Positions 1 through 32,917 of a stretch of 32,917 nucleotides of DNA are shown piece after piece. The DNA lies in NCBI GenBank assembly GCA_019120275.1, contig DWVL01000070.1, positions 1 to 32,917 of the forward strand. Direction: 5' to 3'. Each line of letters opens with the position of its first letter. The first letter of the stretch is position 1. The notes under the pieces are model-generated. The model was not told the DNA's origin, did no database searches, and saw nothing but the letters and a program-made list of their open reading frames with translations. The position numbers and the translations under genes were made by a program. This DNA comes from Candidatus Mediterraneibacter excrementavium (GTDB taxonomy: Bacteria > Bacillota > Clostridia > Lachnospirales > Lachnospiraceae).

Positions 1-4
1 TTTC

Positions 5-192
5 GTCTGTATAAACTCATAAGTTAATACGGATCCATTTTACATTTCTCAGATTATATCCGTAATTTTACAAGTTAGTATACGGATCAAATATCATAAT
101 TTACTAATTAAACCGTAAATATCTGTCTGACATACGGATCGGGCATTGATTTTTCAAATATAATCCGTATTCCCAGTCTTATCCATACGGAT
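5..192. repeat. Phased array of alternating TACGGAT / ATCCGTA heptamers
   Basis: Exact TACGGAT occurs at 28-34, 81-87, 133-139 and 186-192. The reverse complement ATCCGTA occurs at 58-64 and 163-169, with a one-mismatch copy (AACCGTA) at 111-117. Forward copies start 53, 52 and 53 bp apart and reverse copies 53 and 52 bp apart, so a unit of about 52.5 bp holds one heptamer in each orientation. The sequence between heptamers is not conserved. A weak reverse match (GTCTGTA) at 5-11 falls on the same phase, so the array may continue left of the window. Forward copies are usually preceded by A and three of four are followed by C. The last copy also sits in a small dyad (TTATCC-ATAC-GGATAA, 179-194). 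The stretch is clearly more AT-rich than the genes beside it and contains no convincing ORF. Function is unknown; an array of protein-binding sites is the simplest reading. Confidence 0.8.
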
Positions 193-234
193 AAAAATCA
201 AGTTTTATGAATTCCGGCGGTAATCAATCCGCGG

Positions 235-996
235 TCAACAGTTCCTGTGCAGCAGTTCCAGTACCTGCACCAGTTCTTCCGCGGCGATCTGTCCCGGCGC
301 GGATGTCTTTCCAACAGCTCCGAATGTTACTGTTGAGCCAAAAGATTCCCCGCACAGGCGGCTCATCAGGCCTGTCCCGCCCATGGACATGGTGATGAGC
401 GGGCGCTCTGCATAAAGCCGCGTCATTTCTTCGGTCGCAGACAGAAGGGTCAGCACGTCTCTGCTGTTCTGCGGCATCACAGCGATCTTCAGAATATCCG
501 CGCCAAGCTCCTGCATCTTTATAAGCCGTATGATGATCTCATCTTTCGACGGCGTGGCGTGAAAATCATGATTGGATGCGATCACCTTCACGCTGTGACG
601 GTGTGCTGCGTCGATCACGGTCCGCACCGCATCGTCCCCGGTAAACAGTTCCACATCCACCAGATCCACACAGCCGGACGCAGCCGCCTGACGGTTCAGT
701 TCGAGATAGCTCGCAGGCTCAATCTCCTTCTCTCCGCCTTCTCCGGCAGTGCGGAAAGTAAAGAGAATCGGCATATCTCCCAGGATCATGCGAAGTTCTT
801 TCAGTATCTCCCCGGTTTTCTGCTCATCGAATATATCTTCATACCAGTCTGCGCGCCACTCTGCCAGATCCGCTGCGGATCCGGGGATACGCTTCGCTGC
901 ATCCAGGATCGCAGTTCTGTCCGTTCCGACGATCGGAACGCATATCTTCGGAATCCCGGCGCCTATATCAAGATTTCTTACTTTAATCGAATTCAT
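235..996 (-). CDS. aroD: 3-dehydroquinate dehydratase, type I
   Basis: This is a type I 3-dehydroquinate dehydratase, a cytosolic shikimate-pathway enzyme that forms 3-dehydroshikimate through a Schiff base. Visible family signs are the NHDFHATP segment with the general-base histidine, the DILKIAVMP segment with the Schiff-base lysine, and a C-terminal stretch ending in GKTSAPGQIAAEEL. The open frame reaches a GTG at 1029, but the ATG at 996 has GGAGA about 8 nt upstream and gives 253 residues, the usual length; the GTG has no such site. The gene follows glyA in the same direction across a hairpin-containing spacer, and its 3' end faces the heptamer array. No other aro gene is in the window, so it appears to be unlinked from its pathway here. 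Confidence 0.93.
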   Translation of the reverse strand: MNSIKVRNLDIGAGIPKICVPIVGTDRTAILDAAKRIPGSAADLAEWRADWYEDIFDEQKTGEILKELRMILGDMPILFTFRTAGEGGEKEIEPASYLELNRQAAASGCVDLVDVELFTGDDAVRTVIDAAHRHSVKVIASNHDFHATPSKDEIIIRLIKMQELGADILKIAVMPQNSRDVLTLLSATEEMTRLYAERPLITMSMGGTGLMSRLCGESFGSTVTFGAVGKTSAPGQIAAEELVQVLELLHRNC

Positions 997-1035
997 ACTT
1001 TTTTCTCCAATTTCCGCTTCTTTTTTCACCTGATG

Positions 1036-1093
1036 ATAAAAGCCGGAATACAGGCGCTGTTTTTATCCAGCACTTATATTCCGGCCTGTATTC
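1036..1093 (-). terminator. Terminator-like hairpin with two alternative pairings between glyA and aroD
   Basis: Downstream of glyA on the minus strand, GCCGGAATA (1085-1077) can pair with TATTCCGGC (1050-1042) as a perfect 9-bp stem followed directly by TTTTATC, as in an intrinsic terminator. The same 3' arm can pair instead with the sequence just upstream: GAATACAGGC (1093-1084) with GCCTGTATTC (1055-1046), 10 bp, which leaves the last CGGC unpaired before the U run. The two stems exclude each other. It may be a glyA terminator or an attenuator ahead of aroD. The loop is long (about 26 nt), which lowers confidence. Confidence 0.5.
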
Positions 1094-1135
1094 AATAGTT
1101 CCTCTATCCTGTCTGACGCTCTGAAGTCCGGCTGA

Positions 1136-2371
1136 TTAGCAGAGCGGGTATTTCTCTGTCAGTTCTGCCGCCATCTTCCGTCCGGCCTCCACGTTGTCCT
1201 CACTCTCGATGACCATGGCGATGATCTCGGCGATCTTATCCATATCGTCCTCTTTCATGCCGCGGGTTGTCACCGCAGGAGTACCAAGTCTCACGCCGCT
1301 TGTAACGAACGGGGACCGGGGATCGTTCGGGATGGTGTTCTTGTTGCAGGTGATGTGCGCGTCGTCCAGACGCTTCTCCAGTTCTTTTCCGCTGACGTCT
1401 TTTCCGGTCAGATCCACCAGCATCAGATGATTGTCCGTATCACCGGATACGATCTTCACGCCGCGTTTCTTCAGTCCTTCGCAGAGCGCCTTGGCATTTT
1501 TGACAACCTGTTTCTGATATTCTTTAAACTCAGGTGTGAGCGCTTCTTTGAAGCATACGGCTTTGGCCGCGATCACATGCATGAGCGGACCGCCCTGGAT
1601 GCCCGGGAAGATTGCTTTATTAAAGTTGAACTTCTCGTTCATCTCGTTGCTGGAGAGGATCATGCCGCCGCGGGGTCCTCTCAGCGTCTTATGAGTGGTC
1701 GTGGTCGTCACATGTGCATACGGGATCGGGCTCGGATGCAGGCCTGCCGCAACAAGCCCGGCGATGTGCGCCATATCCACCATCAGATATGCGCCGACTT
1801 CGTCCGCGATCTCACGGAAACGTTTAAAATCAATGGTGCGGGCATAGGCGCTGGCGCCTGCCACGATCAGCTTCGGCTTACACTCTAAAGCGATCCTGCG
1901 CACCTCGTCATAATCGATCACGCCGTCATCATTAACGCCGTAAGGAACGACGTTGAAATATTTTCCGGACATATTGACCGGTGAACCGTGGGTCAGATGT
2001 CCGCCGTGGTCCAGGTTCATGCCCATGAATGTATCGCCCGGCTCAAGAATGGCGAAGAATACCGCCATATTCGCCTGTGCGCCGGAATGGGGCTGAACAT
2101 TGGCGTATTCGCAGCCGAACAGTTCTTTCGCCCGTTCTCTCGCCAGGTCTTCCACTACATCCACGCACTGGCATCCGCCGTAATATCTTCTTCCCGGATA
2201 GCCTTCCGCGTATTTATTCGTCAGCGGACTGCCCATCGCCGCCATCACAGCCTTGCTCACCCAGTTCTCGGAAGCGATCAGCTCGATGTGGGAGTTCTGT
2301 CTCTCCATCTCGGCTTTGATCGCGTCGGCCACTTCCCGGTCTGTCGTCATGATCTCATCGAAGTCGTACAT
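1136..2371 (-). CDS. glyA: Serine hydroxymethyltransferase
   Basis: This PLP enzyme interconverts serine plus tetrahydrofolate with glycine plus 5,10-methylene-THF and supplies one-carbon units in the cytosol. Family signs are IELIASENW near the N-terminus, [15 protein letters not shown], the [11 protein letters not shown] segment, [14 protein letters not shown], and the PLP lysine at about residue 228 in [15 protein letters not shown]. The frame opens at an ATG at 2386, but that ATG is part of the sequence ATGGAGG whose GGAGG is an ideal ribosome binding site for the in-frame ATG at 2371. That start gives 411 residues, normal for the family. It lies about 100 bp after polC and has its own promoter in the gap. 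Confidence 0.97.
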
Positions 2372-2433
2372 CTCATAATCCTCCATAAAATATCAATCTG
2401 AATTTCACTTCACTGCACAAACGCATTGAAGTC

Positions 2434-2462
2434 ATTATAGCACAGCACGTCCACCTCGTCTA
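2434..2462 (-). promoter_or_regulatory. Predicted sigma-A promoter of glyA
   Basis: On the minus strand TAGACG (2462-2457) is separated by exactly 17 nt from TATAAT (2439-2434). The -10 box is extended by TGC directly in front of it. It lies in the polC-glyA gap, with about 60 nt of leader before the chosen glyA start. The -35 box is a 4/6 match to TTGACA, compensated by the perfect extended -10. Confidence 0.7.
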
Positions 2463-2473
2463 TCAGTTTTCGC

Positions 2474-5400
2474 TTACGCAAAATCAAACAGGGACAGCTG
2501 GTTGCTCTGGGGCAGGTCCCCGAACAGGCCAAGCTCCTGCATCAGGTCGATGACCGTTTTGCTGACCTTGGTCCGCTGCCTGAAGTCGTCAAGGGACAGA
2601 TACTTTCCGTCTTTTGCTGCTTCTTCCACGGCCTCGGCCGCCTTGTCCCCCATGCCCTCAATGCTGGCCAGGGACGGCATGAGCTTTCCGTCAATGATCT
2701 GGAACATCCGCGCCTTTGCCCGGTAAATGTCGATGGGCACGAATTCAAATCCCCGGGCATACATTTCCTGCACGATCTTCATGTCCTTCATGACATCCTG
2801 TTCCTTCTTGCTGAGGGAATCGCTGCGCTTCTTGTAATCCTGGATGTAATAATTCAGTTTATCTTTCCCCTGGCACATGATCTCATAGGAGAACGCATCC
2901 GCGCGGATGCTGAAATAAGCCGCATAGTACGCCAGCGGGTAGTTGATCTTGCAGTAGGCGATGCGGTACGCCATCATAACGTAGGCTGCGGCATGCGCCT
3001 TCGGGAACATGTAACTGATCTTCTTGCAGGACCAGATATACCAGTCCGGCACGCCCTGGGCGGTCATGGCCTCTTCCCATTCCGGCTTCAGGCCTTTTCC
3101 CTTACGGACGCTCTCCATGATCGTAAACGCCAGGGCGCTCTCCACCCCTTTGTTGATCAGGTAGATCATGATATCATCACGGGTACAGATCGCCGTGGAA
3201 ATGGTGGCCTTGCCCGTCTTCACCAGTTCCTGGGCGTTGCCCAGCCACACGTTGGTCCCGTGGGACAGACCGGAGATCCGGATCAGGTCCGAGAGGGTCT
3301 GTGGCTTTGTATCCTCCACCATCTGGATAACGAAGTCCGTCCCGAACTCCGGGATGCCGAGACACCCCAGTTTACAGCCGCCGATGTCCTCCGGCTTGAT
3401 CCCCAGCACATCCGTCCCGTGGAAGAGTTCGATCACCTGTTTGTCATCCAGGGGAATCTCCGTTGCCACAAAAGGATGCTCCGCATTATACTCATTGTCC
3501 ATGGCGTCGGATGTAATATAATCCTCCAGCGTACGGATCATGGTCGGGTCATCGTGTCCGAGAATATCCAGCTTCAAAAGGTTGTGATCGATGGAGTGAT
3601 AGTCAAAATGGGTCGTGATGATGCCGCACTCCATATCGTTCGCCGGATGCTGAACCGGCGTAAATTCATTAATATTATGGCCGTGGGGGAGCACAACGAT
3701 GCCGCCCGGATGCTGTCCGGTACTGCGCCGGATCCCGGTACATCCTTCCGTGATCCGCTCGATCTCGCAGCGGCGCTTGCGCTGTTCCCGCTCCTCGTAA
3801 TAGTTCTTTACAAAACCGTAAGCCGTCTTGTCGGCCAGCGTACCGATGGTCCCGGCCTTGAATGTATGCCCTTCCCCGAAAAGCACTTCCGTATATTTAT
3901 GGGCCTTGGCCTGATAGTCCCCGGAGAAGTTCAGGTCGATATCCGGCTCCTTGTCTCCCTTGAATCCGAGGAATGTCTCGAAGGGGATGTCAAATCCGGC
4001 TTTCACCAGAGGCTCGCCGCATACCGGGCAGGTCTTGTCCGGCATATCATAACCGCAGCCTCCCGCATAGGATCTCACTTCATCCGAATCAAAATCGCTG
4101 TAATGGCATTTACTGCAGTAGTAATGCGGACTTAAAGGATTGACTTCCGTGATCCCGGCCATGGTCGCCACGAACGAGGAACCGACAGATCCTCTGGATC
4201 CAACCAGGTAGCCGTCCGCATTGGACTTCCACACCAGCTTCTGGGCGATGATATACATTACCGCATAGCCGTTGGATATAATAGAATTCAGTTCCCGCTC
4301 CAGCCTTGCCGATACCGGCTCCGGCAGGTCTTCCCCGTACATCTCATGGGCTTTCCGGTAACAGATGTTCCGGAGCTCCTGGTCCGAGTTTTCGATGACC
4401 GGCGGACACTTGTTCGGGTTCACCGGCGAGATCTTCTCGACCATGCCCGCGATCTTCACCGGATTGTCGATCACGATCTCCCGTGCCTTCGCCGCGCCAA
4501 GATAGGCGAACTCATCCAGCATCTCCTCGGTCGTACGCAGGAAAAGAGGCGCCTGGTTGTCCGCGTCGTCAAATCCTTTCCCGGCCATAATGATCCGGCG
4601 GTATACTTCGTCGTCCGGATCCAGGAAATGCACGTCACAGGTTGCCACAACGGGCTTGCCGAACTTCTCTCCCAGCTCCACGATCTCCCGGTTGATATTT
4701 TTCAGATCCTCCTCGGACGTCACATCCGGCGTCCGATCGCTGGCGATCATGAACCGGTTGTTCCCGAGGGGCTGGATCTCATAGTAATCATAGAATTCCG
4801 CCAGCTTCGCAATCTGCTGAGCGGACCGTTTCTCCAGGACCGCCTGATAGAGTTCCCCGGCCTCGCAGGCGCTTCCGATGAGCAGGCCTTCCCGGTATTC
4901 ATTCAGCAGGCTCTTCGGGATCCTTGGCCGTCTCGCGTAGTAGGTCAGATGGGACTCCGTGATCAGCTGGTAGAGATTGTACCGTCCGATATCATTTTTC
5001 GCCAGGATAATGATATGGTGGGTCGGCATCTTGCGGATGGCGTTTACATTGCGGTCGCCGTACCGGTTGACCTCTTTCAGCGTGAAAATGCCGTCCTTTT
5101 TCAGCATCTCCACGAATTTCACAAAGATTTCCGCCGTAGCCCCCGCATCATCCACCGCCCGGTGGTGATTTTCCAGTGAAATATTCAGCGCCTTCGCCAC
5201 AATGTTCAGCTTATATTTGGACAGGGTCGGAAGCAGGACCCTGGCCAGCGCCACTGTATCCAGATAAGCGAAGTGATCTTCAAGTCCCAGGTTCCTGCAG
5301 TTCTGCTCGATGAATCCCACATCAAATCCCGCATTGTGTGCAACCAGCACACTGTCCCCGACGAATTCAAGGAACTGCGGAAGGATCACCCCGATCTCCG

Positions 5401-7045
5401 GATATTCCATAACCATCTCATCGGTAATACCCGTAAGATTGGTGATCTCAAAAGGGATCGGCCGCCCGGGGTTGACAAAGGTGCTGAACCGGTCTGTGAT
5501 CTTTCCCCCGCTCACCTTCACCGCTCCGATCTCAATGATCCGGTCCCGGATAGAACTGAAACCGGTGGTCTCAATATCAAACACGACATATGTATCATCC
5601 AGCGTCTGACCGCCCGCATTTACGGCAATCTCCGTCAGGTCGTCCACCACATAACCTTCTACCCCGTAAATAACTTTAAAAGGATCGTCTTTGTCCAGTG
5701 TCTCAATATAATGATTGGCATCCGGGAAGGCCTGTGTCACGCCGTGATCCGTAATAGCAATGGCGGGATGGCCCCAGTCGTGGGCGCGCCTCACGATGTC
5801 TTTCACCTCAGACACCCCGTCCATATCGCTCATCTTCGTATGACAGTGAAGTTCCACACGTTTTGCAGGACTCAGGTCTTTCCGTGAAACCGTGAAATCC
5901 CCGATCTTTTTGATCCCGGTAACGGAACCGATGGTCAGTTCGCCGTCGAATTTATCAATGGTCGTCACGCCCTTGATCTTGACAAAAGCGCCTTTCTTCA
6001 GTTCGCCCAGGATCTCCGGCAACTGCTCGTTGCGGGCAAACATCTTCACAGTGATCGTGTCATTATAGTCCGTCACTGCGAACATGATGATCGTTTTCTC
6101 ATTGCGGATCTCCCGGGTGTCAAAACTGATGATCTTTCCGTGAATAGTGATCTCGCCCATCTCGGTGACAACCTGGTCAAGGGAGATCGGCTCATCATCA
6201 AAGTTTTTCCCGTAGATCAGGTTTGGATCGTCCCCCTGCTTAACAGGACGATAATAATCTTTTTTACGGAATTCTCTTTTTTTACCGTTTTTCCGTCCTG
6301 TATGCCCTCCGTTTCCGGATGAATTCTTTTCTTTTTTCTCTGTTTTTGCAGGTGCCCTGTCAGATGAAGCGGAAACCGTCACGCCTTCCGCAGCGGCATT
6401 GCCGCCGGTTCCTGCATCGTCCGGATCACCCGCTGTTTCGCTGTTCTGAAGCGCACGGCGTTCAAAGATGGCATTGATCTCCTGCTGCACCCTCTGCTCA
6501 TCATATTCCCGGGTCCCCTCACCGTCCGCTTCACGATATGTAATGCGGATATCCGCCTTCATATGGAACCGACGTGCAAAGAGATTTTCAAGGAACGCAA
6601 GGATCTCTTCCTTTCGGCCCTCCGACACAATGGAATCCAGAAGTTCCAGGCAGACTACATTTCCGTCCTCATAATGGATCTTCGCCTGTGCGAACATATT
6701 GGACGCAAGGACGCTTCGTTCTTTCAGTTCCAGGATGATGCTGTCTCTGTATTCGCGCAGGAGCGCTTCCGGCGTATACTGTCCCGACAGGGCATATTCT
6801 TCTTCGATCTGAACATCTACCGGAACCTTGTCAAAAAGCTGATCCTTGATCCGCTGTTCCATCTGCCGGATCTGTTTCTTCTGGATCAGATGCCTGCTGT
6901 ATATGTACACATGAAGAAAATCACGCCGGGAATTCGTCGTGATCTTCTGAACCTCCACATCTGTGAAGAGGATCTGGATATCATCCTCTACTTTCAGTGT
7001 CGGAAATACATAGAAAAATGATTTGTCATTTCTGGTCTTTTCCAC
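2474..7045 (-). CDS. polC: DNA polymerase III alpha subunit, PolC type (with 3'-5' exonuclease)
   Basis: This is the replicative DNA polymerase of low-GC Gram-positives, carrying its own proofreading exonuclease. Order of parts, in residues of the longest frame: N-terminal domain to about 205; a low-complexity Gly/Ala/Lys-rich linker of about 60 residues; OB-type region; split PHP domain starting near 400 (VELHCHTKMSDMDG); DEDDh exonuclease inserted near 490 (YVVFDIETTGFSS); second PHP part; zinc module with CSKC and CPVCG near 981-1010; polymerase core with GDKEPDIDLNFSGDYQ near 1040; C-terminal helix-hairpin-helix region. Length is about 1523 residues, longer than the Bacillus protein (about 1437) mainly through the linker. 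The frame begins with GTG at 7054, but AGGAG stands 8 nt before the second GTG at 7045, which I prefer. It follows ispG by 41 bp. Confidence 0.97.
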   Translation of the reverse strand: MEKTRNDKSFFYVFPTLKVEDDIQILFTDVEVQKITTNSRRDFLHVYIYSRHLIQKKQIRQMEQRIKDQLFDKVPVDVQIEEEYALSGQYTPEALLREYRDSIILELKERSVLASNMFAQAKIHYEDGNVVCLELLDSIVSEGRKEEILAFLENLFARRFHMKADIRITYREADGEGTREYDEQRVQQEINAIFERRALQNSETAGDPDDAGTGGNAAAEGVTVSASSDRAPAKTEKKEKNSSGNGGHTGRKNGKKREFRKKDYYRPVKQGDDPNLIYGKNFDDEPISLDQVVTEMGEITIHGKIISFDTREIRNEKTIIMFAVTDYNDTITVKMFARNEQLPEILGELKKGAFVKIKGVTTIDKFDGELTIGSVTGIKKIGDFTVSRKDLSPAKRVELHCHTKMSDMDGVSEVKDIVRRAHDWGHPAIAITDHGVTQAFPDANHYIETLDKDDPFKVIYGVEGYVVDDLTEIAVNAGGQTLDDTYVVFDIETTGFSSIRDRIIEIGAVKVSGGKITDRFSTFVNPGRPIPFEITNLTGITDEMVMEYPEIGVILPQFLEFVGDSVLVAHNAGFDVGFIEQNCRNLGLEDHFAYLDTVALARVLLPTLSKYKLNIVAKALNISLENHHRAVDDAGATAEIFVKFVEMLKKDGIFTLKEVNRYGDRNVNAIRKMPTHHIIILAKNDIGRYNLYQLITESHLTYYARRPRIPKSLLNEYREGLLIGSACEAGELYQAVLEKRSAQQIAKLAEFYDYYEIQPLGNNRFMIASDRTPDVTSEEDLKNINREIVELGEKFGKPVVATCDVHFLDPDDEVYRRIIMAGKGFDDADNQAPLFLRTTEEMLDEFAYLGAAKAREIVIDNPVKIAGMVEKISPVNPNKCPPVIENSDQELRNICYRKAHEMYGEDLPEPVSARLERELNSIISNGYAVMYIIAQKLVWKSNADGYLVGSRGSVGSSFVATMAGITEVNPLSPHYYCSKCHYSDFDSDEVRSYAGGCGYDMPDKTCPVCGEPLVKAGFDIPFETFLGFKGDKEPDIDLNFSGDYQAKAHKYTEVLFGEGHTFKAGTIGTLADKTAYGFVKNYYEEREQRKRRCEIERITEGCTGIRRSTGQHPGGIVVLPHGHNINEFTPVQHPANDMECGIITTHFDYHSIDHNLLKLDILGHDDPTMIRTLEDYITSDAMDNEYNAEHPFVATEIPLDDKQVIELFHGTDVLGIKPEDIGGCKLGCLGIPEFGTDFVIQMVEDTKPQTLSDLIRISGLSHGTNVWLGNAQELVKTGKATISTAICTRDDIMIYLINKGVESALAFTIMESVRKGKGLKPEWEEAMTAQGVPDWYIWSCKKISYMFPKAHAAAYVMMAYRIAYCKINYPLAYYAAYFSIRADAFSYEIMCQGKDKLNYYIQDYKKRSDSLSKKEQDVMKDMKIVQEMYARGFEFVPIDIYRAKARMFQIIDGKLMPSLASIEGMGDKAAEAVEEAAKDGKYLSLDDFRQRTKVSKTVIDLMQELGLFGDLPQSNQLSLFDFA

Positions 7046-7086
7046 TGTGCACACTCCTGTTTATCCGATTACGCGCAGGCAGGGAC

Positions 7087-8142
7087 TCACTCTTTCCAGT
7101 TCAGCAGTTCCTGCCGGAGCGTATCGAGCAGTTCTTCTTCTTTTACTTTTCTGATGACTTCACCTTTTTTGATCAGCAGTCCCTCGCCGATGCCGCCGGC
7201 GATGCCGATGTCCGCCTCTCTTGCTTCTCCCGGTCCGTTTACCACGCACCCCATGACCGCCACTTTGATATCAAGCGGAATATCTGCAACCATCTTCTCC
7301 ACTTCATTGGCGAGACCGATCAGATCGATCTTCGTCCTCCCGCAGGTAGGACAGGATACAACTTCAATGCCTCCTTTGCGGAGTCCCAGTGTCTTCAGGA
7401 TCAGTTTCGCCGTCCGGATCTCTTCAACAGGATCCCCCGTCAGCGAAACACGGATCGTATTGCCAATGCCCTCATGCAGGATGATGCCAAGACCGACCGA
7501 GGATTTGACATTTCCCGAATAGACAGTACCGGATTCGGTAATCCCCACATGGAGCGGATACGGACACTGCTCAGCGATCAATTCATGCGCCTTTACACAC
7601 ATCAGCACGTCCGAAGACTTAATGCTGACAACCAGGTTGTCGTATCCCATATCCTCGATCATACGGACCTTGTCCAGTGCACTCTCCACAATGGCTTCCG
7701 CTGTCACGCCGCCGTATTTTTCCAGAAGATGCTTTTCAAGGGAGCCGCTGTTGACGCCCACACGGATCGGGACGCTGTATTCTTTCGCCTTGTCGACCAC
7801 GGCTTTCACACGGTCCTCTGCCCCGATATTGCCCGGGTTGATGCGGATCTTATCCGCACCGTTCTCAATGGCGGCAATAGCCAGCCGGTAATCGAAATGG
7901 ATATCCGCCACCAGCGGGATATGGATCTGCTTTTTTATTTCTTTCAGCGCTTCCGCTGCTTCCATCGTCGGAACCGCGCAGCGGATGATCTCACATCCGG
8001 CAGCTTCCAGCTTCAGGATCTGCTCCACCGTTGCTTTCACATCCTCTGTCTTTGTGTTGGTCATGGACTGGATCGCAACCGGATGGGTCCCGCCGATCTG
8101 TACTCCGCCGATATCAATTACTTTCGTTTTTTCCCTCAACAT
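7087..8142 (-). CDS. ispG: 4-hydroxy-3-methylbut-2-en-1-yl diphosphate synthase (flavodoxin/ferredoxin-dependent)
   Basis: This 4Fe-4S enzyme of the MEP isoprenoid pathway reductively converts MEcPP to HMBPP. The N-terminal TIM-barrel part shows HPVAIQSMTNT and VADIHFDYRLA; the C-terminal cluster-binding part shows VSCPTCGRT and GCVVNGPGEA, which hold the three cysteines. The longest frame starts at 8223, but an ideal AGGAGG lies 6 nt before the ATG at 8142. From there the protein is 351 residues, typical for the short bacterial form, and the extra 27 residues are not family-like. It sits between a small membrane protein gene and polC, apparently in one transcript. Confidence 0.96.
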   Translation of the reverse strand: MLREKTKVIDIGGVQIGGTHPVAIQSMTNTKTEDVKATVEQILKLEAAGCEIIRCAVPTMEAAEALKEIKKQIHIPLVADIHFDYRLAIAAIENGADKIRINPGNIGAEDRVKAVVDKAKEYSVPIRVGVNSGSLEKHLLEKYGGVTAEAIVESALDKVRMIEDMGYDNLVVSIKSSDVLMCVKAHELIAEQCPYPLHVGITESGTVYSGNVKSSVGLGIILHEGIGNTIRVSLTGDPVEEIRTAKLILKTLGLRKGGIEVVSCPTCGRTKIDLIGLANEVEKMVADIPLDIKVAVMGCVVNGPGEAREADIGIAGGIGEGLLIKKGEVIRKVKEEELLDTLRQELLNWKE

Positions 8143-8195
8143 GGCTTTCCTCCTTATCCTGCCGCATTCAGAACCTGCTGCATTACAGTACAACA

Positions 8196-8221
8196 GGAGA
8201 GTCCCGCAAGCGGAACTCTCC
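8196..8221 (-). other. Hairpin in the spacer before ispG
   Basis: GGAGAGTCCC (8196-8205) and GGAACTCTCC (8212-8221) form a 10-bp stem with one mismatch and a 6-nt loop, immediately after the stop codon of the small membrane protein gene. No U run follows on the minus strand, so it is not a good intrinsic terminator. It could stabilise or process the mRNA between the first gene and ispG. Confidence 0.45.
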
Positions 8222-8228
8222 ATCCTTT

Positions 8229-8642
8229 CTATTCTTCTGCCCGCACAAACACGAGCTGATCTCCATATTCCCGTTCTGTCAGGGTCAGCGTATCCTGCTC
8301 AATATTATAATTATAGCTGCCTGCCTGAATGATCTGTTCAATTTCCGGATCCAGTAATCCTTCACCGCTCAGTCCGACAGTCAGCGTCTTCGTCTTTGTG
8401 TCAACATACCCTCTGACAATGTTCGTGCTCAACTGATCTTCCGTCTGGATGATCAGTTCATTATCATCTGTGAACTCGATCCTTCCGCCTGTTTCATCGC
8501 TCACCCATTTTCCCTCCAGCGGATTGCCGGTAAAAAGCTTTACAACAAAGAAAATGGCAATAATAATGATCAGGACAGAAGAAACCGTCAGCACTGTCCG
8601 CCACAGCGTACTTCTCTTTTCTTCATTATTTTCATAAATCAT
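8229..8642 (-). CDS. Small membrane-anchored protein with a DUF5640/lipocalin-like outer domain
   Basis: The protein has 137 residues and no firm function. Residues 1-12 are charged, residues 13-36 form one strongly hydrophobic helix (VLTVSSVLIIIIAIFFVV), and the remaining 100 residues are polar and beta-rich. The segment just after the helix, EGKWVSDETGGRIEFTDDN, resembles the G-x-W ... F-x-x-D/N opening of the small DUF5640-type domains common on clostridial surfaces; this is recognition by eye only. Topology is predicted N-in, C-out. The only ATG in frame near the start is at 8642, with AAGGTG about 10 nt upstream. It is the first gene behind a consensus promoter and is followed by ispG and polC, so it may be co-expressed with essential genes. 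Confidence 0.75.
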   Translation of the reverse strand: MIYENNEEKRSTLWRTVLTVSSVLIIIIAIFFVVKLFTGNPLEGKWVSDETGGRIEFTDDNELIIQTEDQLSTNIVRGYVDTKTKTLTVGLSGEGLLDPEIEQIIQAGSYNYNIEQDTLTLTEREYGDQLVFVRAEE

Positions 8643-8673
8643 ATATTACACGCACCTTTTCCATTCTTTCTTC

Positions 8674-8702
8674 ATTATACGGATTCCCTCCGGCGCTGTC
8701 AA
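8674..8702 (-). promoter_or_regulatory. Consensus sigma-A promoter for the small membrane protein - ispG - polC run
   Basis: On the minus strand TTGACA (8702-8697) and TATAAT (8679-8674) are separated by exactly 17 nt: a perfect match to the housekeeping consensus in both boxes and spacing. Transcription would start about 25 nt before the ATG at 8642. No comparable promoter is visible before ispG or polC, so this is likely to be the main promoter of the run. Confidence 0.85.
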
Positions 8703-8765
8703 CGCCGCCGGATGACCGGCCGGCCTGCCGGGAGATGATATCCGCACTGCGGCAGTAAAATATCT

Positions 8766-9614
8766 TTATTCTCCGCCGAGTTTGGATGATACAAACCAGC
8801 CGGCCGCAAATGTGACCAGGCCGATCACCAGTGTCAGAATGGAAAATCCGCTCCAGTCCGTCTTCAGAAGGATCGCGATCGGCGAAGCAAGGATCAGACC
8901 GATGATCGCGTAATAAGCATGGATCTCCGCCTTTGAAAAGATGAATTCGATGATCTTCGCGATCAGGAAGATCCCGAGGATCACGCCGATGCCAAAGGGG
9001 ATCAGAATGCCGCACTGCACCAGAAGATCCTGGATATCAAATACAACGAGCGCATCCATGAAATTGTTGATCGTCTTCAGGATCGTATCATAGTACCCCA
9101 GCAGCATCAGCATCATGGAACCGCTCACTCCCGGTATGACCATCGTCGCCGCAGCGATAATGCCTACCAGCAGCAGCTTGACCACATTGATCAGTCCGAA
9201 GCTTACATCCGCTGCATTTCCGCTCGTCTCGCCCATAACCGCCATCAGGATGACAATAGCGAAAAAGATGATAAAACAGACCGCTTTCCCCACCGATACG
9301 GAATGGCCTTTTACCTTTTTAAAGATAAACGGCAGACTCCCGGCGATCAGTCCGCAGAACGCAAAGTTCGTCGGGATCGGATAATTCTCAAGCAAAAATT
9401 CAAACAGTCTGGAAAGTGCCACGATCGCGATGCCCGCTCCGAGAAAGATCGGGATAAGAAGCTTCAGGCTCTCTTTGAATTCGGATTTCAGATGTGTGAT
9501 CGCATGGATCAGCTTATCGTAAAGTCCCATGGCAACCATCATCGTGCCGCCGCTCACCCCCGGAATGATGTTGGCGATCCCGACAACCATTCCCTGCAGT
9601 AATTTTTTGATCAT
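8766..9614 (-). CDS. DUF368 membrane protein, PopT-type polyprenyl-phosphate transporter family
   Basis: This polytopic membrane protein has about eight hydrophobic segments. It carries the DUF368 hallmark PGVSGG twice: NIIPGVSGGTM near the N-terminus and MVIPGVSGSMMLMLLG in the middle, consistent with an internal duplication. Some DUF368 members (PopT) have been shown to recycle undecaprenyl phosphate across the membrane for cell-wall synthesis; that role is carried over from the family. The longest frame begins at 9629, but that ATG overlaps the sequence ATGGGAGA whose GGGAGA sits 7-8 nt before the ATG at 9614, giving 282 residues. It is the last gene of the run after hisC (17-bp gap). No intrinsic terminator with a U run is obvious after it. 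Confidence 0.88.
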   Translation of the reverse strand: MIKKLLQGMVVGIANIIPGVSGGTMMVAMGLYDKLIHAITHLKSEFKESLKLLIPIFLGAGIAIVALSRLFEFLLENYPIPTNFAFCGLIAGSLPFIFKKVKGHSVSVGKAVCFIIFFAIVILMAVMGETSGNAADVSFGLINVVKLLLVGIIAAATMVIPGVSGSMMLMLLGYYDTILKTINNFMDALVVFDIQDLLVQCGILIPFGIGVILGIFLIAKIIEFIFSKAEIHAYYAIIGLILASPIAILLKTDWSGFSILTLVIGLVTFAAGWFVSSKLGGE

Positions 9615-9631
9615 AACTTTCTCTCCCATCT

Positions 9632-10699
9632 TTATAAAACATTTAATATATCTTTCAGGTAACGGAAGAAGAGATCCATTTCTTCGTCCGTTCCGATCGT
9701 GATCCGCAGATACTGACGGATGCGTTCGTCATCCCAGTGCCTTACATAAACGCCTCTCCTCTTCAGCTCCCCGAACAGAAATCCGGCGTCATGCTCCGGA
9801 TGCCGCGCAAAAAGAAAATTGGCATCCGATCCGGTCATTTCAAACCCCAGTTCCTGCAGCTTCTCAAGCGTCCGCTGCCTTGTCTGAATGATCCTGCGCA
9901 CGTTTTCTTCAAAATATTCCCGGTCTCTGACTGCCGCCGCGCCGCACACAAGAGCCGCACGGCTCATGGTATAGGAATTAAAGGAATATTTCACGTCATT
10001 CAGGCAGCGGATCAGTTCCGGCGATGCGATCGCATATCCGATCCTCATTCCTGCCATGCTGCGGGATTTTGAAAACGTCTGGGTCACGATCAGATTGTCG
10101 TATTTATTTACCAGTTCCACAGCTGATCTGCCGGCGAAATCAATATACGCCTCATCAACGATCACGATAGAATCCCGGTTGTGATCCAGGATATCTTCCA
10201 CAAAATCCAGTTCCTCATAGATAGCGGTCGGAGCATTCGGATTCGGAAAAATAATCCCTCCGTTTTCTCTGTAGTAATCTTCCTTTACAATGCGGAACTC
10301 CTTATCGAGCGCCGGACATTCGTAAGGAATGCGGTAAAGCTGCGCCCATACCCTGTAAAAGGAATATGTAATATCCGGAAAAAGAACCGGTTTATCCGAA
10401 TTGAAAAATGTCAGGAAGCACAGAGAGAGCACATCGTCCGACCCGACCCCCGCAAACACCTGATCCTCATCCACCTGATACTGCTCCGCCAGCGCCTTTA
10501 TAAGCACGCTGGACGCCGGATCCGGATAGAGACGGAATGCATCCGTATCCAGTTCATCCAGCGCTTTCCGCACCTGCGGTGAGGGCGGATAAGGATTCTC
10601 ATTGGTATTCAGCTTGACCACGCGGCCCTGCGGCTGTTCGCCGGGTACGTAGGGTTCTACCTGCCTGATATTTTTCAGTAATTCCTTTCTTATCTTCAT
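9632..10699 (-). CDS. hisC: Histidinol-phosphate aminotransferase family (HisC-like)
   Basis: This is a fold type I PLP aminotransferase of the HisC group, which converts imidazole-acetol phosphate plus glutamate to histidinol phosphate. Visible signs are KLNTNENPYPPSP near the N-terminus, YPDP, the FAGVGSDDVL segment, FPNPNAPT, VDEAYIDF, and the PLP lysine at about residue 211 in TQTFSKSRSMAGMRIG. The ATG at 10699 has GGGAG 8 nt upstream and gives 355 residues; the ATG at 10714 lies inside that ribosome binding region and is not favoured. No other his gene is present. It is placed beside another aminotransferase and release-factor genes, so it could serve aromatic amino acids as some HisC paralogues do; the sequence alone does not decide. 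Confidence 0.9.
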   Translation of the reverse strand: MKIRKELLKNIRQVEPYVPGEQPQGRVVKLNTNENPYPPSPQVRKALDELDTDAFRLYPDPASSVLIKALAEQYQVDEDQVFAGVGSDDVLSLCFLTFFNSDKPVLFPDITYSFYRVWAQLYRIPYECPALDKEFRIVKEDYYRENGGIIFPNPNAPTAIYEELDFVEDILDHNRDSIVIVDEAYIDFAGRSAVELVNKYDNLIVTQTFSKSRSMAGMRIGYAIASPELIRCLNDVKYSFNSYTMSRAALVCGAAAVRDREYFEENVRRIIQTRQRTLEKLQELGFEMTGSDANFLFARHPEHDAGFLFGELKRRGVYVRHWDDERIRQYLRITIGTDEEMDLFFRYLKDILNVL

Positions 10700-10751
10700 C
10701 ACTTCTGCTCCCATCAGTTCTCAGCTCCTGTCCGGCGCCTGTCATCCCGGA

Positions 10752-11939
10752 TCACTTATATTCTTTCGCCAGCTCTGCAAATTTCGGCAGCGAATTGACG
10801 ATTGTTTCATAAGCCACGCAATACGCGATGCGCACATATCCCGGACACCCGAAAGAACTTCCCGGCACGATAAGGATATTGTATTTCTTCGCAGCAGCGC
10901 AGAACTGTTTTTCATCCGCAACCGGAGACTTCACAAACAGATAAAAGGCTCCTTCCGGCTTAATACACTCAAATCCCAGTTCCTTCAGGCCGTTGTAAAG
11001 CGCTTCCCGGTTCCGGTCATAGAATGAAATGTCCGTCTTTTCATTGAGACATGCCTTGACCACTTTCTGCTGCAGAGTCGGCGCATTGACAAAGCCCAGG
11101 ATCCGGGTCGCCACGTTAGCCGCTGAGATCAGGTTCTCGCTGTCCGCCGCCTCATCCGGGATGACCAGATAGCCGATCCGCTCGCCGGGCAGCGACAGGG
11201 ACTTGCTGTAGGAATATCCTACAACTGTATTGTCATAATATTTCGTCAGATACGGAACTTCCACACCGTCATAGGCCAGTTCACGGTACGGCTCATCGGA
11301 GATCAGGTAGATATCCGTCCCAAACTCTTTCTGCTTCTTCTCCATGACAGCTGCCATTTTCCGGATCGTATCTTCAGAATAGACAACTCCGGTCGGATTA
11401 TTCGGGGTATTCACGATCACAGCGCGCGTCTTCGGCGTGATCTTCGCCTCAAACTCATCCAGCTTCGGCTGAAAATCCACTGTATTCGGAGAAATCTCCA
11501 CGATGACTCCATCATAATTACTGACATAGCTTCTGTATTCTCCGAAATACGGTGCAAATACGATCACCTCATCCCCCGGATTCAGCAGAGCTTTCAGGAT
11601 CACGTTCAGACCGCCGGCCGCACCTACGGTCATCGTGATATTTTTTGCCGCAAACGCCGTCCCGAAACGGCTGTTCAGAGACTCCGCCACTGCCTGGCGC
11701 ACATCTTCATAACCGGCATTGCTGTTCGTGTAGCCATGAAGGACTACCGGATCTTCCCCGTCAAGGAGTTCAATGATCGCCTTTTTTACCGCGGCGGGAG
11801 CCGGCACATTCGGATTGCCCAGACTGAAATCAAACACATTCTCCGGCCCGTAGATCTTTGCCAGGCGGTTGCCCTCTTCAAACATCGCACGGATCGCGGA
11901 ACTGTTGGCCACCATGTTTTCCATTTTCTTAGATATCAT
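10752..11939 (-). CDS. Class I PLP-dependent aminotransferase (aspartate aminotransferase-like)
   Basis: This is a fold type I aminotransferase of the AspC/AlaT/AraT class. Visible motifs are SLGNPNVPAP near residue 40, the NTPNNPTGVVYS substrate/PLP segment, SDEPYRELAYDG, and the PLP lysine at about residue 246 in GYSYSKSLSLPGERIGYL. The substrate is not determined by these motifs; aspartate, alanine or aromatic acids are possible. The longest frame uses a GTG at 11948, but GGAG lies 8 nt before the ATG at 11939, giving 395 residues. The stop of the upstream DUF2156 gene is at 11945-11947, so the ribosome binding site is inside that gene and the two are probably translationally coupled. Confidence 0.9.
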   Translation of the reverse strand: MISKKMENMVANSSAIRAMFEEGNRLAKIYGPENVFDFSLGNPNVPAPAAVKKAIIELLDGEDPVVLHGYTNSNAGYEDVRQAVAESLNSRFGTAFAAKNITMTVGAAGGLNVILKALLNPGDEVIVFAPYFGEYRSYVSNYDGVIVEISPNTVDFQPKLDEFEAKITPKTRAVIVNTPNNPTGVVYSEDTIRKMAAVMEKKQKEFGTDIYLISDEPYRELAYDGVEVPYLTKYYDNTVVGYSYSKSLSLPGERIGYLVIPDEAADSENLISAANVATRILGFVNAPTLQQKVVKACLNEKTDISFYDRNREALYNGLKELGFECIKPEGAFYLFVKSPVADEKQFCAAAKKYNILIVPGSSFGCPGYVRIAYCVAYETIVNSLPKFAELAKEYK

Positions 11940-11944
11940 TACAC

Positions 11945-12874
11945 TCACTCCATTTCTTTTACAACGCCTTTTTCTTCGAGGAACGCCGGCTTATATGAAA
12001 GCTTTGCCTTTCTCAGGCCCTCCGCTCCGGTGTCTTCCTCTCGGTTTACATATTTATAATCCATACATTCATGCTGTACGAACTGCTGATTGATCATCGG
12101 GTAGGCTCCGTCCACATCTGGAAATGCCTTCTCGATATGAACCACAAACGTATCGTCACAGAGGGACTCTCCTACCGTAAATGCAACGATGCGCCCGTCG
12201 GCTTTCAGCACGCCGCCCTTCAATCCCAGCTCCTTATAGAGCCGCAGGGAATTCAGCGTAACGCACATTTCCGCGTTTTTCTCAGGATCGTCCTCGCACC
12301 CGTTCTGATTGCGCCATTCAAGGGCCATCTGGAAGCAGTCCTCCACATTGTCATCGGACAGGGATTCATAGGTCCAGTCCGGATACAGCGTTTTGAATTT
12401 ATTGATATGATTGCGCTTGCCGTGGAGTTTTTTCCCTGCCAGGGTTGCCAGTTTCTCTGTCTCATAGACATAATCTGCATAATCCCGGTTGTATTCCACC
12501 GTAAACCGGCCGGGATACCATTCTTCAAGCTGGGAGAACATCTCGGGCGTAACATTATAGAATACCAGCGGTATTCCTCTGTCCTTACAGTATTGCGTCA
12601 GATACCCGACCGCTCTCCTGATGTTCTCTTTCTCGCCTGCCGGATATGCGAATGCCGTACCGTTCTCATCACTCCTGAATACAAGCGCATCCCCGATCAG
12701 CGCATATTTCACCCGGTAATGTCTGGACCAGAGATACACATTCACAAACGTACGCTCACAGCTCCGGCTTGGCGCCTTTTCAAAATAAGACGTGATCAGC
12801 TCCCTGTCCTCCAGTTCCGGACGTTTAAATTCCGGAATGGACACTGCCGCTGTATCTGTCATCTGTTCTGCCAT
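11945..12874 (-). CDS. DUF2156 protein (stand-alone MprF C-terminal-like / GNAT-fold acyltransferase)
   Basis: The protein has 309 residues and no transmembrane segment. The central part NRDYADYVYETEKLATLAGKK followed by GKRNHINKFK is characteristic of the DUF2156 family seen across Clostridia. The fold is related to the cytosolic domain of MprF, which transfers amino acids from aminoacyl-tRNA to phosphatidylglycerol. MprF's membrane flippase part is absent, so the substrate is open. Start: ATG 12874; the nearest purine-rich site (GGAAGGG) is about 11-13 nt away, which is a little long. It lies 26 bp after prfA and 5 bp before the aminotransferase start. A stand-alone, possibly tRNA-using transferase next to a release factor is suggestive but unproven. 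Confidence 0.85.
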   Translation of the reverse strand: MAEQMTDTAAVSIPEFKRPELEDRELITSYFEKAPSRSCERTFVNVYLWSRHYRVKYALIGDALVFRSDENGTAFAYPAGEKENIRRAVGYLTQYCKDRGIPLVFYNVTPEMFSQLEEWYPGRFTVEYNRDYADYVYETEKLATLAGKKLHGKRNHINKFKTLYPDWTYESLSDDNVEDCFQMALEWRNQNGCEDDPEKNAEMCVTLNSLRLYKELGLKGGVLKADGRIVAFTVGESLCDDTFVVHIEKAFPDVDGAYPMINQQFVQHECMDYKYVNREEDTGAEGLRKAKLSYKPAFLEEKGVVKEME

Positions 12875-12900
12875 AAAAATTGATTCACCCTTCCAGTCTG

Positions 12901-13971
12901 TCAGTCTTCCATCTTCGCAAGTTTCGCCGTCTGATCCGCCGCGATCAGACTGTCAATGATCTCATCAAGGTCGCCGTTCAGCACGGAATCGAGCTTATGA
13001 AGCGTCAGCTTGATGCGGTGATCCGTTACACGCCCCTGCGGGAAATTGTAAGTGCGGATCTTCTCGGAGCGGTCGCCCGTACCGATCTGGCTTCTTCTTG
13101 CTTCTGCCTCAGATGCCTGCTGTTTCTCCAGTTCCAGATCGTAGAGTTTGGAACGGAGCAGCCGGAACGCTTTTTCTTTATTCTGCAGCTGCGATTTCTC
13201 TGTCTGGCTGTAGATCACGATGCCGGTCGGAAAATGGGTCAGACGGACAGCAGAGTCTGTCGTATTGACGCACTGTCCGCCGTTTCCGGAAGCACGCATG
13301 ACATCGATGCGGATATCTTTCTCATCGATCACCACATCCACTTCCTCCGCCTCCGGCATGATCGCAACCGTGATCGTAGAAGTATGGATCCTTCCGCCGC
13401 TCTCCGTCTCCGGCACGCGCTGCACGCGGTGCACGCCGCTTTCGTATTTCAGGCGGGAGTAGGCGCCCTGTCCGGTGATCATGAATACACACTCTTTAAA
13501 TCCGCCGATCCCGTTCTCATTCAGCGAGATCAGTTCGGTCCGCCAGCCGCGCCCGTCCGCATAGTGCACATACATCCGGTAGATCTCCGCAGCAAAAAGC
13601 GCCGCTTCGTCTCCGCCGGCGCCGGCACGGATCTCAACAATAACATTTTTGTCATCGTTCGGATCTTTCGGCAGGAGAAGGATCTTCAGTTCCTGCTCCA
13701 GTTCCTCGATCCTCTTTTTCGACTCATTCAGTTCTTCTTTGGCAAGCTCGCGCATCTCCTCATCGGTTTCCTCTTCAAGCATAGCCAGGCTGTCTTCCAC
13801 ATTCTGTTTACAGCTTTTATATTCATTGTAAGCCTCAACGATCGGCGCCAGGTCGCTCTGCTCTTTCATCAGCTTCCGGAACCGCACCTGGTCGTCCGCC
13901 GCCCCCGGCTCCTGGAGCTCACCCATTACTTCCTCATATCGGATCAGTAGATCATCTAATCTGTCAAACAT
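12901..13971 (-). CDS. prfA: Peptide chain release factor 1
   Basis: RF1 ends translation at UAA and UAG. The 356-residue protein has an N-terminal helical domain, the stop-codon reading region [14 protein letters not shown] (PET in the PxT position), and the catalytic GGQ loop [15 protein letters not shown] with the glutamine at about residue 233. Length and layout match the family, with no frameshift (RF2's programmed shift does not apply). The start ATG at 13971 has AAGGAC about 10 nt upstream. It follows prmC, whose product methylates the GGQ glutamine, by 35 bp; that gene pairing is widespread. Confidence 0.97.
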
Positions 13972-14006
13972 TTCTCATACGTCCTTTTCTCAAATCAATT
14001 TACACC

Positions 14007-14888
14007 TTATTTACTATATCGTCCATATACGACACGGTCAAGTCCCGCCAGATCCTTTTTCACCATTATATCTGAAAATCCATGTTCGCGGAGCATTCCG
14101 GACACATCCGCTGCCTGGTCACACCCGATCTCAAACATCAGGATCCCGTTGTTTTCCAGATGAAGGCCGCCCGCCCGGATGATCTTCCGGTAAAAGATCA
14201 GACCATCCTCGCTTCCGTCCAGGGCCATCCGCGGATCGTGGTCCCTGACCTCCGGCTGCAGGCCTCCGATCTCAGCGCTTCGGATATAAGGCGGATTGGA
14301 CAGGATCATGGCATACCGGCCTTTCAGGTTCTCAAAGAGATCCCCCTGCACGAATTCTGCGCGGATGTCAAGCCGCTTTGCATTCTCTTCTGCCGTCTCC
14401 AGTGCTTTTTCCGAGAGGTCGCTGCCGGTCCCCCGCACGGAGACATCCTTCATCTGCCTTGCGTAGTAAAGAACGCTCAGAAGGATGCACCCGGAGCCTG
14501 TACACAGGTCAAGGATTTCCGATCCGCCCCTGCCGGGATCACCTGCCGGGACTCTGCCTTCTCTGAACTGCTCCAGCGCCTCTTCAACCAGGATCTCCGT
14601 ATCCTGTCTTGGGATCAGCACATGTTCGTTTACATGAAAAGTCAGTCCCATAAACTCCTGCTCCCCGGTGATATGCTGCAGAGGAACACGCTCCGCGCGC
14701 TTTCGGATACAGTTTTTATATTTTTCCTGCTGCCGGGCCGTCAGTTCCCGTTCCGGATCCGCATAATAAGAGGCACGGTTCCATCCGGAAACATATTCCA
14801 GCAGATACCAGGCGTCCAGTTCCGGTTCAGGCACACCTGCCGAACGCAGTTCTCCTGCCGCCATCTGCAGGCTGTCCTTTAGATTCAT
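14007..14888 (-). CDS. prmC: Release factor N5-glutamine methyltransferase
   Basis: This SAM-dependent enzyme methylates the glutamine of the GGQ motif in release factors. It has an N-terminal helical substrate-binding domain, then a Rossmann methyltransferase domain with the SAM motif EILDLCTGSGCILLS and the catalytic NPPY at about residues 198-201, flanked by the family segments VLIPRQDTEILVEEAL and EVRDHDPRMALDG. The ATG at 14888 has AGGAGA 6 nt upstream and overlaps the stop codon of the DUF1385 gene as ATGA, a classical coupling arrangement. This overrules the ATG at 14906. The product is 293 residues. Confidence 0.96.
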   Translation of the reverse strand: MNLKDSLQMAAGELRSAGVPEPELDAWYLLEYVSGWNRASYYADPERELTARQQEKYKNCIRKRAERVPLQHITGEQEFMGLTFHVNEHVLIPRQDTEILVEEALEQFREGRVPAGDPGRGGSEILDLCTGSGCILLSVLYYARQMKDVSVRGTGSDLSEKALETAEENAKRLDIRAEFVQGDLFENLKGRYAMILSNPPYIRSAEIGGLQPEVRDHDPRMALDGSEDGLIFYRKIIRAGGLHLENNGILMFEIGCDQAADVSGMLREHGFSDIMVKKDLAGLDRVVYGRYSK

Positions 14889-15799
14889 AAATTCTCCTTC
14901 TGCCATGCACGCCAGTCGAACACTTCTTCAACAGCGCGGATGCCGACCTCGATCATACCGTCGTCCGGTTCCTTTGTTGTCATATTCTGCACCCACAGCC
15001 CCGGCCTGCTCAGGAGATTCACCAGCACATTGTCACTGTTGCCGGCCAGCCGGATGATCTCATAAGACACGCCGGAGATCAGCGGGAACATGGCAATACG
15101 GATCAGCACTCTGGCGACCTGGGACTCCGCTGTGATAAAAAAGCAGAAAATAATACTCACGATCATCACAAAAAAGAGAAAGCTGGTGCCGCATCGTTTG
15201 TGCTGCTTGGAACTTTTCCGCACATTTTCCACGTTCAGTTCCATTCCGTGTTCAATACAGTTGATGCATTTATGCTCAGCGCCGTGATACATAAAAGTCC
15301 GTTTTATATCTTTTGTCCTGGAGATCAGGAAAACATAGATCAGAAAGATCGCCACACGGATCACGCCCTCAAAAACAGTCATTGCCGTGCGGGACGATGT
15401 ATATTTTTCAACAAAGCTGCTCAGGAAATACGGCAGTACCATAAAAAGCGCGATCGCAATGACAACGGCCAGAACAACCGTGACCGTCATAAAGATCCTG
15501 TCCTGTTTTTCCTGTTTCTGCGCCTCTTTCTCTGTCAGGATCTCTCCCTCTTCCTCTTCAAAAAAACTGGCTGAGAACATCAGCGTCTTCATTCCCAGCA
15601 CAAGTGAATCGATAAAGCTGAAAATCCCGCGGATAAACGGGATCTTAAGCGGCGCTTTCCAGGGGATCACACTGTGGTAGTCCTGCACATCAACGGCGAT
15701 CTCTCCGTCAGACTTGCGGACTGCAACCGAGTACTTCCCGCCGTTGCGCATCATAATGCCTTCCAGAACAGCCTGTCCTCCTATATTTGATGACTTCAT
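14885..15799 (-). CDS. DUF1385 membrane protein (YqhQ family)
   Basis: This is a member of the DUF1385/YqhQ family, whose biochemical role is unsettled. Residues 1-20 hold the typical opening SSNIGGQAVLEGIMMRNGG. Hydrophobic segments follow near IPFIRGIFSFIDSLVLG and at three or four later places (TVVLAVVIAIALFMVLPYF; VAIFLIYVFLIS; FLFFVMIVSIIFCFF). Between them lies the conserved polar core YHGAEHKCINCIEHG followed by KQHKRCGTSFLF, with His and Cys residues that could bind metal. An ideal GGAGG stands 4-5 nt before the ATG at 15799, giving 304 residues; the longer frame from 15853 runs through a hairpin. The 3' end overlaps prmC by 4 bp. Confidence 0.93.
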   Translation of the reverse strand: MKSSNIGGQAVLEGIMMRNGGKYSVAVRKSDGEIAVDVQDYHSVIPWKAPLKIPFIRGIFSFIDSLVLGMKTLMFSASFFEEEEGEILTEKEAQKQEKQDRIFMTVTVVLAVVIAIALFMVLPYFLSSFVEKYTSSRTAMTVFEGVIRVAIFLIYVFLISRTKDIKRTFMYHGAEHKCINCIEHGMELNVENVRKSSKQHKRCGTSFLFFVMIVSIIFCFFITAESQVARVLIRIAMFPLISGVSYEIIRLAGNSDNVLVNLLSRPGLWVQNMTTKEPDDGMIEVGIRAVEEVFDWRAWQKENL

Positions 15800-15816
15800 A
15801 ATTCCTCCGTCAGCAC

Positions 15817-15836
15817 AAGACCCGTTCCCGGGTCTT
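15817..15836 (-). other. Leader hairpin just upstream of the DUF1385 ribosome binding site
   Basis: AAGACCCG (15817-15824) and CGGGTCTT (15829-15836) form a perfect 8-bp stem with a 4-nt loop (GGAA on the minus-strand RNA). It lies between the rpmE terminator and the GGAGG of the DUF1385 gene, about 10 nt before the site. It could mark a 5' end stabiliser or a regulatory structure for transcripts that read through the terminator. Confidence 0.55.
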
Positions 15837-15842
15837 CCCATG

Positions 15843-15881
15843 TGATAAAACAAAGAGGCTGAGATGCTTCCACCTCAGCCT
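15843..15881 (-). terminator. Intrinsic terminator after rpmE
   Basis: On the minus strand AGGCTGAG (15881-15874) pairs with CTCAGCCT (15863-15856), an 8-bp perfect stem with a 10-nt loop, followed by the U-rich CTTTGTTTTATC. It begins about 15 bp after the rpmE stop codon. No separate promoter is obvious before DUF1385, so partial read-through may feed the downstream operon. Confidence 0.75.
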
Positions 15882-15895
15882 GCTGTGTCTTTTTC

Positions 15896-16096
15896 TTATT
15901 TGATACCGTATTTCTTGTTGAACTTGTCAACACGGCCGCGTGCCTGCGTTGCTTTCTGCTGTCCTGTATAGAACGGATGGCACTTGGAGCAGATCTCAAC
16001 GTGGATGTTCTCCTTAGTAGAACCTGTTACAAATGTGTTCCCACAGTTGCAGGTCACTGTAGCCTGATGATATTCCGGATGGATTCCTTCGCGCAT
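15896..16096 (-). CDS. rpmE: 50S ribosomal protein L31 (zinc-binding type)
   Basis: This is a ribosomal large-subunit protein of 66 residues, the standard length of the bacterial L31 type. The zinc ligands of the C+ form are all present: Cys16 and Cys18 (TCNCGNTF) and Cys36 and Cys39 ([10 protein letters not shown]). The first codon of the longest frame is a GTG at 16105 that belongs to the ribosome binding region AGAGGTG; the ATG at 16096 is the proper start ([10 protein letters not shown]). It follows rho, a conserved pairing in Firmicutes, and has its own promoter in the gap and its own terminator. The zinc-free paralogue usually found under zinc limitation is not in this window. Confidence 0.97.
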
Positions 16097-16152
16097 GATT
16101 TTCACCTCTCTATTTAAACTAATTATTATAATACTCTTTAAACAGCTTTCTC

Positions 16153-16181
16153 ATTGTAGCATAAGATATATGCTTTTGCAA
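16153..16181 (-). promoter_or_regulatory. Predicted promoter of rpmE
   Basis: On the minus strand TTGCAA (16181-16176) and TACAAT (16158-16153) are spaced by exactly 17 nt, and TGC precedes the -10 box as an extended -10. It lies in the short rho-rpmE gap and leaves a leader of about 50 nt before the rpmE ATG. This would let L31 be made independently of rho. Confidence 0.75.
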
Positions 16182-16188
16182 CTGTTTT

Positions 16189-17538
16189 TTATATAAACTT
16201 CTGACGGATCACCTGGTGGACCAGTTCCGTGTTTGTCTTCGTGCGGGCGAACATATTCAGGAGATTATCCGCTGCTTCCTCCGCCTTCATTCCGTTCAGC
16301 GCTCTGCGCATGATGTAGACAGCCTCCTGTTCCTCTTTATTGAGGAGCAGGTCCTCTCGTCTGGTACCTGATTTGGCAATGTCGATCGCCGGGAACACCC
16401 GCCGCTCCTGAAGCCTGCGGTCCAGGATCAGTTCCATGTTTCCTGTTCCTTTGAACTCTTCATATACCACGTCATCCATTTTGCTTCCCGTATCTACAAG
16501 AGCCGTTGCCAGGATCGTAAGGCTACCGCCTTCGCGCATATTCCTCGCCGCACCGAAAAACCGCTTCGGACTGTACAGTGCCGCCGGGTCAAGACCGCCG
16601 GAGAGAGTCCTTCCGGAAGGCGGTACGATCAGGTTGTACGCACGGGACAGTCTGGTAATGCTGTCCAAAAGGATCATAACATCCTTGCCGTGTTCCACCA
16701 GGCGTTTTGCCCTGGAGATCACCATTTCCGAAACTCTTTTATGATGCTCCGGAAGCTCATCAAATGTGGAATGGATCACTTCCACATTGGGCCCGGAGAT
16801 TGCTTCTTTGATGTCCGTAACTTCCTCCGGACGTTCATCGATCAGCAGGATCAGCAGATGCATATGGGGTTCTGTCTTCTGTACAGACAGCGCAACCTCT
16901 TTTAATAATGTAGTCTTGCCCGCTTTCGGCGGAGAAACGATCATTCCTCTCTGGCCTTTTCCGATCGGGGACACCAGATCCATCACACGCATTGCGGTAC
17001 TGCTGCCCGCCGTCTCCAGGCGGATCCTGCGGTTCGGGAAGATCGGCGTCAGATCTTCAAAATTCTTGCGCTTCATCGCTTCAGCCGGCCGGAGTCCGTT
17101 GATCGTAGACACATAAAGAAGCGCGCTGAACTTTTCGCTCTGCGTCTTAACCCTTGTATTTCCGGTCAGGATATCCCCTGTCTTCAGACCGAATCTGCGG
17201 ATCTGTGCCGGAGATACATAGACGTCATTCTCACCCGGCAGATAATTGTCACTGCGGATGAATCCGAACCCGTCCTGCATTACTTCCAGGATCCCGTTTG
17301 CCGTGTAGCCGCTGTCGAGCTGCTCGATGTCTGTTTCGGCTTTCTTTTCCTTAAGTTCTTCCTTTACTTCTTCTTTTGCCTCGGAATTTGCCTCCGCCTG
17401 CTCTTCCTGTTCATCAAGCGCAAGCATTGCATCGATCAGATCTCCTTTTTTTAATGTAGATACACCTTTCATCTTCCTCGCCTTCGCAAGTTCACGCAGT
17501 GTTGCAAGCGGCAGCGATTCATACCTTTCTCTCGTCAT
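16189..17538 (-). CDS. rho: Transcription termination factor Rho
   Basis: Rho is a hexameric RNA-dependent ATPase that terminates transcription. The 449-residue protein has an N-terminal SAP-like helical part ([20 protein letters not shown]), a Glu/Lys-rich linker at about residues 42-70, the cold-shock-type RNA-binding fold with [21 protein letters not shown], then the RecA-like motor with Walker [11 protein letters not shown] near 200, Walker [16 protein letters not shown], and the R-loop [10 protein letters not shown] near 310. The start ATG at 17538 has AAAGGA about 8-9 nt upstream. A perfect-consensus promoter lies about 85 nt ahead. The insert domain seen in high-GC Rho proteins is absent. 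Confidence 0.97.
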
Positions 17539-17628
17539 ACATGTTTCCTTTCTTATTTGATTAAAATGCTGCGGGAAATGTCGTCTGAACTGACTCCTAT
17601 ACGATATGCTGCATCAAAATATGCAATT

Positions 17629-17657
17629 ATTATACATTTCACCGCCGCCCTTGTCAA
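17629..17657 (-). promoter_or_regulatory. Consensus sigma-A promoter of rho
   Basis: On the minus strand TTGACA (17657-17652) and TATAAT (17634-17629) with a 17-nt spacer form a perfect housekeeping promoter. The predicted start is near 17622, giving an 80-90 nt rho leader. Its -35 box overlaps by five bases the -35 box of the divergent promoter, so only one RNA polymerase can occupy the site at a time. Confidence 0.85.
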
Positions 17658-17679
17658 GTCAGGACTGAAGTGTTATGAT
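17651..17679 (+). promoter_or_regulatory. Promoter of the radical SAM - DUF4364 operon
   Basis: On the plus strand TTGTCA (17651-17656) and TATGAT (17674-17679) are spaced by exactly 17 nt. Transcription would start near 17686, about 50 nt before the ATG at 17735. The -35 hexamer overlaps that of the rho promoter on the other strand, and a perfect dyad covers the -10 and start region. Confidence 0.75.
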
Positions 17680-17693
17680 ATCCCATATCATAA
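17673..17693. promoter_or_regulatory. Candidate operator: perfect 9+3+9 dyad over the -10 and start site
   Basis: TTATGATAT (17673-17681), a CCC centre (17682-17684) and ATATCATAA (17685-17693) form a perfect inverted repeat. It covers the -10 box and the predicted start site of the radical SAM operon, the classical position of a repressor operator. The binding protein is unknown; the winged-helix DUF4364 protein encoded second in the operon is a natural candidate for autoregulation. Confidence 0.6.
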
Positions 17694-17734
17694 TGCCAGG
17701 GGCAACAATCTAAACCTACAGGAGCTGCCGCGTA

Positions 17735-18658
17735 ATGCGTTGGGGAGAGAAGCGATATCATTCCCTGGACTGGGAACTGAAACATACATTTGGTGAAAAA
17801 ATATATAAGATCACTCTGAACGGGGGAATGACCTGTCCGAACCGCGACGGGCGAACCGGCACCGGAGGCTGTATCTTCTGCAGCGCTTCCGGATCCGGTG
17901 ATTTTGCCGGCGATGCCTCCCTGTCTGTCACAGAACAGCTGGCCCGCGGCAAAGCCGAATTGCAGAAAAAGCGGCCGATCCGCTCCTACATCGCCTATTT
18001 TCAGGCCTTTACCAACACATATGCGCCGGTAGAATATCTGGAAAAAATTTTTACGGAAGCAATCTCAGATCCGGACGTCAGGATCCTTTCCATTGCCACC
18101 CGCCCGGACTGTCTCGGCCAGGATGTACTGGAGCTGCTCGCCCGGCTGAACCGGATCAAACCAGTCTGGGTGGAACTTGGACTGCAGACGATCCATCCGA
18201 GAACCGCAGAACTGATCCGGCGCGGTTATCCGCTTAAAACCTTCGACCAGGCAGTAAAGGATCTGCGCGCTGCCGGGATCACCGTTATCGTACATGTGAT
18301 CCTCTTTCTGCCGGGTGAGACAGAAGAAATGATGCTGCAGACACTGGAACATCTGAACCGGGCAGACATCCAGGGGATCAAGCTTCAGCTCCTTCATATA
18401 CTGAAAGGGACCGATCTGGCGCGGCTCTATGAAGCCGAACCATTCCATGTTCCGGACATGGATGAATATATCCGTCTGCTTGGCCGCTGTATCTGCATGC
18501 TGCGGCCGGATCTCGTCATCCACCGTCTGACCGGGGACGGGCCGAAAGATCTTCTGACCGCTCCCATGTGGACCGGCGCCAAACGCACTGTATTAAACAA
18601 TCTCCACGGATATCTGAAAGAAAACGATCTGTGGCAGGGAAAGGAATACCATGGCTGA
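17735..18658 (+). CDS. TIGR01212 family radical SAM protein (YtqA/YhcC-like)
   Basis: This is a radical SAM protein of the TIGR01212 group. The cluster cysteines follow the group's unusual spacing: Cys34, Cys46 and Cys49 in CPNRDGRTGTGGCIFC, CX11CX2C rather than CX3CX2C. Later segments typical of the family are IAYFQAFTNTYAP, ILSIATRPDC, VWVELGLQTIH and HVILFLPGETEEMM. Length 307 is normal. Homologues are often placed with tRNA or cofactor modification, but the reaction is not established from this sequence. Start ATG 17735 has AGGAG 10 nt upstream. Its 3' end overlaps the DUF4364 gene by 8 bp. Confidence 0.93.
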   Translation: MRWGEKRYHSLDWELKHTFGEKIYKITLNGGMTCPNRDGRTGTGGCIFCSASGSGDFAGDASLSVTEQLARGKAELQKKRPIRSYIAYFQAFTNTYAPVEYLEKIFTEAISDPDVRILSIATRPDCLGQDVLELLARLNRIKPVWVELGLQTIHPRTAELIRRGYPLKTFDQAVKDLRAAGITVIVHVILFLPGETEEMMLQTLEHLNRADIQGIKLQLLHILKGTDLARLYEAEPFHVPDMDEYIRLLGRCICMLRPDLVIHRLTGDGPKDLLTAPMWTGAKRTVLNNLHGYLKENDLWQGKEYHG

Positions 18659-19163
18659 AACATTTACGCTCTACAAACTGATCATCTTATACATGCTGAA
18701 CAAAGTGGACTTTCCGCTGACCACGTCCCAGATCTCTGAATTCATTCTCGACGAGGGTTACACAAGCTATTTCAAACTCCAGGAAACGCTCGCCGAACTT
18801 TCTGATTCCGGGCTCATACGCAAGGAATCCACACACAACCGGACGCTGTATCATCTGACCGAAAACGGTGCGGAAACGATCCACTTTTTCAACAGGAATC
18901 TTCCGCCGGCGATCCGCCGGGACATTGACGGATATCTGAAAGAAAAGCAGTTCGATCTCAAAGAGGAGGCTTCTGTCAAATCGGACTATTACATGACTCA
19001 GACGCACGAATATGAAGTCCGCTGCCGCATCGAGGAGAACGGCTCCAATCTTATCGACCTGAAGCTGACTGTTCCGACTGCGCAGGAGGCAGAGGCGATC
19101 GCCAATCGCTGGAATGCACGAAGCCAGGAGATCTACACCCTACTCCTCACGAATCTTCTTTAA
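18651..19163 (+). CDS. DUF4364 winged-helix protein, probable transcriptional regulator
   Basis: The 170-residue protein has an N-terminal winged-helix look: residues 1-75 contain a helix rich in hydrophobic residues (LYKLIILYMLNKVDFPLTTSQ), a recognition-helix-like stretch (TSYFKLQETLAELSDSGLI) and a wing (YHLTENGAETIHFF). The C-terminal half is mixed alpha/beta. It belongs to the DUF4364 family of Clostridia. The start ATG at 18651 lies inside the last codons of the radical SAM gene (8-bp overlap). Its last 24 bp overlap the end of rarA on the other strand. I infer, but cannot show, that it regulates its own operon through the dyad at 17673-17693. Confidence 0.88.
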   Translation: MAETFTLYKLIILYMLNKVDFPLTTSQISEFILDEGYTSYFKLQETLAELSDSGLIRKESTHNRTLYHLTENGAETIHFFNRNLPPAIRRDIDGYLKEKQFDLKEEASVKSDYYMTQTHEYEVRCRIEENGSNLIDLKLTVPTAQEAEAIANRWNARSQEIYTLLLTNLL

Positions 19164-20456
19164 ATACGCACGGATCTGTCTTTCATATCCAAGCACGCCG
19201 GGTTCATAGAATCTGGCGTCTTTTATTTCATCCGGAAGATACTGCTGTTTCACATAATGTCCGGGATAATCATGGGCGTACCTGTAGCCGGTCCCGTGTC
19301 CAAGCTTTGCCGCTCCTTTATAGTGCGCGTCCTGCAGATGCACAGGGACTGTTGTCCGGCAGCGCTTCACCGACTCATTTGCCGCAAATATCGCATTACA
19401 TGCGGAATTGCTCTTCGGAGCGCAGGCCACATAAGTCACCGCCTGCGATAAAATGATCTGGGATTCGGGCATACCGATGCGTTCTACCGCCTGGGCAGCA
19501 GCCACCGCTACCGTAAGCGCCATGGGGTCCGCATTTCCCACGTCCTCCGATGCACAGATCATGATCCTCCGCGCGATGAACCGTACATCCTCACCCGCAT
19601 ACAGCATCTTTGCCAGATAGTAAACCGCAGCATCCGGATCAGATCCCCGCATACTCTTGATAAAAGCGGAAATGATATCGTAATGATTATCTCCGCGCTT
19701 ATCATAATTGACCACACGTTTCTGGATGCATTCCGATGCCACATCGACTGTGATATGGATCAGTCCGTCATCGCTCCGGTCTGTTGTCAGGATGCCCAGT
19801 TCGACCGCATTCAGCGCACTCCTCGCATCCCCGCCCGCTATATCAGCCAGGAATTCAAGCGCATCCTCATCGATCTGCGCACGAAAGCTGCCCATCCCTT
19901 TTTCCGTATCGCTGACCGCCCTTCTCAGCAGCGTCTTGATATCTTCCTTTTCCAGCGGCCTGAGTTCAAAAATCACGGATCTGGAGATCAGCGCGCTGTT
20001 CACCTCAAAATACGGGTTCTCTGTCGTGGCGCCGATCAGGATCACCGTCCCGTCCTCTACAAACGGAAGAAGGTAGTCCTGCTGTCCTTTGTTGAACCGA
20101 TGGATCTCATCAATGAAAAGGATCGTCTTCTTTCCATACATTCCCTGCAGATCTCTGGCTTCTTTTATAACCTCTTCCATATCCTTCTTACCGGCTGAAG
20201 TTGCATTGATCTGCTTAAACGCAGCGCTGGTCGTATTTGCGATGACTCTGGCCAGCGTTGTTTTCCCGGTTCCCGGCGGTCCGTAAAAAATGACGGAACT
20301 CAGCTTATCCGCCCGGATCGCCCGGTACAAAAGCTTATCCCTGCCAATGATATGCTGCTGTCCCACCACTTCATCCAGAGATGCCGGACGCATCCGGGAA
20401 GCAAGCGGCGCCTCCTTCTCCTTATTTGTCTCCCGCATATAGTCAAATAAATCCAT
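19140..20456 (-). CDS. rarA: Replication-associated recombination protein A (RarA/MgsA AAA+ ATPase)
   Basis: This AAA+ ATPase acts at stalled replication forks. The 438-residue protein starts with PLASRMRPASLDEVVGQQHI, then has Walker A FYGPPGTGKTTLAR, Walker B ILFIDEIHRFNKGQQD, sensor 1 LIGATTENPYFEVNSAL and the arginine-finger segment SRSVIFEL. The C-terminal tetramerisation region begins around VVNYDKRGDNHYD and contains RIMICASEDVGNADP. The start ATG is at 20456 with GGAAAG about 10 nt upstream. It follows tcdA by 20 bp. Its last codons overlap the convergent DUF4364 gene, leaving no intergenic terminator. Confidence 0.96.
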   Translation of the reverse strand: MDLFDYMRETNKEKEAPLASRMRPASLDEVVGQQHIIGRDKLLYRAIRADKLSSVIFYGPPGTGKTTLARVIANTTSAAFKQINATSAGKKDMEEVIKEARDLQGMYGKKTILFIDEIHRFNKGQQDYLLPFVEDGTVILIGATTENPYFEVNSALISRSVIFELRPLEKEDIKTLLRRAVSDTEKGMGSFRAQIDEDALEFLADIAGGDARSALNAVELGILTTDRSDDGLIHITVDVASECIQKRVVNYDKRGDNHYDIISAFIKSMRGSDPDAAVYYLAKMLYAGEDVRFIARRIMICASEDVGNADPMALTVAVAAAQAVERIGMPESQIILSQAVTYVACAPKSNSACNAIFAANESVKRCRTTVPVHLQDAHYKGAAKLGHGTGYRYAHDYPGHYVKQQYLPDEIKDARFYEPGVLGYERQIRAYLKKIREE

Positions 20457-20476
20457 ATCCTGTCATCTTTCCTGCT

Positions 20477-21208
20477 TCAAACGATCTGAATTCCGGCGAG
20501 CGTTCTTATCACTTCACCTGCGATCAGGAGCCCTGCCACAGGCGGAACAAACGAAACGCTCCCCGGAATGGATCTTCTCACACCGCTGTCTTCGTCCGTG
20601 CTGCGCCCGCTCACATCCACCGGCTTTTCTTTGGAATAAAGTACGTTCAGATGCGTGATCCCCCTCTGCTTCAGTTCCCTGCGCATGACCCGGCAGAGCG
20701 GGCACACGCTCGTATCCGCCAGATCTGCGATCTCAAACAGTTCCGGATGAAGCTTGTTGCCCGTTCCCATACTGCTGATCAGCGGGATCCCGCGTTTCAG
20801 CGTTTCTTCCGCCAGCGCGATCTTCGCGCTCACTGTATCGATGGCATCGACCACGTAATCCACCTCCGGCTCCGCATCCAGGATCTCTCCCAGGTTGTCC
20901 GGCAGGACAAATGTCTCATATGTGGTTACCCGGATCGATGGATCGATATCCCTGATCCTTTTCCGCATCACATCCGTCTTCATTCGCCCGATGGTGCTGT
21001 GGTAAGCGATCGACTGGCGGTTGATATTGGTGATCGACACCGCATCATTATCGATCAGCACCAGCCTTCCGATGCCGCTCCTTGCAAGCGCCTCGATACA
21101 GTGGGAGCCCACGCCGCCCACACCAAATATCATAACAGCGGCCTCTCTCAGCCTTGCCACCCCTTCTTCTCCGAGCAGAAGTTCTGTTCTCGAATACTGA
21201 TCTGCCAT
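20477..21208 (-). CDS. tcdA: tRNA threonylcarbamoyladenosine dehydratase (ThiF/E1-like)
   Basis: This is an E1-like ATP-dependent dehydratase that cyclises t6A37 of tRNAs to ct6A. It carries the nucleotide-binding GVGGVGSHCIEALARSGIG, the LIDNDAVSITNINRQ segment with its Asp and Arg, VVDAIDTVSAKI, and CPLCRVMRRELK with a cysteine pair, in the order expected for YgdL/TcdA proteins. An ideal AGGAGG lies 6 nt before the ATG at 21208, giving 243 residues, so the longer frame from 21232 is rejected. It starts 13 bp after the AraC stop, with its ribosome binding site in the gap. Another ThiF-family function cannot be fully excluded. Confidence 0.9.
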   Translation of the reverse strand: MADQYSRTELLLGEEGVARLREAAVMIFGVGGVGSHCIEALARSGIGRLVLIDNDAVSITNINRQSIAYHSTIGRMKTDVMRKRIRDIDPSIRVTTYETFVLPDNLGEILDAEPEVDYVVDAIDTVSAKIALAEETLKRGIPLISSMGTGNKLHPELFEIADLADTSVCPLCRVMRRELKQRGITHLNVLYSKEKPVDVSGRSTDEDSGVRRSIPGSVSFVPPVAGLLIAGEVIRTLAGIQIV

Positions 21209-21221
21209 CTCTGCCTCCTGT

Positions 21222-22070
21222 TCAATCTTCAAATGTCACGGAATGTTCTTTCCGGTATTCAGAAGGACTGACGCCTTTCTGTTTCCGGAAAGCCTTTGAA
21301 AAGTAAAGATTATTTTCAAATCCTACCGAATAAGCGATCGTCGAAATCGACAGATCCGTCTCCCGCAGCAGACGGCAGGCCTGTTTGATCCGGTATGACG
21401 TCAGGTAATCCTTCGGCGACCGCCGCATATAACTCTGGAACGAGCGGAACAGATGGCTCCTGCTTATTCCGACATAATAAGCGATATCTTCAACAGTAAC
21501 CGGATAGGAATAATTCGTCTCTATATAGCTCATTGCTTTCTCAACATAGACCATATGTGCATCTTTCTCAGGCATGCTCCGCTCCGCGTAATGCATGAAA
21601 ACAGCCAGCAGACTGTACAGGCTTCCTGTCATGGCAACCGAAGACTCATAAGTATTGCCTTTATTGAGATAAATCTGCTCCAGTCCCCTGCGGATCTCAT
21701 CCGCCGGGATCCTGCCTTTCAGGATATACGGCACATCACGGCTGAAGCCGGTGTTCCGTATGATCGATGCGGCATCCGACCCCATAAACCCCGCCCAGCA
21801 GTATTCCCACGGCTCATCTTTGTCCGCCTGATACTGAAGTTCTGTTCCGGGAAACAAAATAAACGTATCGCCCGCACTCAGGCGCACCGATACATTTCCC
21901 ATCGTGTACACGCCGCTTCCTGAAAGAATATGATGGATGCAGTAGTGATCCCTGATACCCGGCCCCCACTGATACTCCGGCTCGCATTTCTGATAACCGA
22001 CATTATAGACAGAAAGCGAACTTAGAAAATCTTCCCCGACTTTATATGAATATTTGTATGAATCCGCCAT
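21222..22070 (-). CDS. AraC family transcriptional regulator (likely galactose-operon regulator)
   Basis: The 282-residue protein has an N-terminal cupin-type sensing domain (HHILSGSGVYTMGNVSVRLSAGD, then FILFPGTELQYQAD) and a C-terminal pair of HTH motifs (VTVEDIAYYVGISRSHLFRSFQ and SISTIAYSVGFENNLYFSKAF), ending in KGVSPSEYRKE. It is divergent from galK, so regulation of galKT by a sugar ligand is the likely role. The frame opens at 22115, but that ATG overlaps a TATAAT box; the ATG at 22070 has AAGGTG 9-10 nt upstream and is preferred. tcdA and rarA follow in the same direction. Confidence 0.92.
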   Translation of the reverse strand: MADSYKYSYKVGEDFLSSLSVYNVGYQKCEPEYQWGPGIRDHYCIHHILSGSGVYTMGNVSVRLSAGDTFILFPGTELQYQADKDEPWEYCWAGFMGSDAASIIRNTGFSRDVPYILKGRIPADEIRRGLEQIYLNKGNTYESSVAMTGSLYSLLAVFMHYAERSMPEKDAHMVYVEKAMSYIETNYSYPVTVEDIAYYVGISRSHLFRSFQSYMRRSPKDYLTSYRIKQACRLLRETDLSISTIAYSVGFENNLYFSKAFRKQKGVSPSEYRKEHSVTFED

Positions 22071-22113
22071 TCCGCACAACACCTTCTGAATCTGTATTCT
22101 TTCCAACAAGAGC

Positions 22114-22143
22114 ATTATAATACAGGCGCTCCTCTTTGTGCAA
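22114..22143 (-). promoter_or_regulatory. Predicted promoter of the AraC - tcdA - rarA run
   Basis: On the minus strand TTGCAC (22143-22138) and a perfect TATAAT (22119-22114) are separated by 18 nt, about 40 nt ahead of the chosen AraC start. The -10 box overlaps the upstream in-frame ATG, which argues that this ATG is not used. Confidence 0.6.
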
Positions 22144-22174
22144 CATTTTTACATAAATCTGCACGTAATTTGTA

Positions 22175-22203
22175 TAGACTCCGCTCTGCTGTCCGGTTAT
22201 ACT
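22175..22203 (+). promoter_or_regulatory. Possible galK promoter
   Basis: TAGACT (22175-22180) and TATACT (22198-22203) are spaced by 17 nt on the plus strand, about 50 nt before the galK ATG. The -35 is weak (4/6), as expected of an activator-dependent promoter. The AT-rich stretch 22140-22175 next to it could hold AraC sites, but I could not define a clear repeat. Confidence 0.45.
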
Positions 22204-22254
22204 TATTTATAGAACATACTGATTCATATTTTCATAAATGAGGAGGATCATCAG

Positions 22255-23424
22255 ATGAAACAGAAACTGTTTGACAAATTTGCTGAACTTTTCGGAAGTG
22301 CTGACGGCGCGCGCTTCTATTTCTCACCGGGACGTGTCAATCTGATCGGAGAGCACACGGACTACAACGGCGGCCATGTATTCCCCTGCGCTCTTACCAT
22401 GGGTACTTACGGCGCAGCCCGGAAGCGCGACGACCGCCTGGTCCACTTCTATTCCATGAATCTTGACAAGTTCGGTGTGGTAGAAGCATCGCTTGACGAT
22501 CTGACCAACAAAAAAGCATACAACTGGGCCAACTACCCGCTCGGCGTAGTCTGGGCCTTTGCAGAGAAAGGGCATCCGATCGAAACCGGCTTTGATATGG
22601 TGATCTGGGGCAATATCCCGAACGGATCCGGTCTTTCCTCTTCCGCTTCCCTGGAAGTTCTGACCGGCGTCATCCTTACGGACCTGTTCGGGATCACAGA
22701 CCTTACCATGACAGATCTTGCACTGATCGGACAGTATTCCGAAAACAACTTCAGCGGCTGCAACTGCGGCATCATGGATCAGTTCGCCGTTGCAATGGGC
22801 AAAAAAGATAATGCGATCTTCCTCGACACAAATACAATGAACTATGAATATGCACCGATCCATCTGGAAGACGCGAAGATTGTGATCACGAACAGTAAAG
22901 TAAAGCACAGCCTGGTGGATTCCGCCTATAATGACCGGCGCCGCGAATGTACGGAAGCGCTTGCCGCACTGAAGACCCGGCTCGATATCAACGCTCTCGG
23001 TGACCTGACGCCGGAAGAATTCGAGGCAAATAAGACCCTCATCAGCGATCCCATCCAGCTGAAACGCGCAAAACACGCCGTATATGAAAACCAGCGCACC
23101 ATCGATGCGGTGGCAGCCCTGAAAGACGGCGATATCGAAAAATTCGGACAGCTTATGAACCAGTCCCACACCTCTCTCCGTGACGATTACGAAGTATCCT
23201 GTGAGGAAATCGACATCCTTGTCGACCTTGCATGGAAGATCCCAGGCGTCATCGGCTCCCGCATCACCGGAGGCGGCTTCGGCGGCTGCACGGTCAGCAT
23301 CGTCAAAAATGACGCAGTAGACCGGTTTATCAGCGAGATCGGCAGGATCTACAGCGAAAAGGTCGGACATGAGGCTGAATTCTATACTGTGGACATCGGC
23401 GACGGTGCTTCAAGGATCGATTAA
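22255..23424 (+). CDS. galK: Galactokinase
   Basis: This GHMP-family kinase phosphorylates galactose to galactose-1-phosphate, the first Leloir step. The signature GRVNLIGEHTDYNGG lies at about residues 26-40, the ATP-binding GHMP motif IPNGSGLSSSASLEV around 120-135, the catalytic aspartate in CGIMDQFAVAMG near 175, and the C-terminal motif ITGGGFGGCTVS near 337-348. Length 389 is standard. GAGGAGGAT lies about 9 nt before the ATG. It is followed by galT after 26 bp. The AraC regulator is divergent. No galE or galM is in the window. Confidence 0.97.
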   Translation: MKQKLFDKFAELFGSADGARFYFSPGRVNLIGEHTDYNGGHVFPCALTMGTYGAARKRDDRLVHFYSMNLDKFGVVEASLDDLTNKKAYNWANYPLGVVWAFAEKGHPIETGFDMVIWGNIPNGSGLSSSASLEVLTGVILTDLFGITDLTMTDLALIGQYSENNFSGCNCGIMDQFAVAMGKKDNAIFLDTNTMNYEYAPIHLEDAKIVITNSKVKHSLVDSAYNDRRRECTEALAALKTRLDINALGDLTPEEFEANKTLISDPIQLKRAKHAVYENQRTIDAVAALKDGDIEKFGQLMNQSHTSLRDDYEVSCEEIDILVDLAWKIPGVIGSRITGGGFGGCTVSIVKNDAVDRFISEIGRIYSEKVGHEAEFYTVDIGDGASRID

Positions 23425-23450
23425 GATTTTCTGAAAGGAGAGATCAGGAT

Positions 23451-24941
23451 ATGCTTTACGAATCAATTAAGAAACTGGTACAGTACGGGATCGACACTGG
23501 ACTTATGCCTGAAAGCGAGCGCGTCTATGCGACTAATCTTCTGCTTGATCTGATGCAGGAGGACGATTATGAAGACGTGGAATGCGACCTGAATGACATC
23601 GTACTGGAAGATGTTTTAAAAGATCTGCTTGATGAGGCGGTAAAACGCGGGATCATCGAAGACAGCATTACCTACCGGGATCTTTTTGACACAAAACTGA
23701 TGAACTGCCTTGTACCGCGCCCGGCACAGATCCAGGAGGCATTCTGGAAAGAATATGAGAAATCTCCGGAAGACGCCACCGCTTACTACTACAAGTTGAG
23801 CCAGGACAGCGATTATATCCGCCGCTACCGCATCGCCCGCGACCGCAAATGGACCGTGGATACCGAGTACGGAACGCTGGACATCACCATCAACCTGTCC
23901 AAACCGGAGAAAGACCCGAAGGCGATCGCAGCCGCAGGCGCTGCAAAATCATCCTCCTATCCGAAATGCCAGCTCTGCATGGAGAATGAAGGATACGCCG
24001 GCCGCGTCAATCATCCGGCCCGTGAGAACCACCGGATCATCCCGATCACCATCCAGGGAAATAAATGGGGATTCCAGTATTCCCCGTATGTTTATTACAA
24101 TGAGCACTGCATCGTATTCAACGGTCAGCATGTGCCGATGAAGATCGACCGCAGCGCATTTGCGAAGCTTTTTGATTTCATCAAACTGTTCCCGCATTAC
24201 TTCCTCGGCTCCAACGCCGATCTGCCGATCGTCGGCGGATCCATCTTAAGCCACGATCATTTCCAGGGCGGACACTATACATTCGCCATGGCGAAAGCGC
24301 CGGTCACGGAGCACTTCACCATCGCCGGATACGAAGATGTGGAGGCCGGCATCGTAAAATGGCCGCTGTCCGTGATCCGTCTGCGCGGAAAAGACACGGA
24401 ACGCATCATTGACCTGGCCGACCACATCCTCGGGAAATGGCGCTCCTACACTGACGAGGAAGCATTTATCTTCGCCGAGACAGACGGAACGCCGCACAAC
24501 ACGATCACGCCGATCGCACGCATGAAAGACGGTATGTATGAACTGGACCTGACTCTGCGGAACAATATCACCACAGAGGAGCACCCGCTGGGCGTCTATC
24601 ATCCCCACGCGAAGCTTCATCACATCAAGAAAGAAAACATCGGTCTGATCGAAGTCATGGGACTCGCCGTGCTTCCGGCACGTCTGAAAGGCGAGATGGA
24701 ACTGCTGAAAGAGTACATCCTCGAAGGCAAAGACATCCGAAGCAATGAACAGATTGAGAAACACGCGGACTGGGTGGACGAATTCCTGCCCTCCTATCCG
24801 GAGATCAATGCAGACAATATCGATCACATCCTGGAACAGGAAGTCGGAAAAGTCTTCTGCCAGGTACTGGAAGACGCAGGCGTCTACAAGTACAACGAAG
24901 AAGGACTCAGGGCATTCCACCGGTTCATCGATGTACTTTAA
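23451..24941 (+). CDS. galT: UTP-hexose-1-phosphate uridylyltransferase (GalT family 2)
   Basis: This enzyme exchanges UMP between UDP-glucose and galactose-1-phosphate. At 496 residues it belongs to the Gram-positive type 2 GalT family rather than the 350-residue E. coli type. The family's active-site region GGSILSHDHFQGGHYTFAM lies near residues 264-282, and LVPRPAQIQEAFW, CQLCMENEGYAGRVNHPARE and the C-terminal EVMGLAVLPARLK are typical. The start ATG has GAAAGGAGAG upstream. It is the last gene of the operon, ending about 40 bp before a strong terminator. It is separated from galK by 26 bp, so co-transcription is expected. Confidence 0.96.
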   Translation: MLYESIKKLVQYGIDTGLMPESERVYATNLLLDLMQEDDYEDVECDLNDIVLEDVLKDLLDEAVKRGIIEDSITYRDLFDTKLMNCLVPRPAQIQEAFWKEYEKSPEDATAYYYKLSQDSDYIRRYRIARDRKWTVDTEYGTLDITINLSKPEKDPKAIAAAGAAKSSSYPKCQLCMENEGYAGRVNHPARENHRIIPITIQGNKWGFQYSPYVYYNEHCIVFNGQHVPMKIDRSAFAKLFDFIKLFPHYFLGSNADLPIVGGSILSHDHFQGGHYTFAMAKAPVTEHFTIAGYEDVEAGIVKWPLSVIRLRGKDTERIIDLADHILGKWRSYTDEEAFIFAETDGTPHNTITPIARMKDGMYELDLTLRNNITTEEHPLGVYHPHAKLHHIKKENIGLIEVMGLAVLPARLKGEMELLKEYILEGKDIRSNEQIEKHADWVDEFLPSYPEINADNIDHILEQEVGKVFCQVLEDAGVYKYNEEGLRAFHRFIDVL

Positions 24942-24982
24942 GCAGATGCGATCTGAACAATGCTGATAACCCTCTCATAAAT

Positions 24983-25022
24983 ACAGCCCGGGCCGGAACG
25001 ATGATGTTCCGGCCCGGGCTGT
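24983..25022 (+). terminator. Strong hairpin terminator after galT
   Basis: A perfect 17-bp GC-rich stem: ACAGCCCGGGCCGGAAC (24983-24999) pairs with GTTCCGGCCCGGGCTGT (25006-25022) around a 6-nt loop. On the plus strand a moderately U-rich stretch (TGCATTCATTCTG) follows; on the minus strand it would be ATTTATGAG. The stem is far longer than usual, so it may also act as an mRNA 3' stabiliser. Confidence 0.8.
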
Positions 25023-25287
25023 TGCATTCATTCTGTAATTATCCATCTGAACATTCAAAATCATTCTTGTACTTCATCAACATATATGTTACTCTATCTT
25101 TACCATCTTTCTAAACGATGGCAGGGGATTTAATCTTTCTAAATTTTCTACTCCACTTTCGGAGTATATTTCATCAGCAGTTAAAATCAATGAACGGAGT
25201 GTGATGCCATTGAGCGTAGAAAAACAATAAATTATTTATCAGTTATTGCGTAACGAGAACTTGTAGTATTATACTAAAGGAGAACAC
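25023..25287. other. AT-rich spacer with no clear gene between the gal terminator and the broken Rpn-like gene
   Basis: The galT-to-pseudogene gap (24942-25287) is the only stretch above 300 bp without an intact gene apart from its terminator. The AT content rises sharply here. The minus strand is open for 49 codons from 25235 to a TAA at 25089 (ending PLPSFRKMVKIE) but has no plausible start codon or ribosome binding site; it could be the tail of a decayed gene. Just before the pseudogene, AAAGGAGAACAC provides a good ribosome binding site, but no convincing promoter is seen. Confidence 0.4.
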
Positions 25288-25963
25288 ATGGAGAAAACAA
25301 AACTACAGTGGCATCCTGCCTTTAGTGCCGCCCTACGCATCACCCTGCAGGATGAAATGAAATATCTTGAAATGCATGAGGAATATCTGCTAGCTAAAAA
25401 GCCTTTACAAATGGATGTTCTTCTCATTAAAAAAACTAAAAATGTCCAGATAGAAAAATCAATCGGACAAATATTCAGAGCACATAATATTATTGAATAC
25501 AAATCCCCGGAGAATTACCTAAGTATTAATGATTTTTATAAAGTGTACGCCTACGCCTGTCTGTATCAATCTGATACTGACAAAGTAAATGAAATTGACC
25601 CATCGATGATTACAATTACTTTTGTATGCAGTCATTATCCAAGGGAACTTTTGAGGCATCTTGCAGAAGTCCGGAACAGAGATCCGGAATCTGGTTGCAC
25701 GATATGAGCAGCACAGAAATATGAAAGATTACGAAGCTGTTATGGATCTGATTACACGCGCAAACTGGAAAGAAATGGAGGTTGAACGAAACATGTGCGA
25801 TGCATTAAAAGAACTGTTCTCTGATGAATTGGAGGAAGCAACAAACCACGGAATCATTTTGACCAAGCAGGTCTTCAAGCTCTCAGCAGATGGATTACAA
25901 CCGGATGAAATTGCGGAAAAGTGCGGTATTTCTTTGGAACAGGTAAATAAGATACTTGAATAA
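25288..25963 (+). pseudogene. Broken Rpn/PD-(D/E)XK nuclease-family-like gene
   Basis: Two overlapping frames together look like one decayed protein. The first (25288-25707) opens with KTKLQWHPAFSAALRITLQ and holds a PD-(D/E)XK-like pattern: Asp43 in QMDVLLIK, and Glu70-Tyr-Lys72 in IIEYKSPE. It stops soon after LRHLAEVR. The second, in another frame (to 25963), continues as EIRNLVARYEQHRNMKDYEAV and ends with a helix-turn-helix-like tail GLQPDEIAEKCGISLEQVNK, typical of the C-terminus of such proteins. The switch point is near 25665-25690. From memory of the family a middle segment of several tens of residues is also missing, so an internal deletion that shifts frame is more likely than a simple indel. 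Start ATG has AGGAGA upstream. Base composition is much more AT-rich than the neighbours, suggesting transfer. Confidence 0.7.
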
Positions 25964-25970
25964 TCCATTC

Positions 25971-26015
25971 AAAAAAACTGCCGGAATATGAATATCATAT
26001 CCCGGCAGCTTTTTT
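25971..26015. terminator. Bidirectional intrinsic terminator
   Basis: CTGCCGGAATATGA (25978-25991) and TCATATCCCGGCAG (25995-26008) form a 14-bp stem with one mismatch and a 3-nt loop. On the plus strand it is followed by CTTTTTT (26009-26015), on the minus strand by TTTTTTT (25977-25971). It therefore ends both the broken Rpn-like gene and the fumarase/fumarate reductase operon arriving from the right. Confidence 0.92.
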
Positions 26016-26021
26016 AATGAA

Positions 26022-26579
26022 CTATTTCTTCGAATCCAGATATGCTTTTCTTCCCTCTTCGTAAAGGTTATTGCCTTCGCTGTCGATGATGACAACCACC
26101 GGCATATCCTCCACATAGAGTTTTCTGAGAGCCTCAGCTCCGAGATCCTCGAACGCGATCAACTCCGCTTTCTTAATACATTTTGCAAGCAGTGCGCCGG
26201 CGCCGCCGATGGCCCCGAAGTACACACCGCTGTATTTCTTCATGGCTTCCACCACTTCCGGAAGACGTGCGCCTTTTCCGATCATACCGCGTGCGCCCAC
26301 AGACATCATGGTCGGTGCGTATGCATCCATACGTCCGCTTGTTGTCGGGCCTGCACTGCCGATGACATGTCCCGGTTTCGCCGGTGTCGGTCCTACATAG
26401 TAGATCGTGGCATCCTTCGGATCAAAGGGGATCTCCTCTCCTTTTGCCAGCGCCTCGCACATTCTCTTGTGTCCGGCGTCACGGGATGTGTAGATCGTTC
26501 CTGTAAGGAGCAGCTGATCTCCCGCGTGGAGTGTCTTAGCAAGTTCCTCTGTGAGTGGTAATGTGATCTTTCTTGCCAT
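26022..26579 (-). CDS. Class I (Fe-S) fumarate hydratase, beta subunit
   Basis: This is the small subunit of the oxygen-sensitive 4Fe-4S hydro-lyase that interconverts malate and fumarate; the same architecture serves L-tartrate dehydratase. The 185 residues correspond to the C-terminal domain of one-chain class I fumarases: LLTGTIYTSRDAGHKRMCEAL, YYVGPTPAKPGHVIGSAGPTTSGRMD, and GAIGGAGALLAKCI. The start ATG at 26579 directly follows the TAA of the alpha gene, with GGAGGTG inside the last alpha codons, so the two are coupled. Fumarate is preferred over tartrate because of the adjoining fumarate reductase-like genes. Confidence 0.92.
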   Translation of the reverse strand: MARKITLPLTEELAKTLHAGDQLLLTGTIYTSRDAGHKRMCEALAKGEEIPFDPKDATIYYVGPTPAKPGHVIGSAGPTTSGRMDAYAPTMMSVGARGMIGKGARLPEVVEAMKKYSGVYFGAIGGAGALLAKCIKKAELIAFEDLGAEALRKLYVEDMPVVVIIDSEGNNLYEEGRKAYLDSKK

Positions 26580-27422
26580 TTAAATCACCTCCGATTTGTG
26601 GCGTGTCACGTGGCAGTTGATATTGACTGCACAGGGCATGCCTGCGATATGGGTCGGCATTGTTTCAATATTCAGGCCGATGGCTGTCGTCTTTCCGCCG
26701 AATCCCTGCGGTCCGATGCCCAGCTCGTTCACCTTCTCCAGCATCTCTTTCTCAAGATCTGCATAGAACGGATCCGGATTGGAGGAATCAAGCGGTCTCA
26801 TGAGCGCTTTCTTCGCAAGAAGCGCACATTTGTCAAATGTACCGCCGATGCCGACGCCCACTACCATAGGCGGACACGGGTTCGGGCCTGCTGTCTCCAC
26901 TGCCTCGAGGATGAAATCCTTGATGCCCTGAAGTCCTGCTGACGGCTTGAACATACGGATCTGGCTCATGTTCTCGCTTCCGAATCCCTTCGGTCCGACC
27001 GTAACCTTGATGTTTTCGCCCGGAACGATCTCCGTATAAAGCATTGCCGGCGTATTGTCGCCTGTATTGCCGCGGCGCACCGGATCCTTTACAACAGATT
27101 TCCGCAGATATCCGTTTGTATATCCGCGGCGTACGCCCTCGTCAACCGCTTCTCTCAGGTCGCCGCCCACAAGGTGTACGTCCTGTCCGATCTCAAGGAA
27201 AACGCATGCCATACCTGTATCCTGGCAGATCGGCACGTCTTCGTTGTCCGCGATCTCGAAGTTCTCGATGATATTGTCAAGAACGCCTTTTGCGATCTCC
27301 CCGTCCTCGCATGCACGGCAGCTGCGGATGGCGCATTTTACGTCTTCCGGAAGGTGCTCGTTTGCATCGATGCACAGTCTCTCGATCACATCAGTGAGTG
27401 TACTTACATTGATTTCACGCAT
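26580..27422 (-). CDS. Class I (Fe-S) fumarate hydratase, alpha subunit
   Basis: This is the large, cluster-binding subunit (280 residues). Conserved segments are ICQDTGMACVFLEIGQDV (first cluster cysteine), RRGNTGDNTPAMLYTEIVPG, GPKGFGSENMSQIRM, NPCPPMVVGVGIGGTFDKCALLAKKAL (further cysteines) and GIGPQGFGGKTTAIGLNIE. Both halves of the enzyme are therefore present and intact. AGGAGT lies about 10 nt before the ATG. A 210-nt structured spacer separates it from the upstream exchanger gene, unlike the short gaps elsewhere in the operon. Together with the reductase downstream of malate it would feed fumarate as an electron sink. Confidence 0.93.
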   Translation of the reverse strand: MREINVSTLTDVIERLCIDANEHLPEDVKCAIRSCRACEDGEIAKGVLDNIIENFEIADNEDVPICQDTGMACVFLEIGQDVHLVGGDLREAVDEGVRRGYTNGYLRKSVVKDPVRRGNTGDNTPAMLYTEIVPGENIKVTVGPKGFGSENMSQIRMFKPSAGLQGIKDFILEAVETAGPNPCPPMVVGVGIGGTFDKCALLAKKALMRPLDSSNPDPFYADLEKEMLEKVNELGIGPQGFGGKTTAIGLNIETMPTHIAGMPCAVNINCHVTRHKSEVI

Positions 27423-27495
27423 TGGAAGTCAACTCCTTTCTAATGTTTGTTAAAATATCGTTCGGCCCGCGCCGTCCGTTCGGCACGCGCCATTC

Positions 27496-27623
27496 GCAAA
27501 GTCGCACCTGACGGTGCTTACTGCGGCTGCGCCGCTTCTTTGCTCATTCGCAGGCGCTCTGCTCATACATGGGTCTGCTCGCGAAACCATGCAAGCATGG
27601 TTTCTGCTCCCATGCCATGTATG
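27496..27623 (-). other. Highly structured intergenic element upstream of the fumarase genes
   Basis: The gap between the exchanger and fumarase alpha folds in a regular way. Part one: GCAAAG (27496-27501) pairs with CTTTGC (27538-27543) and encloses two small hairpins, GCACC/GGTGC (27504-27517) and GCGGC/GCCGC (27523-27535), giving a three-way junction. Part two: CATACATGG (27564-27572) pairs with CCATGTATG (27615-27623); then come two 10-nt unpaired sides (27573-27582 and 27605-27614) and an inner perfect stem GAAACCATGC/GCATGGTTTC (27583-27604). The hexamer CATTCG recurs at 27491 and 27545. There is no U run, so it is not a simple terminator. It may be a repetitive (REP-like) element, a processing site or a cis-regulatory leader of fumarase. 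Confidence 0.65.
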
Positions 27624-27632
27624 GCCGAACTG

Positions 27633-28802
27633 TTATAGGAAAATGCCTATAAACTGGCACGCCAGTACGACGAATACCAGCGCCACGGGGTAAGTCGCTG
27701 CATATGCGCTTGCCACGTCGTCTGTTCCGGTCACGGCGATCAGTGTTCCCAGAGCCGGTGTACTTGTCATGCCGCCGCAGATGGAGCCGAGCGTATTGAA
27801 GAGGCTCAGCTTCATGAACTTGGTTGCGACAAAGTATCCGACGATCATCGGGATCAGCGTGATCAGCGCGCCGTATACGAAGAGGATCAGTCCCTGCTCT
27901 TTGAGGATCTCGATGAAACCTGCGCCGGCCTCTACGCCCGCCCCGATCAGGAACAGTGCAAGACCGAACTCTCTCAGGCATTCGAGCACGGATTTCTCCA
28001 CATGGAAGCTGATCTTGCCCGCATGTCCGAAATGTCCAAGGATCAGGCCTGCGATCAGCGGACCGCCGGATGTTCCCAGCGAGAACTGTGCGCCGCCCGG
28101 AAGCGGGATAACGATCTTCGCCAGGATGATGCCGAGTGCGATGGCCAATGCAAATGCGAACAGGCCCATCGGATCAACATGGAACAGCTTGTCTTTCTTC
28201 TGGATATCTCCTACATTCTGAGCCGCCTCGAACTGTGCACGCTCCGCATCCATATCTGTGTGGAGAATCTTCGGCATGAGCTGTACGAACAGCACGACGC
28301 CGATCACTCCGAAGGGATAAGCAATGCCGTATCCGATGGATGCATTTGCAGAACCGGTAGCGTCAAGCGCCGCCGCAAGTCCCGGCGTACTTGTAAGGGC
28401 TCCGGACATCATTCCTACCGTGATGTCGGTCGGCACGCCTGCGATCTCGATAACACCCACGGTTGTCAGCGCACCGATGGTGATAATGATGAAGCCCAGC
28501 AGGATATAGGATTTTGCATTGATCTTAAAGTTCCGGAAGAACTTCGGCCCGGCGATAAAGCCGACGGACGTAACGAAGCAGATGAGGCCCAGGTCCTGGA
28601 ACATGCCAAGACCTTCCACCAGCGCCTCGTCGTGGCCGAGAAAATGGCCGAATACCAGAGCGACGATCAGGACGCCGGCTGTTCCCAGCTCTACGCCCTT
28701 GATCGTGATGCTTCCCACCAGGTAGCCGATGAAAGCCACCAGGAAAAGGACCATCAGCGTCTCGCTCATTACGCTCTCCTGAAACCAGTTAACTAAAAAC
28801 AT
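27633..28802 (-). CDS. AspT/YidE/YbjL-family exchanger (putative dicarboxylate or aspartate antiporter)
   Basis: This 389-residue polytopic membrane protein has two homologous halves, each with the family's re-entrant motif: GALTSTPGLAAALDATGS in the first and CGGMTSTPALGTLIAVTG in the second. Each half also carries an LGT/LGTS-type segment. The TrkA-C pair that separates the halves in AspT and YidE (about 560 residues) is missing, leaving only a short charged linker (DAERAQFEAAQNVGDIQKKDK). The family includes the aspartate:alanine antiporter. In this operon, export of succinate or exchange with fumarate, malate or aspartate is likely but inferred. Start: ATG 28802 has GGAAG 12 nt upstream and fits the family's N-terminus; the ATG at 28769 with AGGAG at 7 nt is a real alternative. 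Confidence 0.88.
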   Translation of the reverse strand: MFLVNWFQESVMSETLMVLFLVAFIGYLVGSITIKGVELGTAGVLIVALVFGHFLGHDEALVEGLGMFQDLGLICFVTSVGFIAGPKFFRNFKINAKSYILLGFIIITIGALTTVGVIEIAGVPTDITVGMMSGALTSTPGLAAALDATGSANASIGYGIAYPFGVIGVVLFVQLMPKILHTDMDAERAQFEAAQNVGDIQKKDKLFHVDPMGLFAFALAIALGIILAKIVIPLPGGAQFSLGTSGGPLIAGLILGHFGHAGKISFHVEKSVLECLREFGLALFLIGAGVEAGAGFIEILKEQGLILFVYGALITLIPMIVGYFVATKFMKLSLFNTLGSICGGMTSTPALGTLIAVTGTDDVASAYAATYPVALVFVVLACQFIGIFL

Positions 28803-28821
28803 GTTGTGTTACTCTTCCTTT

Positions 28822-30423
28822 CTATCTCTCGTGTCTCGCATATTTCGGAAGGATCAGCGGAGATACGTCTCCTGTGCTTAATCCTGCGTCTTTCAGCTCT
28901 TCCGCATATGCTTCGATGTGATCCAGGTTCATATTGCCCAGTTCCACATTTTTTGCTTTGGCCGCTGCAGCCTTACCTGCATTGCGTCCGAATACGATGA
29001 TATCAAGGAGAGAGTTGCCCATCAGACGGTTTCTTCCGTGGATGCCGCCGACAGCCTCGCCTGCAACGAGCAGGTTATCGATGACTTTTGTAAAGCCGTC
29101 TCCTCCGATCTCAAGTCCGCCGTTCTGATAGTGAAGGGTCGGGTAGATGAGGATCGGAAGTTTTCTCATATCGATATCATAGTTCATGTACATACGCAGC
29201 ATCGCCGGGATGCGCTTCTCGATCGTTCCCGGTCCGCCCAGCATCTCGATCATCGGCGTATCAAGCCATACGCCGCTTCCGAGCGGTGTGGTCACGCCTT
29301 TGCCGCGCGCCGTACACTCACGGATAATGGATGCCGCAGCCACGTCACGGGTCTCAAGCGGATGCATGAATGCCTCGCCGTCCACGTTGACAAGCTGTGC
29401 GCCTACAGAACGTACCTTCTCTGTAACCAGTGCGCCGAAGATCTGTGACGGGAATGCCACGCCTGTCGGGTGATACTGGATCGTATCCTGGTAAAGGAGC
29501 GGTGCCCCCAGACGGTATCCGAGGATCAGGCCGTCTGCCGTCGCGCCGTAATGGTTGGATGTCGGGAATCCCTGGTAGTGCATACGTCCCGCACCGCCTG
29601 TGGCGATGATGACGGTTTTCGCTTTTGCAACCAGGTAATCGTCTGTCTCCAGGTTCTGGAGAACCGCACCCGCAACCTGTCCTCTGTCGTCTTTAATAAG
29701 TTCTACCGCAGCCGTAAATTCAACGACCGGGATCTGACGGTTCAGGACTTCGTCGCGAAGAGTACGCATGATCTCTGCTCCGGAGTAATCCTTGCAGGCA
29801 TGCATTCTCTTTCTGGATGTTCCGCCGCCGTGTGTGGTGATCATACGGCCCGTCTCATCCTTGTCGAACATAACGCCCAGTTCATTGAGCCATTTGATGG
29901 CGTCCGGCGCTTCCATGACAAGACGTCTTAAAAGCTCCGGCCTTGCAGCGAAATGTCCGCCGCCGAATGCGTCCAGGTAGTGCTGTACCGGAGAGTCGTT
30001 CTCTTTGTCTGCAGCCTGGATGCCGCCCTCTGCCATCATCGTGTTGGCATCGCCGATACGGAGTTTTGTCACAATCATAACGTTGGCGCCTGCCTCATTT
30101 GCCTCGATTGCTGCGGAAGCTCCCGCTCCGCCGCCGCCGATCACGAGAACGTCCACGTCATAATCCACTTTGCTGATATCTACTTTGTCTGTGAGCAGAC
30201 GGCTGTTGGAGTGGAGAAGATGTACCAGCTCCCTCGGCGCTTTCTGCCCTTTGTTCGGTCCTACCTTGATCTCCGCGAATGCGTCTTCCTTGTAATCAGG
30301 ATGGAACTCCTTAAGGAGAGCATCTTTCTCATCCGCAGTCATACGTCTCGGTTCAACGCCCAGACGCGCTTCTCTGGTGGCCTCCACTTTCTTAACGGAT
30401 TCCATCATTTCCGGTGTAAACAT
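28822..30423 (-). CDS. FrdA/TfrA-like fumarate reductase flavoprotein with non-covalent FAD
   Basis: This is a 533-residue flavoprotein of the fumarate reductase/succinate dehydrogenase family. After a 90-residue N-terminal extension comes the FAD-binding VLVIGGGGAGASAAIEA, then ANTMMAEGGIQAA at about 126-138. E. coli FrdA has SHTVAAEGG here; the histidine that binds FAD covalently is Asn127. Substrate-site residues are kept: YHPTG (His318), the arginine in ETRDVAAAS (359), LHYQNGG (His431) and HGRNRLMGNSLL. AGGAGG lies 8 nt before the ATG. The gene sits between the Fe-S subunit and the exchanger. L-aspartate oxidase also has non-covalent FAD, but the Fe-S partner and fumarase favour fumarate reduction. 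Confidence 0.88.
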   Translation of the reverse strand: MFTPEMMESVKKVEATREARLGVEPRRMTADEKDALLKEFHPDYKEDAFAEIKVGPNKGQKAPRELVHLLHSNSRLLTDKVDISKVDYDVDVLVIGGGGAGASAAIEANEAGANVMIVTKLRIGDANTMMAEGGIQAADKENDSPVQHYLDAFGGGHFAARPELLRRLVMEAPDAIKWLNELGVMFDKDETGRMITTHGGGTSRKRMHACKDYSGAEIMRTLRDEVLNRQIPVVEFTAAVELIKDDRGQVAGAVLQNLETDDYLVAKAKTVIIATGGAGRMHYQGFPTSNHYGATADGLILGYRLGAPLLYQDTIQYHPTGVAFPSQIFGALVTEKVRSVGAQLVNVDGEAFMHPLETRDVAAASIIRECTARGKGVTTPLGSGVWLDTPMIEMLGGPGTIEKRIPAMLRMYMNYDIDMRKLPILIYPTLHYQNGGLEIGGDGFTKVIDNLLVAGEAVGGIHGRNRLMGNSLLDIIVFGRNAGKAAAAKAKNVELGNMNLDHIEAYAEELKDAGLSTGDVSPLILPKYARHER

Positions 30424-30435
30424 GATCTTCCCTCC

Positions 30436-31110
30436 TTATTTCTCGATCTCTCTGTTGTTGTAAAGTTCCTGCATCTCTTCGATCGGCTTCTCCATGATCT
30501 GCTCAATGAGCTGGTCATACTCGCCGTGGTGGATCTCCTCAACACGCGCGGTCAGGTGTTTGGACTCCGGCGCGATGTATTTTCCTGTGAGACGTCTTGC
30601 AAGGACTCCGACCATCGGGTGGGAGATCTCTGCCGGACATCTTACGGAACAGCATCCGCATCCGATACAGTCGAAGGACTCTTCCGCACACTTCTCGAAC
30701 TCGCCGCGCTGTGCGTAGGCAATGTACTGCATGACGTTCAGGTCCTGTGTGCAGGCCTTCGTGCAGGCGTTACAGCCGATGCAGCTGTAGATTTCCGGAT
30801 AGAGGTCCATCATGATGCGCTGCTCCGGTTTCACTTCATTAATGTCGTAGGTTCTCTTGTCTGTCGGGAAGAACGGGATGCTTGCCACATACATGCCCTC
30901 TTCTACCTGTGTCTGACAGGCCAGGCATGTCTTCAGCTCATTCTTACCTTTGATCCTGTAGATCGTCGCGCAGGCACCGCAGAAACCGTGACGGCAGCCG
31001 CATCCTCTTTTCAGTGTATAACCCGCATATTCCATCGCTGTCATAATCGTCAGGTCTGCCGGCACACTGTATTTCTTACCGAAAAAATATACATTTACCA
31101 TCTTTTCCAT
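30436..31110 (-). CDS. Fumarate reductase-type iron-sulfur subunit (2Fe-2S plus two 4Fe-4S)
   Basis: This is an electron-transfer subunit of 224 residues. The plant-type 2Fe-2S domain has Cys39, Cys44, Cys47 and Cys62 (CRHGFCGAC ... TCLACQ). A dicluster domain follows with CIGCNACTKAC (110-120) and CIGCGCCSVRCP (148-159). SdhB/FrdB proteins carry one 4Fe-4S and one 3Fe-4S cluster in their C-terminal half; here both motifs have four cysteines, so two 4Fe-4S clusters are likely. The heterodisulfide-reductase-like CCG domain fused to TfrB of methanogens is absent. No quinone-binding partner is encoded nearby. Start ATG 31110 has AGGAAG about 9 nt upstream. It lies 17 bp after the flavin subunit gene and 12 bp before the FrdA-like gene. 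Confidence 0.9.
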   Translation of the reverse strand: MEKMVNVYFFGKKYSVPADLTIMTAMEYAGYTLKRGCGCRHGFCGACATIYRIKGKNELKTCLACQTQVEEGMYVASIPFFPTDKRTYDINEVKPEQRIMMDLYPEIYSCIGCNACTKACTQDLNVMQYIAYAQRGEFEKCAEESFDCIGCGCCSVRCPAEISHPMVGVLARRLTGKYIAPESKHLTARVEEIHHGEYDQLIEQIMEKPIEEMQELYNNREIEK

Positions 31111-31127
31111 GATATTTCTTCCTTTCC

Positions 31128-31982
31128 CTAGTACTCATTCGGCATCTCATCGATCTCATCGCAACGAAATACCGGGCCGTCTTTACATACATATTTTGAT
31201 CCGATGTTGCATCTGCCGCACTTTCCGATGCCGCATTTCATACGAAGCTCCAGCGTCGTGTAGACCTGATCTCTGGAGAATCCCAGTTCTTCCAGTCCGG
31301 CCAGCGTGAACTTGATCATGATCGGAGGTCCGCAGATCAGCGCCGTCTTGTTTACATCGAAGCCAAGCTCCTTCACATAGTTCGGCACGAATCCCACATG
31401 GCCGTCCCATCCTTCCTGCTCGCGGTCGATGGTCAGGTGGACATGCACATCCGGTGCATTCATCCACACTTCCTGGATCTCCTTTAACTGTACCAGGTCG
31501 TCTGCGGAACGTGAACCGTATACGATGTCCACGGTGCCGTAGTCGTCACGGTTGTCCAGCACATAGTTGATCACGGAACGAAGCGGCGCAAGGCCGATAC
31601 CGCCAGCGATGAACAGCAGGTCTTTGCCTTTGAGCTTGTCCTCTACCGGGAAATGATTGCCGTACGGTCCGCGGACAGTGATCTCATCGCCCACTTCCAG
31701 GCTGTGGAGATAATCTGTGAGCATTCCGCACTTCTTAATGCTGAACTCCTGGTATTCTTTGTTGGTCGGCGAAGAAGTAATCGAAAACATACCCTCGCTG
31801 ATCCCCGGCGCACAGAGCATCGCGCACTGTCCCGGCATATGCTCGAAGAGCTTGCCGCCTTCCGGCGCATTGACACGGAATGTCTTAACGTCCGGCGTCT
31901 CCTCGCGGATATCTGTGATCACACCTACCTTCGGGATCAGGGTATCCAGTGTATAGTTCTTATGGCATGTACATTCACTCAT
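31128..31982 (-). CDS. FAD/NAD(P)-binding electron-input subunit (hydrogenase gamma / AsrB-like)
   Basis: This 284-residue protein has ferredoxin-NADP reductase architecture: an FAD-binding barrel (MPGQCAMLCAPGISEGMFSITSSP), an NAD(P)-binding lobe (LLFIAGGIGLAPLRSVINY, VYGSRSADDLV, ALICGPPIMIKFTL), and a C-terminal DHODB-type 2Fe-2S site with Cys250, Cys255, Cys258 and Cys266 (MKCGIGKCGRCNIGSKYVC). This is the layout of the gamma subunit of archaeal sulfhydrogenase and of AsrB of anaerobic sulfite reductase. It should bring electrons from NADH or NADPH to the Fe-S subunits. The ATG shares one base with the stop of the upstream gene (TAATG), with GGAGGTG ahead, so the pair is coupled. Confidence 0.9.
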   Translation of the reverse strand: MSECTCHKNYTLDTLIPKVGVITDIREETPDVKTFRVNAPEGGKLFEHMPGQCAMLCAPGISEGMFSITSSPTNKEYQEFSIKKCGMLTDYLHSLEVGDEITVRGPYGNHFPVEDKLKGKDLLFIAGGIGLAPLRSVINYVLDNRDDYGTVDIVYGSRSADDLVQLKEIQEVWMNAPDVHVHLTIDREQEGWDGHVGFVPNYVKELGFDVNKTALICGPPIMIKFTLAGLEELGFSRDQVYTTLELRMKCGIGKCGRCNIGSKYVCKDGPVFRCDEIDEMPNEY

Positions 31983-32917
31983 TACTTTTCACCTCCCCTT
32001 TTTGCAAATGCTTTGATCACCTTCACGATGTTCAGGGATTCCGGACATTTCTCTACACAGCGGCCGCAGCCTACGCAGGAGTACATCCCGTCGTTATTCG
32101 CCGGGAAGTATACAAGCTTGTGCATGAATCTCTGGCGGAATCTTTCTTTCTGTGACTTACGGTTGTTGCCGTGGGCCATCATCGTGAAGTCTGAGTACAT
32201 ACAGGAATCCCAGCAGCGGTATCTCTGCACGCCGTTCTTTCCTGTATCATAATCTTTGATATCGTAGCACTGGCATGTGGGGCACACAAATGTACAGGTG
32301 CCGCATGCAAGGCACGGTTTGTAGAGTTCATCCCACAGCGGGTCCTCGAATTTCTCCATCAGGACGTCGCCGTTCCATCCCTCCAGGGAGAGGTGGGTGT
32401 ACGGAAGCTGCTCCACGATGCCGCGGATCGCTTCTTTTTCTTTCTCTACCGTCTCATCTGCGCTTCCGTCCTCTGTGAGCACGTCTTTCACAGCCTCTGT
32501 CAGCGCCTCGCCCTTCTCAGTGAGCGGTTTCCAGTACAGTTCATCTCCGATGAGCCAGGTTGCGACGTCTGCCGCCGGCTCTGCCGCATCGATGCCGAAC
32601 ACCTTGCAGAAGCAGGTCTCTTCCGGCTCGTGGCAGGCAAGGGCTACGATCGTGCCGTGGTCGCGTCTCGCCGCATAGAATGTATCCAGCGGGTCAACGA
32701 GGAACACTTTATCCAACACTTCCACACCTCTCACATCGCAGGCTCTCATGCCGAACACAACGAAGTTCTGCTCTTTTAACGCCTCCGGCGTCACGCTGAT
32801 CTTCTTCCCTTCCTTCACGCAGGTGTAAAGCGTCTCACTCTGCGGGAAGAACGCGTCTTTCGGAGATTTGACCGTCTTGAGCGTATCAATGTCCACATCC
32901 GCCCCTTCCGTCCAGGC
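31982..32917 (-). CDS. 4Fe-4S dicluster electron-transfer protein (hydrogenase beta / AsrA-like), 5' end outside the window
   Basis: The reading frame is open to the right edge; codons before the GTG at 32896 still encode a sensible protein (AWTEGADVDIDTLK), so the true start lies beyond 32917. The visible 311 residues contain FGMRACDVRGVEVLDKVF and ACHEPEETCFCKVFG, both typical of the beta subunit of sulfhydrogenases and of AsrA, then two ferredoxin motifs: CLACGTCTFVCPTCQC and CVGCGRCVEKCPES. Such proteins relay electrons between the gamma-type flavoprotein and the catalytic unit. No hydrogenase or sulfite reductase catalytic subunit follows; a fumarate reductase does. Genes further right may add more subunits. 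Confidence 0.9.
   Translation of the reverse strand, partial: AWTEGADVDIDTLKTVKSPKDAFFPQSETLYTCVKEGKKISVTPEALKEQNFVVFGMRACDVRGVEVLDKVFLVDPLDTFYAARRDHGTIVALACHEPEETCFCKVFGIDAAEPAADVATWLIGDELYWKPLTEKGEALTEAVKDVLTEDGSADETVEKEKEAIRGIVEQLPYTHLSLEGWNGDVLMEKFEDPLWDELYKPCLACGTCTFVCPTCQCYDIKDYDTGKNGVQRYRCWDSCMYSDFTMMAHGNNRKSQKERFRQRFMHKLVYFPANNDGMYSCVGCGRCVEKCPESLNIVKVIKAFAKRGGEK

Follow-up and report, generated by a model that had tools for sequence, protein, structure and literature searches.

A soluble fumarate reductase encoded with a Flx–Hdr module in a Mediterraneibacter-like genome and its relatives: a candidate electron-bifurcating system

From where does a fumarate reductase encoded without a membrane anchor draw its electrons, and could the energy of its reaction be conserved in the cytoplasm? 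The question is raised by genes at one end of the window, i.e., the whole 32,917-nucleotide stretch of DNA analyzed here, which is an entire contig of a Mediterraneibacter-like metagenome-assembled genome (MAG). The first-pass annotation reported seven consecutive minus-strand genes, and all of these open reading frames (7/7) are present:

26022..26579, minus strand: FumB, class I (Fe-S) fumarate hydratase beta; PF05683 (Fumerase_C) 203 bits; PRK06842 above cut-off
26580..27422, minus strand: FumA, class I fumarate hydratase alpha; PF05681 (Fumerase) 393 bits; PRK06246 above cut-off
27633..28802, minus strand: AspT-family exchanger, 389 aa; PF06826 (Asp-Al_Ex) in two stretches; both membrane halves
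28822..30423, minus strand: FrdA, soluble fumarate reductase flavoprotein; FAD_binding_2; TfrA, SdhA/FrdA, and NadB models best
30436..31110, minus strand: FrdB, electron-transfer subunit; 2Fe-2S + 4Fe-4S dicluster, with ligands for the 2Fe-2S and two 4Fe-4S clusters
31128..31982, minus strand: FlxA (gamma), FAD/NAD(P) and Fe-S subunit; PF00175, PF00970, PF10418 (DHODB Fe-S domain)
31982..32917, minus strand: FlxB (beta), dicluster Fe-S subunit, incomplete where the contig stops; PF17179

The window and the contig end together, inside the beta gene; judged by a relative (L004), the FlxB in the window is short of about 35 N-terminal residues. Outside the window, a second contig of the same MAG (C61; locus L117) encodes Ldh-HdrB-HdrC-HdrA-FlxD-FlxC and FlxB residues 1-234. 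The two contigs overlap by 599 bases that are just 88% identical. Because the operon is split in this way, its contiguity rests on relatives. Specifically, a contig search returned 288 candidate stretches encoding a FrdB relative, and the beta-gamma-FrdB-FrdA order recurs among the best 80 of these 288. Thus, the arrangement is not a matter of chance. Flanking genes were counted in the same best 80, of which 66 have at least 7.6 kb upstream and 68 at least 6 kb downstream. The window is the 3' half of an operon with the order Ldh-HdrB-HdrC-HdrA-FlxD-FlxC-FlxB-FlxA-FrdB-FrdA-(AspT)-FumA-FumB.

The beta and gamma proteins had been interpreted as a stand-alone, sulfhydrogenase-like input module, an interpretation that we revise. 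HdrB, HdrC, HdrA, FlxD, and a FlxC-like protein are encoded upstream of FlxB and FlxA in 66/66 relatives with at least 7.6 kb of flank. Given that these genes lie directly upstream, the beta and gamma proteins are FlxB and FlxA of a complete FlxABCD–HdrABC, a module thought to bifurcate electrons, and not a sulfhydrogenase-type pair. The MAG encodes all seven subunits, on C61 and the window together. The operon genes beyond the window include no hydrogenase, sulfite reductase, or FrdC/D, any of which would have refuted the first-pass annotation, but they do include another partner, HdrABC–FlxCD. FlxB and FlxA are homologous to the AsrAB and sulfhydrogenase beta-gamma proteins: FlxA aligns with sulfhydrogenase 1 gamma (9nez_C) at 198 bits and resembles the HydG, ShyC, and AsrB models, while FlxB resembles the ShyB, HydB, and AsrA models. 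All of these equivalog scores fall below their cut-offs and the operon holds no sulfite reductase or NiFe hydrogenase gene, and we rejected membership in the AsrABC or sulfhydrogenase families. From its sequence, FlxA is probably the NADH entry site, and we infer a preference for NADH over NADPH. HdrA is 50% identical to the bifurcating HdrA 5odc and keeps 28/31 aligned Cys of 5odc_A, a similarity that does not prove bifurcation. HdrB carries two CCG motifs, at 9-80 and 152-231. The assignment of FlxC rests on where its gene lies, on its size, and on its resemblance to the homologous FlxB (hhalign 97.9%). AlphaFold gave models with a mean pLDDT of 55 (FlxC) and 58 (FrdA), which were set aside.

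A lactate dehydrogenase gene stands at the operon front in 63/66 relatives. Malate dehydrogenase was considered for this first gene and rejected: the protein has a KPGQTR motif, with Gln at the position where malate dehydrogenases have Arg, and it scores above both lactate dehydrogenase cut-offs and slightly below that of PRK06223 (malate). This fit to lactate counts against the coupled reading given below. The AspT-type exchanger is present as first described, but it is a variable accessory of the operon. Where relatives have at least 6 kb of downstream flank (68 of them), its gene occupies the FrdA-FumA gap in 27 and follows FumB in 9, and the operon strand lacks it in 32; in 1 of the best 80 (L079) it lies on the opposite strand. 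TrkA_C had no match between the AspT membrane halves.

What kind of reductase is FrdAB? FrdA H318, T334, E335, R359, H431, and R466 align with E. coli FrdA H232, T244, E245, R287, H355, and R390, which we take to be catalytic and dicarboxylate-binding residues in mature numbering. These residues alone cannot separate FrdA from NadB, because NadB has them too. FrdA has an N-terminal extension of ~85 aa and lacks the C-terminal helical part. N127 occupies the position of the covalent-FAD His, a residue that, in E. coli work, matters more for succinate oxidation than for fumarate reduction. At position 151 of FrdB (224 aa), a Cys replaces the Val of E. coli FrdB, unlike a quinol:fumarate reductase with its 3Fe-4S cluster. 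With N127, C151, and an operon devoid of FrdC/D-like genes, a quinol:fumarate reductase (FrdABCD/Sdh) was rejected; the first-pass view of a soluble, NAD(P)H-fed enzyme with no membrane anchor and fumarate as likely acceptor is supported by sequence and context. The best NCBIfam matches of FrdA are TfrA, SdhA/FrdA, and NadB, and all 25 listed matches fall under their cut-offs. The TfrA model scores 324.8 bits against FrdA (cut-off 718) and the TfrB model 33.9 bits against FrdB (cut-off 385). The N-terminal part of TfrB matches FrdB, and its C-terminal part matches HdrB. FrdB itself has no CCG match, i.e., no HdrB-like part; on these grounds TfrAB membership was rejected.

The redox genes co-occur strongly, extending the grouping first noticed in the window to other genomes. 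Among 250 family genomes, FrdB is found in 24 and HdrA in 27; all 24 FrdB genomes have HdrA, and 3 have HdrA without FrdB. The two genes share one contig, 3.5-5.5 kb apart, in 21/24. In Ilyobacter polytropus (Fusobacteriota), all nine genes recur in an identical order, adjoining a gene for aspartate ammonia-lyase (aspartase), an enzyme that yields fumarate. In the FrdA tree, FrdA linked to Hdr–Flx falls in three separate clusters. Of 16 outside FrdAB loci examined, 3 have malic enzyme and FumAB, 1 pyruvate carboxylase, and 2 HdrBC and FumAB. An HdrA/HdrB gene is absent from the examined stretch in 9/16, and 4/39 FrdB genomes of the phylum sample are without any HdrA at E<=1e-100. Thus, FrdAB can also draw electrons elsewhere.

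Drawing on the gene content, order, conservation, co-occurrence, and active-site and cluster residues observed here, we think it reasonably likely that the operon encodes a soluble, NADH-dependent fumarate reductase that is Flx–Hdr-coupled and probably bifurcating, with electrons also going to ferredoxin. Bifurcation was raised earlier as a possibility from a window in which Hdr is not visible; the Hdr–Flx genes upstream make it probable. The notion is that FumAB would convert malate to fumarate and FlxA would accept hydride from NADH, after which FlxB, FlxC, and FlxD would pass electrons on to the HdrA flavin. HdrA would probably bifurcate them, one branch running through its ferredoxin domains to ferredoxin and a second passing via HdrC/HdrB, then FrdB, to FrdA, which would reduce fumarate to succinate. 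We infer that the proteins form a single complex in which HdrB contacts FrdB directly. The net reaction would be 2 NADH + fumarate + Fd(ox) -> 2 NAD+ + succinate + Fd(red, 2 e-). Ferredoxin potentials lie at about -420 to -500 mV. Taken with +33 mV for fumarate and -320 mV for NAD (from the accessible part of PMC5861303), these values make the net reaction exergonic by a calculated 33-49 kJ per mol, roughly. The reduced ferredoxin could supply Rnf or hydrogenase. RnfC is present in the MAG and in 21/24 FrdB genomes versus 213/250 family genomes; because it is not enriched, no specific ferredoxin sink is indicated, and Rnf was rejected as a specific partner. In a wider proposal, HdrABC–FlxABCD–FrdAB would be a nine-subunit cytosolic complex that bifurcates electrons as an NADH:ferredoxin/fumarate oxidoreductase. 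FrdAB would be its plug-in acceptor at high potential, added to the Hdr scaffold on several occasions in evolution, and about 1/10 of genera in the Lachnospiraceae-like family may thereby gain reduced ferredoxin and Rnf energy from quinone-free succinate formation. For this proposal, we regard the balance as even.

Could FrdA be an L-aspartate oxidase, or an enzyme for another substrate? NadB models match it, and the 86%-complete MAG has no NadB above cut-off. However, FrdA reaches 248 bits against the NadB cut-off of 452.75, G199 replaces NadB Glu121, which we take to be a site with a known role in L-aspartate oxidase, and fumarate-producing genes occur in the neighborhood in two phyla. L-aspartate oxidase was rejected, and we find this family of explanations scarcely credible. 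Suppose instead that Flx–Hdr–Frd is a soluble NADH:fumarate reductase that only disposes of NADH, with HdrA as an electron wire. Fumarate reduction by NADH alone is strongly favorable, and the outside FrdAB loci lacking HdrA/HdrB (9/16) are in keeping with this arrangement. Nonetheless, a full-length HdrA with conserved Cys plus a complete FlxABCD in 66/66 relatives would be costly for a mere wire, and we consider the proposal unlikely.

It is distinctly unlikely that Hdr–Flx reduces a small or protein disulfide whose dithiol feeds FrdAB, as in thiol:fumarate reductase: FrdB is missing the CCG part and no DsrC-like gene is among the identified operon genes, even though the two CCG motifs are present in HdrB, the TfrB model combines a FrdB-like with an HdrB-like part, and DsrC is proposed, in the available text of PMC10920352, as the target of Desulfovibrio Hdr–Flx. 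That text also proposes both directions for the Desulfovibrio system. A reverse, confurcating role here, i.e., succinate oxidation or reduction of NAD+ by ferredoxin electrons, is nevertheless very improbable, with N127 in FrdA in place of the His and adjoining genes that produce fumarate. The direction is probably toward succinate.

If the bifurcating reading is true, gut fermenters conserve the energy of fumarate reduction via ferredoxin in the cytoplasm, which would alter how ATP yield and redox balance are reckoned for succinate production in, for example, Blautia and Mediterraneibacter. Fumarate would likewise join the high-potential acceptors of Hdr-type bifurcation. The genes occur in the named strains Blautia parvula (L036) and Ilyobacter polytropus (L144), making the question testable.

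Among known systems, the FlxABCD–HdrABC of Desulfovibrio vulgaris, reportedly described by Ramos in 2015, has the same subunits. Table values in the accessible part of PMC10920352, taken as kDa (FlxA 31.0, FlxB 39.4, FlxCD 54.1), agree with the sizes here; there, Hdr–Flx is tied to alcohol dehydrogenase and DsrC, whereas here it is tied to FrdAB. Methanogen thiol:fumarate reductase TfrAB supplies the top NCBIfam match of FrdA and a TfrB whose parts match FrdB and HdrB, yet scores here fall under both cut-offs and FrdB is without the CCG part. In tubeworm symbionts and Thioflavicoccus, according to the available portions of PMC6315080 and PMC11636981, tfrAB is interspersed with flxABCD-hdrABC in rTCA clusters, and direct electron transfer between Flx–Hdr and fumarate reductase was proposed. 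Symbiont tfrAB expression is unlike that of the remaining Hdr–Flx cluster (PMC11636981, same portion), which counts against the coupled-complex reading. Those bacteria are carbon-fixing Gammaproteobacteria with OGOR, whereas the operon here belongs to a fermenter and includes fumarase.

That no characterized complex has this composition, as first stated, holds for biochemistry in the literature searched, in which no paper was found with the term "bifurcating fumarate reductase"; the available portions of PMC6776011, PMC8578096, and PMC9044749 contain nothing on a Flx-Hdr-Frd arrangement. The arrangement has, however, been described and bifurcation proposed. Specifically, the accessible text of PMC7282089 presents a "succinate operon" of the thermophile Pseudoclostridium thermosuccinogenes with fumarate hydratase, Flx–Hdr, fumarate reductase, and a possible transporter, and proposes a link of fumarate reduction to ferredoxin reduction. 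By that description, the two operons have these components in common; here, lactate dehydrogenase stands in front (63/66), the two-subunit FumAB behind, and AspT is present in some. Given this proposal and the similar one for tubeworm symbionts (PMC6315080), the Flx-Hdr-Frd operon belongs to a type already proposed and biochemically unproven. The idea thus precedes us for a thermophile; here, the gene set turns out to be conserved in many related bacteria.

All seven minus-strand open reading frames claimed by the first-pass annotation were found at 26022-32917, and domain and profile searches returned the families it had named. The window spans the whole of contig C63 in a MAG of 2.16 Mb (96 contigs, 86% complete), and the contig end cuts the last gene, encoding the beta protein. 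Genes to the right therefore had to be sought elsewhere. The genome's own HdrA sits on contig C61, where Ldh-HdrB-HdrC-HdrA-FlxD-FlxC-FlxB(1-234) lie in a row up to the contig end. The C61 start and the window end overlap by ~599 bases at 88% identity, which would most simply reflect two strain variants of one locus; a duplicated locus is the less simple reading. Strong matches in the MAG number one for HdrA and one for FrdB. The closest relative fetched, locus L004 of Candidatus Mediterraneibacter merdipullorum, has an identical FrdB (100%) and, across most of the operon, ~95% nucleotide identity. Three other genomes each carry two FrdB loci on different contigs (L009/L019, L043/L045, L067/L068), either strain variants or duplicated operons. 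Two further features of the window are:

27633-28802, minus strand: AspT-family exchanger, 389 aa, with both membrane halves and no TrkA_C match; other genomes have a more distant version (~50% identity) in the same place or after FumB.
25288-25963, plus strand, past the operon end: two overlapping open reading frames in different frames, with no Pfam match over cut-off; these could be one broken gene.

The gene order is fixed among relatives. Of 288 FrdB relatives in genome_contigs, the best 80 are labeled mostly as Lachnospiraceae genera or unplaced Clostridia/Eubacteriales, with two Oscillospiraceae. Wherever 7.6 kb or more of sequence precedes FrdB (66 of the 80), the genes there are HdrB, HdrC, HdrA, FlxD, a 324-aa dicluster protein (FlxC), beta, and gamma, in this order, and a lactate dehydrogenase gene heads the operon in 63 of the 66. 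The first-pass reading was a soluble NAD(P)H-fed fumarate reductase with a sulfhydrogenase-like beta/gamma input; on C61 and in the relatives, Hdr-Flx genes lie ahead of beta, so beta and gamma read as FlxB and FlxA of a full FlxABCD-HdrABC set and not as a stand-alone sulfhydrogenase-like input. Neighboring genes overlap or are separated by short gaps (median bases: HdrA-FlxD −10, FlxD-FlxC −13, FlxC-beta 3, beta-gamma −1, gamma-FrdB 26, FrdB-FrdA 12).

FrdB and HdrA also co-occur across genomes. Among 250 genomes of the family, one per genus, 24 encode FrdB (one match is a fragment of 57 residues where a contig ends), 27 encode HdrA, and 24 encode both (Fisher p 1.6e-30, which overstates independence because the genomes are related). 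The two lie within 10 kb on one contig in 21 of the 24, the window's own genome being among the remaining three; in the three genomes with HdrA and no FrdB, HdrA is more distant (54-56%). In a phylum sample of 398 genomes, the counts are 39, 141, and 35, and at least 14 of the 38 FrdB genomes besides the window's own have HdrA no more than 10 kb from FrdB (hand count).

The subunits fit an Hdr-Flx system. HdrA matches 5odc_A over its whole length (686 bits, 50% identity; 28 of 31 aligned cysteines kept), and HdrB contains both CCG motifs and matches a heterodisulfide reductase B subunit at 129.8 bits. FlxD, tested with the L065 protein, matches PF02662; FlxA is nearest, among solved structures, to sulfhydrogenase 1 gamma. 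FlxC has general Fe-S domain matches only and is homologous to FlxB (97.9% in profile comparison); its size agrees with the FlxCD fusion tabulated for D. vulgaris in PMC10920352. For many Bacillota HdrA genes, such as those of genomes G013, G261, and G098, the matches show a single in-frame TGA, suggestive of a selenocysteine HdrA; the window organism's HdrA has none.

FrdA (533 aa) aligns with SdhA/FrdA from about residue 88 and lacks their C-terminal helical part. Substrate and proton-donor residues are retained, and Asn127 replaces the covalent-FAD His. In FrdB, Cys151 replaces the Val of the E. coli protein, which allows a 4Fe-4S center as the third cluster; a Val-to-Cys change at the corresponding E. 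coli site converts the cluster there. The operon's first gene exceeds both lactate dehydrogenase cut-offs and scores 278.8 for PRK06223 malate dehydrogenase, against a cut-off of 283.

We propose that NADH electrons would pass through FlxA and FlxB/C/D to HdrA, which would bifurcate them, one branch to ferredoxin and the other through HdrC/HdrB, FrdB, and FrdA to fumarate. The N-terminal part of the TfrB model fits FrdB and its C-terminal part fits HdrB, and some loci combine FrdAB with just HdrBC and FumAB; both observations support a direct HdrB-to-FrdB step. The MAG carries RnfC and a malic enzyme domain; no aspA over cut-off was found in it. RnfC is not enriched in the family's FrdB genomes (21/24 vs 213/250).

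Among the seven plasmid records with a match, the best is pILYOP01 of Ilyobacter polytropus. It carries the nine genes HdrBCA-FlxDCBA-FrdBA in unchanged order (42-69% identity); an aspartate ammonia-lyase gene lies in front of them, and an aminotransferase gene and TRAP transporter genes come after. The strongest indirect argument that this unit acts on fumarate is its constancy while the fumarate-forming enzyme varies (fumarase, aspartase).

Of the 38 FrdB loci outside the window's genome in the phylum sample, 16 were examined. Complete Hdr and Flx accompany FrdAB in four, an incomplete or reordered set lacking FlxA in one (L128), and only HdrBC and FumAB in two. HdrA/HdrB were not found in the examined stretch at nine, including L132, with a weak HdrC-like match, and L118, which starts 2.9 kb from FrdB at a contig end. 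Three of these nine have malic enzyme and FumAB, and one has pyruvate carboxylase. L120 and L125 combine FumAB with FMN-binding/ferredoxin or multiheme cytochrome (NapC-type) genes and may represent a membrane-linked form of this FrdAB core; the genes matched at L126, L132, and L133 include no recognized fumarate-making gene. Given these varied neighbors, FrdAB is a core fed by different electron inputs. In an FrdA tree of 27 rows (10 chosen Lachnospiraceae loci, the 16 outside loci, and E. coli), the Hdr-Flx label, L128 included, falls in three clusters, requiring at least three changes on well-supported branches. A single gain followed by losses is a possible alternative to repeated changes; given the great length of the E. 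coli branch, the rooting is uncertain.

Related arrangements have been proposed. In PMC7282089, fumarate reduction by the P. thermosuccinogenes "succinate operon" is proposed to be linked to ferredoxin reduction, with expression ~4-fold up under CO2 limitation, not significantly for all subunits; a 2019 preprint cited there may already list Lachnospiraceae. Similar coupling is proposed for tubeworm symbionts, although tfrAB expression there differed from that of the rest of the cluster (PMC6315080, PMC11636981). An open-access literature search of partial coverage found no biochemical proof of such a system, and the present operon thus belongs to a known, proposed kind. To this kind, we add a fixed nine-gene unit conserved in Lachnospiraceae-like genomes and Ilyobacter, its tight co-occurrence, and the module-swap evidence.
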